DNA of 64,000 nucleotides from an uncultured bacterium. GTDB lineage: Bacteria; Cyanobacteriota; Vampirovibrionia; Gastranaerophilales; Gastranaerophilaceae. Below are positions 1 through 64,000 of this stretch, one piece after another. The position numbers were made by a program, and so were the translations under genes. The notes under the pieces are model-generated. The model was given only the letters and a program-made list of their open reading frames with translations, had not been told where the DNA came from and did not search any database. How positions within the stretch are numbered: the stretch's first letter is position 1; every line of letters begins with the position of its first letter. The DNA lies in assembly GCA_949299935.1 (NCBI GenBank), contig CASGCE010000017.1:1-64000 (forward strand), written 5' to 3'.

Positions 1-7
1 AGCATCT
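1..7 (+). rRNA. 3' tip of an upstream 5S rRNA copy
   Basis: The first bases (AGCATCT) match the last bases of the 5S remnant at 189-195 and are followed by the same terminator-containing stretch. The window therefore seems to open at the very 3' end of another 5S rRNA gene. Too short to prove alone; the 188-base offset between the two copies is the support. Confidence 0.4.
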
Positions 8-13
8 ATTTTT

Positions 14-50
14 AAAAAGGAGAATGACAAGTGTTGTTGTTCTCCTTTTT
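14..50 (+). terminator. Rho-independent terminator after the upstream 5S copy
   Basis: AAAAAGGAGAA (14-24) pairs with TTCTCCTTTTT (40-50), followed by another T. It sits directly behind a 5S 3' end, as expected for the end of an rRNA operon. The same stem with a different loop recurs at 202-238. Confidence 0.75.
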
Positions 51-70
51 TGTATGAGGAAACCACCCCC

Positions 71-108
71 TCTCACAAAACGATACTTAATCGTTTTGTT
101 CGGCAGAG
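71..108. repeat. Palindromic repeat, copy A, inside the 5S remnant
   Basis: A 10-bp perfect hairpin (ACAAAACGAT at 75-84 against ATCGTTTTGT at 90-99, loop of 5) is bracketed by CTCT and AGAG. On the other strand nearly the same sequence lies inside a broken tRNA-Pro at 59558-59597, where one stem base pair differs on both sides. It interrupts the point where 5S helix III should be continuous, between a GAGGAAACCACCCCC-like half and CCATCCCGAAC. It looks like a small mobile or recombining palindrome. Confidence 0.65.
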
Positions 109-195
109 TCCATCCCGAACACGGTCGTAAAGACTCATAGCAGCAAAAATACTTGGCGGACCACCGCCTGGGAAGATAGCTCGTTGCTAGCATCT
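109..195 (+). rRNA. rrf: 5S rRNA, 3' domain (5' part displaced or lost)
   Basis: The stretch contains CCATCCCGAACACGG, then CTCATAGCAGC, AATACTTGGCGG and AAGATAGCTCGTTGCTAGC. These are the helix III loop, helix II 3' strand and helix IV/V elements of a cyanobacterial-type 5S rRNA. TATGAGGAAACC at 53-64 could be the helix II 5' strand, since TATGAG pairs with CTCATA, but a hairpin insert separates it from the 3' domain. No 5' strand complementary to GTTGCTAGCA is found upstream. The copy is therefore probably a remnant, or an assembly chimera of tandem 5S genes. Confidence 0.65.
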
Positions 196-201
196 ATTTT
201 T

Positions 202-238
202 AAAAAGGAGAATAACGATATTTGTTATTCTCCTTTTT
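202..238 (+). terminator. Rho-independent terminator after the 5S remnant
   Basis: A perfect 15-bp stem: AAAAAGGAGAATAAC (202-216) against GTTATTCTCCTTTTT (224-238). The outer stem equals that at 14-50 while the inner stem and loop differ, so the structure has been conserved between the two copies. Confidence 0.8.
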
Positions 239-258
239 GGTATGAGGAAACCACCCCC

Positions 259-288
259 TTGCGCAAAACAACACTTAATTGCTTTGTA
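259..288. repeat. Palindromic repeat, copy B (degenerate)
   Basis: It follows a second TATGAGGAAACCACCCCC, as copy A follows the first. CAAAACAA (264-271) and TTGCTTTG (279-286) still form most of the stem and the central ACTTAA is shared with copy A. No 5S sequence follows, so the tandem ends here. Confidence 0.45.
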
Positions 289-293
289 ATATT

Positions 294-794
294 TTATTTT
301 AAGTAATCAGGTTTAATAACTTCAAAACCTTTATTTCCACTACGGCTGATCTTTATTCCTTGTGCGTCAACCCAGATGTCTTTGTTTCCAAGTGCTGTTT
401 CATTACTATCTTCTTCATTCCATTTTTTGTGTAAGTCTTTTGTGTATACTTCATCGGCATAATTGTCATTATTGACATAAATCGTATTGTTTTTGCCTTC
501 AATGTCTATATAATCTTTTTTGTCTTGGGCTCCAAATATAGTTACGTCTGACAGATCAGTTCCAAATAGGCATGCATATCCTTCTTGCATCCATGCACCC
601 ACTGTAGGTCCATACTTTGATCTGTGGACGGCTGTTTGGTCTGAAAAAATAAGTCTCTGTCCTGTTTTTAGTTTTACTTCGTATTGTTCTTTGCCTTTAG
701 TATAGTCTAGAACCACTGATAATACCTCATCTTTTGAAAATCTTACGCCGCCATAATAAATGAAATTATTACCTGAATCGTTAATGCCTGTCAT
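294..794 (-). CDS. Hypothetical protein, 166 aa
   Basis: A full reading frame starting at ATG 794 behind an AAGGAGG ribosome binding site six bases upstream. The protein is hydrophilic, with no signal peptide or membrane segment, and its alternating polar/aromatic pattern suggests mostly beta structure. Residues about 20-75 resemble a small barrel (VVLDYTKGKEQYEVKLKTG), and the rest is acidic with many Asn and Asp. I do not recognise a family. It lies between the 5S locus and an XRE regulator on the opposite strand, in a stretch of small accessory genes, and may be lineage-specific. Confidence 0.7.
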   Translation of the reverse strand: MTGINDSGNNFIYYGGVRFSKDEVLSVVLDYTKGKEQYEVKLKTGQRLIFSDQTAVHRSKYGPTVGAWMQEGYACLFGTDLSDVTIFGAQDKKDYIDIEGKNNTIYVNNDNYADEVYTKDLHKKWNEEDSNETALGNKDIWVDAQGIKISRSGNKGFEVIKPDYLK

Positions 795-970
795 TTTATC
801 CTCCTTATCTGTTTTTTACTTTTGTTGTGTACTCATGTATTATAAACATATTTTTTATACACAATTGTTAGAATTTTTTTAAATTGTTACATAAATTAAT
901 AGTTATTAACTATTAATTTATGGTTAATAGTAGTTAGAAATATGTTAATAGCTTGTTTATACTGTTTATT

Positions 971-1198
971 ATGCAGGATTTAAATAAAAATTTAGAGAAA
1001 AAATTCGGAGCTAAACTTGCTTATGCAAGAAAGTTGAAAAAATTATCCCAAATGAAGCTTGCTGAAATAGTTGATATGAACTTTAATTATATCGGGCAAA
1101 TAGAGCGGGGCGAAGCTAATGTTACCATAGGAACAATGAAATTGCTTGCAAATGCTCTTGAGGTCGAGATGAGAGAATTATTTGATTTTACGTTTTAA
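971..1198 (+). CDS. XRE-family HTH transcriptional regulator, 75 aa
   Basis: A single helix-turn-helix domain of the Cro/CI (XRE) type fills the protein: KFGAKLAYARKLKKLSQ, then KLAEIVDMNFNYIGQIERG as helices 2 and 3, then a leucine-rich C-terminal helix. It should bind an operator as a dimer. I chose ATG 971 rather than an upstream TTG because the domain starts there and a TATACT -10-like box (958-963) ends seven bases before it, suggesting a leaderless message. It closely resembles the second small XRE protein at 4014-4232. The following gene's promoter lies in its last codons. Confidence 0.85.
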   Translation: MQDLNKNLEKKFGAKLAYARKLKKLSQMKLAEIVDMNFNYIGQIERGEANVTIGTMKLLANALEVEMRELFDFTF

Positions 1199-1210
1199 AT
1201 TTTGTATAAT
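1182..1210 (+). promoter_or_regulatory. Promoter of the gene at 1217, leaderless
   Basis: TTGATT (1182-1187), a 17-base spacer, then TATAAT (1205-1210). The ATG at 1217 follows six bases later, about where transcription should start. The promoter overlaps the end of the upstream XRE gene. Confidence 0.65.
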
Positions 1211-1216
1211 AGATTT

Positions 1217-1639
1217 ATGCGCAGGAAGTTTCAAAATAAGGTTTTAACTTTTACCGTGACTTTTTTATTAATGTTTTCGGGGCTTTATTATTTGGGATTA
1301 AGTTACGTGCCTTTGGAGTTGTATGAAACGCAGACTATGCCTGCAAATAAAACAGAGGATTTTTATGTAACTCAATGGTGCAAAATGAATTTCGGCAGAA
1401 AAGAAGCTGTTCTTTGGGATATGTCAAGGGTTGATTGTCTTACAAAAGATTATGCAATAGAGTTTGATTTTGCGAAAAAATGGGCTGAAAGTGTCGGACA
1501 ATCTCTTTATTATGCTGAACTTACCCACAAAAAGCCTGCCGTTGTTTTGATTATGAACAGTTGGGCCGATTTGAGATTTGTTAAGAGAGTCGAACGCTTA
1601 AATAAGGACATACAAATCTTTTTGGTTAAAGCGTTTTAA
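1217..1639 (+). CDS. Membrane-anchored PD-(D/E)XK nuclease-like protein, 140 aa
   Basis: Residues about 8-30 form one hydrophobic segment (signal anchor), so the rest is probably outside the cytoplasmic membrane. The remaining domain has the pattern VDCLT, then AIEFDFAKKWAESVGQSLYYA, then KPAVVLIMN. The D...ExxxxK spacing is that of PD-(D/E)XK nuclease-like folds and of a family of small proteins of unknown role. A nuclease role is inference only; the domain may bind nucleic acid or be inactive. The start at ATG 1217 is set by the promoter six bases upstream; an upstream TTG would overlap the -10 box. Confidence 0.6.
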   Translation: MRRKFQNKVLTFTVTFLLMFSGLYYLGLSYVPLELYETQTMPANKTEDFYVTQWCKMNFGRKEAVLWDMSRVDCLTKDYAIEFDFAKKWAESVGQSLYYAELTHKKPAVVLIMNSWADLRFVKRVERLNKDIQIFLVKAF

Positions 1640-1667
1640 ATCATATTATTGGTCGGTATTGAATTTC

Positions 1668-1695
1668 TTGACTTTTTCAGAATAATTATTATAAC
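1668..1695 (+). promoter_or_regulatory. Promoter of the zinc-ribbon gene, leaderless
   Basis: TTGACT (1668-1673), a 16-base spacer, TATAAC (1690-1695), then six bases to ATG 1702. It is a near-consensus housekeeping promoter with no room for a ribosome binding site. Confidence 0.6.
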
Positions 1696-1701
1696 TTGAA
1701 C

Positions 1702-2082
1702 ATGATAATTATGGAGTTTTTCAATAAAAAATATAAATGTAAACATGATAAATTTTTACCGGATAATGATCTGGGCTATTGTCCGGATTGCGGTGAATTA
1801 ATTGAAAATCAATGGTTTATTCTACGCTGTAGTTGTTGCGGTGTTAAGCATAAAGCTATTATAAAAAACGGTCAAATCTCATCTGTCGAAAAATTTTGTC
1901 ACAATTGTGGAAATAAATATTTTGTAGTCGAACGTGTCGGCAAAATTAATTTTATTGATATAAATTATGCGGTCTTAGTCAAAGTGGTTATTCCTTGTGA
2001 ACATCATGAATATATTCAAAGTTGGACTGATGCTAAAGAAACATCCAATTACACACAAAAATTGCTGCAACAATCCCGATAA
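1702..2082 (+). CDS. Small zinc-ribbon protein, 126 aa
   Basis: Three CxxC pairs (CPDC, CSCC, CHNC) plus a lone Cys and His near the N-terminus suggest two zinc ribbons over residues about 12-75. The C-terminal third has no clear motif. The last 50 bases overlap the 3' end of spmB on the opposite strand, so the two stop codons interlock. ATG 1702 is chosen because the promoter is six bases upstream; ATG 1711 is the alternative. No function can be assigned beyond metal binding. Confidence 0.6.
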   Translation: MIIMEFFNKKYKCKHDKFLPDNDLGYCPDCGELIENQWFILRCSCCGVKHKAIIKNGQISSVEKFCHNCGNKYFVVERVGKINFIDINYAVLVKVVIPCEHHEYIQSWTDAKETSNYTQKLLQQSR

Positions 2083-2563
2083 AATCCGCTAACAAACCCA
2101 CCAGAAGTGCGTAGCGTAGTTTTGAAATACCTACAGCACCGAAATATACTGCCAAAACATAAAATGTTGTCTCACTTGAGCCTACCATTATCGCTGATAG
2201 CTTTGTTGCATAATCGTCCGGCCCTAAACTGTTTGCTATATCAGAAAATATACCTAATGCGGCTGAACCCGAAAGTGATCTTACTATCATTATTGGAATT
2301 ACATCCGCTGGTACATGGATATGATTAAGTATTCCTGAGAAGTTACCCTCAATCGCTTCAATTATTCCTGATGCTTTAAACATTCCAATTCCAACAATAA
2401 TTGCAACAAGATACGGAATGATATTTACAGCTACTTTAAATCCGTCTTTTGCTCCTTCGGTAAAGGTTTCATATATCGGTACTTTTTTGATTATTCCCAG
2501 AGTCAAAATTAATATTAAGGTCAAAGGCAGTGCCCAAAGAGAAATTGTGTTTATTATATTCAT
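2033..2563 (-). CDS. spmB: Spore maturation protein B-like membrane protein
   Basis: A 176-aa protein with about five membrane segments. It carries the nucleoside-recognition (Gate) domain of SpmB: VPADVIPIMIVRSLSGSAALG, with GSSETTFYVLAVYFG further on, is typical of the family. SpmA and SpmB are a membrane pair needed for spore core dehydration in Bacillus, and homologues occur in many non-spore-formers, where their role is unknown. Start ATG 2563 overlaps the spmA stop by four bases, so the two are translationally coupled. Length matches the family (about 175-180 aa). Confidence 0.88.
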   Translation of the reverse strand: MNIINTISLWALPLTLILILTLGIIKKVPIYETFTEGAKDGFKVAVNIIPYLVAIIVGIGMFKASGIIEAIEGNFSGILNHIHVPADVIPIMIVRSLSGSAALGIFSDIANSLGPDDYATKLSAIMVGSSETTFYVLAVYFGAVGISKLRYALLVGLLADFIGIVAAIFVCNWMFL

Positions 2564-3189
2564 TTGTCATTTCCCCTTTTATTATCAATTTTGTTAGGCT
2601 GATTTGCTCTTTGCGGTAACCATAGTTTTTGGAAAATTTTTGCCAATATTAATGCCGATATAAAGGCTATACTTGTCACCAGTAATGTGGGGACAATTAT
2701 CTCTGAAGGATTTTTATACCCCACTCCTATTAAGACGGCAAGTACGGTTGCCGGTATTAGTTGAAATCCTGCTGTATTCATCGCTAGCAGCATGCACATT
2801 GCATTTGATGCAGAAGTTTTGTCTATATTATGCTTTTGTAATTCCTCCATCGCTTTAAGACCGATTGGCGTCGCTGCATTCGTTAAGCCAAAAGCATTCG
2901 CCGAAAAGTTCATCGCTATATCTCCAATTGCAGGACTCTCTTCTGGAATTTCATTAAATAATTTTTTCGTGATGGGGTTTATAATTTTTGCAATAACTTC
3001 TATTAGACCGCATTCCTCGGCTATCTTCATCATTCCAAGCCAAAATGCCATTATACCTATTAGCGAAAAGGCTACTTTGACCGAAAGTTCCGCTCCGCTT
3101 AAAATTGAATTCACTACGTCAGTTAGTTTCCCGTTTATTGCACCGTAGATTATCGAAATTACAATTAGAAAATAAAATATGTAATTCAT
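2560..3189 (-). CDS. spmA: Spore maturation protein A-like membrane protein
   Basis: A 209-aa membrane protein with the other half of the SpmA/SpmB pair. Family features include MAFWLGMMKIAEECGL, then a PITKKLFNEIP stretch and AIGDIAMNFSANAFGLTNAATP, then LGLKAM-like residues. It has about five membrane helices. It is first in a two-gene operon with spmB. No sporulation gene is visible in the window and this lineage is not known to sporulate, so the pair probably has a general membrane role. A TTGACG-17-TTTAAT promoter ends six bases before the ATG. Confidence 0.88.
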   Translation of the reverse strand: MNYIFYFLIVISIIYGAINGKLTDVVNSILSGAELSVKVAFSLIGIMAFWLGMMKIAEECGLIEVIAKIINPITKKLFNEIPEESPAIGDIAMNFSANAFGLTNAATPIGLKAMEELQKHNIDKTSASNAMCMLLAMNTAGFQLIPATVLAVLIGVGYKNPSEIIVPTLLVTSIAFISALILAKIFQKLWLPQRANQPNKIDNKRGNDK

Positions 3190-3195
3190 AGAATA

Positions 3196-3224
3196 ATTAA
3201 ACCATTAAATCTTTATATCGTCAA
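3196..3224 (-). promoter_or_regulatory. spmAB promoter, leaderless
   Basis: Read on the minus strand: TTGACG (3224-3219), a 17-base spacer, TTTAAT (3201-3196), then six bases to the spmA ATG at 3189. No ribosome binding site is present. Confidence 0.65.
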
Positions 3225-3230
3225 ATTATT

Positions 3231-3950
3231 CTATAATTTTAAGCTGTCCCAATATTTTTGAGTTTCATCATCAGGATTTTTATCGTTGGTCGCATACCAA
3301 CTGCAACCTATTCCGTTCAGTATTTGTGGTGAATCCTTAGTACATGGTAATCCTGCAATATATGGATATCTTACATCTTCAAGGTCTTCTTCGCTAGTGT
3401 ATTTCTTATACATTTTCCCGAGAGCTAATAAATCGTTTTCAACCAAAAACATAAATATATCATATCCCAGTTGGTTTGGGCCTGAACTTGGTCCGTTGAT
3501 GTCTGTAAATATTTTTATTTCACCTGAGGTTATAGTTACGTTTACTGAGCTTCCGTTTTTTAGTAAATACAATGGGTTAGGGTAATCTACACTGGGAGTT
3601 ATTCTATACTCTGCTGTAGAATATGATTTGGTGTTATTGTAGTTAGTTATTGTGTAGTCTTTTGCCGTCTTTTCAAGATAATTGCAGTTTTTTAAAAAGG
3701 TTTCTTGAAATTTTTCGCTGAATGGATAATATTTTGCTCCGTTTCTATAACAATTTTTTAATAAATTCTCACCCAGCTCTATTCGAGTTTTTATAACTGC
3801 TTCCGACAATATTGCATAGGTCTGTAAGTATCGTGTTTTTAAAACTTTTAACCTGTAATTTTGTATTAGTGTAGGTATGGTCAATGCCGCAACAATCCCG
3901 ATTATACCCAAGGTTATTAACACTTCTGCTAGAGTAAAAGCCTTTTTCAT
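3231..3950 (-). CDS. Type IV pilin-like protein, 239 aa
   Basis: The N-terminus is a prepilin signal: MKKA followed by FTLAEVLITLGIIGIVAAL, with Glu at +5 of the mature protein, then a hydrophobic helix for pilus assembly. The rest is a globular domain with several Cys and a G-x-D-x-N-G-like end (FTDINGPSSGPNQLGYDIF), common in this lineage's pilin-like proteins. A GGGGAG ribosome binding site lies six bases from ATG 3950, and the promoter is near consensus. Unlike the pilins at 51434 and 60690, this gene has no G tract and its leader is short and in frame, so it should always be on. The divergent XRE gene shares its promoter region. Confidence 0.88.
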   Translation of the reverse strand: MKKAFTLAEVLITLGIIGIVAALTIPTLIQNYRLKVLKTRYLQTYAILSEAVIKTRIELGENLLKNCYRNGAKYYPFSEKFQETFLKNCNYLEKTAKDYTITNYNNTKSYSTAEYRITPSVDYPNPLYLLKNGSSVNVTITSGEIKIFTDINGPSSGPNQLGYDIFMFLVENDLLALGKMYKKYTSEEDLEDVRYPYIAGLPCTKDSPQILNGIGCSWYATNDKNPDDETQKYWDSLKL

Positions 3951-3966
3951 AATTCTCCCCTACACT

Positions 3967-3995
3967 ATTATAATGTATAGAATACACATTGTCAA
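3967..3995 (-). promoter_or_regulatory. Consensus promoter of the pilin gene, facing an XRE gene
   Basis: On the minus strand: TTGACA (3995-3990), 17-base spacer, TATAAT (3972-3967). It is a perfect consensus pair. The XRE gene's own -10 (TAAAAT at 4001-4006) lies beside this -35 on the other strand, so one bound repressor could block both. Confidence 0.8.
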
Positions 3996-4013
3996 TAGTA
4001 TAAAATCCATCTT

Positions 4014-4232
4014 ATGGAAGATTATAAAGACGTATTAAAACTGATTGGACTGCGATTTAGGGTTGAACGTATTAAAAAAATGCTCTCTCAGGAAAAGTTT
4101 GCTGAAATTGCAAATGTTCATACAAATTATATCGGTAAAATAGAACGCGGTGAACAGAATCTTACTGTCAAGAAAATTGTTGACCTTGCAAATTCTTTAG
4201 ATATCCCAATAAGAAATATCTTAAATTTGTAA
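4014..4232 (+). CDS. XRE-family HTH transcriptional regulator, 72 aa
   Basis: A single Cro/CI-type HTH: LRFRVERIKKMLSQEKFAEI, then VHTNYIGKIERGEQNL as turn and recognition helix, then DLANSLDIPIRNIL. It resembles the regulator at 971-1198. It is transcribed away from the pilin at 3950 with overlapping promoters, so it may control that pilin and itself. The -10 box ends seven bases before ATG 4014 and no ribosome binding site is seen, so the message is probably leaderless. Its last 12 bases overlap the 3' end of the next gene on the opposite strand. Confidence 0.85.
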   Translation: MEDYKDVLKLIGLRFRVERIKKMLSQEKFAEIANVHTNYIGKIERGEQNLTVKKIVDLANSLDIPIRNILNL

Positions 4233-4886
4233 ATTTAGAACTTCATTCAGGTTTTCTTTGGGACTATGGTCAACTTTTTCAGTAAAAATAATATTGTCAA
4301 GTCGTTTAAGAGTATTTTTCACTTTTGGTGTTGTTGTTTCCATATAAATTTTATGCCCTTCACCTCCGCATTCAATAAACCCTAATTCTTTATATTTGGA
4401 AACCGTATCGTATGGTCCGTTGGTTATTGCTTCCAGACTAATTTTTGTTGCTTTTGAATTTTTAAATATTTCAAATAAGTGTTTAAAAAGAGTTGTACCT
4501 GCGAGTCTGACTTTTAGACCGTATTCAATGGGCCATGTGCATATGCAATCCAAATGAAAATTAGTTTTCCCTGGTAGAAATACTGCTATACCGCATGGTT
4601 TGTTGTCCGCGACAGCTAATATCGTTTTTCTATTATTGCGTGTTGAATTGTCTACGGCATATTCTAACATTTCGTTCCAGCGGGAATATTCTTGATGGGA
4701 TAAATTCGGCATGAGATTTTCTACATTTATCCTTTTGGGTAAAAATTTTAAAAATGATCTGTCACTTTGAGCGTTAAGTTCATATATTTTTATGTTGGTT
4801 TCAATGTTTTTTACGTAATTTCTTGAATTGGCAATATGTATTGCTTGAAAATTCGGAGAAAATGTATATTGTTTTTGTATTTGCAT
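4221..4886 (-). CDS. GNAT-like acetyltransferase-fold protein, 221 aa
   Basis: Residues about 25-190 follow the GNAT order: an N-terminal helix pair, a beta strand (TILAVADNKPCGIAVFLPG), a strand plus CoA-loop region (GLKVRLAGTTLFKHLFE), then KISLEAITNGPYDTVSKYKELGF, which matches the usual N-xx-A-xx-xYxxxGF end of GNAT enzymes. The substrate is unknown. The N-terminus FSPNFQA resembles the short motif that opens many proteins of this lineage. An AGGAT ribosome binding site precedes ATG 4886. It is downstream of, and separated by a terminator from, the acetyl-CoA synthetase gene. Confidence 0.6.
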   Translation of the reverse strand: MQIQKQYTFSPNFQAIHIANSRNYVKNIETNIKIYELNAQSDRSFLKFLPKRINVENLMPNLSHQEYSRWNEMLEYAVDNSTRNNRKTILAVADNKPCGIAVFLPGKTNFHLDCICTWPIEYGLKVRLAGTTLFKHLFEIFKNSKATKISLEAITNGPYDTVSKYKELGFIECGGEGHKIYMETTTPKVKNTLKRLDNIIFTEKVDHSPKENLNEVLNLQI

Positions 4887-4945
4887 TTTTTATCCTTAAA
4901 TATTTTTGCTGTTTTTATAAAAACTTCTAAAAATAAATTTTGCTT

Positions 4946-4978
4946 AAAAAAAAGCTCTCTTTTGGAGAGCTTTTTTTT
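4946..4978 (-). terminator. Rho-independent terminator after the acetyl-CoA synthetase gene
   Basis: AAAAAAAAGCTCTC (4946-4959) pairs with GAGAGCTTTTTTTT (4965-4978), a 14-bp stem with a five-base loop, just after the stop at 4994. It is symmetric and would work on either strand. Confidence 0.85.
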
Positions 4979-4993
4979 AAGTCCTTTAGCAAT

Positions 4994-7150
4994 CTAACAA
5001 GAACAAGTTATGCATTGACAACCAAGTGCTTCTTTAGCTTCTTTCAATCTTACCTTGATTCTGCCGTCAACTGCTATACCTTCACCTGTTTTTTCACTTA
5101 TTAATAACGGGTTTATATCAAGTTCATCAATGAATTTGTAGTCATTAACTAATTGAGACAAACGAAGTAATGTTTCTTCAATTTGGTTTATATCAGCAGG
5201 TTTTGTTCCTCTGGCACCTTCAAGTAATTTGTATGCTTTAACGGATTTAACCATTTCAGAAGCATCTTGATCTGTTAATGGTGCAATTCGGAAGGTTACA
5301 TCTTTCAGTGCTTCAACAAATACTCCGCCTAATCCGAACATCATCATAGGACCGTATTGAGGATCTGTTGCAATACCGCATACCATTTCTCTGTTACCTT
5401 TTACCATTTCTTGAATTATTACGCCCTCAAGACCTTCTAAAAGACCTTTTTCTGTTAATTTGTTTATTAAATCCCGATATTCTTCCCGTAATTGTTTCTC
5501 AGATTGAATGTTTACTCTTACACCTCCAACATCAGTTTTGTGAGAAGTTGTCTTTGAGGTCATTTTCATTACAACTGGGTAACCGATAGAATTACCCAAT
5601 GTTACAACTTCTTCTTCGTTTGTTGCTAAGCCGTATTTGCAGGCTCTTATGCCATAGGCTTGAAGAACATCGATGGATTCTAATGTTGTTAATTGGTCAC
5701 GACCTTCTGCTATAGATGATTTGATAATTTTTTCAACTTTTGCTCTGTCAACATCGTAGCAAGGAACTTTGCCTTGAGGCCTTTCCATCCATTTTCTTTG
5801 TTGGTTCAATCTGTTAAATCCGTCTGCTGCTTCTTCAGCATACATAAAGAATGGCATATTTACATTCATATCAGATAATGCCGTGAAAAATTCACTCTTA
5901 GTCATAAATACACCGATAACAGGTTTTTGAGGATATTGAGCTTTAATTTCCATAACTGCTTTTGCAACGTCTATATCTTTCAATCCTAAGAACGGAAGAT
6001 AAATGACCATAATCATATCAACATTTTCATCTGCAATTACAGTTTCCAAAGTTTGTTTATAGTGTTCAATAGGTGCTGAGGCTATCATATCGATAGGGTT
6101 TTTAACTGATGCTGCAGAAGGTAAGAAACTTCTTAATTTTTCTTTTGTAGCGTCAGAAATTTTAGCCATCTGCATACCGTATTCACAAACAGCGTCAGTT
6201 GCCATAATTCCGGGACCGCCTGAGTTTGTGATAATTGCTACTCTGTCACCTTTTGGAATCGGACAGTTAGCAAAAACTTTTGCTGTTGCAAAGAGATTTT
6301 TCAATGAATATTCTCTTATTACGCCGGATTGTTGTAACAAAGCGTTTGCAGCCTTATCTGCACCGGCTAATGAGCCTGTGTGTGAAGATGCTGCTGACGC
6401 ACCTGCTGCTGAACGGCCTGCTTTTAATGCAAGGATTGGTTTTTTCTTTGAAATTCTTGATGCTAAGTTTCTGAAATTTGCAGGATTTTGGATTGATTCC
6501 ATGTACAAAAGAATTTGTTCGACGTCATCTTCATCTTCCCAGTATTCCATTGCTGTTTCTGCGTTAACATCAGCTTGGTTACCGATTGAAATGAATTGTG
6601 CAAATCCTAGGTTCAAGTCTTTCAATATATTTAAAATGCCGCCGCCTAATGCGCCTGATTGTGAAACAAACCCGATATTACCTCTTTCAGGTAAAGATTC
6701 CGCAAAGCAACCGTCCATTCTGATATCAGGGTGAGTATTTACTACACCCAAACAGTTGGGACCTACGCATCTCATTCCGTATTCTCGAACTTTTGCCAAT
6801 AATTGTTTTTCAGCTTCTGCACCTTCTGCGCCTGTTTCTTTGAAGCCTGCCGTTATTATACATAACCCTTTAATACCCTTTTCATGGCATTGATCAATTG
6901 TGTCCAGTACAAATTTAGCGTTTACAACGATAATTGCAAGGTCAACTTCTCCGGGAATTTCTAATACTGATGTGTATGCTTGTAGACCCTCGATTATACC
7001 CCCTTTAGGGTTTACAGGATAGATTTTCCCGTTAAATTTGTATTCTTGCAATCTTTTCATGATATCTGAACCGATTGTGTGTTCCTTTGTTGATGCCCCT
7101 ATTACGGCTATTGTCTTTGGTTTCATGATTTTGTCTAAATTGCTGTTCAT
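4994..7150 (-). CDS. Acetate-CoA ligase (ADP-forming), fused alpha and beta subunits
   Basis: A 718-aa single-chain enzyme that converts acetyl-CoA, ADP and phosphate to acetate, CoA and ATP, the last step of fermentation in many anaerobes. The order is a CoA-binding Rossmann domain (residues about 1-130, GASTKEHTIGSDIMKRL), ligase-CoA/flavodoxin-like domains (about 140-450, IGFVSQSGALGGGI and the SSHTGSLAG loop with the phosphohistidine), then an ATP-grasp domain (about 475-710, GYPVVMKMTSKTTSHKTDVGG). It lacks the acetyltransferase domain of Pat-type proteins. The tail CQCITCSC is unusually Cys-rich. ATG 7150 is preferred over 7165 because AAAGGGA sits just before it. It is co-directional with the radical SAM gene upstream. 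Confidence 0.9.
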   Translation of the reverse strand: MNSNLDKIMKPKTIAVIGASTKEHTIGSDIMKRLQEYKFNGKIYPVNPKGGIIEGLQAYTSVLEIPGEVDLAIIVVNAKFVLDTIDQCHEKGIKGLCIITAGFKETGAEGAEAEKQLLAKVREYGMRCVGPNCLGVVNTHPDIRMDGCFAESLPERGNIGFVSQSGALGGGILNILKDLNLGFAQFISIGNQADVNAETAMEYWEDEDDVEQILLYMESIQNPANFRNLASRISKKKPILALKAGRSAAGASAASSHTGSLAGADKAANALLQQSGVIREYSLKNLFATAKVFANCPIPKGDRVAIITNSGGPGIMATDAVCEYGMQMAKISDATKEKLRSFLPSAASVKNPIDMIASAPIEHYKQTLETVIADENVDMIMVIYLPFLGLKDIDVAKAVMEIKAQYPQKPVIGVFMTKSEFFTALSDMNVNMPFFMYAEEAADGFNRLNQQRKWMERPQGKVPCYDVDRAKVEKIIKSSIAEGRDQLTTLESIDVLQAYGIRACKYGLATNEEEVVTLGNSIGYPVVMKMTSKTTSHKTDVGGVRVNIQSEKQLREEYRDLINKLTEKGLLEGLEGVIIQEMVKGNREMVCGIATDPQYGPMMMFGLGGVFVEALKDVTFRIAPLTDQDASEMVKSVKAYKLLEGARGTKPADINQIEETLLRLSQLVNDYKFIDELDINPLLISEKTGEGIAVDGRIKVRLKEAKEALGCQCITCSC

Positions 7151-7175
7151 TTTTTTCCCTTTCATTTATATTATT

Positions 7176-7808
7176 TTATGAATACCCGTTTTCTATCCAA
7201 TTACGAACTCGTAGTGTTGCGTGCAGTTCATTTGCTATCTGTTCACACTTTTCAATATCAACATGTCTGCCTTTATAACCTTCAACAATCGTTGCTACTG
7301 TTTTTATCCCGGCATCAGATGATGCTTTTATAAATTTTTTTACTTCTTCGTATGCACCATTAAAAGATGGTTGAGAAAGTTCATTATATTCTTTTTCGTC
7401 CGCTCCGTTTAGGCTTACAGAAATTACGTCAATCAAATTTTTTAGTTCTTCACATACATTTCTTTTATAGACAAAATTTGCATGACCATTGGTATTTATA
7501 CGAAGTCTAATGTTTGGATATTTCCCTTTTATATACTTTGCAACTTCTTTTAAAATATCAAGTTTTAGCATAGGTTCACCATATCCGCAAAAAGTGACTT
7601 CATTGCAGTTATTCGGAACTTGTTTGAGAATCTCCTCAAATTGTTTAATTACATCTTGCGCTGAAAAATTTTCACTCTCAAGCCACATATTTTTGCCACA
7701 AACATCATCTTTGTCTTTTCTTAGACAAAAAATGCAAGAGTTAGTGCATCGGTTAGTTAAATTAATATAAATTTTGCCGTCTAATAAGTATGCAAGAGTG
7801 TTTGACAT
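7176..7808 (-). CDS. Radical SAM protein, TatD-associated type, 210 aa
   Basis: NLTNRCTNSCIFCLRK gives the CxxxCxxC cluster motif for the 4Fe-4S centre, and CGYGEP-M is the SAM-binding GGE-like motif. The length, the GKIYINLTNRC opening and the WLESENF region match the small radical SAM family often encoded next to TatD nucleases. The reaction is unknown. An AAAGGAT ribosome binding site precedes ATG 7808. The gene is 25 bases upstream of the acetyl-CoA synthetase start, so they probably share a transcript. No TatD gene is in view. Confidence 0.8.
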   Translation of the reverse strand: MSNTLAYLLDGKIYINLTNRCTNSCIFCLRKDKDDVCGKNMWLESENFSAQDVIKQFEEILKQVPNNCNEVTFCGYGEPMLKLDILKEVAKYIKGKYPNIRLRINTNGHANFVYKRNVCEELKNLIDVISVSLNGADEKEYNELSQPSFNGAYEEVKKFIKASSDAGIKTVATIVEGYKGRHVDIEKCEQIANELHATLRVRNWIENGYS

Positions 7809-7923
7809 GTTATCCTTTCCGATAATTTATATTATTACACGTCAAGATATTTTTACAAGGAGATTTTTACTGGACATAGTATCATTTTTTATGTTATAAA
7901 TGGTTTTGAGGAGAGATAATGTT

Positions 7924-8973
7924 ATGAATTATTTTATTGGATCATATATTGTTACGATAATCGGTCTTATTAGTGCATATTTTTGGGGTGAACATGTTCA
8001 TCCTGGTTCCGGTTTTTTGTGTGTTTTTATCGCAATAATTTTAGGTGTCTTAGAAGTCAGCTTATCTTTCGACAACGCCGTTGTAAATGCTATGAAGTTA
8101 GAAAAAATGACACCTGTATGGCGTCACCGGTTTTTGACCTGGGGTATTGCAATAGCTGTGTTTGGTATGCGATTTTTATTCCCGATACTCGTTGTGGCGA
8201 TTTTTGCAAGATTAAGTATGCTTGAGGTCACAAAAATTGCTTTGACTAATGTTGATAAATATGCCTATTACCTGCATCAAACTCATGCACCTATTGTAGC
8301 ATTTGGCGGAATGTTTTTGTTGATGTTATTTTTGCATTACTTTTTTGATCACAAAAAAGATGTTCACTGGATTAAAAGAATTGAAGCACCTTTGGCCCAT
8401 CTGGACCATGTTAAAAGTATTGAAACTATTTTATCAATGTTGGTTTTATTGGTATTATACGATGTCGTTCCGGCAGAACAAAAATTGAGTGTTGTTATTT
8501 CGGGTTTATCAGGAATTTTGGTTTATCTTATAATAGATGGTTTGACACATTATTTAGAACACCATGAACAAATTAGACTTGCACAATGTGCGGAAGGTGC
8601 AAAATGTACGGGTCTTGTCAGTTTTATATATTTGGAGCTTATTGATGCATCGTTCTCTCTGGATGGAGTTATGGGAGCTTTTGCTTTAAGTAAAGATATT
8701 ATAATTATTACAATCGGACTTGCTATAGGTGCTATGTTTGTGAGATCTTTAACAATTATGCTTGTGGAAAAGAAAACTCTCGCCCGTTTTATTTATCTTG
8801 AACACGGAGCACATTGGGCAATAGGTGTATTGGCGATTATCATGTTTGTTTCTACAGTCAAAGAAGTCCCTGAAGTCCTAACAGGTTTGATTGGGTTTGC
8901 ATTTATTGTTTCAGCTTTTATTTCTTCGGTTTTGCATAATAAAAAACTTGAAAATTGTATAGCTGATAAATAG
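7924..8973 (+). CDS. TerC/DUF475-family integral membrane protein, 349 aa
   Basis: About eight to nine membrane helices over the whole length. The family signature EVSLSFDNAVVNA (first half) and ELIDASFSLDGVMGAFAL (second half) show the internal duplication of the TerC superfamily, with Asp residues in helices that could bind a metal ion. Related TerC/Alx proteins export manganese or confer tellurite resistance; the role here is inference. ATG 7924 is chosen because GAGGAG (7908-7913) sits ten bases upstream; ATG 7900 overlaps the likely promoter. A two-way terminator follows. No riboswitch is evident in the short leader. Confidence 0.82.
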   Translation: MNYFIGSYIVTIIGLISAYFWGEHVHPGSGFLCVFIAIILGVLEVSLSFDNAVVNAMKLEKMTPVWRHRFLTWGIAIAVFGMRFLFPILVVAIFARLSMLEVTKIALTNVDKYAYYLHQTHAPIVAFGGMFLLMLFLHYFFDHKKDVHWIKRIEAPLAHLDHVKSIETILSMLVLLVLYDVVPAEQKLSVVISGLSGILVYLIIDGLTHYLEHHEQIRLAQCAEGAKCTGLVSFIYLELIDASFSLDGVMGAFALSKDIIIITIGLAIGAMFVRSLTIMLVEKKTLARFIYLEHGAHWAIGVLAIIMFVSTVKEVPEVLTGLIGFAFIVSAFISSVLHNKKLENCIADK

Positions 8974-9018
8974 TTTGGGTAATAGTTTTTACGTAAAATT
9001 TGATCTATGTGCATGTTT

Positions 9019-9048
9019 AAAAAGCGGTAACTTTAGTTGCCGCTTTTT
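9019..9048. terminator. Two-way terminator between the TerC-like gene and sahH
   Basis: AAAAAGCGGTAAC (9019-9031), loop TTTA, GTTGCCGCTTTTT (9036-9048), one G-T pair. It serves the plus-strand gene ending at 8973 and the minus-strand gene ending at 9054. Confidence 0.85.
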
Positions 9049-9053
9049 AAAGG

Positions 9054-10343
<1,290 letters not shown>

Positions 10344-10495
10344 TTAATTGTATTTTCTACACGTTTAAATTATAATTCAGAAATATCATTTAGTCATATA
10401 TTTTTGTAGTATGTAAAAATTTCTTAATATAGAGAAGTATTTTAGCAAAAACAAAGCTTTAGTTTTATTATTATCAATGCAGTAAGGAGCGTTGC

Positions 10496-13400
10496 GTGAA
10501 GGTTAATTCCGTAAATTTGAACATTCCTAAGATTTCTTTTAAAGGTTATGCACCTGTAAAAGATAATTACGGGTACAGAGTTTACGAGTTCAATTATCCG
10601 TTTGATGAGAATGAATTTGATTGTTATCTTGAATTGTTCAATGTGGAAAAAGATAGGAATGGCAATTATCATGTAACGGATATAATACCTGATTATAAAA
10701 CGGGAAATATTGAACGCAAACTTAATGTCGGTAAAAATGTTGTAGATTTGTCTGGAGATTACTTTATTGCAGAAGATACTCCGTTTGCTTACCATTATAA
10801 GATAATCAGGAAATCTGGCGGTGCCCCGTTTTACGCTGTGGATGCCGGTAATATTATTGATAATACCGACTCTAGAGAAGCTCATGAAATATACAATTTT
10901 GTAACTCAATCAGGTTCAAATTTGACGCACAGTGGTTCAATGAAATTAATTGTGTTTGATAATTATAGAGTTGGCGAAGTTTATAATAAAAACATGTTTG
11001 CCCAAAATTATATTCTAAAAAACGATACTTTGTTAAAAAAAGCAATGCACTCCTATAAAAATTTTTCAAATAAAATTGGAGGTACATTAGCCGGGCTTGA
11101 AAAATCTATTGAGCAAGGATTATTAGACGGGTATTCAAATATAATTACTCTGCCTTTATTTACTGATGACAGCAGATCCTCTCATGCATATTGGAATAAG
11201 AATAATATGCAAATTGCACAATCCTTAGGAAATATTAATAATTATGCCTCTGTGCAGAGAAAAATGTTTAGTAAAGGTATAACGCTTGTTTCTGATGGCG
11301 CATTTGTTAACGAAGGACTTGAGGGAGTCCATTTTTCAAATGTTTTAAAGTGGGGTGAAAAATCACCTTTTTATTACTGGTTTAATATTTCAGGATTCCC
11401 TTTGAATTTGGGGGTTTTTGGTAAAAATCAAGAGTTTATTTCACATAAAGTCGTAAATAGTCCTTATAAATATGTTCAAAAGCCGAACGGTAAAATCCGT
11501 ATATCTGCTAATTCCGATTACGACCCTAAAAAACCCACTTATTTACAAATATTCGATAATAGACTTGCGAGTAAAGAACAAAGAGAAGATAATGAAAATT
11601 TAATTAAATCTTATGACATATTAAATACAGATAATCCTTACGATATTAATACTCATAACGATACTGTTATTCCGTTTGCTTTTGAGATTAACCCTCAAAT
11701 ATATCATGAAAATGTGCTTAATCTGAATAATTACAACAAATCCCACTCAGATAAAATAAAAATTAATGATATAAGCGGAACAAAATTTCTTAGTAAGAAT
11801 AAATATTTTGAACTTTCAGATAAAATTGAAAGTAATATTGAAACTTGGGACGCAAACACCGATATTTTAAAATTAAATTACGTAAACTCGCATGATAATA
11901 CTGAAAGAATAAAAAATATTCCGATTCGCGAAAGAGAAAAAATTATTGAATTGTCAGAAAGAAGTAATATAGAAGTTCAAGATTACGCAGTAACGTCAGG
12001 TGCATATTGGACACAAAAAACAAAAGATATTTTGACATTGTATGTTGCACAGAATTTAAAAGACATTCAAAATAAAAATGCTGAGGAAATACTGGAAAAA
12101 ATAAATAAAAACATTTATGCTAAGATTTTTCCTTCGAGAATCAAAAATTTAAACATAAATGTTATCCAAAATATATTGACCGGTGAATATCTTACCAATC
12201 GAGACTTCAAGTTTGATTCATACCGAGAGCAGGTAAAAATGGGATTGATGAATTTACCGTTGGATTCAATTGAATTGGGAGATAATATTGTTAGTGTTTT
12301 TGCGACGCCTTATATTTCAAAACGTGCAATGCATGAAGATGAAATAGGTGTTTCAAAATATGATTTATATAAAAAAGGTAATCCTCAGCTGCCCTCGGAA
12401 TATAAGCGCGGGTACGAATACACTCAGAAAATGTATGACAAAGAAATGATTGATTTTGCATTGGAAGTTCTTGATAAGGTTCAAGATAATCTGCCGCAAA
12501 AGTTTTATGAAGGTAGTGAGGTTCCTTTATACGGGAAATATGTGTTACCATTATTAACCGGGGAAATAGCAAAATTTGCCGTAATTAAAGCATTATCACC
12601 TGATGCAAAAGTCTATGTGGATTCCAAAACAGGTGAAATTGGTTATGATTACGACGCATTAAAAGAAATATCGCTTCAAACTTTAAAAATTTACGGTGCT
12701 TCTCCTGAGGATGAAGCAATAAGTCTTATTGCAAAAATCAGAGCCGGGATTAAAAATATTAAAAATAAAGATAAAGAAATGCTTATTAACGCACTTTCCA
12801 AATCTATAGAGGGTACAAGTTCAGAGAGTTTTGCGCTTGCAGACGTGATTGTGGACAAATCCGAGATGGGATTGGATTTTAGAATTGATGCAGCAAAAGA
12901 TATTGGAAATATGGAGTCTTTGAGAAATCAAAATACTGATTTTGATTATACTTGGAAAAAGGTAACTGATTTTTGGAAATTATTTAGTAGTGAGATTTTG
13001 AAAATCAATCCGAATTCTTATCTTGTTGCAGAGCTCACGGATGAATATGATTTACATAAGGTAGGAAATGGTGATGCCTCACAAAAATATAAAAATGCGC
13101 TTGATGTAAGGCGTAAATTTCTTGATGAAACAGGTTTAACTGCGCTTGCTAACTACACATATAATGATATCATTGGCATGTTTGGGCAAAAATCGGAATA
13201 TGACCCGGGAAATATGGTTATTGATTATAATGACTTGCCAACACATATTTACAACAAAATGTTGTATAACAAGTACGATATAAATAATAGTTATTTAAGT
13301 TCATCGAATTTAAATTCGCTGCTATATGCATACAATTTTGTAGGTAACCAAGACAAGCCAAGAATACTTCACGCTATGGCACTGGATATGGGTTTGTTTT

Positions 13401-14572
13401 TTGCGGATTTGACTGACAGTGGAAATAAAGATTATCGTATGCGTGCATATAAGCTTGTAAATGATAAATTTGATCCTAACAATCCTCCAAGTGAAAAGGA
13501 GGTGGACAGATTTGATTTTGTAAACATAAGCTCTAAAGCTGTTGCTATGGGTGAGGCTATGAGGGCAGCTTTAATAGATTCTTTAAACGAATTAAGCCAA
13601 ACAAATGAAACTTTTAATAAAAATCATGAAAAAATATTTGTATTAATCAGTCAAGCTGTTACGGAAATGGTAAACGGAAGATATTTAGGACGGAATTTTG
13701 AGGCTGATTCATTTGGTGTGAAACCTATAGATGTGACACTTGATGCAATTATAAAGCAGGCAAATTATCCTAAAGAGAGCAGAAATATCCTGAGTGAGGA
13801 TGATTATAATTTATTGAAAAATAAGGCATTTGAAAAGCTTTTAAAGCCTGCATTTTCGAAACTTACGGGAATGATGGAGTATTTAGTCGCACTTCCCGGT
13901 AAGCCTACGCTATATGCCGGTGATGACGTCGGAGCTACGGGTTTTGAGTCCAAATCAAAAAATATTTATCTTCAAAACCGCGGGTATATTCACAATGAAT
14001 GGTTATCGGATGATAATAAGGTTTTTGTAAAAGAATATTATGATAAATTAAAAGAAATTATGTCACTCAGATCAAGGCCACAACTTGATGCGTTAAACAA
14101 CGGTGCGCCAATATTATTACCTTTGCAACAGGTATCAAATGGCGGATATAAATCTTTGGTATCCGCAATTTTCAGAGAAAATACAGACGGTAAAATGGCA
14201 ATATCATTATTTAATACTGCGGGCATAAATCATACACCAAAAGAAGAATTTATACCTTATCCGGTTTATTTTCATGATAATAAGATATTTCTCACGGATA
14301 CAAAAACTGATAACAAATTACTCGGTATAAAAGCAGGCTTAAAAGAAGGTACAAAGTTTGTTAATGCAAAGGATGAAAGTGATGTTTATTATGTTCATAA
14401 AGAAGGGTATAACTATGTACTTGAACACGGAGATAAAAGTCCTATTTGTATTAATGACAGTACCATGATTTTATATCATGTTCCTGAAAAATCTCAAGTT
14501 GCATTTACCGGAAAAATTACTTACAAGCCTTCGATAATTGATGTTACTAGAGCTTATGCCCCAGGCGTGTGA
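10496..14572 (+). CDS. Large GH13 (alpha-amylase superfamily) protein, 1358 aa
   Basis: The protein opens with a KISFKGY motif typical of this lineage, then a beta-rich region (about 20-150) that may be a CBM48-like domain. The GH13 barrel is spread over most of the rest: region I-like LVSDGAFVNEG, region II MGLDFRIDAAKD with the nucleophile Asp (about residue 797), region III YLVAELTDE with the acid Glu (about 846), region IV FVGNQDKPR with the stabilising Asp (about 953), and PGKPTLYAGDD before a beta-sandwich end. The catalytic triad is complete, but the usual NH of region I reads NE. There are long helical insertions, so it is two to three times the normal size. No signal peptide: probably cytoplasmic, acting on glycogen-like glucan. 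GTG start behind AAGGAG. Confidence 0.75.
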   Translation: MKVNSVNLNIPKISFKGYAPVKDNYGYRVYEFNYPFDENEFDCYLELFNVEKDRNGNYHVTDIIPDYKTGNIERKLNVGKNVVDLSGDYFIAEDTPFAYHYKIIRKSGGAPFYAVDAGNIIDNTDSREAHEIYNFVTQSGSNLTHSGSMKLIVFDNYRVGEVYNKNMFAQNYILKNDTLLKKAMHSYKNFSNKIGGTLAGLEKSIEQGLLDGYSNIITLPLFTDDSRSSHAYWNKNNMQIAQSLGNINNYASVQRKMFSKGITLVSDGAFVNEGLEGVHFSNVLKWGEKSPFYYWFNISGFPLNLGVFGKNQEFISHKVVNSPYKYVQKPNGKIRISANSDYDPKKPTYLQIFDNRLASKEQREDNENLIKSYDILNTDNPYDINTHNDTVIPFAFEINPQIYHENVLNLNNYNKSHSDKIKINDISGTKFLSKNKYFELSDKIESNIETWDANTDILKLNYVNSHDNTERIKNIPIREREKIIELSERSNIEVQDYAVTSGAYWTQKTKDILTLYVAQNLKDIQNKNAEEILEKINKNIYAKIFPSRIKNLNINVIQNILTGEYLTNRDFKFDSYREQVKMGLMNLPLDSIELGDNIVSVFATPYISKRAMHEDEIGVSKYDLYKKGNPQLPSEYKRGYEYTQKMYDKEMIDFALEVLDKVQDNLPQKFYEGSEVPLYGKYVLPLLTGEIAKFAVIKALSPDAKVYVDSKTGEIGYDYDALKEISLQTLKIYGASPEDEAISLIAKIRAGIKNIKNKDKEMLINALSKSIEGTSSESFALADVIVDKSEMGLDFRIDAAKDIGNMESLRNQNTDFDYTWKKVTDFWKLFSSEILKINPNSYLVAELTDEYDLHKVGNGDASQKYKNALDVRRKFLDETGLTALANYTYNDIIGMFGQKSEYDPGNMVIDYNDLPTHIYNKMLYNKYDINNSYLSSSNLNSLLYAYNFVGNQDKPRILHAMALDMGLFFADLTDSGNKDYRMRAYKLVNDKFDPNNPPSEKEVDRFDFVNISSKAVAMGEAMRAALIDSLNELSQTNETFNKNHEKIFVLISQAVTEMVNGRYLGRNFEADSFGVKPIDVTLDAIIKQANYPKESRNILSEDDYNLLKNKAFEKLLKPAFSKLTGMMEYLVALPGKPTLYAGDDVGATGFESKSKNIYLQNRGYIHNEWLSDDNKVFVKEYYDKLKEIMSLRSRPQLDALNNGAPILLPLQQVSNGGYKSLVSAIFRENTDGKMAISLFNTAGINHTPKEEFIPYPVYFHDNKIFLTDTKTDNKLLGIKAGLKEGTKFVNAKDESDVYYVHKEGYNYVLEHGDKSPICINDSTMILYHVPEKSQVAFTGKITYKPSIIDVTRAYAPGV

Positions 14573-14577
14573 AGTAT

Positions 14578-15675
14578 TTATACACTGAATCTGAAATGAA
14601 CCAAATCTCCGTCTTGAACGACGTATTCTTTGCCTTCAAGTCTTGTAACGCCTTTTTCTTTGCAAGCGACGTAAGAGCCTAACTCAACAAAGTCTTTGTA
14701 GGGTGTTATCTCGGCTCTTATAAAACCTTTTTCAAAATCCGTATGAATTACACCTGCGGCTTGAGGGGCTTTTGCGCCTGCAGGAATTGTCCAAGCGTGA
14801 ACTTCTTTTTCGCCTGCGGTAATAAATGTTCTTAAGTTTAAAAGTTTATAAACTGATTTTATCATCCGATTAATACCGCTGTCTTGAACTCCGAGTTCCG
14901 ATAAGTATTCTTTAGATTCTTCTTCCCCGAGCTCGGCAAGTTCTTCTTCTATTTTTGCAGAAATAAGTACTACTTCAGCATTATGTTTTGAAGCATATTC
15001 CTGAACTTGTTTAGTGTATTCATTTCCGTCTTTTAAATCATATTCGGATACATTTGCCGCATATATTACCGGTTTTGTAGACATAAGGTTAAGCATTTTT
15101 ACAACAGGTATCTCATCATCATTAAAATGCTCCAAAACATTGATAAATGTGCCTTCAGATAAGAGTTCGGTGAGTTTTGAAAGCACCTTATCCTCCAAAA
15201 CAGCGTCCTTATAACCGCCTTTGGCTTGCTTTGAAATTCTTGCCTGACGTTTTTCGACGGATGCAAGATCAGCAAGTGCAAGTTCAGTATTTATAACTTC
15301 AATATCATCAAGGGGGTTTACTTTCCCTGCAACATGAATTGTATTTGGGTCATCAAAGCATCGTACCACCTGTATTATAGCATCTACTTCTCTAATATTA
15401 TGCAAAAATTGGTTGCCAAGCCCTTCGCCCTTGCTTGCGCCTTTTACAAGTCCTGCTATGTCAACAAACTCGATAGCAGTGGGTATAATTACATTTGTTT
15501 TGCAAAGTTTTGCCAAAACGGATAATCTTTCGTCAGGAACATTTACAACTCCTACATTCGGTTCAATGGTACAAAACGGATAGTTTGCGCTTTGTGCATT
15601 CCTTGAACTGGTAAGTGCATTAAATAAAGTTGATTTGCCGACATTTGGCAGTCCTACTATTCCTGTTCTTAGCAT
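14578..15675 (-). CDS. ychF: Redox-regulated ATPase YchF (Obg-like P-loop NTPase)
   Basis: A 365-aa protein. GLPNVGKST is the P-loop, DIAGLVKGASKGEGLG the G3 region with its following loop, and a C-terminal TGS domain ends in EGKEYVVQDGDLVHFRFSV. YchF binds ribosomes and prefers ATP over GTP because its G4 motif is altered (here YAANVSEYD). The length matches the family exactly. Its ATG directly abuts the secA stop codon, with a GGAGAA site inside the end of secA, so the two are translated together. Confidence 0.95.
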   Translation of the reverse strand: MLRTGIVGLPNVGKSTLFNALTSSRNAQSANYPFCTIEPNVGVVNVPDERLSVLAKLCKTNVIIPTAIEFVDIAGLVKGASKGEGLGNQFLHNIREVDAIIQVVRCFDDPNTIHVAGKVNPLDDIEVINTELALADLASVEKRQARISKQAKGGYKDAVLEDKVLSKLTELLSEGTFINVLEHFNDDEIPVVKMLNLMSTKPVIYAANVSEYDLKDGNEYTKQVQEYASKHNAEVVLISAKIEEELAELGEEESKEYLSELGVQDSGINRMIKSVYKLLNLRTFITAGEKEVHAWTIPAGAKAPQAAGVIHTDFEKGFIRAEITPYKDFVELGSYVACKEKGVTRLEGKEYVVQDGDLVHFRFSV

Positions 15676-18312
15676 TTATAATTCTCCTTTAGGCGGATTG
15701 TTAATTATTTGTACACCAAACTTTGTACGGAATAAGTGTCTTACGGTATCCTTTTGAATTTCATAGATCATATTGTTAAACAAGTCGTAAGCTTCACGTT
15801 TGTATTCAATCAGCGGATCTTTTTGTCCGTATGCCCGCAAACCTATCCCGTCTCTTAACATATCTATATTGTGCAAATGATCAATCCATTTGTTATCAAT
15901 CACTCTTAGAAGGATATTTTTTTCTAAATCGCGTACAACATTGTTATCGGAGAAGGGTTCTTGCGGAATGTAGTTTGGTTCATACTGTGAAATTACGTCA
16001 TTGTAAAATTTAATAATTTCAGTTTCATGATCTCTGTATGCTTGCAGTGCAAAGTCCTTTACTTTTTCATACATAGGTTCAAATCTCATATTCTGGACGT
16101 CAGCCACCTCAAAATGTGAAAGTTGCGGAATATATGAGTGCAGCTCTTTTATCATAGTTATAAGATCCTCATAAATATAGTCTTCCACATGCATATCCGG
16201 TGCAATGTAGCTTTTCAAAATTCTGTCGACCTCGCGCTCAATCATAAACTGAATATCTTCATTCAGATTCTTACCGCTTAAAACTTTTCTTCTTTGAGCG
16301 TAGAATTTTTCACGTTGAATATTCATAACGTCGTCATATTCCAATACACTTTTTCTTATATCAAAGTGATAAGTTTCAACTTTTTTCTGTGCGGACTGAA
16401 TTTGTCGGGTTATAAGAGGTGATTCTATTGCCATAGTTTCATCAACATTAAGCATATTCATTAACGAAGTAATTTTATCTCCACCAAAAATTCTCATCAA
16501 ATTATCTTCCAAAGATAAGAAGAACCTTGTTGAACCGGGATCGCCCTGACGAGCGGCACGACCTCTCAACTGGTTGTCGATACGTCTGGATTCATGACGT
16601 TCGGTGCCTATTACATGAAGCCCTCCGGCTTGTACTACCCTGTTATGTTCTTCTTCTGTTAATGCACGAGCTTGTGATAACGCTTTTTCTTTTTCTTCTT
16701 CGTAATTGGGACTTTCAGAGGTTATACCTTTTTTGTCAAGGGTTTCTTTCGCCAGAAATTCAGCGTTACCGCCCAATAGGATATCAGTTCCTCGTCCTGC
16801 CATGTTTGTAGCAATTGTAACGGCCCCCACTCTGCCTGCTTGTGCGATAATATATGCCTCTTTTTCATGTTGTTTTGCATTTAAAACATTGTGTTTAATC
16901 CCTCGTTTTTTTAGTAATGCAGATACATATTCGGATTTTTCAATGCTTATTGTACCTACCAAAACCGGACGTCCGAGTTCATGCATGTGAATTATGTCGT
17001 CAACAACAGATAAGTATTTTTGACGTTCAGTTTTGTATATCACGTCGGGATAGTTAATTCTTATATCGGGTTTATTTGTAGGAATTGCAGTAACTTCTAA
17101 ATTATAAATTTTTCCGAATTCTGCTTCTTCTGTCATTGCGGTACCAGTCATGCCTGAGAGCTTTGGGTAAAGTCTAAAAAGGTTTTGAAATGTAATGCTT
17201 GCTAAAGTTTGTGTTTCATCTTGAATTTTAACACCTTCTTTTGCTTCAACCGCCTGGTGAAGCCCGTCAGACCATCGTCTTCCCTCCATCAATCTGCCCG
17301 TAAATTCGTCAACTATCATTACTTCGCCGTCTTTTATAACATAATCGGTATCTTTTATAAATAATTCTTTTGCTTTAAGTGCCTGTAAAAGATGGTGTGC
17401 ATATTGCGTATTGATATCAAAAAGATCTTTTATGTTCAAAAGTTCTTGTGCATGGTCAATTCCGTCTTCGGTTAAAATTATATTTTTATTTTTTTCGTCG
17501 ACTTCGTAATCGGTATCTTTTTGTAATTTTGGGGCAATTTTTGCCATTAACTTGTACGTTTCTGCAGATTTTTCGAGTCTGCCGCTTATTATTAGAGGAG
17601 TTCTTGCTTCATCTATCAAGATACTGTCAACTTCGTCAATAATTGCATAATTGTAAGGTCTTTGTACAAGCATCTCAATGCTGCCAGCCATGTTGTCGCG
17701 AAGATAATCAAAACCGAATTCATTATTTGTACCATAAGTTATGTCGCAGTTATAAGCTGCTTTCTTTGCATCAAAGTCCTCAGCGTTTCTCCCTCCGGAA
17801 AGAATTACACCAACGGAAAGCCCGAGAAATTTATAAATTTTTCCCATCCATTCGCTGTCACGTTTTGCAAGATAATCATTGACTGTAATTATATGCACAC
17901 CTTTACCGGTTAATGCATTTAAATATGCCGGCAACGTGGCTACAAGAGTTTTACCTTCACCTGTTCTCATTTCTGCGATGTGTCCGTTATGTAAAAAGTA
18001 TCCTCCGATAAGTTGGACATCAAAGTGTCGCATGTTCAAAACACGTTTGCCTGCTTCTCTAACAGTGGCGAACGCTTCGGGAAGAATTTTATCCAGTGCT
18101 TCTTTTTCAAGCTTTCTGTCTGTTTTGAAATCATCCGATGTCTGACGTTTTGCCAGTATATTTTTAAATTCATCGGTTTTTGCCCGTAACTCTTCATCTG
18201 TAAGAGTTTCAAACTGCGGTTCTAAAGCATTAATGTGTTCCACTATCCCCATCATATTTTTAATTTTTCGGTCGTTAGGGTCGCCTAAAAGCTTCATAAG
18301 CAAACTTATCAT
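15676..18312 (-). CDS. secA: Protein translocase ATPase SecA
   Basis: An 878-aa motor that drives preproteins through SecYEG. Seen in order: DEAD-motor motif [18 protein letters not shown], the [19 protein letters not shown] Walker B stretch, the preprotein cross-linking domain, motor 2 with [17 protein letters not shown] and [21 protein letters not shown], then the helical scaffold and wing domains. The C-terminus ([10 protein letters not shown]) lacks the Cys-rich zinc/SEC-C tail found in many SecA proteins; a separate SEC-C protein lies at 60824. Start ATG 18312 has a GGAGAGG site. First gene of a pair with ychF. Confidence 0.97.
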
Positions 18313-18412
18313 TATTCCTCTCCAAATTCTATTTTATGTTACAATCCTAACATAAAAACAAGATAATTTGCACTAATTAAGGAATAATTAACAATTTATC
18401 GTATTTTATTGA

Positions 18413-19999
18413 CTATTGAAACAGCGTAAATACTTTTTCAACATTTTTGCTTATCAAATTTTTGACCGAATCATATTCGGTAGTTAATGCTGAAATTTCT
18501 GTATCCAAATTCTTCATTTCTATATCTAATTGGTCTTCCTTATAGGTTAATTTAGCCTTTTTAGAGGTGAATTCAGCTTCTGCTTGTGCTATTGCATCTT
18601 CATCTTTGATTTCAATAATGCAGTCCTCTTCGTTGTATCTGCCTTGATAAAAATACCCGTCGTCATTAAGTGATGATATAAAATAAGTACCATTTTTTAG
18701 TGCATTTTCAAGATAATTGTTATCTTCTATATTGTTGTTTGCTGTCCACCCGTTTGCACATATGTTATTATACAACTGCATATAAAAATCTGCTTGCATT
18801 ACGACAACACTGTCTGCAGCGAAATCTTTGTTTACAATAACGTAGTTATAATATGGGTCATCCGTAACCAAGTATGAATTGTTGAGATTATTTCCAACAC
18901 TATAATTTGAATCAAATCCGTTATAGCATAATTCAAAGTAGGTTAGGAAACATGAAAATAAGTTAGACAAATTTATTGCCACGGTATCATTATTTTTAGA
19001 ACCCTTGGCGTCTCCCATTGTAAAGAGATTACTTTCTTGCGCCATTGAAAAGGCACTATTAAATGCATTTTCGGTACTACGTCCTTCATCTGCTGTCGGA
19101 TATCCCGTGTTTTTTAACAGGTTCTGCTGAATTAATGTTGTAGCATTTCGTAATGCCTGTTTTGCAAGAGCATCAGTGCCCATTATGTTAACTAATTTGT
19201 CATACATTGCATTAGACAGATTCCAAACTGTATTGTAGAAGTCTCCATCATTCGAGCCCAATGTAATATCGGTTCCGTCTGCACCTGTGTATAAATATAT
19301 AACCTCACTTGTTAACAAATCTTCAAATGTTAAATCGTCTATTTCTGCATCGTTTGCAAAGTTACCGTTTACCATAACTTTGTGTTTTTCTGCAACAGTT
19401 TTTGACTGTGAGAAATAACCTTCAGTATAGATACCTAATTTTTCATCTTGCAGTTCATAAGCTAATCCCGCTAAATTTTTTACTAAGGCACCATTTTTGT
19501 TTAATGGTTCTGCACCATAGCCTGCATTTTGGTTGTATTGGTATATAAGATTTCCACTTTCATTTGTTTTTAAAATAACGTCGGATGTGTTATCAGAGAT
19601 AACACCGTTATCGGCTAGTGCATTTATGAAGGTTTTGTATCCTGCCTCGCTTGCATTAACCGGTGAACCGTTAGGACTTATTGTAGCTGCAGCACCAGCA
19701 AATTGATTGTTTAATACTACGGAGCCTGTCCTTGTAGTTATGAGATAAGGATTATAGTTATTAAGTGTTGAAGGCGTCATTAAGACTCCGTATGATAAAT
19801 TATAAGTGTTTTGACCTGAACCGTCATAATCCCATACAAGCTTTGTTTGATTCAATGCATTTTGATAGTCTTCTGAAATCTCAGACAAATCACGTGTAAT
19901 GGAAAGTTTGTCCTGTGCAATCTGCATAGATTGGAATTCGCAGTACGCTTTTCTGGATGTTATGGCTAAAAATCTTGCTTGTGATGCCGCCAGTCCCAT
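18413..19999 (-). CDS. Conserved 528-aa protein with helical ends, possible secreted filament-type protein
   Basis: No family is recognised with confidence. The N-terminal 60 residues (MGLAASQARFLAITSRKA, then an amphipathic helix to NALNQTKL) and the C-terminal 55 residues (a heptad-like coiled coil, LDIEMKNLDTEISALTTEYD) are helical, while the middle is a Asn/Ser/Thr-rich beta region. That layout, with coiled-coil ends around a variable core and no Sec signal, is like flagellin or hook-associated proteins sent by type III export. This is inference from architecture only. An AAAGGAAAG site precedes ATG 19999. A FliI ATPase gene lies 2.2 kb upstream on the same strand, which makes the idea worth testing. 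Confidence 0.6.
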   Translation of the reverse strand: MGLAASQARFLAITSRKAYCEFQSMQIAQDKLSITRDLSEISEDYQNALNQTKLVWDYDGSGQNTYNLSYGVLMTPSTLNNYNPYLITTRTGSVVLNNQFAGAAATISPNGSPVNASEAGYKTFINALADNGVISDNTSDVILKTNESGNLIYQYNQNAGYGAEPLNKNGALVKNLAGLAYELQDEKLGIYTEGYFSQSKTVAEKHKVMVNGNFANDAEIDDLTFEDLLTSEVIYLYTGADGTDITLGSNDGDFYNTVWNLSNAMYDKLVNIMGTDALAKQALRNATTLIQQNLLKNTGYPTADEGRSTENAFNSAFSMAQESNLFTMGDAKGSKNNDTVAINLSNLFSCFLTYFELCYNGFDSNYSVGNNLNNSYLVTDDPYYNYVIVNKDFAADSVVVMQADFYMQLYNNICANGWTANNNIEDNNYLENALKNGTYFISSLNDDGYFYQGRYNEEDCIIEIKDEDAIAQAEAEFTSKKAKLTYKEDQLDIEMKNLDTEISALTTEYDSVKNLISKNVEKVFTLFQ

Positions 20000-20118
20000 T
20001 GCTTTCCTTTCATTTGCTTAGTAACAAAGTAGTTCATGTAGGATGACGGTTTTTAAGCTTTAAAACTTTAAAATAAAAAGATTATTTTGTAACAAATGTT
20101 TACATTTTTTGTAACAAT

Positions 20119-20147
20119 TTGTCTTTTATAAGAAAAAATTGTATAAT
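20119..20147 (+). promoter_or_regulatory. Promoter of a candidate small RNA
   Basis: TTGTCT (20119-20124), 17-base spacer, TATAAT (20142-20147) on the plus strand. Every gene from 14578 to 23541 is on the minus strand, so this promoter faces no coding gene. Confidence 0.6.
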
Positions 20148-20153
20148 GAACAT

Positions 20154-20216
20154 GCTATTTATATTTCGGCTAGTGTAAATCTTAACAGGGGGAATGAAAA
20201 ACTTCCTGTTTTTTTT
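20154..20216 (+). ncRNA. Candidate small RNA, about 63 nt
   Basis: It runs from the expected start just after the TATAAT box to a terminator: AACAGG (20184-20189) pairs with CCTGTT (20205-20210) and is followed by a run of T to 20216. The T run is on the plus strand, so the hairpin does not serve trpD. The only reading frame inside is an eight-codon ATG frame at 20151 that begins too close to the -10 box. Target and role unknown. Confidence 0.5.
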
Positions 20217-20249
20217 ATGCAAATGTTTATAGGATTTTCATATTTTTTT

Positions 20250-21296
20250 TTAAGATATAAGTTTGCAGTTTGAAGCAGGTATTTTCACAGAGTGTTTTTT
20301 TTTCTGTAATTGAGTGAGGATTTTTAGCACCACACCATCAGAAATAGCCTTTTTAGCAAGTTCAATGCCGGAAATTATATCAGTAGAAATTCCGTATAAA
20401 TATAGCATAGCACCGGCGTTAAGACAAATAATGTCATATCGAGAATCCAGTCTTTCGCCCTTAAATATTTCTGTTACAATGCGAGCGTTATCTAGTCCTG
20501 AGCCACCCTGAAGCTCTTTAATTTCAACCCTTTTTAAGCCGAACTCTTCGGGAGTAACCGTATATTCATCAATATTTCCGTCTTTAACTTCAAAAATTTT
20601 GCTTTCTGAGCACAAGCTGATTTCATCAATATTAGGATTTGTACCATTTACGATGATTGCGTGTTTTGTTCCAAGCTTATTCAACGCATAAGCCATCTTA
20701 TAGCACATTTCAGCTGAAGAAACTCCCAAAAGTTGTGCTTCGGGAAATGACGGATTGATAAGGGGACCCAAGTAATTAAATATAGTTTTTATTCCTATTT
20801 GTTGACGTATTGGGTTATTAACTCTGGCAAAGTCGTTAAAATAGGGTGAATGAACGAAGGTTATTCCGTTTTTATTAAATTCTTCAAGTGCTTGATTTGG
20901 ATTTTGAACAATATTGATACCAAGCGCGTGTAAAAAATCACTGCTTCCGCAAGAACTTGTTATAGAAGAATTAGTTTGTTTAACGACTTTTGCTCCGCAA
21001 GCATTTGCAACAATTGCAGCGGATGTTGAAATATTTATGGTGCCCGAAAAATCTGCTCCCGTTCCGCAGCTGTCAACCACAAATTTATTAGTTATAACAC
21101 GTCTTGCAAATTTTCGCATAGCGTATGCGAAACCGTAAAATTCATCTTTATCAACACCTTTAAGGGTTATTCCTGTCAAAAAAGCCCCGATTTGGGCATC
21201 GGATACTTCATTATTTGCAATTTTTTCCACCAAATCGTTTATTTCTTCAAATGTTAATTTTTCTTTAGCTGTTATTTTTTTAATGTAATCTTTCAT
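20250..21296 (-). CDS. trpD: TrpD-like anthranilate phosphoribosyltransferase family protein
   Basis: A 348-aa protein of glycosyltransferase family 3. TrpD joins anthranilate to phosphoribosyl pyrophosphate in tryptophan synthesis. Present: the N-terminal helical domain, DSCGTGADFSGTINIST (PRPP loop, residues 75-91), NNPIRQQIGIKTIFNYLGPLINP, and the metal-binding NIDEIS. Altered: the KHGNRS-type loop of true TrpD reads KQTNSS at 106-111, and CGTGGD reads CGTGAD. No other trp gene is nearby. The enzyme may act on another substrate. ATG 21296 lies three bases after the stop of the ZIP transporter, so the two share an operon. Confidence 0.75.
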   Translation of the reverse strand: MKDYIKKITAKEKLTFEEINDLVEKIANNEVSDAQIGAFLTGITLKGVDKDEFYGFAYAMRKFARRVITNKFVVDSCGTGADFSGTINISTSAAIVANACGAKVVKQTNSSITSSCGSSDFLHALGINIVQNPNQALEEFNKNGITFVHSPYFNDFARVNNPIRQQIGIKTIFNYLGPLINPSFPEAQLLGVSSAEMCYKMAYALNKLGTKHAIIVNGTNPNIDEISLCSESKIFEVKDGNIDEYTVTPEEFGLKRVEIKELQGGSGLDNARIVTEIFKGERLDSRYDIICLNAGAMLYLYGISTDIISGIELAKKAISDGVVLKILTQLQKKKHSVKIPASNCKLIS

Positions 21297-21299
21297 AAA

Positions 21300-22097
21300 T
21301 TATCCGATTAAAATCAAGCTTAGCCATATAAATAAAATTCCGCTTACTATTCCTATCATTGATAGGTGCCAATCACCGTATTCTTTAGCAAGTGGAAGTA
21401 AAGTATCAAACGCAATGTAAATCATAATTCCTGCAACTGCTGCCATCAAAGCGCCAACAAGTATTTGAGGCAAAAATAGACTGAATATAAACATTCCGAC
21501 CAAAGCCCCGATTGGTTCTGTTATGCCTGATAATGCTGCATAAAGCATTGCGTAACGTTTTTTACCGGTAACATGGTACATAGGGAGAGCTACGGCAATG
21601 CCCTCAGGAATATTATGGATTGCTATGGCAAGTGCAACCGATAAACCAAGTGTGATATTTTGTGTTGTGGTTAAGAATGTTGCCATACCTTCGGGAAAGT
21701 TATGAACACATATCGCTACAGCCGTAAACAACCCTGCGCGTTTAAGTTTGCGTCGATTTGCTCTTGGTGCATCAGGATTGAGAAGTTCCTCCGTGTCAAT
21801 GTGGTCCGGTAAGAAGTAGTCAATTAAAATAGCAACTGCTATACCGATTATGAATCCTGCGTAAACTATCCAATTGTAGTCATTTGGAAAATTTACACTC
21901 AGCATTTGACCTGCCTCGGGTATAATTTCGTTGAACGATAAAAATATCATGACGCCGGCAGAAAATCCCAGTCCGACAGATAAAGCTTTTAAATTGTTTT
22001 TTTTGACAACAAAAGCGATACCACCGCCTATTGCGGTAGTTAGACCTGCAAATAGTGTTAATAATAGGGCTATTCCGTAATTCTCAGGTAAAATCAT
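21300..22097 (-). CDS. zupT: ZIP-family metal transporter (ZupT-like)
   Basis: A 265-aa membrane protein with about eight helices. HNFPEGMATFL in helix 4 and HNIPEGIAVALP in helix 5 are the metal-binding signatures of ZIP transporters, which bring zinc and other divalent cations into the cytoplasm. The His-poor loop between helices 3 and 4 (DHIDTEELLNPDAPRANRR) is typical of the bacterial GufA/ZupT branch. It is followed by trpD three bases later. No Zur-like operator could be picked out by eye. Confidence 0.9.
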   Translation of the reverse strand: MILPENYGIALLLTLFAGLTTAIGGGIAFVVKKNNLKALSVGLGFSAGVMIFLSFNEIIPEAGQMLSVNFPNDYNWIVYAGFIIGIAVAILIDYFLPDHIDTEELLNPDAPRANRRKLKRAGLFTAVAICVHNFPEGMATFLTTTQNITLGLSVALAIAIHNIPEGIAVALPMYHVTGKKRYAMLYAALSGITEPIGALVGMFIFSLFLPQILVGALMAAVAGIMIYIAFDTLLPLAKEYGDWHLSMIGIVSGILFIWLSLILIG

Positions 22098-22194
22098 AAT
22101 TCTCCTCTGCTTAATTATTTTAACACAAAAGAAAAATTTGCATTAGTGTGATAATTTTACAATATAAATTCGGCAAGAGATTTGATAAGTATTC

Positions 22195-23541
22195 TTATAT
22201 GTCAATATTTTTCATCATATTTACAAGGGTATTTATTGTATTTTCCATAGAGACACTGTCAGAAATTTTTTGTTGTAAAAAAGCGTTGACCTGAGGCATA
22301 ATTTCTATTGCGATATCAAGCTTTGGATTAGTGCCGGGCTGGTACATACCAACATCAATTAAATCTTTATTTTCACGATACATAGCAAGAATTTTCCTCA
22401 TTTTACCGGCAGCTTCTTTGTGTTCTTCGGTAGCTATTGATGTCATAAGTCTTGATATGCTTCCTAGAACATCAATTGCCGGATAATGGTTCATTTCGGC
22501 AACTTTTCTGGATAGAAAAATATGGCCGTCAACAATACCTCTGACGGTGTCGACAATTGGGTCAGAAATGTCGTCCCCTTCCATAAGAACTGTGTATAAA
22601 GCGGTTATGGAACCTTTCGGACTGTTTCCTGCTCGTTCCAACACTTTTTGCAGCCAAGAAAAAATTGATGGCGGATATCCCTTCATTGTGGGTGGTTCAC
22701 CGGTTGCTAAGCCAACTTCACGACCCGCCATAGCACAACGTGTTACGGTATCCGTCATCAAGAAAACTTTTTTCCCCTGATCTCTAAAATATTCGCATAC
22801 GGCAGTCGCTGCAAGCAATGCTTTTTGACGAATCAACGGTGGTTTGTCACCCGTAGAACATACAAGAACGGATTTTTTCATGCCTTCTTCGCCCAGTGAA
22901 TCTTCAATAAACTCTTTAACTTCACGGCCACGTTCCCCTATCAATGCCATAACATTGACATCTGCGTCAGAGTTTCTTGCAATCATGCCCAATAGAGTGC
23001 TTTTACCTACTCCTGAACCTGCAAATAATCCCAAACGCTGGCCGCAACCCATTGTTAAGCAAGAATCTATCGCACGCACACCCGTTGAAAAAATTTCCGT
23101 GATAATAGGTCTTTCAAAGGGGCCTGGAGGCGGACCTTCGATGGAGCGCCATTGTGCTCCTGTTGTATCAAGCGGTTTGCCGTCTAATGGTTGGCCCATA
23201 GGATCAACCAGTCTGCCAAGCAGAAAATCGCCTACAGGAATTATAATTGGTCTGCCGGAGGAGGTCACAAGACTTCCCTGACCTATTCCTACACCGTCCA
23301 AAAGTAACAGTAATTGTGCCATTTCACCCTTAAAAGCAACTACTTCCGCCGGTTTTTGCTGTCCGTCATTGGTTTCTATGTAGCACAAATCACCAATTTT
23401 AAGCCCCGGTAGTTTAACCTCAACGGTCAGTCCTAAAAGCTTCGATACTGTCCCTTTATACCTGTAAAGCTCGGTATCTTCAAGTTTTTGATGAACTTTT
23501 GTTTTTATTTCTTTAAGTCTTGATATATCAATTTCGCTCAT
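22195..23541 (-). CDS. fliI: FliI/SctN-family type III secretion ATPase
   Basis: A 448-aa ATPase that dissociates chaperone-substrate complexes at the flagellar or injectisome export gate. Seen: an N-terminal beta-barrel (residues about 20-90), the FliI-type LLGRLVDPMGQPLDG, Walker A GLFAGSGVGKSTLLGMIAR, Walker B VFLMTDTVTRCAMAGRE, and the C-terminal VGMYQPGTNPKLD helical domain. Length is normal and all catalytic motifs are intact. No other flagellar gene adjoins it. The start is placed at ATG 23541 because a consensus promoter ends seven bases before it; earlier in-frame starts overlap that promoter. A soluble FlhA-like protein is encoded at 34904. Confidence 0.92.
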   Translation of the reverse strand: MSEIDISRLKEIKTKVHQKLEDTELYRYKGTVSKLLGLTVEVKLPGLKIGDLCYIETNDGQQKPAEVVAFKGEMAQLLLLLDGVGIGQGSLVTSSGRPIIIPVGDFLLGRLVDPMGQPLDGKPLDTTGAQWRSIEGPPPGPFERPIITEIFSTGVRAIDSCLTMGCGQRLGLFAGSGVGKSTLLGMIARNSDADVNVMALIGERGREVKEFIEDSLGEEGMKKSVLVCSTGDKPPLIRQKALLAATAVCEYFRDQGKKVFLMTDTVTRCAMAGREVGLATGEPPTMKGYPPSIFSWLQKVLERAGNSPKGSITALYTVLMEGDDISDPIVDTVRGIVDGHIFLSRKVAEMNHYPAIDVLGSISRLMTSIATEEHKEAAGKMRKILAMYRENKDLIDVGMYQPGTNPKLDIAIEIMPQVNAFLQQKISDSVSMENTINTLVNMMKNIDI

Positions 23542-23548
23542 TACTTCC

Positions 23549-23577
23549 ATTATAATGAACATTGGGCAATATGACAA
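23549..23577 (-). promoter_or_regulatory. fliI promoter, leaderless
   Basis: On the minus strand: TTGTCA (23577-23572), 17-base spacer, TATAAT (23554-23549), then seven bases to ATG 23541. The gene thus has its own vegetative promoter, not a flagellar-class one. Confidence 0.7.
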
Positions 23578-24002
23578 ATTGTTTACATAAAAGCCATTGT
23601 TGAAAATCCATAGGGTGTGTAACATAAAATGAAAAAAGTGCCAAAGGAATTTTCAGACGAAACTACACTCTCTAATTATTACTATAACTCAACTTAAGTT
23701 TGCAAACCACTTGTGCCCAAACAAAGCCCGCTTTGTTGCTGTTTCATTATGTAGTGATTGCCCGTTTTGCCGGGGTAGAAATTTTGTTATCTGTTACGCA
23801 TTGATTACGGACGCAGTTATGAACATCGTAGTCCCTCTATAATGGTTTTTATGTAATTTTTGTTAATGTAGTCTTGATTATTCAATATTTTTGTGGTTCC
23901 ATTATCTTGGAACGGGCGATTCCTCTTAGCCTTGTTTCAGGAAAAACAGCAAGCGGCGGTTGATTTTCCGAATAGTAAGATAACAATAAGAAGGAAATTA
24001 AA
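23578..24002 (+). other. 425-base gap before rpsP, no gene assigned
   Basis: No convincing reading frame on either strand. The middle (about 23,700-23,970) is richer in G+C than other gaps and has short hairpins, such as ACAAAGCCCGCTTTGT and CCCGTTTTGCCGGG. This suggests a structured leader of rpsP or an independent RNA. Hallmarks of RNase P, tmRNA and SRP RNA were looked for and not found. A weak -10-like TAAGAT lies near 23,979 just before the rpsP ribosome binding site. Confidence 0.35.
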
Positions 24003-24455
24003 ATGTTAAAAATCAGACTAAAAAGATTGGGTGCTAAGAAAAACCCTACATACAGAGTTATTGTTATTAACTCAACAACAAAACGTGAAGGTAAACCTAT
24101 TCAAGAATTAGGTCACTACAACCCTAAAACTAAGGTTATGCAGCTAGATAAAGCCTCTGCTGAAAGTTGGATTAAAAAAGGTGCTCAGCCTACCGAAACG
24201 GTTGCTTATTTAATCAAAAATTGCAACGCTGACGGTACTTTGAACTACAAAAAGAAGGAAGCTGTAAAACTTTCTAAAAAAGCTCAAGCAAAAGCTGCTG
24301 CCGAAGCTGAGGCCAAAGCTCAAGCTAAAGCAGCAAAGGAAGCAGAAGAAGCTGCTGCTAAGGAAGCAGAAGAAGCTGCCGCTAAAGAAGCAGAAGAAGT
24401 GGCTGTGGAAAATGCAGCTGAAACGGCTCCGGAAGAAAAAAATGTCGAGGCATAG
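24003..24455 (+). CDS. rpsP: 30S ribosomal protein S16 with long acidic/alanine-rich tail
   Basis: Residues 1-85 are a standard S16: MLKIRLKRLGAKKNPTYRVI, GKPIQELGHYNPKT, and a QPTETVAYLIK end. S16 is normally 80-100 aa; here a tail of about 55 residues follows, rich in Ala, Lys and Glu with the unit AAKEAEE repeated three times. It probably forms a long charged helix. An AAGAAGG site precedes ATG 24003. The gene is not in the usual rpsP-rimM-trmD-rplS order: it stands alone with its own terminator. Confidence 0.95.
   Translation: MLKIRLKRLGAKKNPTYRVIVINSTTKREGKPIQELGHYNPKTKVMQLDKASAESWIKKGAQPTETVAYLIKNCNADGTLNYKKKEAVKLSKKAQAKAAAEAEAKAQAKAAKEAEEAAAKEAEEAAAKEAEEVAVENAAETAPEEKNVEA
24331..24402 (+). 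repeat. In-frame 24-base repeats in the rpsP tail
   Basis: About three units of GCTGCTGCTAAGGAAGCAGA-like sequence, each ending in GAAGAA, encode the AAKEAEE heptads. The spacing keeps the reading frame, so slippage would change tail length but not frame. Confidence 0.7.
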
Positions 24456-24474
24456 TAACTTTGAACCGTTAATA

Positions 24475-24504
24475 AAAAAAGACAGCCCTGAGGCTGTCTT
24501 TTTT
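24475..24504 (+). terminator. rpsP terminator
   Basis: AAAAAAGACAGCC pairs with GGCTGTCTTTTTT around a CTGA loop. It lies 20 bases after the rpsP stop. Confidence 0.9.
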
Positions 24505-24585
24505 ATTATTTATTTTTAGTGAAAAGCATCATCATTGCATTTGCAATAGCAAATCTGATTTCAGTAAGTTTCATCATTTTATCTT

Positions 24586-25281
24586 TTATAAAATTAGTTT
24601 ATAACCGCCGCCGTAAATGGTCTCAATGTACTTCTTCCCGTCTGAAATTTTGTCCAATTTTGTTCTCAAGTGTCTTATGTGTACTCTTATAGTCTCAATA
24701 TCATCATCAGGTGAATATCCCCATATATCCTTCAACAATTGTGAGGAGGATACCATATTACCGTGATTTTGGAATAATAAATTAAAAATATCGAATTCGA
24801 TTGGTGTTAGTTTGGTTTGTTTGTCCTTAATTTTAACCGAATAAGTTTCAGGTAAAAGGGTTATATCTTTCAGCGTTAATAACTCTCTTGTAGAAGCTGA
24901 TTCGGGGATTTGATGTGTGCGTTTTAAAAGCGCCCTTATCCTCACCTTTAATTCTTCAATCTCAAAGGGTTTAACGAGATAATCGTCAACTCCTATGTTA
25001 AATCCGTTAACTTTATCATTTAGTTGTGAAAGTGCAGTTAGCATTATTATCGGAATATTTTTTGTGGTTTCATTTTTACGAATTCTTTGTGCTACGGTAA
25101 ACCCGTCAACTTCAGGCATCATGACGTCCAATACCACAACGGCCGGCATTTCCTGTTTGCATAATGCGAATCCTGTTGTGCCGTCATATGCTTGTATTAC
25201 AACATATCCTGAAAGTTCAAGGTTAACCTTTATTAGTTCGTTAATCGCTGCATCATCGTCAATTACTAATATTTTGTTCAT
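24586..25281 (-). CDS. OmpR/PhoB-family response regulator, 231 aa
   Basis: An N-terminal receiver domain: acidic pair DDD after KILVI, phospho-acceptor Asp in VVVLDVMMPEVDGF, Thr in IIMLTA, Lys in YLVKPF. A winged-helix DNA-binding domain follows (TPIEFDIFNLLFQN, then IETIRVHIRHLRTKL and YIETIYGGGYKL). All switch residues are present. It has no cognate kinase beside it; the only kinase-like gene in view, at 45468-46607, is degenerate. A TAAAAT box ends six bases before ATG 25281, so it may be leaderless. It resembles the RpaB/PhoB group but the regulon cannot be told from sequence. Confidence 0.9.
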   Translation of the reverse strand: MNKILVIDDDAAINELIKVNLELSGYVVIQAYDGTTGFALCKQEMPAVVVLDVMMPEVDGFTVAQRIRKNETTKNIPIIMLTALSQLNDKVNGFNIGVDDYLVKPFEIEELKVRIRALLKRTHQIPESASTRELLTLKDITLLPETYSVKIKDKQTKLTPIEFDIFNLLFQNHGNMVSSSQLLKDIWGYSPDDDIETIRVHIRHLRTKLDKISDGKKYIETIYGGGYKLIL

Positions 25282-25508
25282 AAATTAATTTTATAACAAA
25301 TGTAAAAAAAATACTGTTTAAAGGTTAATAATTCTTAACAAAAATAGTACATCTAAACGGTGCAATATTTCTGCTTTTGGGGTATATTTTTCGGGGATTG
25401 AAAAAATAATTTTAAAAAAAAAGTGTAAATTTTACAAATTTATGGATTTTTATTGTAATATGTTATAGCAACAAGGTAAAAATATACATTTATAAGGAGG
25501 CACATGAA

Positions 25509-25964
25509 TTGGCAATAACTTCACCTTTTAAAGCGTTCAACGAAAGCGGAATTGAAGAAATCCACTTAGGACAGCATGTTTTAGCAGAATTTTTTGAATG
25601 TGATCCAAACACATTAAATAGTTTAGACAAAGTAGAAAAGTACATGGTGGATGCCGCACTTGAATGTGGTGCAACTATTGTCCAAAAATGTTTCCATATG
25701 TTCAACCCTTATGGCGTTTCGGGTGTTGTAATTATATCCGAAAGCCATTTGGCAATACATACTTGGCCGGAATTGGGTTATGCTGCGGTTGATTTGTTCA
25801 CTTGCGGTGATAAGTGCGATCCTAAAGTTTCATATGAATTTTTGAAAAAAATGTTTAATTCTAAAAAAGCAACGTTTACCGAATTAAAAAGAGGCATTAT
25901 TGATCGTGAAACTTTGAAGGTAGCTGAAAGACCGTTTGAAATCATGCAACAGTTGGAAAGTTAA
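25509..25964 (+). CDS. speD: S-adenosylmethionine decarboxylase proenzyme
   Basis: A 151-aa pyruvoyl enzyme that makes decarboxylated SAM, the aminopropyl donor for spermidine. IISESHLAIHTWPE contains the Glu-Ser self-cleavage site that creates the pyruvoyl group, and DLFTCGDKCDP carries the conserved Cys. The chain is 15-25 residues longer than the usual Bacillus-type SpeD because of N- and C-terminal extensions. I use TTG 25509: an AAGGAGG site lies eight bases upstream, and the nearby ATG at 25504 reads only four codons. A spermidine synthase gene is not adjacent. Confidence 0.9.
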   Translation: MAITSPFKAFNESGIEEIHLGQHVLAEFFECDPNTLNSLDKVEKYMVDAALECGATIVQKCFHMFNPYGVSGVVIISESHLAIHTWPELGYAAVDLFTCGDKCDPKVSYEFLKKMFNSKKATFTELKRGIIDRETLKVAERPFEIMQQLES

Positions 25965-25968
25965 GCTT

Positions 25969-26010
25969 TTGGCACACAAAACGATTAAGTCTTAGCTTGC
26001 TTTTTTTAAT
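25969..26010 (+). terminator. Possible speD terminator overlapping a palindrome half-site
   Basis: AAGCT just after the stop can pair with AGCTT about 30 bases on, followed by a run of T. The loop contains ACAAAACGATTAAGT, which matches half of the palindromic repeat found in the 5S and tRNA-Pro loci. The stem is short, so the call is weak. Confidence 0.35.
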
Positions 26011-26082
26011 TTATGTAAAAATAATCTCAGCATGTCATGACAAATGAGAGAAGTTATTTTATTATCAAAATGCGGAGGTCAA

Positions 26083-26556
26083 ATGCTGGAAAACATTGTT
26101 GATAAAAAATCTAATTTTGACTTGACATCTAAAAGTACATTTTCAAGTGAAGCGGATGTGTTTACGTCGCGTTCTTATGCTGCTCTTTTAGCGCGTAATA
26201 CTATCCCTTATTTTCATAGAAAACTCGCTGATAATTATGTGATTATTAAGAAAATTTTTAAGTTTCAAGCTGTAATGAGTAGAATTAACAATAGTGAAAA
26301 AACATTGTTAAAAAAATATGATTTTAATACTCTTGAATTCACTACTATGAAGCAGATGTTTGATGAATTGGCATTGCTGCAGAAATGGTCTGTTGATCCT
26401 AAATTGAAGTTTGAAGCGGAAAAATTGTTAGAGATTAGAGTTAAAGAGTTGAAATTTTTAGACGCCAGCAGGTATGCAAGTATATCAAATGAAATTTATA
26501 GAGGTTATTTGGCGCTTGAACATTATTTGCAGGAAATAAGCCGTTTCCCTAATTGA
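26083..26556 (+). CDS. Hypothetical helical protein, 157 aa
   Basis: No family recognised. The chain is nearly all helical with alternating charged and hydrophobic residues (ADNYVIIKKIFKFQAVMSRI, then ELALLQKWSVDPKLKFEAEK). It has no signal peptide or membrane segment. Two starts compete: ATG 26083 has GGAGG four to five bases upstream and is preferred, while ATG 26044 would add 13 residues with no ribosome binding site. It stands alone between speD and era. Confidence 0.6.
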   Translation: MLENIVDKKSNFDLTSKSTFSSEADVFTSRSYAALLARNTIPYFHRKLADNYVIIKKIFKFQAVMSRINNSEKTLLKKYDFNTLEFTTMKQMFDELALLQKWSVDPKLKFEAEKLLEIRVKELKFLDASRYASISNEIYRGYLALEHYLQEISRFPN

Positions 26557-26644
26557 TTGTCTGAAGTCGCAGAAAACAATGCTGGTATATCTTAATAAAG
26601 AAGTTTATTCCTACAAGTTTTGTGCGAGAGAATATTACAAGGGC

Positions 26645-27535
26645 TTATAGTTCTTGTTCGTAACCAAAATTTTTGAGAGCAGATTGGTTTTTTCTCCAAT
26701 TTTTTTCTATTTTCACGTTTAATTCAAGGTAGACTTTTTTTTCAGTTATTTCTTCAAGCTCTTTTCTTGCCTCTGTGCCGATTTTTTTGAGCATACCTCC
26801 GGCTTTTCCTATTAAAATGCCTTTTTGACTTTTTGTTTCGCAATAAATTGAGGCATAAATCTTATCCATGCTCTCCTGTTCAATGTAATTTTCAATTTTA
26901 ACAGCGACTGAATGCGGGATTTCATCTGTGGTATTTAGAAGTATTTTTTCTCGAATTATTTCTTCTGTTATGTTGCGCATAGTTTCTTCCGTAATGGTTT
27001 CTTCAGGGTATAAAAATTTGCCTTCAGGAAGTTTTTTGAAAATATTTTTTAAGAGGGTATCAATATTTCTGCCTGTTTTTGCTGAAATTTTTATGATTGG
27101 GATATTCTTATCAAATAAAGTTTTATAGCTTAGTAAGTTTTCCTCAATTTTTGCAAGATTTTTTAGCTTATCTACTTTGTTCATAACAATTATTACAGGT
27201 ATACCTGTTTGTAAAAGATTCTGAGCAATCCACTTGTCACCCTTGCCTGCGGGTTCCGTACCATCTACTAAAAATAAAATTAAATCAGCATCCGGAATTG
27301 AAATTTTTGCTTCGTCAAGTAAAAATTCACCAAGTTTGTTTAAAGGTTTGTGAATACCCGGTGTGTCGATAAAAACTATTTGACCTTCTCCGGTTGTTAA
27401 TATTCCCTTAATCCTTCTTCTGGTTGTCTGTGCTTTGTCGGTTGCAATAACAATCTTTTGACCGAGTATTTGGTTTAACAAAGTCGATTTGCCTACATTT
27501 GGCCGGCCTATTATACTTGTAAATCCGCTTTTCAT
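26645..27535 (-). CDS. era: GTPase Era
   Basis: A 296-aa GTPase that binds the 3' end of 16S rRNA and checks 30S assembly. G1 GRPNVGKSTLLNQILGQK, G2 KAQTTRRRIKG, G3 DTPGIHKP, G4 NKVDK and G5 ISAKTG are all present, followed by a C-terminal KH domain (KGILIGKAGGMLKKIG). The length is normal. Upstream, TATAAT ends seven bases before ATG 27535 with only T between, so it is likely leaderless. Confidence 0.96.
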   Translation of the reverse strand: MKSGFTSIIGRPNVGKSTLLNQILGQKIVIATDKAQTTRRRIKGILTTGEGQIVFIDTPGIHKPLNKLGEFLLDEAKISIPDADLILFLVDGTEPAGKGDKWIAQNLLQTGIPVIIVMNKVDKLKNLAKIEENLLSYKTLFDKNIPIIKISAKTGRNIDTLLKNIFKKLPEGKFLYPEETITEETMRNITEEIIREKILLNTTDEIPHSVAVKIENYIEQESMDKIYASIYCETKSQKGILIGKAGGMLKKIGTEARKELEEITEKKVYLELNVKIEKNWRKNQSALKNFGYEQEL

Positions 27536-27642
27536 AAAAAAAATTATATCATAAAAGGTATCAAATTATTAAGAAACTAGCAATTTTTTTTTTGCTGCGT
27601 TATTATATTACCATGGGTGTAGTGTAATTTAACGGTAACGTG

Positions 27643-29505
27643 ATGGTTAATAAAAAAAATATATTAGTAAGCGCAATATTAATATTATCGACGTTTATCC
27701 CGTCATATGCATCAAGCCTTGTACAGATGGATATTAAAAAAACATCTGAAAGTGCTGTTGATGTTACGTTTTTCACTACGGAAATTGAAAATCGACCCTT
27801 GGTTACAAGAAAATCTAACAATAAATATGTTATTCTAATGCCCAGTGTGGCCGGAGATAAAACGTCTGCACCTGATTTGAGTGCTGTCAAAGATATAATC
27901 ACCAACGTTGATATTAAAAATGTTGATGACGGTATTAGCGGTTATACTAAAGTTACCTTTATCACCACCAAGCCCGTTAATATAAAAACTTACACGCAAA
28001 AGATTGCTCCTTTAACTTCTGAGGAAAAAGAAGCTAAGGCACTTATAGCTAAGGTAAAGGCTGATTCGCAGCAATCGGTTGTATCTTCGGAATCCAAAAA
28101 AGAAAATACTTCGGCAAAAACTCCAACAACAGGTAAAATCTTAAGTGCTGAAAATAAAAAACAAAACGGTATTACACATAGTAAAAAGTCTGTTCAACCC
28201 GTTAAAGCGGCGATTTTACCCGAAAAAATCAGTGAACCGATTAGTTCTGAACCTGCCGAAACTATTTCGAAAAATATGCCCTTAATACCTGATAAAGTTG
28301 AATCACTTACGCCTAAAGATATTGATAAATTTGATATTAAAGAAATTGAGAAAGTTGAAAAAATTGCATATTCCGATAACAGTAAAAAACCCTATAATGC
28401 TGGTTGGACAGTGGTTATTTTACCATTGTTGGCTTTGTACATGATGTTAAAAATGATAAAAAGCTCCGTTCATAGGTCAAAAGTATTGCGCGCGTCGTTT
28501 GCAGAGAATTTGTCACGTAAACCTTATGTTAAGAAAAATTATGACAATATCATCAATGATTCGGAATTAAATTGGCAAGAAAGATACCAGAAATTTGTTC
28601 AAGAATCCAACGGACAGATTAAAAACCGCAGGTATAACTTTATTAAGACAAATGATACGGTCAATAAAATTGATGAAAAACGTATTGAATTGGAAAATAC
28701 GCTATCAAAAACGCCTGAAATATATAAGCCTCATGAAATTGAAATACCGGAAGAACCCAAGCCAGAGGTGCAGTCTGAAGATAATGCTATTCAAAAGGAT
28801 TTGAATGAAATTAAACTTAAAGCTTTTGCAAAACCGTTATCACTTCATACATCTAACCGGAACAGAGTAAAAAAAGCTTTACCTAAGATGCCTCGTATGA
28901 AAGAAGGTAAGTTCGTAAAACTCGAGACAAATCCCTTAAATGCTACTTCCAGAAGGTTTAGAGATGCTAATTTAAAGGTTTCTGACTTAATCAAAACAGG
29001 AAGTCAATATATACCGAATGACACACAAGGAGTAAAACTTTCAGAGAAAGAACAAAATTATATAATGTCTTCTGTAGAGGAATATTTTGCACTTTTAGAC
29101 AAAGAACAGGCAAGGAAAATTACAAGGCAGGATAACGATTTATCAAAGAAGGTTGCAGCAAGTCTTGCACAGGTAAAACCGTCCATGAAAATGAAAAATA
29201 CAAATACAAAATTAGTTTCTAACCCGATTGAAAATAAAGATGATAATTACTTGGACGGTCTTGTAGTAAAATCAGGTTATAATATAGACGAGAACCGCGG
29301 TTTTTATCTTGTAAGTCTTGACGGCATTACGGCACTTGTTGGTCGTGTTAAGGAAGAAATTTTTGTTCTGAAAAAATTTGATGAAAACGTTAACAAGCTT
29401 CAGGTAAGACTTGACGAGGGGAACGTCTATATGGTAAAAGCCGGTGATTTTAAATCCTTGGTGGATGTAGATGAAAACAAGATGGGCGTCTTAATTGAGC
29501 TTTAG
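27643..29505 (+). CDS. Exported/membrane protein with AMIN-like N-terminal domain, 620 aa
   Basis: An N-terminal signal peptide (about residues 1-24, ends near SYASS) leads a small beta domain (25-125: VDVTFFTTE, KYVILMPS, YTKVTFITTKP) that resembles AMIN domains, which bind peptidoglycan or pili. A Ser/Lys/Pro-rich linker follows. A membrane helix lies at about 252-270 (GWTVVILPLLALYMMLKM), then a basic region and a C-terminal half with a predicted compact domain (GFYLVSLDGITALVGRVKEE). No family is certain. ATG 27643 is used; GTG 27640 is adjacent. The next gene starts 17 bases after its stop. Confidence 0.6.
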   Translation: MVNKKNILVSAILILSTFIPSYASSLVQMDIKKTSESAVDVTFFTTEIENRPLVTRKSNNKYVILMPSVAGDKTSAPDLSAVKDIITNVDIKNVDDGISGYTKVTFITTKPVNIKTYTQKIAPLTSEEKEAKALIAKVKADSQQSVVSSESKKENTSAKTPTTGKILSAENKKQNGITHSKKSVQPVKAAILPEKISEPISSEPAETISKNMPLIPDKVESLTPKDIDKFDIKEIEKVEKIAYSDNSKKPYNAGWTVVILPLLALYMMLKMIKSSVHRSKVLRASFAENLSRKPYVKKNYDNIINDSELNWQERYQKFVQESNGQIKNRRYNFIKTNDTVNKIDEKRIELENTLSKTPEIYKPHEIEIPEEPKPEVQSEDNAIQKDLNEIKLKAFAKPLSLHTSNRNRVKKALPKMPRMKEGKFVKLETNPLNATSRRFRDANLKVSDLIKTGSQYIPNDTQGVKLSEKEQNYIMSSVEEYFALLDKEQARKITRQDNDLSKKVAASLAQVKPSMKMKNTNTKLVSNPIENKDDNYLDGLVVKSGYNIDENRGFYLVSLDGITALVGRVKEEIFVLKKFDENVNKLQVRLDEGNVYMVKAGDFKSLVDVDENKMGVLIEL

Positions 29506-29521
29506 AACCTGCGGAGTTTGA

Positions 29522-30679
29522 ATGTATAAAAAGATTTTTACAATTTTAGGGATATTGGGAGCTTTTATTCTATGCACATTTATGTTGGTACAAAATTCCA
29601 ATGACGATAATAAAACGGTAATTCAATTTGCAAGTTGGGGCTCAAAGTCTGAAATTGATATTTTAAAACCGCTTTTAAATCGCTTTGAAGCTGAAAATCC
29701 TGATGTAAAAGTTGATTTTATGCATATTCCGCAAAATTATTTTCAAAAAATACATCTTTTATTTGCTTCAAATACTGCACCGGATGTTATCTTTATAAAT
29801 AACCATTATTTGCCTTTGTATGCCAATGCAGGTTTATTGGAGCCTTTGCAGGGAGATAACACTTTTTATAAAAAGGCTTTGGAGTCTATGTCTTGGGGGA
29901 ATACCCTGTATGCAATACCTCGGGATATATCTAATTTGGTAATTTTTTATAACAAAGATATTTTTGATAAAAATGGCATTGCATATCCCGAATCGGATTG
30001 GACATTCAGTGAGTTTTTAAAAATCTCACAGGAGCTTACAAAAGAAGGTGTTTGGGGTGTAAGTTTTGAGGAGGAGGCTTTATTTTATCTGCCCTACTTG
30101 ATGAGTGAGGGAGGTGGAATATTGTCAGATGACCTTTCAAGATTGATTATAAATGATGACAAAAGTCAAAAGGGCTTGAAGTTTTACGCTGATTTGAGAA
30201 AGAAATACCATGTGGCGCCGCTAAGAGAAGAAAGTGCGAGTGCTACAATGGCACAGATGTTTTTGCAGGGTAAGATTGCAATGCATCTTTCGGGACGCTG
30301 GCTTGTTCCAAAATATCGTGAGGATGCTGATTTTGACTGGGATGTCGTACAATTTCCCAAAGGTGAAAACGGTAGCGTTGTGCCTTTGGACACTTCGGGC
30401 TGGGCTGTTTCCAAACAGTCCAAGCATAAAATTGAAGCAAGAAAACTTGTTGATTTTTTATCGTCAAAGGAAAGTATTCAGCAATTTGCATTGGGTGGTT
30501 TGATTGTTCCGGCAAGAAAAGATGTTGCAGAAAGTATTTATTTTTTGGATAACAAAAAGCCTTTGCATGCTCGGGTTTTCCTTGACGCTATAATAACCTC
30601 TAAACCTACTCCCGTTTCGGTTGACTATAAAGAAATTCTGGATAACTTGAAGGGTAAGTTTGAATATTTGTTTAATTAA
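29522..30679 (+). CDS. ABC transporter sugar-binding protein (family 1)
   Basis: A 385-aa extracellular solute-binding protein of the sugar/glycerol-phosphate type. There is an N-terminal hydrophobic anchor (residues 5-24); a Cys lies in it but not in a good lipobox, so it may stay membrane-tethered. Family features: IQFASWGSKSEIDIL, FEAENPDVKVDFMHIP, APDVIFINNHYLPLYANAGLLEPL, LQGKIAMHLSGRW and LDTSGWAVSKQSK. The partner permeases are not nearby; the only ABC ATPase in view, at 44483-45475, belongs to the UgpC/MsmX group that serves such binding proteins. It follows the AMIN-like gene. Confidence 0.88.
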   Translation: MYKKIFTILGILGAFILCTFMLVQNSNDDNKTVIQFASWGSKSEIDILKPLLNRFEAENPDVKVDFMHIPQNYFQKIHLLFASNTAPDVIFINNHYLPLYANAGLLEPLQGDNTFYKKALESMSWGNTLYAIPRDISNLVIFYNKDIFDKNGIAYPESDWTFSEFLKISQELTKEGVWGVSFEEEALFYLPYLMSEGGGILSDDLSRLIINDDKSQKGLKFYADLRKKYHVAPLREESASATMAQMFLQGKIAMHLSGRWLVPKYREDADFDWDVVQFPKGENGSVVPLDTSGWAVSKQSKHKIEARKLVDFLSSKESIQQFALGGLIVPARKDVAESIYFLDNKKPLHARVFLDAIITSKPTPVSVDYKEILDNLKGKFEYLFN

Positions 30680-30757
30680 TCTAAGTGACAACAGAAGTAC
30701 TAATGAGTAATTTGAAAAATATTACCTTATTTGTCCTCTTTGTGGTAAAATCCTTGT

Positions 30758-31570
30758 ATGAGAGATTATGATTTTTATGTGGTTCCGACTCCAATCGGTA
30801 ACCTGGCTGATATCACCATAAGGGCTGTTGATGTTTTAAAAGCTGTTGATTTAATTGCATGTGAGGATGTTAGAGTTACTCAAAAGCTTCTTAACCATTT
30901 TGATATTAAAACAAAATGTATTTCGTATCATAAATTTAACGAAAAAGAGCGCGTTAGTTTACTTATAAATACTCTCAATGAAGGTAAGAAAATCGCGCTT
31001 GTTTCAGATGCGGGTACTCCATTAATATGTGATCCCGGTTCCGTTATTGTGCAGGAATTGAGAAAACGCGGAATAAAAATTACGTCCCTGCCGGGTGCTA
31101 ATGCGGTTACTACTTTTTTGTCACAAATACCAAGATGCAACGAGCAGTTTTCTTTCGTCGGATTTCTGCCTAAAACTTCACCTTTGATAGAAGAAATTAT
31201 TAATAAATATAAATATTTTGATATGGTTTTTTATGATTCCCCTAATAGGATTATGAAAACTTTGGAAATTGTCCAAAAGGTTCGTCCTACCTGTTTCGTA
31301 GCCATTGGCAGAGAATTGACTAAGATTTTTGAAGATGTTGTTGTAGATACCGTTTCAAATGTAATTCAATATTTTAAAAATAGTAATGTTAAAGGTGAAA
31401 TCGTCGGTATGATATATGGTGAAACCGCGATGTCACATGATATTAACCTTGATGATAAAATAAAACTTTTGTTAGATAAAAATTTTAAAGCAAAAGAAAT
31501 TTCTTTAATTTTATCATCACTCTATAAAGTTAATAAAAATGACGTTTACAAGCGAATTTTAAATATTTAA
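30758..31570 (+). CDS. rsmI: 16S rRNA (cytidine1402-2'-O)-methyltransferase RsmI
   Basis: A 270-aa tetrapyrrole-methylase-fold enzyme that 2'-O-methylates C1402 of 16S rRNA. Signatures: VPTPIGNLADITIRAVDVLK, DAGTPLICDPG, TSLPGANAVTTFL, FVGFLPK and YDSPNRIMKTL. The length is normal. A TAAAAT box (30746-30751) ends six bases before ATG 30758 with a TTACCT -35 candidate, so it appears leaderless. Confidence 0.95.
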   Translation: MRDYDFYVVPTPIGNLADITIRAVDVLKAVDLIACEDVRVTQKLLNHFDIKTKCISYHKFNEKERVSLLINTLNEGKKIALVSDAGTPLICDPGSVIVQELRKRGIKITSLPGANAVTTFLSQIPRCNEQFSFVGFLPKTSPLIEEIINKYKYFDMVFYDSPNRIMKTLEIVQKVRPTCFVAIGRELTKIFEDVVVDTVSNVIQYFKNSNVKGEIVGMIYGETAMSHDINLDDKIKLLLDKNFKAKEISLILSSLYKVNKNDVYKRILNI

Positions 31571-31599
31571 AAAAAACAATCCAAATGTATTATTTTTCT

Positions 31600-31627
31600 T
31601 TGTTTTTTTAAGGGTTTGTGGTATAAT
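31600..31627 (+). promoter_or_regulatory. Promoter of the bamA-skp-udp cluster
   Basis: TTGTTT (31600-31605), 16-base spacer, TATAAT (31622-31627). It overlaps a longer in-frame TTG start, which argues for the downstream TTG 31667 as the real bamA start. Confidence 0.6.
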
Positions 31628-31666
31628 TTTGTTAAGGATAGTAGAAGTTTTAAGGAACCTGGATTC

Positions 31667-33646
31667 TTGATTTTTCATAACAAAACTTATAAGTTAATAT
31701 TAACCCTGTTTTTGCTATTGGCATTTCCCCTTAATGCTTTTGCTTTCGGTGATTTTTGGGGTAGAAAAAGTATAGATCCTGATGTACAGGAAAAACAGGA
31801 GCTGATGGAACAAGATAATGCTACGGAATCCGTTTCGGAACCGACAGAACTTCATGCTGAATCCAGCCCTCAACAGGCCGTAAATAAAGAAGAAAAAATT
31901 ATTAAAGATATTGAATTATACGGTTTAAACGCGCTTAATCCCGAGGATATTCTTGCGAAAATGACATTGCAAAAAGGTTCAGCATATAGTCGTGATATAG
32001 TTCAAACTGATTTAAAGGCCATATATCAACTCGGTTATTTTACGGAAAATATGAAAGCAATACCTGTTAATAATTCCGATGGTACAGTTACACTAAAGAT
32101 TATTGTAGAAGAAAACCTTCCGGTTAAGGATTTTACAATTGAAGGGAATACGGTAGTTTCTACTGAGGAAATTCTTAATTGTCTTTTACCAATGAAAGGC
32201 AAGCCGCAAAATGTTGCACAAATAAACGAGGCAATTTACGATATTCAGGACGTATACTCCTCTAAGGGATATATTTTGTCAAGGGTTGAATCTGTAACGG
32301 ATGATCCTGACGGCACAATCAATATCGCCATAAAAGAAGGTAAAATAAATAAGATTATGATACAGGGGAATGAAAAAACAAAAGATTATGTTATAGAAAG
32401 AAATGTTTTGACTGAACCCGGCATGATATACAATGAGAATCTTATAAAAGAAGATCTTGTAAGATTGTATGCATCTCAGGCATTTAAGGATGTGACAAGA
32501 GAAATAGAGCCGACTATTGAGGATCCGGATTTATATGACGTTACTATAAAAGTTGAAGAACAACGAACAGCAAGTATATCTGTAGGTGGTGGTATTGACA
32601 CGGTTACCGGTGTTTTCGGATCATTGGGAATTGCTGAAAATAATTTTAGAGGCCGGAACCAGCGTTTGGCATTAAATGGTTTGGTTGGTACGGGTGTTAT
32701 GCTGAATGATGCTTCAGTTAAGGATCACATGAATATTCAGGCTGAATTAAGTTTTTTTGAACCGTATTTCTTTAATTCCGAGAACTCGTTAATGTCTAAA
32801 ATATTTTTTAGAGATTTTGGCAGTTACCAGGTGCCACTGGCAATCGAACAAAGAATTGGCGCGGAAGCAACTGTAGCACATAGGATTAAAAGCAATAGAC
32901 ATGCTACGGCAACTTTCTCTCTCGGAGTTGAGAACGTAGATGTTAAAGAGGGTGATTTTCACAAAATTTCAAGTTTATACAACAAATATAACATCCCGAT
33001 AAGTCGGCGCGCCGAACAGCTTGAAGGCGGTTTGTTTATGTCATTAAGTCCTGCATTGATTTATGATACGAGGGATTCCGCTACCGTTACACGACGTGGC
33101 ACCTTGGCAAGTATCAGGTTTGATGAGGCAATCGGACTCGATGGTTTTGATAAAACCCATGGTAAGCTTACAGGTATGATTAAACAATATATCCCTGTGG
33201 GTAAAAAGTCATCTTTGTCTTTTACGGCTAAGGCCGGCGGGAAAATCCACGGTGATAATATGCCCGATGTTATGGCATACCGCTTAGGAGGCCCTTATAC
33301 AATAAGAGGTTTTAAAATGAGTGGTGTCGGTACAGGTAATGCTTTTGTAATGGGTTCTGCTGAATTCGCTACTCCAATACCGTTTGTTGACCGTACAAGA
33401 ATTAAATTCCTTAATAACGTAAGATTGACGGCGTTTGTCGATGCCGGTAAAATATTTGACGGAACTATATCTGACACGTTGTATGACAGACCTATGTATG
33501 CTGTGTCTGCAGGTGTCGGTGTGAAACTATACATCCCGGGAATGGGACCTTTGTCTGTGGACTACGGTATTCCACTTACAAATCCGGGTAGCAACGGTTC
33601 TAAAAATGGATACTTTACATTTGGTGTAGGTGATTTAATGTACTAA
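31667..33646 (+). CDS. bamA: Outer membrane protein assembly factor BamA/Omp85
   Basis: A 659-aa outer-membrane insertase. TTG 31667 is chosen: AAGGA lies ten bases upstream, and it starts directly with a good signal peptide (ILTLFLLLAFPLNAFA, cleavage about residue 24). Three POTRA domains follow (IKDIELYGLNAL, VKDFTIEGNTVV and INKIMIQGNEKT mark their first strands), then a 16-strand barrel with the lid-loop motif TIRGF and a terminal aromatic-ended strand (FTFGVGDLMY). Three POTRAs is the cyanobacterial arrangement; proteobacteria have five. Followed by skp 17 bases later. Confidence 0.93.
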   Translation: MIFHNKTYKLILTLFLLLAFPLNAFAFGDFWGRKSIDPDVQEKQELMEQDNATESVSEPTELHAESSPQQAVNKEEKIIKDIELYGLNALNPEDILAKMTLQKGSAYSRDIVQTDLKAIYQLGYFTENMKAIPVNNSDGTVTLKIIVEENLPVKDFTIEGNTVVSTEEILNCLLPMKGKPQNVAQINEAIYDIQDVYSSKGYILSRVESVTDDPDGTINIAIKEGKINKIMIQGNEKTKDYVIERNVLTEPGMIYNENLIKEDLVRLYASQAFKDVTREIEPTIEDPDLYDVTIKVEEQRTASISVGGGIDTVTGVFGSLGIAENNFRGRNQRLALNGLVGTGVMLNDASVKDHMNIQAELSFFEPYFFNSENSLMSKIFFRDFGSYQVPLAIEQRIGAEATVAHRIKSNRHATATFSLGVENVDVKEGDFHKISSLYNKYNIPISRRAEQLEGGLFMSLSPALIYDTRDSATVTRRGTLASIRFDEAIGLDGFDKTHGKLTGMIKQYIPVGKKSSLSFTAKAGGKIHGDNMPDVMAYRLGGPYTIRGFKMSGVGTGNAFVMGSAEFATPIPFVDRTRIKFLNNVRLTAFVDAGKIFDGTISDTLYDRPMYAVSAGVGVKLYIPGMGPLSVDYGIPLTNPGSNGSKNGYFTFGVGDLMY

Positions 33647-33663
33647 TAAGGAGGTTTATAAAA

Positions 33664-34116
33664 ATGAAAAGATTGAAAGTGGTAACTTTATTTGTGGCGG
33701 TGTGTGCGGCGTTTATGCTGAAAGCTGAAGCTGCCGGTGTTGGTTTTATTGACTATCAAAAAGTGCAAGAAAATTATTCTTTTGCATTACAAGCTGTTAA
33801 AGAAGTTGATGCCAAAGGGCTTGAGCTTCAGCAGTATATGGTTGATAAAGAAAAACAATACAAATCTTTAGATACTCCGCTTAAAAAGAAAAACTTTGAA
33901 GATGCTACTGCTCGTGAATTTAAGGCTAAAGAAGAAGCTTATTTAAAACTTAAAATGTCTAAGGAAGAACAAATTTACAAAAAAATTCAGGCAGCAACAA
34001 AAGATGTTATGGTTGAACAAAAACTCGATACTATAGTTGATTTCAGAGTAATTTTTGTTGGCGGTTTGGATGTAACTGATCTTGTTATTCAAAAACTTAA
34101 AAGCGGAAAATACTAA
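33664..34116 (+). CDS. skp: Periplasmic chaperone Skp/OmpH family
   Basis: A 150-aa protein with a signal peptide (VVTLFVAVCAAFMLKAEA) and a long central coiled coil (KEKQYKSLDTPLKKKNF to AYLKLKMSKEEQIYKK), the tentacles of this trimeric holdase, capped by a small beta domain (VGFIDYQKVQENY and KLDTIVDFRVIFVGGLDVT). It would carry outer-membrane proteins to BamA, encoded just upstream. AAGGAGG lies nine bases from ATG 33664. Confidence 0.9.
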   Translation: MKRLKVVTLFVAVCAAFMLKAEAAGVGFIDYQKVQENYSFALQAVKEVDAKGLELQQYMVDKEKQYKSLDTPLKKKNFEDATAREFKAKEEAYLKLKMSKEEQIYKKIQAATKDVMVEQKLDTIVDFRVIFVGGLDVTDLVIQKLKSGKY

Positions 34117-34128
34117 TAAGGAGGGAAA

Positions 34129-34899
34129 ATGAAATATTCCCAAAACGGTGAACAGTACCATATTGGTTTAAAAAATGGTGATGTGGGCAAATACGTTATT
34201 TTGCCGGGAGATCCAAAGCGTTGCAAAAAAATTGCGGAATACTTTGACGATGCAAAATTGGTTGCTGATAATAGGGAATATACGACTTATACCGGTTTTT
34301 TAAATGGAGTAAAAGTCAGTGTTACCTCAACAGGTATAGGCGGGCCTTCCGCTGCAATAGCTATTCAGGAATTGGTAAATGTCGGTGCTGATACTTTTAT
34401 CAGAGTCGGAACTTGCGGTGGGATTGATATAAATGTAAAAGGCGGTGATGTGGTTATTGCGACAGGTGCTATTCGTATGGAAGGTACCAGTAAAGAATAT
34501 GCACCCGTTGAATTCCCTGCAATCGCTAATTTGGATGTTGTTAATGCGCTTGTTTATTCTGCCGGAAAACTTGGCTATAATTTCCATGTTGGTGTGGTAG
34601 AATGTAAGGATTCTTTTTACGGGCAACATAATCCGGATATTATGCCGGTAAGTTATGAGCTTACTAACAAGTGGGAGGCTTGGAAACGTCTTGGTTGTCT
34701 TGCTTCTGAAATGGAGTCGGCTGCATTGTTTGTTATTGCCAGTTTTCTTAAGGTGAAAGTCGGTTCTGTATTTTTGACGGTCGCAAATCAGGAAAGAGAT
34801 AAACAAAACTTGGAAAATCCTGTTGTCCACGATACTGAAAAAGCTATAAAAACCGCGGTTGAAGCATTGAAAGTTCTCATTGCTAAAGATAAGGAATAA
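34129..34899 (+). CDS. udp: Uridine phosphorylase
   Basis: A 256-aa nucleoside phosphorylase of the PNP/UDP family. Seen: [15 protein letters not shown] (phosphate loop), [30 protein letters not shown], and [22 protein letters not shown], where Glu and Met contact the ribose. GQHNPDIMP matches uridine-specific members. It releases ribose-1-phosphate and uracil for salvage. An AAGGAGGG site precedes ATG 34129, 12 bases after the skp stop. Four bases after its stop the next start codon follows, with an AAGGAAT ribosome binding site inside its last codons. Confidence 0.92.
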
Positions 34900-34903
34900 A
34901 ATT

Positions 34904-36376
34904 ATGTATAACAAAAATAAAACTCAATATATTGTGAAAACTTGTTCGGGCGAAAATGTTCAGGATTTACAAAATTTGTTAAATGAGATGTCTTTGAATG
35001 GCTGGGAATTGTATAGTATGCAGGAAGTCGAAGGAGATGAGGGCGTCATATTTAATTGTATATTTATGACTACTTCAAAATTGGGAAATGATGCTGCCGA
35101 TGCTGATGTTATAAATATTTCTACATTTAAGAGCCAGATGGAAAAGATGCTTTCGCCTAAACTTACACCGTACGAAACCTGTCTTGAAATTCAATCAAAA
35201 ATTAGACACCAAAAAGACAAAATAGCTAAAATCAAGCTTGAATTGGATGGAGCAGATCCCTCAAGCAGAAAAAAGCTTAATGATAAGATTTCTGCCGGTT
35301 TAAAAGAACTTGACGATTTGAAGATAAAGCTTGCTAAGGCAACTTCTCCGGATGTTATGTACGCAAAATTAGGTGAAGAAAAGCTGTCTATCAATTTAAG
35401 TGAAGAACTTTTAGGTTATGTTGATGAGGACAGGAATTCTCAAGAAGAAGAGCTTATCGCTGAAACCGTAAAATCTCGGTTAAAATTAACTGAGGAAATA
35501 GGTTATGTTATCCCTAAAATAATTTTCAAAGATGATGAGAATCTTAATCCGTTTGAATTTTGTATAAAAGTCAGAGGAATGGAAGTTTTCCGCACTATGA
35601 TTTATCCTGATTATTTGATGTTTTATAAAGATGAATTAAAGTTGGAAAAGAAAATAAAAAATTCTATACATGATATTGACAAAATAACAGGTAAGGAAAT
35701 AGTTTGGTTGCCAAAGGATAAAACAAAAAATTTCTGGTATCACGGATTGATGGGCTCAGAATATATAGCAAAAGCCTTGGAATATATCGCTGTTAAGTAT
35801 GTAGATGAGCTGTTGGATTATGAAGATTTGGACAAGTATATTGAAGTCGTTAATAATTTTAATCCATTTTTGGTAGAAAATGTAATCCCGGATTTTATAT
35901 CACTGGCAGATTTAAGATATATATTGACAAGTTTAATTAGAGAAAGAGTCTCGGTAAAGGATTTGATATATATATTTGAAAAAATTAATGATTATGCTGA
36001 AGATAGTATAAAATCTGATTTGTTGAAAAAAATAAGACTTGCTCTTTCCGGTAAAATATGTAAAAAGTACGAAAATGAAGGGGGTTTAATAAGTGTATTT
36101 GAATTGTCTGATAAAACTTACGAAGAAATATTGGTAAGTTTTGAAGATGGTGAGGACGCAGTTGTAAAAATTGATGGTGAATTCTCTGAGGGTTTGGCAA
36201 ATAAAATTATTAAAAAATCCAAAAAACTTGGGGTTGATGAACCAAAATTGCTGGTACCAATGGATTATAGACATTTGTTTTTCGGACTTTTATCTTTGTA
36301 TATAAACAATATTGTTGTGCTTGCTAATGAAGAAATAGGTTGTAATACTAAGCTTGAAATATTAGGAGAAATTTAG
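34904..36376 (+). CDS. Soluble FlhA/SctV cytoplasmic-domain protein (FHIPEP), no membrane part
   Basis: A 490-aa protein. Residues about 4-55 resemble a DUF4177-like small domain (NLLNEMSLNGWELYSMQ). Residues 60-160 are a linker with a coiled coil. From about 165 to the end it follows the whole FlhA cytoplasmic domain: LTEEIGYVIPKIIF, NPFEFCIKVRGMEVFRTMIYPD, then a ring-forming middle (ENVIPDFISLADLRYILTSL, RERVSVKDLIYIFEKINDYA), and a final PKLLVPMDYRHLFF ending in NEEIGCNTKLEILGEI. Normal FlhA has eight membrane helices before this domain; here there is none. It cannot itself be an export gate. AAGGAAT precedes ATG 34904. Tight spacing puts it in the bamA-skp-udp transcript. Confidence 0.8.
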   Translation: MYNKNKTQYIVKTCSGENVQDLQNLLNEMSLNGWELYSMQEVEGDEGVIFNCIFMTTSKLGNDAADADVINISTFKSQMEKMLSPKLTPYETCLEIQSKIRHQKDKIAKIKLELDGADPSSRKKLNDKISAGLKELDDLKIKLAKATSPDVMYAKLGEEKLSINLSEELLGYVDEDRNSQEEELIAETVKSRLKLTEEIGYVIPKIIFKDDENLNPFEFCIKVRGMEVFRTMIYPDYLMFYKDELKLEKKIKNSIHDIDKITGKEIVWLPKDKTKNFWYHGLMGSEYIAKALEYIAVKYVDELLDYEDLDKYIEVVNNFNPFLVENVIPDFISLADLRYILTSLIRERVSVKDLIYIFEKINDYAEDSIKSDLLKKIRLALSGKICKKYENEGGLISVFELSDKTYEEILVSFEDGEDAVVKIDGEFSEGLANKIIKKSKKLGVDEPKLLVPMDYRHLFFGLLSLYINNIVVLANEEIGCNTKLEILGEI

Positions 36377-36469
36377 CCCGTAGGTATATTTTTCTGAAGC
36401 TTAAGATAGTCTGGCAGATTTTCAAGGTAAGCTGTGTAAAAATAAAAAATTTGATTTAAAAAAATTAAA

Positions 36470-37300
36470 CTATTCTTGTGCCTTGCCTACTTGATATCCA
36501 GGTACTGATAAAAATAGCGGCACGGTTCGTGTTACTGTGCTTGCGATAGGTGAATCTTTTGCACCCATAAGTGTTACAGCAAGACAAATATCGTCAACAT
36601 GCGGCGCAAAATCCGTAGTTTTTATTTTTCGTTCCTTACTTTGACCAAAGAATTTCTCATTTATATAATTTGTTACTTTATTACCGGTGTAAATCCCTGC
36701 ATATAGCGCACCGGCAGTAATACTTATTGCAGGTATGTTTTTCATAAATTTATTAACATATGTTATATACTTGTTATTATCAATACCTATTTGCGGCATA
36801 ATATTTTTTAGCTGTTTTTCATATTTTTTATATATCCTTGATAAACCACCTACAAACCCTACCGGAATTAATATATTACCTAATATTTGCGTGAGGGCTT
36901 CTCTGCTTTTTGCTTTTACATTTTTACGATCTATCAGTCCGCCGGCAGTCAGTCCGCCTATAACAGAGCTAGTAGCAATTCCTATAATCTCTTTTTCTTC
37001 TATCTCCAATAATCTCCGGTTTTGTTCGCCCTTTTTGGCTATTTTAAATATGGCCCAATCTTTAACCGGAGTATTTTTAAGTATTTTAGGATTTAACGAA
37101 AATCCCTGTTTTTTGGAGATTATTGCAAGTGCAATACTCGTTCCCAGTAAAGAACCTGATATGGCTCCTGCCTTAACATTTGCAGGGGCTTCTTTCTTTT
37201 GTTCACCAAGTTGGGAACTTGACATATATGTTGTTTGGTTTAATCTGCTAAATTGATTAAATCTGTTTTTATAATCAAATTCTATGGAATTTATATTCAT
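36470..37300 (-). CDS. Lineage-specific membrane-associated protein, 276 aa
   Basis: No family recognised. It opens with a MNINSIEFDYKN-like N-terminus as seen in other proteins of the window. Several Gly/Ala-rich hydrophobic stretches (AGAISGSLLGTSIALAII, IGIATSSVIGGLTAGGLI, LGNILIPVGFVGGLS, ISITAGALYAGIYTG) look like three or four membrane segments or glycine-zipper helices. The layout is similar to the divergent protein at 37490. A 189-base gap with promoters for both separates the two starts. Confidence 0.6.
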   Translation of the reverse strand: MNINSIEFDYKNRFNQFSRLNQTTYMSSSQLGEQKKEAPANVKAGAISGSLLGTSIALAIISKKQGFSLNPKILKNTPVKDWAIFKIAKKGEQNRRLLEIEEKEIIGIATSSVIGGLTAGGLIDRKNVKAKSREALTQILGNILIPVGFVGGLSRIYKKYEKQLKNIMPQIGIDNNKYITYVNKFMKNIPAISITAGALYAGIYTGNKVTNYINEKFFGQSKERKIKTTDFAPHVDDICLAVTLMGAKDSPIASTVTRTVPLFLSVPGYQVGKAQE

Positions 37301-37489
37301 AAACGTATCCCTATTTTCTAATATACCAAAAAGACGTAAAAAAAACTATTGCCTCTATAATCAAAAATATTTAACATATTTTAATAATTGTTTATGTTAC
37401 ACTTCTTGTGTAACAAATTATTAACAGATATGTGAAAACAAGCAAAAAACAAGGTTTAGAATTATTAAGTAGATATCAGGTTATCAGCT

Positions 37490-39124
37490 ATGAATATTTC
37501 TCCAACAGATATAAGTTTAAAACCCCAAACAATAAAGAATTTTTCTCCTGTACAAAGGTTTGTCAGGGGAATGGAGCTTCGATCACTTGCGCCGTTAATT
37601 ATGTTGGAGTGCTGTGTTACAGGCGGAAGAACAATCCAAGCCTTTAAAAGAGGCGGTTTTGATGAAGGTAGAGAACGTCTGACGGAAGAAACTATCGGTG
37701 CCTTGTTTTGGTTTGCGGGTGTTAAAGTATTTAATCGTATAAATGATTTCTTACTTAGACATTTGATGGGGATTAAAAATACAAATTTTGATGCTGAAGG
37801 TGACGCAATTCGTAAACCCCTCGCTAATTACATGAAATGGGCAAAAGATCATGGACAAACAATTTCTTTATCTAAAATTGCTGCATTTAAATTTACTAAA
37901 ATTGCAGCCAGTATTTTGCTTGCTAACGGGCTTGTAGGGTTTGTTGTTCCTAAAATGAACCAGGCAATTACAAGGTATTACCACAGAAATGACAAAAAAT
38001 TTAATCCACAGGTTAATTTTGAGGAATTTAGAACGATGGGGCATAACCCACAATTTGGTATAAAACAATTTATTAATAATGCTCAAACTTCAAATGAAAA
38101 TAAGAAAGGCAAGCAAATACCTTTCGGCGATGCTGCACAAACTCTTTTAAGCCTCTCACATAAATTTGAAAATGATACTATATACCAGCTTTTGTCTACT
38201 GATGTTGGAATTTCCGGTGGACGTGCAATAAGTGCCAGAAATAATCATGAAAGAATTGAAATTTTATGGCGGGATATTTCGTCAATATTTTTCTATATGT
38301 TCAGTATGCCGTTGATTAACCAGTTGATGAATAAAATTGAAATTGGTAAAAAATCAAGACTTAATCCTGTTGGGGCAAGACAAGTTACCGATTATATGAG
38401 ATATGTTTTGGAACTTTCCGGACACCATGACAAGAATAATGGTAAATTATCTATTAGACCGAAAGAATTTGCACAACTTATGCTTGGTGATTCGGATGTG
38501 TCTGCTAAAATGAATAAGGTTAAACCTGAATTTAAAAATGGTGTAATTAATCTGGATAGATTTATTGAAGTTGTTGAAAAACATTTCGGTACCGAAGATG
38601 CAGCTAAATATTCTGATTTGGCAAAACGCATGTCTAAGTTACAACCTCAGGTGGAAGGTGTTTCAGTTTTAGCTGAAAGTCAAGCGGAAGCAATTTTTAA
38701 AGGTGGTGCTTTGAATAATCCTGATTTCTGGGATAATGTGTTTACTGTTGCTAAAGGTACTGAAAAAGAAACTAAAGTTATAAACGGTGTAAGAACTACG
38801 GTTGAAACCGCAAGTCACAAAAATCCTTTCAAATTTATTGCTCAAAAAGATTTGGATGGTATTATTGATAATATTAGAACTTATGTCAAGGGAATTATTA
38901 AAAATGCACAAAATGCAAATAGTGATATTAATTTGAATATGCTTGAAAAAGCTTACAAGGATAATATATTCAAAAACAGCCTTAACTGGGGCACCGGTTT
39001 TATTGTATCTGTTCTGTTTTTGTCTACAATCATCCCCAAAATTCAATATTGGATTACAAGAATAACAACAGGCTCGGATGAATTCCCCGGAACTGCAGAT
39101 TATTCGGCTCAGAAAAAGAGTTAA
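37490..39124 (+). CDS. Lineage-specific membrane-associated protein, 544 aa
   Basis: No family recognised. The N-terminus (MNISPTDISLKP) is of the same kind as that of the divergent 276-aa protein. Hydrophobic stretches occur at about 30-50 (SLAPLIMLECCVTGG), 70-85, 125-145 (AASILLANGLVGFVV), 260-275 and 505-520 (GTGFIVSVLFLSTIIP), the last near the C-terminus. The long middle (about 290-500) is hydrophilic. Start ATG 37490 has no strong ribosome binding site. The stop lies two bases from the stop of the AsmA-like gene on the other strand. Confidence 0.6.
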   Translation: MNISPTDISLKPQTIKNFSPVQRFVRGMELRSLAPLIMLECCVTGGRTIQAFKRGGFDEGRERLTEETIGALFWFAGVKVFNRINDFLLRHLMGIKNTNFDAEGDAIRKPLANYMKWAKDHGQTISLSKIAAFKFTKIAASILLANGLVGFVVPKMNQAITRYYHRNDKKFNPQVNFEEFRTMGHNPQFGIKQFINNAQTSNENKKGKQIPFGDAAQTLLSLSHKFENDTIYQLLSTDVGISGGRAISARNNHERIEILWRDISSIFFYMFSMPLINQLMNKIEIGKKSRLNPVGARQVTDYMRYVLELSGHHDKNNGKLSIRPKEFAQLMLGDSDVSAKMNKVKPEFKNGVINLDRFIEVVEKHFGTEDAAKYSDLAKRMSKLQPQVEGVSVLAESQAEAIFKGGALNNPDFWDNVFTVAKGTEKETKVINGVRTTVETASHKNPFKFIAQKDLDGIIDNIRTYVKGIIKNAQNANSDINLNMLEKAYKDNIFKNSLNWGTGFIVSVLFLSTIIPKIQYWITRITTGSDEFPGTADYSAQKKS

Positions 39125-39125
39125 C

Positions 39126-42100
39126 CTATTTTAGCCATTTGAAGCTTTTTACATAATTATCACCGTTTATATCGCCGTAGATTTCTACAGCAAACATTCT
39201 TGCAGCATTATTTTCCGTATTCGGAATATTTTTGATATCTTCAGTTATAATGGAGGGTACCTCTGAAACGTTTATTCCCGGAATTGTATTGAATAATCTG
39301 TTCAAAGAAGCATTACCAATTTTACCGAATAGTGTTGAAAAGTTCTTGGTCAAAGCCCCAAAAATTTGCATATCTGCCATTAGATTTGTAAAATTATAAG
39401 AACCTTTTAAGTACATGTTTAATGCTTTGCCTGATGAAAATATTTTGATGTCATCTGCAATGCCGTCCGTTATGTGAATTCGTCCGTTAATGCTGTCAAA
39501 GTTACCTGTTTTATATGGCGTAATTAAGTCGATTATACCGTTAATCGATAGTCCGGTAATCCCGCCTTTCACTAGATTACCCGCTTTTAATAAGTACTCT
39601 AATGATCCGAGTTTTGGCATTTTGCCTTCAGTTACGTTGAATTCCATTGAACCGTTTAAAGTACTCATGCAATAATCGTGAGATTGACCCGTGCAGTTCA
39701 GGCTTGTATTACCAGTAACGGAACCGTATACCTGACCTTTTAAATCAAATAATGTTTCAGAGATGATTTGTGCATTAGCATCTTTTATATCCATAATTAT
39801 ACTTGCTAAATTATTATTAAGATTGTATTTAAACTTACCTTTTACAATCCCTTCTGCCATTACAAATTTGAAATTATCAATTTCAAATTCGTGTTTGTTA
39901 TTTAAAAACATGGTAGCTTCAAAATTAGTTGCGTTGAGTTCTTTAATTTTAATGTTGTTTGCAATAATCTTTGCTTTTTTAATAATTATTTGTTTGATAT
40001 CTAAAATTAAGGGATTTACATCGGAAGAAAGATTTCTCGAGCTTTCAGCTTCGTACTCCTGGAAGGTTGTGATAATCTTATTAATATCAAGATTTTCAAG
40101 ATTAACATTTATGTCCTCAAAAATAAGCGGTAGTCGAGGATTGTTATGTATTATTGCTGAAATGTTAAGACTATTGGTTAAAACGCTTCCTTTTGAATTA
40201 AAATATACAAAATCCTTTTTAAAATTCAGATCAATATCCTTTATTATTGCATCAAATAAAGGCATATCAATACTTGTTATGTTTAATTTGCCTAAAATTA
40301 CAGGTTGAGAGGCTGTTCCGTTAATTGTTATATCAGAAGTGAAAATTCCTTGTTTCATCAGCGGTTTTCGGAATATTATGTTGAAAATTTTGGCATCTGT
40401 TGGTTGTTGTGTTTTTACTTTAAAATTGACGAATTTAATATCGTTGTTGTTTAAAATCCCTATATTCCCTGAAGCATTAAGTTGGGTTTTTGTGTATATT
40501 TTATTATTTTGAGATGGAATTAATTGATCGTATTGCAGGTTATTAATTTTTACACCTCTTGGATAAATTGTATTATCTAATGTTATATTAACAGCGTTAG
40601 AGTGTGAAGTTTCTATTGGAGTTCCACTTCCCAAAGTGGCACCCATATAGTAAATACTTGCGTTCTCGGCTAATTTTATTTGAGTTTTATTTCTTAATGC
40701 ATTCATCGGACCTGTAATATATGAGGTAAAGTTGATATCACCCTTCAATTTTAACGGATAAACTGATTTGTTATTGAAAAATTGTTCTGCAAATTCTTGG
40801 GTTGGCTTTGCATTTACATATATATTTAAAACAGGGTTTTTATCTATGCTATAGATTTTTCCGTTTACGAAAACGGGCATCTCTCCAATCCTGGAATTGA
40901 TGTTGTTTAAATTTAGCAAATCTCTTTTAAGTTCCAGTTTTCCGCTTAAAATGTTCATTTTTATATTCGAAGGTTCATAAATACAGCTTATATTTTTTAA
41001 AGTAGTATTTGCGTAAAGGTTATTGTCCTTTATCTGTCCTTGAAGGCTTATTGTTCCGTTTATGTCTTTTATCTTATGCAAATTATCGGCAAAGTATTTT
41101 TTTAGTTCATTAAGATTATACAAGTTAAAATTAATGACGTTAAAGTTACCATTAACTGATTGTTTATCGGTTAAGATTTTAGAAACATTCAGGTTTATGT
41201 TATAAGGACTTCCTTTAAACATACCTTTAAGAGTTGACATTTTTAGATTTGAATTTTTTAATTCAAAGTTTGCATTATCCAAACTTAAGGTTTTTCCTTT
41301 AAGCGCATATAATCTACCTCGAAGCTCAATTTTATCAATTTGGAGTTTATCGATAGGACCGTTGTAATTTGCGGTAAAACTGGTGTGTATTCTGCCCAGA
41401 TCTTCTTTATATGGGAGTTCCGTGTTTAAAAGCTTTAATCCGTCTTTTAACACAAATTTGTCGGTGACTAATTTTATGTTTGCGTTTTTTTCATTCAGCA
41501 TTCCGGTTATTTTGATTTTTGATTCTTCAAGATTTGATGCCAGATTAATATTTGTGTTAAGGTTATTAAATTCTATTTTGCCAGAAATATTTGTTAGCGG
41601 TATGCCTTGTAATTTTACTGTTGCTGAATGTAAATTGATAAAACCTTTAGCAAAAATATTCTTATTAAAAACAATATCATTTACGTTAATAATGTTACCT
41701 GTTAAATTAAGATTTATATCGGAATTGCCCTTAGCAAAGTTTATTGTTTGCACAAGTTTTTGCATATCGGAAAGCATGGGTGAAGTTTTAATAACATTTA
41801 TAAGGTTGCCCAAGTCTTGTTGTTTTGTTGTAATGTTAAAGTTAAGCAATCCTTTCAAAGTACAGTCGCCGTTTATATTTATGGGTTTACCGTTGAGTGT
41901 TGCATTATCGGTAGTAAAGCGCGTATCTTGGTCATTAAAAACCAATTTACCGGAGGCATCTTTTATTATTAAATTGTTGATATCTAAAAATGATGCTTCG
42001 GCGTCTTTGAAATTAAAGATTCCCCAACCGTGAGGATTTTTGCGCGTACCTATAACGTGGAGGTCAATATTCCCAACCCCTTGAATATCCATTATGGGTA

Positions 42101-43556
42101 CAGGTCCAAGGTCAAATTTTAAAATTTTGTGCAAGGGATTTAAAACAGTTTGTGCAATTTTTAAATCAACATTTTGAGTACTTTTTATTGCTATATCGGC
42201 ATTTTTTGTGCCATATAATTCAATATCTCCTTTTGCAAAAACGGTTTCAGTTGATGATGCCGGCACCTCTACATCCATTGTCATTTTTTGCCCGTTAAAA
42301 AAAAGTTTAATTAAAGCTTTTTTTGTTTTATTAGGGAGCGGATTGATGAGGTATCCGTTGGTTATAAGAATTTTTCCGTTAATGTCCGCAATATTAGCTC
42401 TGCCTTTGATGTTCAAATTTCCGGTAATATCTCCATGGAAAGGGTATTTTTTAAGCGCATAAAAATCCACCTCCTCAATTAAATTTTCTTCGCCCGGCAT
42501 TAGTGGTATAAAATTTTCTGTGCGGGACTTGTTTATTGCGACGTTCATATTGATATAAGGAATTTTCGCATCCAGTTTTTTAGCATTACCGTTTATGTTA
42601 ACGTCAATTCCTTTAGAAATAATTTTTATGTTTCGTATATTTATGCCGTTTTTTATAGTATCAATATCCATTTTCAAAGTTAGTTTGTCTTCACAATATA
42701 CGGAACGGGCTTTTTCTTTCTGCATGATTTTTAGATTATCAAGGGTTAATACTGCGAAAATGTTTTTGTGATTATCTAATTTAGTATTTGTATCTGCTAT
42801 TAAGTTTACTATTCCCGACAGAGATTCAATCTTGCCTTCGGTAATTGAGTTAGCATATTCAGAGAAATCTGCAAGATTAAGATTAGTTATATTGCCTTTG
42901 ACTTTGAACTGATCTTCTGTAATCTTATTAATCGGAAGTTTTATATCTAAATCTGCCATTATGTCCGAAGATTTTTTATCCACAAAAAGTTTTGCTGAAG
43001 TGGAAATTTTTATTATTTTGTTGTTCTTAAACTCATCGACAATAAAATAGCTTCCGTCAAGCATAAGTTTTTTATTTTGTTTTAAATCATCAAGTTTAAC
43101 TTCGTAGTTACCTATTCTAAAATATGCTTTGGTAAGTTTCATATGGGATTGTGGAAATTTTTTTAATACATATTGTCCCAGCATTAATTCGGAATTTTTT
43201 GTATAAAAAAGGTTTGCCTTTATGTTATCGCTTGAAAAATTCCCGATATGGATTTTACCAGCTAAAAGTGGTAAAAGATGAATTTTTACGGCAGAATGTT
43301 TAAGGTTTAAGGCTTCAGTATCATCGTCATTCAATAACGATATATTTTCAGCCATGAACCAAATGGCAGGTGTATGTCCCATTTTTACATAAGGTTTTTG
43401 GACAGATATTTTATAACCTGTTTGTTTTTGGATTTTTTCCTGTATAAAGGGCATTCTTTTTTCAATATTTATGAGCGAGGGTATTCCCCAGTAATAAAGT
43501 CCGTAAAAGAATGTTAAAACAGTTATAAATATTAAAGATTTTCTTACATTATCCAT
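39126..43556 (-). CDS. Large AsmA-like protein, 1476 aa
   Basis: One N-terminal membrane anchor (SLIFITVLTFFYGLYYWG) is followed by more than 1400 residues of repeating beta strands rich in Asn, Lys and Ile. This is the pattern of AsmA/YhdP/TamB proteins, which form hydrophobic grooves that carry phospholipid between the inner and outer membranes. The last 250 residues fit the AsmA C-terminal domain (LNGSMEFNVTEGKMPKLG, LMADMQIFGALTKNFS). It is the largest gene of the window. The size is nearer to YhdP than to AsmA. A TATAAT-like box lies about eight bases before ATG 43556. Confidence 0.8.
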   Translation of the reverse strand: MDNVRKSLIFITVLTFFYGLYYWGIPSLINIEKRMPFIQEKIQKQTGYKISVQKPYVKMGHTPAIWFMAENISLLNDDDTEALNLKHSAVKIHLLPLLAGKIHIGNFSSDNIKANLFYTKNSELMLGQYVLKKFPQSHMKLTKAYFRIGNYEVKLDDLKQNKKLMLDGSYFIVDEFKNNKIIKISTSAKLFVDKKSSDIMADLDIKLPINKITEDQFKVKGNITNLNLADFSEYANSITEGKIESLSGIVNLIADTNTKLDNHKNIFAVLTLDNLKIMQKEKARSVYCEDKLTLKMDIDTIKNGINIRNIKIISKGIDVNINGNAKKLDAKIPYINMNVAINKSRTENFIPLMPGEENLIEEVDFYALKKYPFHGDITGNLNIKGRANIADINGKILITNGYLINPLPNKTKKALIKLFFNGQKMTMDVEVPASSTETVFAKGDIELYGTKNADIAIKSTQNVDLKIAQTVLNPLHKILKFDLGPVPIMDIQGVGNIDLHVIGTRKNPHGWGIFNFKDAEASFLDINNLIIKDASGKLVFNDQDTRFTTDNATLNGKPININGDCTLKGLLNFNITTKQQDLGNLINVIKTSPMLSDMQKLVQTINFAKGNSDINLNLTGNIINVNDIVFNKNIFAKGFINLHSATVKLQGIPLTNISGKIEFNNLNTNINLASNLEESKIKITGMLNEKNANIKLVTDKFVLKDGLKLLNTELPYKEDLGRIHTSFTANYNGPIDKLQIDKIELRGRLYALKGKTLSLDNANFELKNSNLKMSTLKGMFKGSPYNINLNVSKILTDKQSVNGNFNVINFNLYNLNELKKYFADNLHKIKDINGTISLQGQIKDNNLYANTTLKNISCIYEPSNIKMNILSGKLELKRDLLNLNNINSRIGEMPVFVNGKIYSIDKNPVLNIYVNAKPTQEFAEQFFNNKSVYPLKLKGDINFTSYITGPMNALRNKTQIKLAENASIYYMGATLGSGTPIETSHSNAVNITLDNTIYPRGVKINNLQYDQLIPSQNNKIYTKTQLNASGNIGILNNNDIKFVNFKVKTQQPTDAKIFNIIFRKPLMKQGIFTSDITINGTASQPVILGKLNITSIDMPLFDAIIKDIDLNFKKDFVYFNSKGSVLTNSLNISAIIHNNPRLPLIFEDINVNLENLDINKIITTFQEYEAESSRNLSSDVNPLILDIKQIIIKKAKIIANNIKIKELNATNFEATMFLNNKHEFEIDNFKFVMAEGIVKGKFKYNLNNNLASIIMDIKDANAQIISETLFDLKGQVYGSVTGNTSLNCTGQSHDYCMSTLNGSMEFNVTEGKMPKLGSLEYLLKAGNLVKGGITGLSINGIIDLITPYKTGNFDSINGRIHITDGIADDIKIFSSGKALNMYLKGSYNFTNLMADMQIFGALTKNFSTLFGKIGNASLNRLFNTIPGINVSEVPSIITEDIKNIPNTENNAARMFAVEIYGDINGDNYVKSFKWLK

Positions 43557-43593
43557 TCTTTTATATTATATAAAACAAGCATGGATATGGCAA

Positions 43594-44166
43594 CTAATAA
43601 TTTTCGCACAATATTTGAAAATATGCTTGCGGATGGTGGCAATTTGGACATTGTTGAGGTGCACATTCTTGTTTGCAAATATATCCGCATTTTCTGCACA
43701 TCCAAGTTACTTCGGTTGTTTTTTTGAATACTGTGTTATTTTTTATATTTTCAAGAAGTTTTTTATATCGATTATAGTGATGTTGCTCCGAATTAATTAC
43801 ATTCCGAAATGTTTCAGCTACCTCATCAAAGCCCTCCTCACGTGCTGTTTTTTCGTTATTTACGTATAAAACTTCCCATTCTTCTTTTTCACCTTTTACA
43901 GCACTTTCAAGGTTTTCCTGTGTTGTACCCAACTCAAACGAGTAAGAAGCAGATACTTTACCTATGGTAGTGCCTATATGCTTATAGAACAATTTAGCGT
44001 GTTCTTTTTCGTTTTCGGCTGTTTCTAAAAATATTGCGGCTATCTGCTCATAACCCTCTTTTTGCGCGATTTTGGCAAAGAATGAATATCGGTTACGGGC
44101 TTGTGATTCTCCTGCAAATGCATTTATAAGATTTTGTTCTGTTTTAGTACCGGTTAAGTTTTTCAT
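43594..44166 (-). CDS. Rubrerythrin
   Basis: A 190-aa peroxide-scavenging di-iron protein of anaerobes. The ferritin-like domain (about 1-145) has the metal-binding ExxxR...ExxH pairs (NAFAGESQARNRYSFFA, ETAENEKEHAKLFYKH, INSEQHHYNRYKKLL). A rubredoxin-like C-terminal domain has CRKCGY and CPNCHHPQAYFQ for its iron. ATG 44166 follows a GGAGA site; a longer in-frame start would add an unlikely basic leader. It protects an anaerobe from oxygen. Confidence 0.95.
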   Translation of the reverse strand: MKNLTGTKTEQNLINAFAGESQARNRYSFFAKIAQKEGYEQIAAIFLETAENEKEHAKLFYKHIGTTIGKVSASYSFELGTTQENLESAVKGEKEEWEVLYVNNEKTAREEGFDEVAETFRNVINSEQHHYNRYKKLLENIKNNTVFKKTTEVTWMCRKCGYICKQECAPQQCPNCHHPQAYFQILCENY

Positions 44167-44333
44167 AGATAATCTCCTTTTTAAAAGGATAATTTTTTTT
44201 AATATTTTTTGCAATTAGTAAACAAGATTAGCCACAGGTACTAGCATCCTAATTAAATACAATACTTTATGGGGATTAATAGGGCTGCTGAAACCTTCAT
44301 AATGTATTTATGTAATAGTCAGGAAGGTAAATT

Positions 44334-44486
44334 ATGAATTTATTTGCATATACAAAAAAATTGGCGGAACAAATTGCTTATTACGATGCAATTGCGAAAA
44401 ACGATATGTTGAATCCACATATCTCCAATCCTTTCACTCAGCCGATTAATATAACCATTATATGGGTTGACGAAAAGGATAATTAG
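44334..44486 (+). CDS. Small hypothetical protein, 50 aa
   Basis: ATG 44334 has AGGAAGG seven to eight bases upstream and an ATAATG -10-like box near 44,300. The chain is amphipathic and helical at first (MNLFAYTKKLAEQIAYYDA), then ends in a beta-like PINITIIWVDEKDN. Its stop overlaps the ABC ATPase stop on the other strand by four bases. No family recognised. Supported by ribosome binding site, length and sensible composition only. Confidence 0.5.
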   Translation: MNLFAYTKKLAEQIAYYDAIAKNDMLNPHISNPFTQPINITIIWVDEKDN

Positions 44487-45475
44487 GAATATATCCTTGA
44501 ACCGTTTTGGTTAAATTTGTATAAATCTTGTTCACAAATATTTAGTTCCAAAGTTTTATCAAGTTTGTAGTCAGATGGGAGCTTTGCACTGCATTTTTTA
44601 TTACCTATATTAAAGTAGGCAATCTTCTCACATCCCAAAAGCTCAGTAATATCGACATTTACATTTTTTTTAATTTCTCCGCCGCAAATCATTTTTTCAG
44701 GTCGGATACCGTATAGAATATTTTTGTCCAGTCCTAAGTCTTTTCCTTCAATAAAATTCATTTGTGGCGAACCAATAAATCCCGCAACAAATGTATTTGC
44801 AGGATTGTTATAGATTCCTTCAGGTGAATCGACTTGTTGGATTATACCTTTATCCAGTACTACGATTCTGTCGCCCATTGTTAATGCTTCTGTTTGATCG
44901 TGAGTTACATATATAAATGTTGTTTGCAATTTTTCATGTAATTTTTTAATCTCAGAACGCATCTGAACACGTAATTTAGCATCCAGATTTGATAAAGGTT
45001 CATCCATCAGAAATACTTTTGGATTTCTGACTATTGCGCGACCTAGTGCCACACGTTGCCGTTGACCTCCGGATAATTGTTTGGGCTTTCTGTCTAAATA
45101 TTCGGTCAAATCTAAAATTTCGGCAGCTTCTTTGACTTTTTGCTCAATAATATTTTTATCAACTTTGCGCATTTTTAAGCCAAAAGCGATATTTTCTTTT
45201 ACCGTCATATGGGGGTATAATGCATAACTTTGAAACACAAACGCAATGTCCCTGTCTTTGGGTGGAATATCATTGACCTTTTTGTCGCCTATAAAAATCT
45301 CACCCGTAGTTATTTCCTCTAATCCGGCAATCATTCTTAGAATGGTGGACTTGCCGCAACCCGATGCACCGACAAGAACCACGAACTCTTTATCTTTTAT
45401 CTCAAGATTGATGTCGTTGATTACAACACTTTTATCGTAAATCTTACTGACATTTTTTAAAACAACGTTACTCAT
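44483..45475 (-). CDS. UgpC/MsmX-type sugar ABC transporter ATPase
   Basis: A 330-aa ATPase. Walker A LVGASGCGKSTILRMIAG, Q-loop FVFQSYALYPHMT, signature LSGGQRQRVALGRA, Walker B VFLMDEPLSNLD and switch His VTHDQTEA are all intact, followed by a C-terminal OB-fold (TOBE-like) regulatory region a little shorter than usual. Such ATPases power several sugar importers, and the binding protein at 29522 is a likely client. ATG 45475 overlaps the stop of the kinase-like gene by eight bases, so translation is coupled to it. Confidence 0.9.
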   Translation of the reverse strand: MSNVVLKNVSKIYDKSVVINDINLEIKDKEFVVLVGASGCGKSTILRMIAGLEEITTGEIFIGDKKVNDIPPKDRDIAFVFQSYALYPHMTVKENIAFGLKMRKVDKNIIEQKVKEAAEILDLTEYLDRKPKQLSGGQRQRVALGRAIVRNPKVFLMDEPLSNLDAKLRVQMRSEIKKLHEKLQTTFIYVTHDQTEALTMGDRIVVLDKGIIQQVDSPEGIYNNPANTFVAGFIGSPQMNFIEGKDLGLDKNILYGIRPEKMICGGEIKKNVNVDITELLGCEKIAYFNIGNKKCSAKLPSDYKLDKTLELNICEQDLYKFNQNGSRIYS

Positions 45476-46607
45476 CTCTTTCGATAAAATCCTTTTCAAT
45501 AGGAATTATAACATTGAAAATCGTACCTTTCATAACTTCAGATTCTGCCCAAACTATACCGTGCAAACGCCTTGCAAGTATATTAGCCGTACCGAGGCTA
45601 ATGGATCGTACAATATTCTTTTTATTTGTTTTATCAAGTTTAGCGTACGGTTCAAACAGACCGTCCATCTCTGTTTCTTGTAAACCTATACCGGTATCGG
45701 TAATTTTTATTTGCATTAATGAGTTCTCTTTACAGTTTTCAAAAATTTTCATTTTCTTTATCATCTCAGCATCAGGGTAAAAAATCCTTAAAGAAATTGA
45801 GCCTGTATCGGTCAATTTTATTGAAGTTTCCAGAAGATTTTGCAATATTATTTTTAAAGTTTTTTCATCTGAGAATATTGCACGTTTGGCAATTTCTTCG
45901 TAGTCAAAGTTGACGGTTAAGCCTTTATTTGATATTGCTAAATCGTTTGCGCGTAGTATGTTTTGTATGGTATTTATTATGTCAAAAGTTTGGTAATCAT
46001 ATTCATACATGCTTGATTCGGCATATGAAAACTCAATGAGCTTTTCCATAAAATTCAACAAATCATTAGAATTTTTATTTATTATTCTAACATATTTGTC
46101 CTGTTTTTCGTTAATTTCACCGCCAATGCCGTCAAGAAGTGCTTGCGAAAATCCTACTATTGAAGTGATCGGGGATTTAATTTCATTTGAAAGCTTAACG
46201 AGCATGGCATTTTTTTCTTTGTTAAATTGATTTGTTTGTTCAGCATTACTCAAAATGTTTGTCATAGCAGTTATATCGCGTATTGTAACAATAAAGCGCC
46301 CATGATAAGCTTTTGCATTTAACTCAATGAAAAATTCTTTAGCTGTTGGGGTAAAAGCACCTGCTATAATGGGTGTTCTGGTCTTAATTGACTTTTCAAT
46401 TTTATCTTTGCCTTTGTCTACAAGATCGTCAAAGTTATAACTTTTTATCAATCTTTTTCCACCTTCAAAAATAGTAGTTGCTTTATCATTTACCCAAGAT
46501 ATTCTCCCATCGGGTTCCACTATCAAAACGGCATCAGGAAGGTTTTTAACAACTCTTTTGAAAGTCAATCCGTATATAAAATCTTTAAATACATTACCTA
46601 TGTTCAT
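45468..46607 (-). CDS. PAS/HisKA/HATPase protein with degenerate histidine kinase core
   Basis: A 379-aa protein. A PAS domain (about residues 20-120, LPDAVLIVEPDGRISWVND) precedes a HisKA helix pair and an ATPase domain. In the H box the phospho-acceptor His is replaced: LSNEIKSPITSIVGF instead of LSHELRTPL (codon AAT). In the N box the Mg-binding Asn is missing (NLLETSIKLT for NLLxNAIKxT), and G2 reads RSISLGTA for GxGLGL. Only the G1 motif (ITDTGIGL) is intact. It is probably a signalling pseudokinase. ATG 46607 is used; earlier starts would read AT-rich upstream DNA. It overlaps the downstream ABC ATPase start. Confidence 0.8.
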   Translation of the reverse strand: MNIGNVFKDFIYGLTFKRVVKNLPDAVLIVEPDGRISWVNDKATTIFEGGKRLIKSYNFDDLVDKGKDKIEKSIKTRTPIIAGAFTPTAKEFFIELNAKAYHGRFIVTIRDITAMTNILSNAEQTNQFNKEKNAMLVKLSNEIKSPITSIVGFSQALLDGIGGEINEKQDKYVRIINKNSNDLLNFMEKLIEFSYAESSMYEYDYQTFDIINTIQNILRANDLAISNKGLTVNFDYEEIAKRAIFSDEKTLKIILQNLLETSIKLTDTGSISLRIFYPDAEMIKKMKIFENCKENSLMQIKITDTGIGLQETEMDGLFEPYAKLDKTNKKNIVRSISLGTANILARRLHGIVWAESEVMKGTIFNVIIPIEKDFIERDE

Positions 46608-46790
46608 AATTTGCAATAGTTCCTTTATTATTATATAATTAATAATAGCATAAAAAAATATTACAAATATTTGATAATATAATATATTAATTTTTGTATT
46701 TTTTTTGTGTATAAGTAGCAAAAAAAAACTTTTAGGTGTTTTATAATGTAAAACAAGTGAGATTGGGTTAATACCTAGAAAGGTGTACTT

Positions 46791-47114
46791 ATGAGAGAAG
46801 TAAATAATAATACGGCAAATTCAAGTAACATTAATTTTCAAAACGTGCAGACGAGGAAAGATGTTAATCCCGCACTCGAGTGCAATCAGGTTGAATGTTC
46901 TGAGGTAACCGATTTAGGGAAAATGCCGGCTGATGTTATTGGACGTTCTCAAGTTGCCAAGACCAATGCTGAAAAGGACTTGAAGCCATTGTTTAGTAAT
47001 CCTGAATTTGTAAAAAAATCTCTAGAATTTTTTGAAATATGTGAGCTTTACGGCAAATCTCCCGTAGAAGCAGTTGAGCTTATGGGAGCATTTGCGGATG
47101 AATTCCTATTATAA
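46791..47114 (+). CDS. Hypothetical protein, 107 aa
   Basis: A hydrophilic protein with a low-complexity Asn-rich start (NNNTANSSNINFQNVQ), a middle DLGKMPADVIGRSQVA and a helical C-terminus (FVKKSLEFFEICELYGKSP). No family recognised. An AAAGGTG site lies just before ATG 46791 and a TATAAT box about 45 bases upstream. Its last six bases overlap the aroQ 3' end on the opposite strand. Confidence 0.6.
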   Translation: MREVNNNTANSSNINFQNVQTRKDVNPALECNQVECSEVTDLGKMPADVIGRSQVAKTNAEKDLKPLFSNPEFVKKSLEFFEICELYGKSPVEAVELMGAFADEFLL

Positions 47115-47567
47115 ATTTTCGTTATTATTCAGGTAGTTTACGAGTGCTTTCAGACCCAGTTTGTAGCTGTCAGCTTTAAAACCGGCAATTTGTCCTATGC
47201 ATACCGGTGCAATGACCGAATCATGACGAAAATCTTCACGTTGATAGATGTTCGACATATGGATTTCTACAACTGGCATGTCTGCTGTAACTATTGCATC
47301 ACGGATGGCTATGCTTGTATGGGTGTAGGCGCCGGCATTTAAGATAATCCCATCAAAATGCTCTCTTGATTGTTGTATTCTTTCAACTATGGCACCTTCC
47401 ATATTACTTTGGAAGGTTTCAATATCTATCCCAAGACTGAATGAATAAGCATGTAATTCTTTTTCTAACTCTTTAAGGGTAATTTTACCATATTGCTCCG
47501 GCTCTCTGTAGCCAAGCATATTAAGGTTTACACCGTTAATTATTAAAATTCGCATGCTTTTTCTCAT
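47109..47567 (-). CDS. aroQ: 3-Dehydroquinate dehydratase, type II
   Basis: A 152-aa dodecameric enzyme of the shikimate pathway that dehydrates 3-dehydroquinate. Seen: ILIINGVNLNMLG, catalytic Tyr in REPEQYG, LNAGAYTHTSIAIRDAI, and VEIHMSNIYQREDFRH with the catalytic His. The length is typical. ATG 47567 is used since a TTTACA-17-TATAAT promoter ends six bases before it; ATG 47555, at the MRILI that usually opens the family, is the alternative. No other aro gene is adjacent. Confidence 0.93.
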   Translation of the reverse strand: MRKSMRILIINGVNLNMLGYREPEQYGKITLKELEKELHAYSFSLGIDIETFQSNMEGAIVERIQQSREHFDGIILNAGAYTHTSIAIRDAIVTADMPVVEIHMSNIYQREDFRHDSVIAPVCIGQIAGFKADSYKLGLKALVNYLNNNENL

Positions 47568-47573
47568 GCATAT

Positions 47574-47602
47574 ATTATAATACAAAATCAAGCAAATGTA
47601 AA
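47574..47602 (-). promoter_or_regulatory. aroQ promoter, leaderless
   Basis: On the minus strand: TTTACA (47602-47597), 17-base spacer, TATAAT (47579-47574), then six bases to ATG 47567. Confidence 0.7.
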
Positions 47603-47663
47603 GATTTATTAATTTTTGTTCTACACATGTAACAAATTTGTCATGCTTGAATTATCATGCAAG

Positions 47664-47728
47664 TACAACTATCCCCAAATCTCCTCCCAAGATTATTGTT
47701 CAAGTCACGAAGATGTGACTTTTTTTTT
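47664..47728 (+). ncRNA. Candidate C-rich small RNA, about 65 nt
   Basis: In the gap between two minus-strand genes lies a plus-strand terminator: AAGTCAC (47702-47708) pairs with GTGACTT (47715-47721), then a run of T to 47728. Upstream is an unpaired CCCCAAATCTCCTCCCAAG whose CTCCTCCC could pair with Shine-Dalgarno sequences. A TATCAT -10 candidate sits at 47653-47658 but the -35 is weak. No plus-strand gene precedes the terminator, so an independent RNA is the simplest reading. Confidence 0.42.
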
Positions 47729-47784
47729 ACGCTTTTTCAGTATTTTAAATAGCGGAGATAATTTCATATAAAGCAATAATTTTT

Positions 47785-48036
47785 CTATTCCAAAGAAATC
47801 TTGGATGAAATTTCAGCCAAAATCCTTGCCACGTCAGTTCCGCCAATGCAAACTTCAAGTATCAAGGGACTGTGAATTAATACAGTTTCGCGGTATTCCA
47901 TTGTATCAACATCAATTACATCAAATTCTATAAAATCGTCACCGGCATAGTTAAGTTTTCCGTATTCTCCCCCAGTAGCCCATCTTATAAACATGTATTG
48001 ATTTTCGTATTCTTTTAATTTTTCTATTAAACGCAT
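47785..48036 (-). CDS. Hypothetical small protein, 83 aa
   Basis: A short acidic protein with an N-terminal helix (LIEKLKEYENQ) and a run of beta strands (YMFIRWATGGEYGKLNYAG, FIEFDVIDVDTMEYRETVL, PLILEVCIGG) and a C-terminal helix. The strand order would suit a small SH3- or Sm-like barrel, but no family is recognised. ATG 48036 is used; ATG 48042 is adjacent. It may share a transcript with the next gene upstream, 67 bases away. Confidence 0.6.
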   Translation of the reverse strand: MRLIEKLKEYENQYMFIRWATGGEYGKLNYAGDDFIEFDVIDVDTMEYRETVLIHSPLILEVCIGGTDVARILAEISSKISLE

Positions 48037-48103
48037 ATACACCTACAAATATATATTAGTCATTTTTTCGTAATTGTCAATAAGCCAAATGTTAATATTA
48101 GTG

Positions 48104-48748
48104 TTAAATATTAAACTGTTTTCTGGCGCCCTCTTCATGGTAAAAACCACCGCCGCAAATCGTTTCCACAACTTTCAGAACAAATTCACGCGGAGCATCA
48201 AGCTGATTCAAATAAAATTCTCTATTTGATAAATGTTTTATTTTTAAGATTGTATTTTGATTTGTTTCAGCCGGGACGAACAGTGATGCGACTTCGTGTT
48301 CAAGCAATCTGCCCATCTCATCATCGTGGTTTTTGACGCCCTGCATAATTTCGTTGTAATTACCTTTAACTGCCATGATACGACCGGAAAAAAGATTTTC
48401 ACCATTTTCTCTGTACAGAGCTTGCGGTTGATAATTGCAACGGGTTGTAAAACTTATTTTATGCCACAAGATATTTATTATTGCTACTGATTTTTGAGCA
48501 TCCGTATCCACATAAATATTTTGTGTAGTTATTCCTCGTGAAGAAAATGATTGTTTTAGAGTTTCTGAGACTGCCTGCAGATTATCAATCATTCTGATAA
48601 ATATTTCGTTTGTATTAACCGTCGCATGTTGGTAATCCAAAAACTGCTTGTACATATGTGTTGATACAAGGCTTACTCTCTCCTGGATAAGGGATGACTT
48701 TCTGACTGAAGTCTCCGAATTATCAAAGTTTTCAAAATTGTTTAACAA
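48104..48748 (-). CDS. Hypothetical protein, 214 aa
   Basis: No family recognised. The N-terminal half is helical and contains a DYQHATVNTNEIFIRMID stretch. The middle is beta-rich (IAIINILWHKISFTTRCNYQ-like), with RENGENLFSGRIMAVKG; the C-terminus has HLSNREFYLNQLDAPREFV. No signal peptide or membrane helix. It is likely cytoplasmic. It lies between the biotin operon and the 83-aa gene. Confidence 0.6.
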   Translation of the reverse strand: MLNNFENFDNSETSVRKSSLIQERVSLVSTHMYKQFLDYQHATVNTNEIFIRMIDNLQAVSETLKQSFSSRGITTQNIYVDTDAQKSVAIINILWHKISFTTRCNYQPQALYRENGENLFSGRIMAVKGNYNEIMQGVKNHDDEMGRLLEHEVASLFVPAETNQNTILKIKHLSNREFYLNQLDAPREFVLKVVETICGGGFYHEEGARKQFNI

Positions 48749-48860
48749 TATAGGATTCCCTTCTATAACATATTTTAATAATAAACATGTTTTTATGTAA
48801 AGATTATAATATTTTTTTTTACAAATTGGAATACTTGTCGGGGTGTATTTATAAAAATTC

Positions 48861-49610
48861 TTATTTTAATGGTGATTTTAGTTGTGCAATTATCAAAATA
48901 GGGTTATAGGTAATAGAGTTATTTGGGTATTTTTCAAGATAGTTATTGCAAAATGTTTTTATGTTGTTAATTGTCCAAATTTTTGAGCTAAGCGAATTTA
49001 CGCCAGTATTTTTCATATGTGCAAGTATAGCCAACGGACTTTCAAAATCCAAAATTTTGATGTAATCGAGCTCATATAATATTTTAAAATGTGGTTCTAA
49101 AGTATTTATAAGCTCATCTTTTGAGAGATAATTAAGGGTCAAGCCTGATATTTCTTTCAATTCGCAAAAATTTTTTTTACCAAAGGTAGAAAATGCAATA
49201 ATACCGTCATTGTTAAGAATTTTTTTATAGTGGTAAACTACTTTAGCCAAATCATTAAACCATTGAAACATAGCGTTTGAAATTATCAAATCCGGCTTTT
49301 CAGGCAATTTAATTCTTGTTGCGTTGCCGTGTATAAATTTAGTCTCCGGTATAATTTTATTAATGTAGCTTTCGGATTTTTTAATCAAGTCATTTGCATA
49401 AAATTTTTTAAAAGTCATATGCAGTTTTATTTGTTCAGTCAAGAGTCCCGTACCTGAGCCAAGCTCCAAAATAGTATTGAAATCACTACGGATTTTTGCA
49501 GTTTCCATTGCGAGTTTTTCTGCCATAAACTTTTGCACAATGGCATTTTCATTGTATTTTTCCATACTTTTTTCAAATTGTTTTTTTATTGATTTGGAGT
49601 TTATTTGCAT
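48861..49610 (-). CDS. bioC: Malonyl-ACP O-methyltransferase BioC
   Basis: A 249-aa SAM-dependent methyltransferase that starts biotin synthesis by methylating malonyl-ACP. LELGSGTGLLTEQI is the SAM-binding motif I, and LIISNAMFQWFNDL is motif III with the Trp-Phe pair typical of BioC. The N-terminal KKQFEKSMEKYNENA also fits. It overlaps bioG by ten bases and is last in the bioF-bioG-bioC operon. Confidence 0.9.
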   Translation of the reverse strand: MQINSKSIKKQFEKSMEKYNENAIVQKFMAEKLAMETAKIRSDFNTILELGSGTGLLTEQIKLHMTFKKFYANDLIKKSESYINKIIPETKFIHGNATRIKLPEKPDLIISNAMFQWFNDLAKVVYHYKKILNNDGIIAFSTFGKKNFCELKEISGLTLNYLSKDELINTLEPHFKILYELDYIKILDFESPLAILAHMKNTGVNSLSSKIWTINNIKTFCNNYLEKYPNNSITYNPILIIAQLKSPLK

Positions 49611-50248
49611 ATTTCATCCCAGCTTGTGTAATTGTAGAAAGGAAAGTGTCCGCTATTGATTATTTTTGCGGAATTGCCCCACATATTTATTTGATTTTTG
49701 GTCGGAATAATTTTGTCGCTGCCACTTACTATGGCTTTATCATAAAATTCCCCGTCATAAGTTATTTTTTGTGCTCCTATTAATTCATTCAAAATTTGCA
49801 ATTCTGTTACTCTGTTTTGTATGGTTCTTTTAACAGGGTTTTGCAGGTATTTTTCTAACAATTCTTTATCTGAAAACACATTTTCATAAAATTTACCTTG
49901 CAGTCCGTTTTCAGCGTATTTTAGTGTCAGATTAAATGTTCTTTCAGGAATTCCAAACTCATTATCAATCGGGTAAGGGGTTCCGTTTACGGCTATTTTT
50001 GAAGTAAAATCAGGTAATTTAGTTTTCAAAAGATATGCTATGTAAACTCCCATTGACCAGCTTATTAAAACAGTTTCTTCATATTGCGGAATTTCAAAAG
50101 GAATTGTGAGCTCTGAATAGTCATAGAACATCAATACGTCGTAATCTCTTGCCGGAATAATTTTGAAAGGATGGTAATCAAAACTCCATCCGGCAAAAAA
50201 AACTATAAATTTTTTGTTTTTATTTCGGTTTAACCAATGATATTGCAT
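49601..50248 (-). CDS. bioG: Pimeloyl-ACP methyl ester esterase BioG
   Basis: A 215-aa alpha/beta hydrolase of the BioG (DUF452) type. It removes the methyl group from pimeloyl-ACP methyl ester after chain building. The nucleophile Ser is in LISWSMGVYIA; FFAGWSFDYHPF and NSGHFPFYNY supply the oxyanion and catalytic His regions. BioG replaces BioH in some bacteria. It overlaps bioF by 19 bases and bioC by ten, so the three are tightly coupled. Confidence 0.88.
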   Translation of the reverse strand: MQYHWLNRNKNKKFIVFFAGWSFDYHPFKIIPARDYDVLMFYDYSELTIPFEIPQYEETVLISWSMGVYIAYLLKTKLPDFTSKIAVNGTPYPIDNEFGIPERTFNLTLKYAENGLQGKFYENVFSDKELLEKYLQNPVKRTIQNRVTELQILNELIGAQKITYDGEFYDKAIVSGSDKIIPTKNQINMWGNSAKIINSGHFPFYNYTSWDEICK

Positions 50249-51345
50249 AAGTTTTCCAAATCCTTTTCAGTTATTTCGGTTGTCAAAGAAATTCTGATTC
50301 GTGAAGTTCCCTGAGGTACCGTAGGCGGGCGTATAGGCAATGTGAAGTATCCGTTTTGATACAGAATACTACACATTTCAACGGTTTTTTGATTATCGCC
50401 GATTATGATGGGAATAATATGGCTTTCGCTGCCCATTTTTTTAGCTATATTCAGCATGTTTTGTCGTTTTTCGCACGTAAGCGGGAATTTATTTTCAATA
50501 ATCCATTTTGTAAAAGCAATATTTATAGGGGGCAGTGCCGTTGAAAAAATGAATGAGCGGGATTTGTTAATTAAAAAGTCTATCAAAACTTTTTTACCAG
50601 TAACAAAGGCTCCCATTGAACCTGCGGCTTTACCAAAGGTTCCGACCAACAAATCTATATCGTCTATTACGTTTAATTTTTCTGCTATACCAAGTCCTTT
50701 TTCTCCAAAGACACCGAAGGCATGTGCTTCATCAATTATAAGAATACAATTATATTTTTTCTTCAACTCAATAATTGTTTTTAAATCAGCAATATCTCCA
50801 TCCATACTGAAAACGGATTCGGTTATGATTATTGCATTTTTGTAGTTTTTTCTTTCTCTTTCAAGCAATTTTTCAAGGCTTTGCATGTCGTTATGCAGGT
50901 ATCTGAAAAATTTGCCTTGCGAGAGTTGCATTCCGTCGATTATGCTGGCATGGATCAGTTTGTCTGAAAAAATAACATCGCCTTTTTGCGCTATAGAGCT
51001 TGATATTCCCGTGTTTGCGTGGTATCCGCTGTTAAATAAAAGGGTAGCTTCTTTATTGTATAATTTTGCAAGAAGTTCCTCTAATTCTTTATAAACAGGC
51101 AAAGAACCCGTAAGAAGTCTTGCAGAGGCACTGCCGAAAGAATATTTACCGCCAACTGCTTTTATAAATTCCTCTGTAACTCTCCTATTATCGGCAAGTC
51201 CGAGGTAATTGTTTGAAGAAAGATTCAAAAGCCTTTTTTCTCCAAAATAGATATATTTTTCATCTTTTTTGGTGAAATCTTTAATTTTACGGAGATGGGA
51301 ATGTGATTCCAGCTCACCTAAAATGTCAGAATATATTTCATACAT
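50230..51345 (-). CDS. bioF: 8-Amino-7-oxononanoate synthase BioF
   Basis: A 371-aa PLP enzyme that joins pimeloyl-ACP to L-alanine. Seen: NYLGLADN, GSASARLLTGS, LLFNSGYHANTG, DKLIHASIIDGMQLS, IIDEAHAFGVFG, and GTFGKAAGSMGAF with the PLP Lys. The length is normal for the short BioF form. It is first in the bioF-bioG-bioC operon; bioA, bioD and bioB are not in view. A TAAAAT box ends six bases before ATG 51345. It diverges from the second pilin gene. Confidence 0.92.
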   Translation of the reverse strand: MYEIYSDILGELESHSHLRKIKDFTKKDEKYIYFGEKRLLNLSSNNYLGLADNRRVTEEFIKAVGGKYSFGSASARLLTGSLPVYKELEELLAKLYNKEATLLFNSGYHANTGISSSIAQKGDVIFSDKLIHASIIDGMQLSQGKFFRYLHNDMQSLEKLLERERKNYKNAIIITESVFSMDGDIADLKTIIELKKKYNCILIIDEAHAFGVFGEKGLGIAEKLNVIDDIDLLVGTFGKAAGSMGAFVTGKKVLIDFLINKSRSFIFSTALPPINIAFTKWIIENKFPLTCEKRQNMLNIAKKMGSESHIIPIIIGDNQKTVEMCSILYQNGYFTLPIRPPTVPQGTSRIRISLTTEITEKDLENLCNIIG

Positions 51346-51376
51346 AATATAATTTTATTACAAAAATAAAAATACC

Positions 51377-51405
51377 TTGCCAATCGGGTTATAATATGTT
51401 ATAAT
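51377..51405 (+). promoter_or_regulatory. Promoter of the G-tract pilin gene
   Basis: TTGCCA (51377-51382), 17-base spacer, TATAAT (51400-51405) on the plus strand. The AAAGGAG ribosome binding site (51417-51423) and GTG start (51434) follow. Confidence 0.75.
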
Positions 51406-51433
51406 CAGGCAAATAGAAAGGAGAAGTAGCATC

Positions 51434-52185
51434 GTGTTAAAAGGACTGAACGGGGGGGGGCGTCTTCTTTAAGCCGACGTAGTCGTTGTATCCGAGATAA
51501 TGGAAATTGGTCAGGATTATTAAATGATGGTGTTAAAATAGGAAAAGCATTTACCTTGGCAGAGTTATTGGTAACTTTAGGTATAACAGGCATAGTTGCA
51601 GCCTTAACAATTCCGACGTTGATTAATAAATACCAAGAAGAACAATTTAAAACAGCATATAAAAAAGCATATTCAGATTTGCAGCAAGTTATTATGTTGT
51701 CTTTAGCGTATAATGAAATGCCCTATCGTTCTTCTGCAAATGATATGCAGGCTACAATAAAAGAATTTGAAAAAATCACAGCGGGATTGATTGTGTCGAA
51801 GCAATGTAACGAGTCGAATTTTTACGAATGTTGGGCAAAAGGTGATACGGTATGCGGTGGTGCTTGTTCTTCAGGAAATGCTGAAGATGGTATAGACATG
51901 GAAAATGGTGCCCCAAACCCCAGTGGTTCTCCACAGCCTTTTTTGGATCTTTCCGGAAGAAGTTGGGCGGTTTATGAGAAGACTCACAATATATATTTGG
52001 TTGATACTAATGGTCTTTCAGGTCCAAATTTGTTTGGAAAAGATAGGTGGATGTTTACTTTTGCGGACGAAAATAACAATCGAGTGATAACGGGTTATCC
52101 TAAAAAGTTAAAACCATATGTGGGTATGGACATGACAACAGTTACAGCCTTCTGCAAGCACCCTCCATGTTATTACAAAACATAG
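51434..52185 (+). CDS. Type IV pilin-like gene, out of frame at a G9 tract (phase-off as read)
   Basis: GTG 51434 has AAAGGAG ten bases upstream. It reads into nine G (51452-51460), then a stop after 12 codons. The pilin domain is in another frame: with one more G the start joins it without a stop, giving a leader with NGGGASSLSRRSRC followed by KAFTLAELLVTLGITGIV. Without it, no proper start exists; the pilin frame has only a TTG inside the conserved motif. The mature protein is about 210 aa, with six or seven Cys and a GLSGPNLFGKDRWMFTF block like that of the other pilins. A terminator follows. One-base length errors in sequencing could mimic this. Confidence 0.75.
51452..51460 (+). repeat. 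G9 homopolymer in the pilin leader
   Basis: Nine consecutive G in an AT-rich genome, 18 bases after the start codon. Ten (or seven) would put the start in frame with the pilin. The only other such run in the window is in the pilin gene at 60645. Confidence 0.95.
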
Positions 52186-52198
52186 CTTTATGAAAGAT

Positions 52199-52224
52199 AA
52201 GACGTCCCGAAGGACGTCTTTTTT
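52199..52224 (+). terminator. Terminator after the second pilin gene
   Basis: AAGACGTCC pairs with GGACGTCTT around a CGAA tetraloop, followed by T4. It begins 14 bases after the pilin stop. Confidence 0.85.
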
Positions 52225-53722
52225 AGTTATCTTTTTTCTTCAATGTCGGGAATGCTATTACATCACGAATTGACGGGGAATTGGTTAATAACATAATCAA
52301 TCTGTCAACACCGATACCCAAGCCGCCCATAGGAGGGACTCCGTGTTCAAGTGCACAAATATAATCTTCATCAATCGGCATTGCTTCTTCATCACCTGCG
52401 GTTTTTGCTTGCATTTGAGCTTCAAAACGCATTCTTTGATCAATCGGGTCTGTCAACTCAGAAAATGCATTCGCAATTTCCCAACCGTTTATCCTTGTTT
52501 CAAAACGTTCTGTTAACCTGTCGTTATCTCTATGGACTTTTGCAAGCGGTGATATATCACGAGGGTAATCAATTATGTGAACAGGCTGAACCAAACTCGG
52601 TTCTATTTTTTCTTCAAACACTCGTTCTATTACCTGTCCCCAATTATCACAATCATCAGCGTGAACTCCGATTGAATTGGCTTTTACTTTTGCATCTTCA
52701 ACAGTGAATATATTGTTAAAGTCAACGCCGGTGGCTTCCTTAATTGAACCCAGCATAGTCTTTCTGTCCCAAGGCGGAGTCAAATCAATTTCGTTTTCTC
52801 CGTATTGAATCTTCATTGTACCCAGAACTTCTTGTGCTATAGATGATACAAGATTTTCAGTCAAAACCATCATTTCATTATAATCAACATAAGCCTGATA
52901 TAATTCCATCATGGTAAATTCAGGATTGTGACGGGTATCAATACCTTCATTTCTGAAGCTTCTGTTGATTTCAAATATTTTTTCAGAAACCCCGCCAACC
53001 ATGAGTCTTTTAAGGTAAAGCTCCGGCGCAATTCTTAAGAACATATCCATATCAAGTGTGTTATGGTGTGTTACAAAAGGTCTTGCGTTGGCTCCACCCG
53101 CTTGCGGATGAAGCATAGGAGTCTCGACTTCCAAAAATCCTTGATTAGTCAAGTATTCCCTTATTTTTTGTATGATTAAACTTCTTGTCCTAAAAGTTTT
53201 TCTAACATCTTCATTAATAATCATATCAACATATCTTTGGCGATATCTTGTTTCAACATCTGTTAAACCGTGGAATTTTTCGGGTAGCGGCAAAAGCGAT
53301 TTAGATAACAATTTTAATTTTGTTGATTTAATGGAAAGTTCACCTCGGGGTGTTCTTCTGATTGAACCATAGAAACCAACAATATCACCTATGTCAAGCA
53401 GTTTTAAAATTTTCATTTGATCTTCTGACAGATTTTCTTTATGTGAAAATACCTGAATTTTACCTGAAGCATCCATCAAGTCAATAAACATACCAGTGTT
53501 ACGTATTGCCATGACTCGCCCGGCTATAGCATAAAAATCCTCTGTTTCCTCACCTGCAGGCAAATCTTTATATTTTTCTTGCAAATCCGCTGCATTGGCA
53601 TCTTTTTCAAATACATAAGGGTAAGGATTCACTCCTTTATCTGCTAAATCAGCCAGTTTTTGTATTCTTGTTAATCTTATTTGCGCTCCCGGAGATAGGG
53701 ATTCTTGAGTTTGTTGTGTCAT
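52223..53722 (-). CDS. lysS: Lysyl-tRNA synthetase, class II
   Basis: A 499-aa enzyme that charges tRNA-Lys. An N-terminal OB-fold anticodon domain (about 60-150, GRVMAIRNTGMFIDLMDASG) precedes the catalytic core with motif 1 (FLEVETPMLHPQAGGANARP), motif 2 (FRNEGIDTRHNPEFTMMELY) and motif 3 (GLGIGVDRLIMLLT). ATG 53722 is used since GAGGG precedes it. Length matches the family. Confidence 0.96.
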   Translation of the reverse strand: MTQQTQESLSPGAQIRLTRIQKLADLADKGVNPYPYVFEKDANAADLQEKYKDLPAGEETEDFYAIAGRVMAIRNTGMFIDLMDASGKIQVFSHKENLSEDQMKILKLLDIGDIVGFYGSIRRTPRGELSIKSTKLKLLSKSLLPLPEKFHGLTDVETRYRQRYVDMIINEDVRKTFRTRSLIIQKIREYLTNQGFLEVETPMLHPQAGGANARPFVTHHNTLDMDMFLRIAPELYLKRLMVGGVSEKIFEINRSFRNEGIDTRHNPEFTMMELYQAYVDYNEMMVLTENLVSSIAQEVLGTMKIQYGENEIDLTPPWDRKTMLGSIKEATGVDFNNIFTVEDAKVKANSIGVHADDCDNWGQVIERVFEEKIEPSLVQPVHIIDYPRDISPLAKVHRDNDRLTERFETRINGWEIANAFSELTDPIDQRMRFEAQMQAKTAGDEEAMPIDEDYICALEHGVPPMGGLGIGVDRLIMLLTNSPSIRDVIAFPTLKKKDN

Positions 53723-53789
53723 ATTATTTCCCTCATAATTAACTGTTCTGCTAATTAAATCATAACACAAACAAACTGTATATTAAAAC

Positions 53790-54860
53790 TTATGCACCTT
53801 GAATTTGTCGTTTTAATTCTTCCGGTCTGGAAGATCTTGATAGTGCATCTTCCAAAGTGATAGATTTGCTTCTGTATAATTTTGCAAGTGACATTTCAAG
53901 AGTTTCCATACCTGAACCTTGGCTAGTTTGGATTGTAGAATAGATTTGAGCTGCCTTGGCTTCGCGGATTAAGTTTGCTATGGCAGGAGTTACAATCATG
54001 ATTTCTTGAGCCATCACCCTGCCCTTTTTAGTTCCATCAGGTTGTAGTTTTTGCAGAAGTGTTTGTGAAAATACGGCTACAAGTGAGTTTGCCAATTGAA
54101 CACGAATCTGCTGCTGTTGACCTTCAGGAAATACGTCTATAATACGGTCAATTGTTTGTGAAGCGGATGAGGTGTGTAATGTGCCGAATACCAAGTGACC
54201 GGTTTCTGCTGCGGTCAAGGCTAATGCAATAGTTTCGTGGTCACGCATCTCACCTACAAGTATAATATCAGGGTCTTCACGAAGTGCTGCTCTTAAAGCG
54301 TTTGCAAATGACCTTGTGTCAGCTCCGAGTTCTCTTTGATGAATAATGGATTTTTTAGATGTGTGAACAAATTCAACGGGATCCTCAATTGTTAGAATAT
54401 GTTCGGCTCTTGTCCTGTTTATGTAGTCAACCATTGCCGCAAGTGTTGTGGATTTACCTGAACCGGTAGGACCTGTTACCAGTATAAGTCCTCGGGGTTT
54501 TTCTGCCATTTTTTTAACAATGTCAGGCAATCCTAAATCCTCAAGCTTTGGTGCAACAGAACTGATTGTTCTAAATGCTGCAGCGTAACAACCCTTGTCT
54601 TTGTAAAAGTTAACCCTGAAACGTCCTACATTGTCTATACCATAGGAAAAGTCTAACTCCCAATCTTGTTCAAGACGTCGTCTTTGTTCATTTGAAAGCA
54701 TCGGAAATAATAACGCTTCAACATCTTCAGGTGTTAACGGGTTTGATTCATATCTTACAAGTTGTCCGTCGATACGTGCAACCGGCGGCAAAGCGTTTGA
54801 TATATGTAAGTCACTTCCGCCGTCTTTTACTAATCTTTCTAATAATTCTTCTATTATCAT
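53790..54860 (-). CDS. pilT: Twitching motility ATPase PilT
   Basis: A 356-aa retraction motor of type IV pili. An N-terminal PAS-like domain (GGSDLHISNALPPVARIDG) precedes Walker A GPTGSGKSTTLAAM, the Asp box, Walker B ALREDPDIILVGEMRD, the His box TGHLVFGTLHTSSA, and a C-terminal MEIMI-type linker (GRVMAQEIMIVTPAI). All catalytic motifs are intact. It supports functional pili in this organism, consistent with the pilin-like genes. The upstream 83-aa gene ends nine bases before its start. Confidence 0.95.
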   Translation of the reverse strand: MIIEELLERLVKDGGSDLHISNALPPVARIDGQLVRYESNPLTPEDVEALLFPMLSNEQRRRLEQDWELDFSYGIDNVGRFRVNFYKDKGCYAAAFRTISSVAPKLEDLGLPDIVKKMAEKPRGLILVTGPTGSGKSTTLAAMVDYINRTRAEHILTIEDPVEFVHTSKKSIIHQRELGADTRSFANALRAALREDPDIILVGEMRDHETIALALTAAETGHLVFGTLHTSSASQTIDRIIDVFPEGQQQQIRVQLANSLVAVFSQTLLQKLQPDGTKKGRVMAQEIMIVTPAIANLIREAKAAQIYSTIQTSQGSGMETLEMSLAKLYRSKSITLEDALSRSSRPEELKRQIQGA

Positions 54861-54869
54861 AGTTTCACC

Positions 54870-55121
54870 TTATTCTACAAAGTTCATTAACGCATCGTTT
54901 TCTTTTGCCGCCATTTCTATTAAAAGATATGTCATATAAGCACCGAGTGCAACGGCTTTTGGGTCTAAATCAGTTTTATTTGCAGCTTCAATAATAGCCG
55001 TATTTACTTCCGGGTTTTCCTCTTTTACGTAATGTATCATTTGCTTGCGCCATGCAGGCATATCTTTGAATATTTCTTTAAAGGCTTGGGTTGCAATTTC
55101 TTCCGATATTATTGGCAGCAT
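54870..55121 (-). CDS. Small helical protein upstream of pilT, 83 aa
   Basis: A mostly helical protein (IISEEIATQAFKEIFKDMP, MIHYVKEENPEVNTAIIE, LDPKAVALGAYMTYLLIEM). No family recognised. ATG 55121 follows an AGAGGAAAG site; an upstream in-frame start is less likely. It is nine bases from pilT and probably co-translated, so a role in pilus retraction is possible but only inferred from position. Confidence 0.65.
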   Translation of the reverse strand: MLPIISEEIATQAFKEIFKDMPAWRKQMIHYVKEENPEVNTAIIEAANKTDLDPKAVALGAYMTYLLIEMAAKENDALMNFVE

Positions 55122-55200
55122 CACTCTTTCCTCTTCAAACACATTATATAATAAGTTTTAACAATAGTCTATACTTTAATAATAAATACTGTATTTGTAG

Positions 55201-55206
55201 TATAAT
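55201..55206 (+). promoter_or_regulatory. recF -10 box, leaderless
   Basis: TATAAT (55201-55206) ends six bases before ATG 55213. The -35 is weak. It faces away from the pilT operon. Confidence 0.55.
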
Positions 55207-55212
55207 CTTTTT

Positions 55213-56319
55213 ATGAGACTTGTGGGATTGCAATTGAAAAATTACAGGAATTGTGCGGATTTAAAATTAGATTTGAATTCATCAAAAATCTTAATCATTG
55301 GTAAAAATGCGCAAGGGAAAACGAATATTCTTGAAAGTATTTATTTTATGTCTGCCTTAAGAAGTCTTAGAACAGCTAATAACGCTGAGCTTATTAATTT
55401 TAAAGCAGATAAATTTGAACTGAATGCTGAAGTTGTTAAGTCAAATACTGATATTACGCTTTTTTATTCTTATGATAAAGGAAAGTCAAAAGAGCTTAAA
55501 ATTAATGGTGTAAAATCCCGCCCTAAAGATTTTAAATCGGTAATGAAAACGGTTTTGTTTTCAGCTGCGGATTTAATGTTGTTGCGGGGAAATCCGCAAG
55601 ATAGACGAGATTGGTTGGATAGAGCAATTTCACAAATATATCCGGCATATGATGACAGAATTCTTAAGTATGATAAAATCCGTATACAGAAAAATAATCT
55701 TTTAAAAGATTCCGCAAAAACTGGTAACTTGAATGAGATGCTTTTGGATGTATATAACGAACAACTTGTTATTACAGGCAGTAATATTATTTACCTTCGA
55801 GGAAAATTTTTGAAAGAAATTGAAAATATTGCCTCCGAAAAACATCGTAAGATAAGTGAAACTGAGAATTTGAAAATTAATTATGATTGTTCCTTTTTAA
55901 CCGGTGGTGAAACAACTGTCAATTCGATTGCGGAAAAGTTTAAATATTCACTTGAGGAAAGAAAACTTGAAGAAATTCGTCGTTGTCAGTCATGTGTGGG
56001 ACCGCACAGAGATGACATTATATTTCTCATAAACGATAATGAAGCTGTGAAATTTGCCTCTCAAGGACAGCAAAGAACTATTGTTCTTGCTTTAAAACTT
56101 TCAGAGCTTGATATCATAACCGATAAAACCGGTGATGAACCCATATTACTTTTGGATGATGTTCTTGCCGAACTCGACGATATAAGACAGAACTACCTTT
56201 TGAAATCCATCAGTGCTAGCACACAGACTATTATAACTTCGGTTGATACAATGCTTTTTGAAGAAGAATTTTTAAAAGATGTTAAAGTTCTTAAAATCGA
56301 AAAAGGAACGGTAGTTTAA
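55213..56319 (+). CDS. recF: DNA replication and repair protein RecF
   Basis: A 368-aa SMC-like ATPase that loads RecA at gapped DNA. Walker A IIGKNAQGKTNILESIY, the signature region FASQGQQRTIVLALKLSE and Walker B EPILLLDDVLAELDD are present; an LRNYRN-like opening (LQLKNYRNCADLKLDL) is typical. The length is normal. It is not beside dnaA, dnaN or gyrB as in many bacteria. Confidence 0.94.
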   Translation: MRLVGLQLKNYRNCADLKLDLNSSKILIIGKNAQGKTNILESIYFMSALRSLRTANNAELINFKADKFELNAEVVKSNTDITLFYSYDKGKSKELKINGVKSRPKDFKSVMKTVLFSAADLMLLRGNPQDRRDWLDRAISQIYPAYDDRILKYDKIRIQKNNLLKDSAKTGNLNEMLLDVYNEQLVITGSNIIYLRGKFLKEIENIASEKHRKISETENLKINYDCSFLTGGETTVNSIAEKFKYSLEERKLEEIRRCQSCVGPHRDDIIFLINDNEAVKFASQGQQRTIVLALKLSELDIITDKTGDEPILLLDDVLAELDDIRQNYLLKSISASTQTIITSVDTMLFEEEFLKDVKVLKIEKGTVV

Positions 56320-56358
56320 AGGATTAAAAAGAATTATGTAAGTTATATGTCTTATAAT

Positions 56359-56700
56359 TTAAATGTCTTGTAAATGCTCTATCTTTAGTTCCGGTTTAAG
56401 AGTTATTCCGATTACATCAATTCTGTAATTTTTGTTTGGATGTTCTGAAAGGTAATACAAAGCTCCTTTTTTAATATTTTCGTATTTCTTTTTTGTAATA
56501 GCCTCAAACGGTGTACCAAAATCATTATTTTTTCTTGTTTTAACTTCAACAAAAACAGTTATGCTTTTATATTGAGCTATGATATCAAGTTCACAAAACC
56601 TTGAGTAGTGGACATTTCTTGCAAGAATGGAATAACCGTTATCCTGTAAGTATTTAACGGCTATTTCTTCACCTAAATTTCCAAATTGTTTTTTATTCAT
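56359..56700 (-). CDS. yraN: UPF0102 protein YraN
   Basis: A 113-aa PD-(D/E)XK nuclease-like protein of unknown role. The family pattern is GNLGEEIAVKYLQDNGYSIL, then CELDIIAQYKSITVFVEVKTRKN, with the active-site-like D...ExK. It is similar to Holliday junction resolvases in fold. Its ATG overlaps the queF stop by four bases. Confidence 0.9.
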   Translation of the reverse strand: MNKKQFGNLGEEIAVKYLQDNGYSILARNVHYSRFCELDIIAQYKSITVFVEVKTRKNNDFGTPFEAITKKKYENIKKGALYYLSEHPNKNYRIDVIGITLKPELKIEHLQDI

Positions 56701-57590
56701 TGTCTAATTCCATAAGTTGCATAATTCGTCAGATTTATTAAAGCATCAGCGTCATTTATGTTACAGTTATTGCTAAACCTAATCGGGCAAATATCAATCC
56801 CTCCGCGTCTTGTGTATAGCGAGCAGACAAATAATTCATCAGAATTATCCAATAAGTCGTAAAGTCGTTTGAATATCATCTCACAACATTCTTCATGAAA
56901 ATGATACTCAGATCTGAAAGAACAAAGATATTTAATAAGACTTTCTTCTTCAAAATGCTTTTTTGATTTGTAATATATAAATATTTCCCCAAAATCCGGC
57001 TGATGTGTAACTCTGCAGTTAGATTGCAGTGAATTGAACATAAGATAATTTGTATTGTTTTGCTGAGAGTCTTTTATCTTCAACAATTCGGGGGCTTCCT
57101 TGAATTTTTCTATTTTTAAACTTTTTTCATCGATTTTATCCATTATATTAAAAAAATTATTAAAAATTTTAACTTTTTCCGCATCACTGTTTATAAAGTT
57201 TAATTTGACTTCAGTTTTTAATTTGTCACTAAGATCACTTTCAATTATTCTTTTACAAATATCCAAACAATCATTTACCGACTTACCAAATCTTGTCATA
57301 TTGAATGAATTCAGATAAAGCTTTAATGATTTGGATTCAACAATAAATTTGCTTGTACAGTCATACTTCATTTTGAGAATTTTAGAAACAGGCATACCAT
57401 TTAGTGTAAGGCAAGAAAATTCATAAGCATGCCAAATGTCAAATCCCCGAAAAGGTAAGTGATTGTCGTTGATATTGTATCGGTTACGATTTTCGAATCT
57501 GGGGATTGCAACCAAAAGTGACGGATCGTAATTTTTGCTTCCTTCAACTTTTTTCCCTAAAAATTTTGATGCTATTTGATCAGTATTCAT
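56697..57590 (-). CDS. queF: NADPH-dependent preQ0 reductase QueF (long form)
   Basis: A 297-aa tunnelling-fold enzyme that reduces the nitrile preQ0 to preQ1 for queuosine in tRNA. The N-terminal half has the substrate-side motif FIVESKSLKLYLNSFNMTRF; the C-terminal half carries the catalytic Cys in SNCRVTHQPDFGEIFIYY and the HxxH-type EYHFHEECCEMIF. Two-domain length matches the E. coli type. It overlaps yraN by four bases. Confidence 0.92.
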   Translation of the reverse strand: MNTDQIASKFLGKKVEGSKNYDPSLLVAIPRFENRNRYNINDNHLPFRGFDIWHAYEFSCLTLNGMPVSKILKMKYDCTSKFIVESKSLKLYLNSFNMTRFGKSVNDCLDICKRIIESDLSDKLKTEVKLNFINSDAEKVKIFNNFFNIMDKIDEKSLKIEKFKEAPELLKIKDSQQNNTNYLMFNSLQSNCRVTHQPDFGEIFIYYKSKKHFEEESLIKYLCSFRSEYHFHEECCEMIFKRLYDLLDNSDELFVCSLYTRRGGIDICPIRFSNNCNINDADALINLTNYATYGIRQ

Positions 57591-57619
57591 AGTAATTGTT
57601 TAATATGAGTGAATTTTGA

Positions 57620-58942
57620 TTAAGCAATTTCCTCGTATGCCGCAGGGTTATTTAATAAATCATAATTAATTTCATTTTCATTATCAGCGATTGCAGCAGT
57701 AACAACAGCGTCAGAGGTTACGTTTAAGAGAGTTCTGAACATATCGGTAATTCTTTCAATAGTGAAAAGGAATGCGAATCCGGCAACGAGTTGTTCAGGA
57801 CTCAAGCCCATGCCGTTGAGAATAAGAGCGATTGTGATTAAGCCTGCACCGGGGATACCCGCACAGGTGCTGGAGGCAATGATGGCCAATAATCCAATTT
57901 GAATTAATAAAAACGGATTAAGCACAATGCCGTAGGCCTGAGCAAGAAATATGACGGCAACGGTTTGTAATAAAGCTGTTCCGTCAAAGTTTAGCGTAGC
58001 ACCAAGAGGTAAGACAAAACTCGAAATTCTATGAGAAATCCCGCGTTTTTCACAGCAGGCAATGGTTAGAGGCAAAGTGGCGGAAGAACTGGCTGTTCCA
58101 AAGGCAACCATCATAGCTTCTGCAATTGCAGAAAATAACATTGCAGCAGAAACTTTTGAGAAAAATCTTAAAAATAACGGATATACAACAAACATTTGTA
58201 TGGCAAAACCAACAAGCAATACCCCTAAATATTTTGAAATACTCATGAATATATCAATCCCAAAGCTTGAAACAGCGGAAGCAGTGAGAGCGAATACGCC
58301 GGGTGCCGCGAAAAACATAATCCAGTCAGTAATCTTCATAGTTGCAGCAAAAACGGATTCAAAAAATGATACAATGGGTCTGTTAACATCACCGACTTTT
58401 GCAAGTGCAATAGCAAATATTAGCACAAATACAATAATCGGAACCATATCTCCGGCAGCAAAAGAGTGTAAAGGATTATTCGGTATAAATCCCAGGAAAA
58501 GGTTTAAAACATTTCCCTGTTGTTGCTCCATTGCCGTTGCCACGGCAGCCTGAACAGAAACAGCGGTATGTTCGGTTATATAATGAGCAGCACCTAATCC
58601 GGGTTTAATAATTAAAGCTAAAACACCGCCTATTATAACAGCAATTGTTGTTATAATTCCGTAGTATAAAACCATTTTAGTGCCGAATTTGCCAAGTTGT
58701 TTATTGTCACCTATACTGGTAATTCCTATAATAATTGCCGAAACAACAAGCGGGATGACTACCATCTGGATAAGCCTTATAAATACTTGTCCGACAAAGG
58801 TTAAAATATTAGAAATAACAATATTGGCATGACTGTGCAAATAAATTCCTACTATAATACCGGCAATAATACCAAAAAATATATGCCAGTTGCGTTTAAT
58901 ACCTAAACCAAGTGCAATTAATATTTGCATATGTACTTTCAT
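57620..58942 (-). CDS. Dicarboxylate/amino acid:cation symporter (DAACS family)
   Basis: A 440-aa sodium- or proton-coupled transporter with eight helices and two re-entrant loops. Signatures: LIQMVVIPLVVSAIIIGI, the serine-rich hairpin TASSSATLPLTI, PLGATLNFDGTAL in helix 7 and the second hairpin GIPGAGLITIALI. Homologues take up glutamate, aspartate or C4-dicarboxylates. The exact substrate cannot be told. A weak GAGG site lies 12 bases before ATG 58942. Confidence 0.92.
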   Translation of the reverse strand: MKVHMQILIALGLGIKRNWHIFFGIIAGIIVGIYLHSHANIVISNILTFVGQVFIRLIQMVVIPLVVSAIIIGITSIGDNKQLGKFGTKMVLYYGIITTIAVIIGGVLALIIKPGLGAAHYITEHTAVSVQAAVATAMEQQQGNVLNLFLGFIPNNPLHSFAAGDMVPIIVFVLIFAIALAKVGDVNRPIVSFFESVFAATMKITDWIMFFAAPGVFALTASAVSSFGIDIFMSISKYLGVLLVGFAIQMFVVYPLFLRFFSKVSAAMLFSAIAEAMMVAFGTASSSATLPLTIACCEKRGISHRISSFVLPLGATLNFDGTALLQTVAVIFLAQAYGIVLNPFLLIQIGLLAIIASSTCAGIPGAGLITIALILNGMGLSPEQLVAGFAFLFTIERITDMFRTLLNVTSDAVVTAAIADNENEINYDLLNNPAAYEEIA

Positions 58943-59353
58943 AAAATCATTAACCTCTTATTTCTAATTTCCCTGATTATTATACAATCTTTTATAAAAA
59001 ATTTCAATTAATATACAAAAATATAATTTTTTCACTTGATATAAATAGAAGTTTGTAATAGAATATGTTTTGCATAAAGTTTGTAAATTGAAAAATAAAT
59101 ATATCAGCGAAAACCTTAAGATATACCAATTTTGTCAAAAAGCTTATATTAAAGTTTTAATATTTAGTAATATACGGAACAAATCAGTAGAATCGAGCTT
59201 TTTAAGCGGAGTGTTGTGTCCTTCTAAAACTGTAGTTTAGATGATACGAGATATTCGGGATATAATGCTGTGCTGAAAGAAATCATTGAGTATCATAGAG
59301 CGAGATAGGTAGAGTACTTTTCCAAAATAATAGTTTGGGAAACATGTGGTATT
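58943..59353 (+). other. 411-base gap before the tRNA-Pro locus
   Basis: No convincing reading frame. A TTAGAT-18-TATAAT pair (59237-59266) is a plausible promoter for the tRNA genes downstream. The first half is very AT-rich, with short A and T tracts next to the symporter start. Confidence 0.45.
59237..59266 (+). promoter_or_regulatory. Candidate promoter of the tRNA-Pro cluster
   Basis: TTAGAT (59237-59242), 18-base spacer, TATAAT (59261-59266), about 85 bases before the first tRNA. Confidence 0.5.
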
Positions 59354-59430
59354 CGGGATGTAGCGCAGCTTGGTAGCGCACCACGTTCGGGACGTGGGGG
59401 CCGCAGGTTCAAATCCTGTCATCCCGACCA
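59354..59430 (+). tRNA. tRNA-Pro (anticodon CGG)
   Basis: A complete 77-base cloverleaf: acceptor CGGGATG pairs with CATCCCG, D-arm with GCGC stems, anticodon stem CCACG/CGTGG around TTCGGGA (anticodon CGG), T-arm GCAGG TTCAAAT CCTGT, and encoded CCA. It decodes CCG. Confidence 0.95.
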
Positions 59431-59440
59431 TTTGTATAAA

Positions 59441-59465
59441 GTTCTTGGCAAAACTTTGTGAGAGG
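59441..59465. repeat. Palindromic repeat, truncated copy
   Basis: On the minus strand: CCTCTCACAAAGTTTTGCC, the outer parts of the repeat seen at 71-108 joined without its centre. It leads directly into a tRNA D-arm fragment (GGTTGGTAGCG). Confidence 0.5.
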
Positions 59466-59556
59466 TTGGTAGCGTGCCAGGGCGACATTGACAACAAAAT
59501 AAGAAAAGAAGTAAAATCGGCAAGGTTGCCGTGTACAAAAAATTTCGGGACGTGGC
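59455..59556 (+). repeat. 102-base direct repeat, copy 1
   Basis: Identical to 59587-59688 except one base (GGCGAC against GGCAAC), offset 132. It begins with a tRNA-Pro D-arm fragment and ends with a tRNA-Pro 5' end (CGGGACGTGGC). The middle contains no gene I can name. Confidence 0.9.
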
Positions 59557-59610
59557 ACTGTGCCGAACAAAACAATTGAGAATTGTTTTGTGAGAGGTTG
59601 GTAGCGTGCC
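59546..59610 (+). pseudogene. Interrupted tRNA-Pro fragment
   Basis: CGGGACGTGGC (5' end of tRNA-Pro GGG) is followed not by GCAGC but by a 40-base palindrome, after which TTGGTAGCGTGC of the same tRNA resumes. It then diverges before the anticodon, so no functional tRNA is possible. Confidence 0.7.
59558..59597. repeat. Palindromic repeat, copy inside the broken tRNA-Pro
   Basis: ACAAAACAATT (59567-59577) pairs with AATTGTTTTGT (59581-59591). On the minus strand it reads CTCTCACAAAAC through GTTTTGTTCGGCA, as does copy A in the 5S locus. The one stem pair that differs (C-G there, T-A here, read on one strand) is compensated on both sides. Confidence 0.75.
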
Positions 59611-59688
59611 AGGGCAACATTGACAACAAAATAAGAAAAGAAGTAAAATCGGCAAGGTTGCCGTGTACAAAAAATTTCGGGACGTGGC
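59587..59688 (+). repeat. 102-base direct repeat, copy 2
   Basis: Second copy of 59455-59556; its end is the 5' end of the intact tRNA-Pro (GGG). Confidence 0.9.
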
Positions 59689-59754
59689 GCAGCTTGGTAG
59701 CGTGCTACCTTGGGGTGGTAGAGGTCGCAGGTTCAAATCCTGTCGTTCCGACCA
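59678..59754 (+). tRNA. tRNA-Pro (anticodon GGG)
   Basis: A complete 77-base cloverleaf: CGGGACG pairs with CGTTCCG (one G-T), anticodon stem CTACC/GGTAG around TTGGGGT (anticodon GGG), T-arm GCAGG TTCAAAT CCTGT, encoded CCA. It decodes CCC and CCU. Confidence 0.94.
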
Positions 59755-59757
59755 TTT

Positions 59758-59787
59758 AAAATCGGGGAAGAAATTCCCCGATTTTTT
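59758..59787 (+). terminator. tRNA-Pro cluster terminator
   Basis: AAATCGGGGAA pairs with TTCCCCGATTT around GAAA, followed by more T. Confidence 0.9.
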
Positions 59788-59839
59788 GTTTTTTTGTGTT
59801 GATTACCCATAGGAATATCAAACCTATAATCAGAATGAC

Positions 59840-60690
59840 TTAAAATTTTACAGGGTAGTCATCTGCAATTTTCCATCCATCACGAATAATTTTTGCAGCG
59901 CATGTTCTACCATAGCCTCCTACTTTGCAGTCGGTTTCTTCAATCGGTCTTGAAAGACCGTATGGGCGGGCTGTATTGTTTGAAAAATCAATTTGGTAGA
60001 AAAAAATATCTTTACCTAAAGTATTAGGTTCTTTCAATCCGTTAATATCAACGTATACACTTTGTGTTGTAGCATATTTTGCTGTTTGCGAAATCAGATT
60101 GCCATCATTATCATATTTTTTGTCCCAACCCATCACAATGACAAAAAATGTAATTCCGTCACGGGTGATAAAAAATATACGACCATTAGAATAGGATGTG
60201 TAAATACCGATATCTATTATTCCGTTGTTTAAGTATTTGTAAGCATTACCTTTAGAAAAGGGTTTAGTTGAGTAAACTTTGGGAGAATTAAAATATGGCA
60301 GCCAATATGTATCAAAAAATTGTTTTGTGCGCTCGGACGTTACATCAGAATTTGGATTTAAAAATGCTGCAACACTGCCATTGTCTGCAACTGATTGCAA
60401 AATCATTTGAGAAAGCACTGCGTTTACCTTTTTTAGTTTAGATATTGTTTGCGATTTTTGATACTTTGAAATAATCGTAGGAATTGTTATTGCAGCAACT
60501 ATCCCGATAATACCGAGTGTAATCAATACTTCAGCCAAAGTAAAAGCAAAAAACTTTTTAAAACCACAATTCATAATAATAGAATTATAGGTATGGTTTA
60601 TAGATTTGTTAAGTCGCCTAAAACCTAAAAGCTGAGGCTGAATAGGGGGGGGGCGACTATCTGAACCGCTTTTGTGTCAATCGTTTTCAT
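59840..60690 (-). CDS. Type IV pilin-like gene, out of frame at a G9/C9 tract (phase-off as read)
   Basis: ATG 60690 has AAGGAGG five bases upstream and opens MKTIDTKAVQIVAPP. The run of nine C (minus strand, 60653-60645) then leads to a stop after 21 codons. The pilin domain is one base out: with a tenth base the start reads through IQPQLLGFRRLNKS into MNCGFKKFFAFTLAEVLIT. An internal ATG at 60574 begins the pilin frame but has no ribosome binding site. The mature domain (about 235 aa) resembles the other pilins and has the VDINGLKEPNTLGKDIFFY block. Promoter TTGACA-17-TTTAAT lies upstream. A sequencing miscall of the run is the alternative. Confidence 0.78.
60645..60653 (-). repeat. G9 homopolymer in the third pilin's leader (C9 on the coding strand)
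   Basis: Exactly nine bases, 36 bases after the start codon. One more restores the pilin frame, as in the gene at 51434. Confidence 0.95.
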
Positions 60691-60712
60691 ATAATCCTCC
60701 TTCTTTTCTTCA

Positions 60713-60741
60713 ATTAAATATTACTTTTCATATTTTGTCAA
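60713..60741 (-). promoter_or_regulatory. Promoter of the third pilin gene
   Basis: On the minus strand: TTGACA (60741-60736), 17-base spacer, TTTAAT (60718-60713), then AAGGAGG and ATG 60690. Confidence 0.75.
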
Positions 60742-60823
60742 GGTTTTCAAAATTTTACCCTTATGTCGGTATTGAGTTTTTTGGGATTTTAATGTATTGT
60801 AGATATTATAAAGGGGAGAGCAA

Positions 60824-62104
60824 ATGTCAGAAGAATTACAAGAGATTAATGATGTTGTGAAGGATATAGCATTATTTATTCAAAGTGACAAATATGTAAA
60901 ACCTGATTTTGAAGAGTATATAAAAACGGTAGGCGGTTCTATGAATATTCAAGCCGCATATTTTAATTACATTTTTGAACGAAATCTGGGTGCAGATTTG
61001 AAAAGTATTCCTCAGTTATATGTAGAAAATGTAAAAAAACTTTCATCATCCCACAAAAAAATTGCTGAAGCATTAAAGAAATCAGTTTCGTCTATTTTTG
61101 AAGTAAAGAAGGTATTAAAGAGCGGTTTTGAGCTATACAATGTTATAAATGAACGTCATTACAGTGTAACTTCGTTGGTAAAAATGACGACATTTAGGGG
61201 TGTAGGCGGGGGTCAGTACATCATTGCACGTATATTTGAGTACAAAAAATCGTATTATTTGCTTGAGATTTCAGGTGTTTTGTCAGCCAGCCGAAAAGAT
61301 GATGCTTTAAGATTTGCGGTAGCAAAGATCATAGAAAATCCCGAACTTGTTTATGATGATAATTCCGAAAAGTTGAGGGAAATTGAAAAAGACATAAAGA
61401 AGGTTTATAATCGATTTATGGAGTATTTTGGAACTGATGAGGTTGTAACCACAAATGATTATGCTGATGAATTAATAGGTATGTTTAACGATTATGCCGA
61501 AGGGGGAGAGAAAACAAACTGGCAAGAAATGGTAAAAGAACCGGAAGAGTACAAATTTTTTAATGTGAGTGAATTTCAGAATTCATATGATAATTTTTTG
61601 GAAAATTCACTTGGAGGATTTTCATCTCATAGTGAGCAATATGATGTAGGAATAATTTTTGATGAAGAACTGGGTATGTACGCCATTCCGTTTTATGGTA
61701 CATTTAACAAGATTTTTGAAATAAAGGATTATTCAAAAGTTATAAATTTTGACAAATGCATTGAATATTTTCTTAACAATGACAAATTTTCAGCAAATCT
61801 TATTAAGCGAGTTGCGTCCAAGCACAAGAATTTTATGAAAGTAATTAACGCAGTTCTCAAAGCTGATTTGACGCTTGATGAACTTCTTCAAAGGTATAAA
61901 AACCGTTATCTTGAAAATAAAATTATTTCTTCGACAACGGTGCTGTACCGTTCGAAGGCATTTTCTAATACTTTAGGTATTATTGAAGAAGAAGAAAACA
62001 AATCTAAAATAGAAGTCGACCGCAAAATAGGTAGAAATGATTTGTGTCCCTGCGGAAGTGGTAAGAAGTATAAAAAATGCTGCGGTGCTGCGGTTAATGT
62101 TTAA
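60824..62104 (+). CDS. SEC-C motif protein, 426 aa
   Basis: The C-terminus is a complete SEC-C zinc motif: [19 protein letters not shown]. It is the metal-binding tail that SecA of this genome lacks. The first 400 residues match no family I know; they are mixed helix and strand with no membrane segment ([40 protein letters not shown]). SEC-C proteins often act with translocase, chaperones or ribosomes, but the role here is unknown. GGGGAG lies just before ATG 60824, with a TATTAT -10-like box upstream. Its last four bases overlap maf on the other strand. Confidence 0.8.
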
Positions 62105-62658
62105 AATTCTGCTAATAATTTTGAAAATGCCTTTGAAGAAATTCCCACAATGTTTTCAAAATCTCCTTCAACGGATTTAACGAAGCCCGGGGGTAATTCC
62201 TGGATACCGTATGCACCTGCCTTATCGAGAGGTTTATATTTTTCTATATACAATTTTATCATTTTTTTTGTTAAATTTTCAAAAGTAACGTTACTTGTCG
62301 TGGTATTTTTTTTAAAAGTTCCTGTTTTAGTATCGATTATAACTATTGCAGTTACTACTTTGTGAGTTTTTCCTGAAAGTTTTTCCAACATGTTAAAAGC
62401 CTCAAGTTCATTTTTTGGCTTTTCAAGAATTTCATCACCTAATACGACCACAGTATCAGCGCCTATTACGAGCGCCGGATATTCTATTAAATTTGCAACA
62501 GCTTTTGCCTTGTTGTAGGCAAGATCCTCCACATAATTATAAGAAAAAGCCGTCTTCGTATGTTTTTCCTTGTACGGAGACGGAATAACTTCCAATTTGT
62601 AATCCTTCAAAATTTCGGCTCTTCTGGGAGATGAAGATGCCAGGATCATTTTTCCCAT
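62101..62658 (-). CDS. maf: Maf-family nucleotide pyrophosphatase
   Basis: A 185-aa housecleaning enzyme that hydrolyses non-canonical or modified nucleoside triphosphates (dTTP/UTP or methylated forms). [12 protein letters not shown] at the N-terminus, [18 protein letters not shown] and [12 protein letters not shown] are the family motifs; the tail has GDFENIVGI. The length is normal. An AAAGGA site precedes ATG 62658. Confidence 0.94.
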
Positions 62659-62747
62659 TCCTTGTTCCTTTTGTTTGTATATTTTTGTACAATGTCTGCA
62701 GTCATTTACAAAAGTATTTTATCACAAAATGAACAAAAAACTTTTTT

Positions 62748-62987
62748 TTAATACTGTTGCGCACTTCTATTATAGCGTGCGGATCTTGCGTTTATTGCGT
62801 AGCATGCAATGTTCAGACGCTGTTTTAAAAGCATCATATTTTTATGCATGCTTGCATAGTCGTTCATTGCCCCGAGCATTTTTTGCGGGTCAATCATTGA
62901 TTCCATATTGTCGTGATTGTCTACGCGTTCATCAGCGTACTTCTTGACCAATAATTGGTCGATGTAATCTTCAGCACCTATTGCCAT
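62748..62987 (-). CDS. Hypothetical small protein, 79 aa
   Basis: A short helical protein with many Met, Asn and Asp (AIGAEDYIDQLLVKKYADER, MLGAMNDYASMHKNMMLL, LNIACYAINARSARYN). No family recognised. ATG 62987 has GGGAGGAT seven bases upstream; an upstream TTG start would read through that site. No membrane segment. Confidence 0.6.
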   Translation of the reverse strand: MAIGAEDYIDQLLVKKYADERVDNHDNMESMIDPQKMLGAMNDYASMHKNMMLLKQRLNIACYAINARSARYNRSAQQY

Positions 62988-63137
62988 AAGATCCTCCCTA
63001 TTCAATTGTCCTTTTCCTAAGAAAAATAATCCTTAATATTCCTGTTATATATACTAAGTATATCTATTCCCGAAAATTGCCTAATTCTATATTTTATCTT
63101 TACATTTGTTAATATTTATATATGTTATAATAGGTTT

Positions 63138-64000
63138 ATGAAAGAAATTATTATTACTGCACCGGTCAAAAAACCTGAAGATATCGAGTTGTTCAGCAAT
63201 GCTACAAGTTGTCGTGATTATTATGTTTATTACAAAAAATTTCTGGACAATAATTTTGATTACGTTAGAGAATTTGTGGAAACGGCAAAAAAATGCAAAT
63301 GTAATATATATATCAATTTTAAACATGATATTACGGAGGAAAATCTTCCTGAGATTAAAAAAATGCTTAAGTTTTTAAAAACAGTCGGTATAGATGGAAT
63401 TTTTATAAACAGTTTTGCGATTTTAGAAGCTATAAAAGTATTTAAATTACCGTTTAAGGTTATTGCGGATTCCTATTTTGATATACATAATCTTGCAGGT
63501 ATTGATTTTATAAATAGTTTCCATAAAGTTGACGGAATAATTATTACCGAAGAAATTTATATGAAAAATATTGCTAAGATTAAAAAGTATACAAAACTAC
63601 CGCTTGCGATTGATTCGGATAATCTTCCCTGGTGTGCAGAGGATATTAAAAAGACAAAAGCTATAGATAATGTTGTAATTAAAGGTAAATTTGCTAACTC
63701 TGAGGAAATTCTTGAAGGAATTGAACTTGTTGAAAAGATTCTGGAAAAACCAAAACTCTTTAAAAATCAGAAACTACCTTTTAAACATGTAAGGAAAAGT
63801 ATTTACCAAACTAATCATTTTTCAGGTGAAATGGTTAGCGCGGAAGGTAAAGATTTTAAGTTCAGTCGAAACATTCAAAATTTTGAATGGGTAGTTAAAA
63901 GCACAAAAGCACCAAAAGATTTAAATTACAACGAGGTTTATCGTATAAATCTCAGGTTATCAGCTTTGTCTCAGGTAAATGAGCTGGAAAAATATATTAA
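63138..64000 (+). CDS. Peptidase U32-family protein, 5' part (runs off the window)
   Basis: The open frame from ATG 63138 runs to the end (287 codons seen). The pattern is that of a U32 TIM barrel: CNIYINFKHDITEENLPEI, GIDGIFINSFAILEAI, FKVIADSYFDIHNLAGIDF and VDGIIITEEIYMKNIA give strand-helix units with the usual NxD/E spacing. U32 proteins are collagenase-like peptidases or tRNA/ubiquinone hydroxylation factors. A TATAAT box (63126-63131) ends six bases before the ATG, so the message seems leaderless. The C-terminal part lies outside the window. Confidence 0.75.
   Translation, partial: MKEIIITAPVKKPEDIELFSNATSCRDYYVYYKKFLDNNFDYVREFVETAKKCKCNIYINFKHDITEENLPEIKKMLKFLKTVGIDGIFINSFAILEAIKVFKLPFKVIADSYFDIHNLAGIDFINSFHKVDGIIITEEIYMKNIAKIKKYTKLPLAIDSDNLPWCAEDIKKTKAIDNVVIKGKFANSEEILEGIELVEKILEKPKLFKNQKLPFKHVRKSIYQTNHFSGEMVSAEGKDFKFSRNIQNFEWVVKSTKAPKDLNYNEVYRINLRLSALSQVNELEKYI

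Follow-up and report, generated by a model that had tools for sequence, protein, structure and literature searches.

Nine-base G/C tracts in the leaders of type IV pilin-like genes: a probable default-OFF reading-frame switch in Gastranaerophilaceae

A type IV pilin-like gene of an uncultured bacterium is preceded by a run of nine cytosines that leaves it one base out of frame with its start codon, and this raises the question whether the gene is broken or whether the run acts as a switch. The gene belongs to a member of the Gastranaerophilales, the non-photosynthetic relatives of cyanobacteria, whose family Gastranaerophilaceae consists of gut bacteria that are uncultured and stand at the base of the cyanobacterial line. 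The 64,000-nucleotide stretch that was analysed (the window) represents contig 17 of a 37-contig, 1.68 Mb assembly, and all statements on its genome (G000) refer to this single consensus assembly.

The locus (60574-60741) was read by script and by eye on both strands. Every element described in the original prediction, i.e. the promoter-like TTGACA-17-TTTAAT, the Shine-Dalgarno (SD) sequence AAGGAGG, the ATG and the coding-strand C9 tract, was found in the sequence (Table 1). The gene is indeed one base short: the frame of the ATG at 60690 ends at a TAG soon after the tract, and the pilin frame (..PPPIQPQLLGFRRLNKSINHTYNSIIMNCGFKKFFAFTLAEVLITL..) requires one additional base relative to this ATG. 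The first internal ATG of the pilin-frame ORF, at 60574, has no SD sequence. The N_methyl match of the encoded protein (E=4.6e-4, 20.1 bits) was slightly below the Pfam cut-off, and in the genome search it was above the cut-off. A single-sequence structure model of the protein has a long N-terminal helix with strands after it, at low confidence (pLDDT 48); a fold search with this structure was dropped because the quality of the model was insufficient. Two tRNA-Pro genes (anticodons CGG and GGG) are located at 59354-59754. This region has two copies of a ~95 bp segment, which includes partial tRNA-like ends and differs little between the copies, within the inter-tRNA spacer and in front of it.

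Table 1. Features of the two tracted pilin genes and of the untracted control gene in the window
Feature	Position	Strand	Basis
Promoter-like TTGACA-17-TTTAAT, C-type pilin gene	TTGACA 60741-60736, 17 nt, TTTAAT 60718-60713	-	consensus match only
Shine-Dalgarno AAGGAGG	60702-60696	-	sequence
Mini-ORF, frame 0, from ATG 60690 through the tract; peptide MKTIDTKAVQIVAPPLFSLSF, then stop (TAG soon after tract)	60625..60690	-	translation
C9 tract (G9 on + strand), proposed length switch; nine = out of frame, ten = in frame	60645-60653	-	
Pilin-frame ORF 3' of tract: prepilin leader and type IV pilin-like protein	59840..60644	-	
Promoter-like TTGCCA-17-TATAAT, G-type pilin gene	51377..51405	+	consensus match only
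Mini-ORF, frame 0, GTG 51434 to TAA, AAAGGAG in front; peptide MLKGLNGGGRLL, then stop	51434..51472	+	
G9 tract, register identical to that of the second tract	51452..51460	+	
Pilin-frame ORF 3' of G9, leader ASSLSRRSRC..GKAFTLAELLVTLGIT..	51461..52185	+	
Untracted pilin (control), own SD and ATG, in frame	3231..3950	-	

The window contains one further tract of this kind, the G9 of a G-type pilin gene (the first tract, the C9 being the second). Both tracts had been predicted to need the same change, and the gene behind the GTG 51434 mini-ORF likewise requires one extra base. Its pilin-frame ORF contains no in-frame start codon from the tract to the pilin motif. The two tracts had also been described as the only nine-base G/C runs in the 64 kb; no further G/C run was present even at a threshold of seven, and a first-order Markov model of the window predicts 0.045 runs of at least nine. 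The third pilin gene, which has a TIGR02532 match, is free of a tract and reads in frame, as had been stated. The description of the two leaders as unrelated did not wholly stand, since their G-strand flanks are similar (G9CGTCT at the first tract, G9CGACT at the second). An Rfam search of the window returned two tRNAs only and no other known RNA element. At 53985-54857 on the minus strand, ~2 kb from the pilin gene of the first tract, is a gene for a T2SSE-family ATPase (PF00437) that may be PilT-like.

Across the genome 55 G/C runs of 7-10 bases were found (54 of at least eight and one of seven), of which 48 were exactly nine and three exactly ten bases long. The first-order Markov expectation is ~1.2 runs of at least nine and about 24 of exactly seven. 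Nine-base runs are thus far above expectation and seven-base runs almost missing; the solitary run of exactly seven suggests that runs outside pilin leaders are avoided. As many as 51 of the 55 runs lie 14-339 bp 5' of a PF07963 motif and in coding orientation (binomial about 1e-90), the number of PF07963 matches in the genome being 66, with 65 above the cut-off. The runs at L042 and L073 precede pilins missed by the HMM, L084 has the same leader in a locus cut by the contig end, L060 is no pilin locus, and the run at L049 lies outside any leader. True leader tracts therefore number 52-53, which is the majority of the ~68 type IV pilin-like genes. The clustering of runs in surface-protein leaders that the original prediction had envisaged is more extensive than was supposed there, and the scatter in unrelated places that would speak against it was looked for genome-wide and not found. 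The pilin-like proteins carry the prepilin N-terminal motif (FTLxEVLI hydrophobic helix), and profile matches identified a prepilin peptidase (Peptidase_A24) and T2SSE ATPases for processing and assembly. In contigs C30, C31, C32, C33, C34, C4, C6 and C8 of G000, and in many contigs of the related genome G018, the distance from a tract to the contig end is often no more than a few hundred bases. This suggests that the repeated leaders break assemblies, and the real number of loci may exceed the count. No carrier was found when viral contigs were searched for the leader.

The leaders follow a common plan: SD sequence, start codon, 4-13 codons, G9 or C9, and an open pilin frame. In G-type leaders a varied promoter, SD and start are followed by mostly 6-9 codons with AAC as the last one, G9, CGACTCCTCTAAGTAGAAATAGCAAGGGTTTTGACC.. 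and the pilin. In C-type leaders, including that of the 60574-60741 locus, promoter and start region are conserved (ATGAAAACGATTGATACAAAAGCGGTTCAGATAGTCG) and are followed by C9, varied DNA and the pilin; the TTTAAT-like -10 is also present 5' of most of the other C-type loci. Frame 0 from the start encodes short peptides, M..NGGGRLL or MKTIDTKAVQIVAPP.., each terminated by a stop, and the pilin is in a different frame. The distance from start to tract is 3n in 40 of 42 G-type and 3n+1 in all seven C-type leaders. Most loci of both types share the G-strand flank G9CGACT despite their opposite coding orientation. That G9-CGACT is a strand-independent protein recognition site was unsupported, as the flanks vary by species (CGTCT, TAGAAA, CGTTAGG, CAAAAA). 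Two peculiarities of single leaders were noted. At L091 (G000:C36:53596-54596) a T9 run in the mini-ORF, a few bases before G9, shifts the ATG into the other frame, so this locus may have a second slippery run or a defective start. Some long prepilin leaders (L065, L066 and L073; in the relatives G002 and G014 leaders L122-L126, L207 and L214) contain translated dispersed palindromic repeats (e.g. GTCATCCTGAACTTGTTTCAGGATC; HPEAKPKDL peptides), with the pilin frame unbroken.

Reading frames were called by a simple SD-plus-start rule combined with the motif pattern. Of the 44 nine-base loci for which a start was accepted and a pilin motif found, 43 had one common offset; the remaining locus, L055, was scored from a doubtful GTG. 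Stricter SD filtering gave 45 scored loci, of which 42 required +1, one was in frame at ten and two required -1. L093, a copy with G7, was in frame. What had been called a frame error is therefore a genuine one-base offset, but no lesion: it is the majority state of this gene family. Between tract and pilin motif there was no stop in 1,568 codons of the pilin frame, compared with 151 and 235 stops in the 1,519 codons of each other frame, and the pilin frame remained free of stops even with leader inserts of more than 100 bases. Among 41 aligned leaders none had gained a stop in the pilin frame, and the synonymous share was highest in this frame, as judged from pairwise counts, which are non-independent.

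Several observations bear on the point at which the pilin frame is entered. An SD sequence of at least four bases was present at 48 of 49 upstream starts and at none of the internal starts; at 16 loci internal starts are wholly absent. An internal promoter with a leaderless pilin start was considered, as many leaders have TTGACC-17-TATAAT and then ATG, and was rejected: paralogues drop the -10 and the ATG yet hold the frame, and the internal starts lack an SD. A pilin-frame stop is located immediately 5' of the tract in 27 of 42 G-type loci, indicating that the frame can be entered only inside the tract. The pilin bodies have dN/dS values of 0.05-0.28 (five pairs, out-of-frame loci among them), i.e. 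they are under purifying selection. Taken with the translation evidence, this indicates that the genes are used and that the frame has to be entered within the tract.

Entry within the tract might be achieved by ribosomal -1 frameshifting on GGG GGG G or CCC CCC C, and the frame-0 stop soon 3' of the tract, together with the pilin-frame stop directly 5' of it at the 27 loci, is reminiscent of programmed frameshift sites. This mechanism would, however, force glycine and proline codon runs to slip in the same way, and the direction of the shift is not constant, being +1 base in G000 and -1 in its relative G014. We regard ribosomal frameshifting as very improbable.

The reading that we prefer, and regard as probable, is translational (reading-frame) phase variation with a default-OFF register: the tract would serve as its switch, and most type IV pilin-like genes would be under its control. 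Translation would begin at the SD-served upstream codon, cross the 4-13 spacer codons and reach G9 or C9. With nine bases it would terminate within a few codons (OFF). Replication slippage to ten (or seven) bases would change the tract length within the population and permit read-through into the pilin frame, so that the ten-base state would yield protein, a prepilin with a long leader (ON). The prepilin peptidase is expected to cut this leader at the usual site and leave a mature pilin that is unaffected by tract length; since the tract is in the cleaved part, lengths of 7, 10 and 13 should give identical mature proteins. The default-OFF bias was added to the model because random ON/OFF switching would not be expected to leave 42 of the 45 loci with a common register. 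The register would be placed such that the commonest length is OFF, and each cell would display a small subset of its pilins. The uniform length of nine is possibly a mutational equilibrium, and the register would then be the choice of selection; in Neisseria the modal poly-G length is also nine (PMC5953494). As far as sequences can tell, the reading is supported by the two-frame architecture, the common register, the stop-free pilin frame, the purifying selection and the 9/10/11 differences between species at syntenic loci. Three features of translational phase variation mediated by simple repeats (SSRs) are present: a slippable homopolymer is located in the 5' coding region, a one-unit change switches between a full ORF and an early stop, and lengths differ at syntenic loci between species. 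The slippage-prone character of the tracts, implied in the original prediction, thus gains support from their genome-wide clustering and from these length differences. Loss of mismatch repair was rejected as the source of the tracts, as MutS1 and MutL are encoded in G000 and its congeners.

A leader-sequence search of named species genomes gave matches in Candidatus Gastranaerophilales MAGs. Runs of at least nine bases were found in 15 of 15 congeners searched (11 to 102 per genome). The counts were high in several further genera of the family (maximum 176) and fell to 0-6 in the order's other families. Relatives were represented by one genome per species, and the frame counts of G002, G003, G006, G014, G018 and G136 are samples of their contigs. 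In G002, 15 leaders were at nine (requiring +1, OFF) and six at ten (in frame), with no other class. The nine-base leaders of G014 mostly required the opposite change (-1), the tracts of G018 (another genus) had lengths of 9-13 with mixed frames, and the majority of the few scored leaders of G136 required +1 from ten. Run length, uniform in G000, was non-uniform in G002, G003, G006 and G018. Syntenic loci, matched by their upstream genes, were 9/9 in most pairs and 9/10 (L056/L115, L056/L202, L080/L109), 9/11 (L080/L104) or 7/9/10 in some. Between syntenic G-type loci the mini-ORF peptide is weakly conserved, and frame and approximate length are retained. At loci of G122 and G017 (L133-L136 and L254-L257; other genera) poly-G was observed in or near non-pilin genes, and poly-G switching may therefore reach further genes.

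These comparisons bear on three other explanations. The first is programmed transcriptional slippage, with nine as the working length: RNA polymerase would add a base in some transcripts, and the ~50 pilins would be decoded at a low, mixed dose per cell, with the tract as a gain control and no heritable switching. The near-uniform length (48 of 55 at nine) and single register in G000 are consistent with this, as is the same +1 at G-run and C-run loci. In many bacteria slippage of the polymerase on A and T runs likewise becomes evident once these reach nine bases, and nine-base A/T runs restore the longer product of mxiE and of IS elements (PMC1088944). Those bacterial precedents are A/T runs, however, and the cited study analysed A and T only. 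The hypothesis is weakened by the mixed lengths in relatives, i.e. nine and ten in G002 and 9-13 with mixed frames in G018; the variation between species at syntenic loci and the opposite change at equal length in G014 also argue against it. We give it a small but appreciable chance of being correct. Transcriptional slippage could add leakage to the switch or be the main mechanism itself.

Secondly, the identical one-base change required nearly throughout G000 could arise from systematic under-calling of homopolymers during assembly, and reference sequences have proved an unreliable guide to the length of pilus G-tracts (PMC9187656). Such an artefact is hardly credible here: the contig names of related assemblies (k127, NODE, idba) indicate short-read assemblers, A9, T9 and T10 runs occur elsewhere in the window, G014 requires a change in the other direction, and nine and ten are found side by side in G002.

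Thirdly, the conserved tract and leader might mainly be a recombination joint for the exchange of pilin cassettes between loci, the frame offset being secondary. Among the handful of syntenic pairs compared, L066/L214 and L088/L214 have upstream DNA that is 78-81% identical and pilins whose best matches are elsewhere. Leaders also look homogenised within a genome, the third base after the tract being A in 42 of 44 cases in G000 and T in 16 of 20 in G002. Other syntenic pairs retain their pilin, however (L056/L202, 82% aa), and recombination has no need of a strict frame without stops over long leaders. As the main function of the tracts, a recombination joint seems quite unlikely; it could nevertheless operate alongside phase variation, with which it is compatible.

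The type of switch proposed is already known. The opa genes of Neisseria form a multigene surface-protein family with a slippage repeat in each cleaved leader and reading-frame switching (PMC3745409). They encode an outer-membrane adhesin in 4-12 genes, and the repeat is a CTCTT pentanucleotide in the leader-peptide coding sequence, whereas the Gastranaerophilaceae system has G/C homopolymers, ~50 genes, prepilin leaders and one common OFF register. In the poly-G/C phase variation of Neisseria pilC the homopolymer (G 9-20) likewise lies in the coding frame of a type IV pilus gene (PMC5953494), but PilC is a pilus-associated protein rather than a pilin and is present in one or two copies. In another gut commensal, Bifidobacterium breve, a G-tract separates a secretion-signal ORF from a pilin ORF (bbr_0113, bbr_1889); replication slippage joins the ORFs, and the ON length is enriched in vivo (PMC9187656). 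The Bifidobacterium loci, at most two per genome, encode sortase pili, in contrast to the tens of type IV pilin-like loci found here. The transcriptional slippage of Shigella mxiE and of IS elements likewise requires a nine-base homopolymer for the longer product (PMC1088944), although it involves an A/T run, the RNA level and single genes. Neisseria pilE/pilS also draws pilin diversity from a repertoire and has G-rich DNA close by, but it works by G-quadruplex-initiated gene conversion from silent copies, whereas each of the Gastranaerophilaceae genes has its own SD and start.

New are the lineage, the scale, the common register and the targeting of prepilin leaders in the majority of the pilin-like genes. 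The open-access literature searched contained no earlier description of such a switch on this scale or in these bacteria; subscription journals were mostly outside its scope. Automated annotation may take tracted pilin genes for broken ones, and miss them or label them as pseudogenes. The common OFF register raises a question that can be tested on existing metagenome reads, namely whether one or a few pilins are displayed per cell at once. If the proposed switch is real, the Gastranaerophilaceae, with the run counts reported above for the congeners and for one further family member, would rank with the most strongly phase-variable bacteria so far described.
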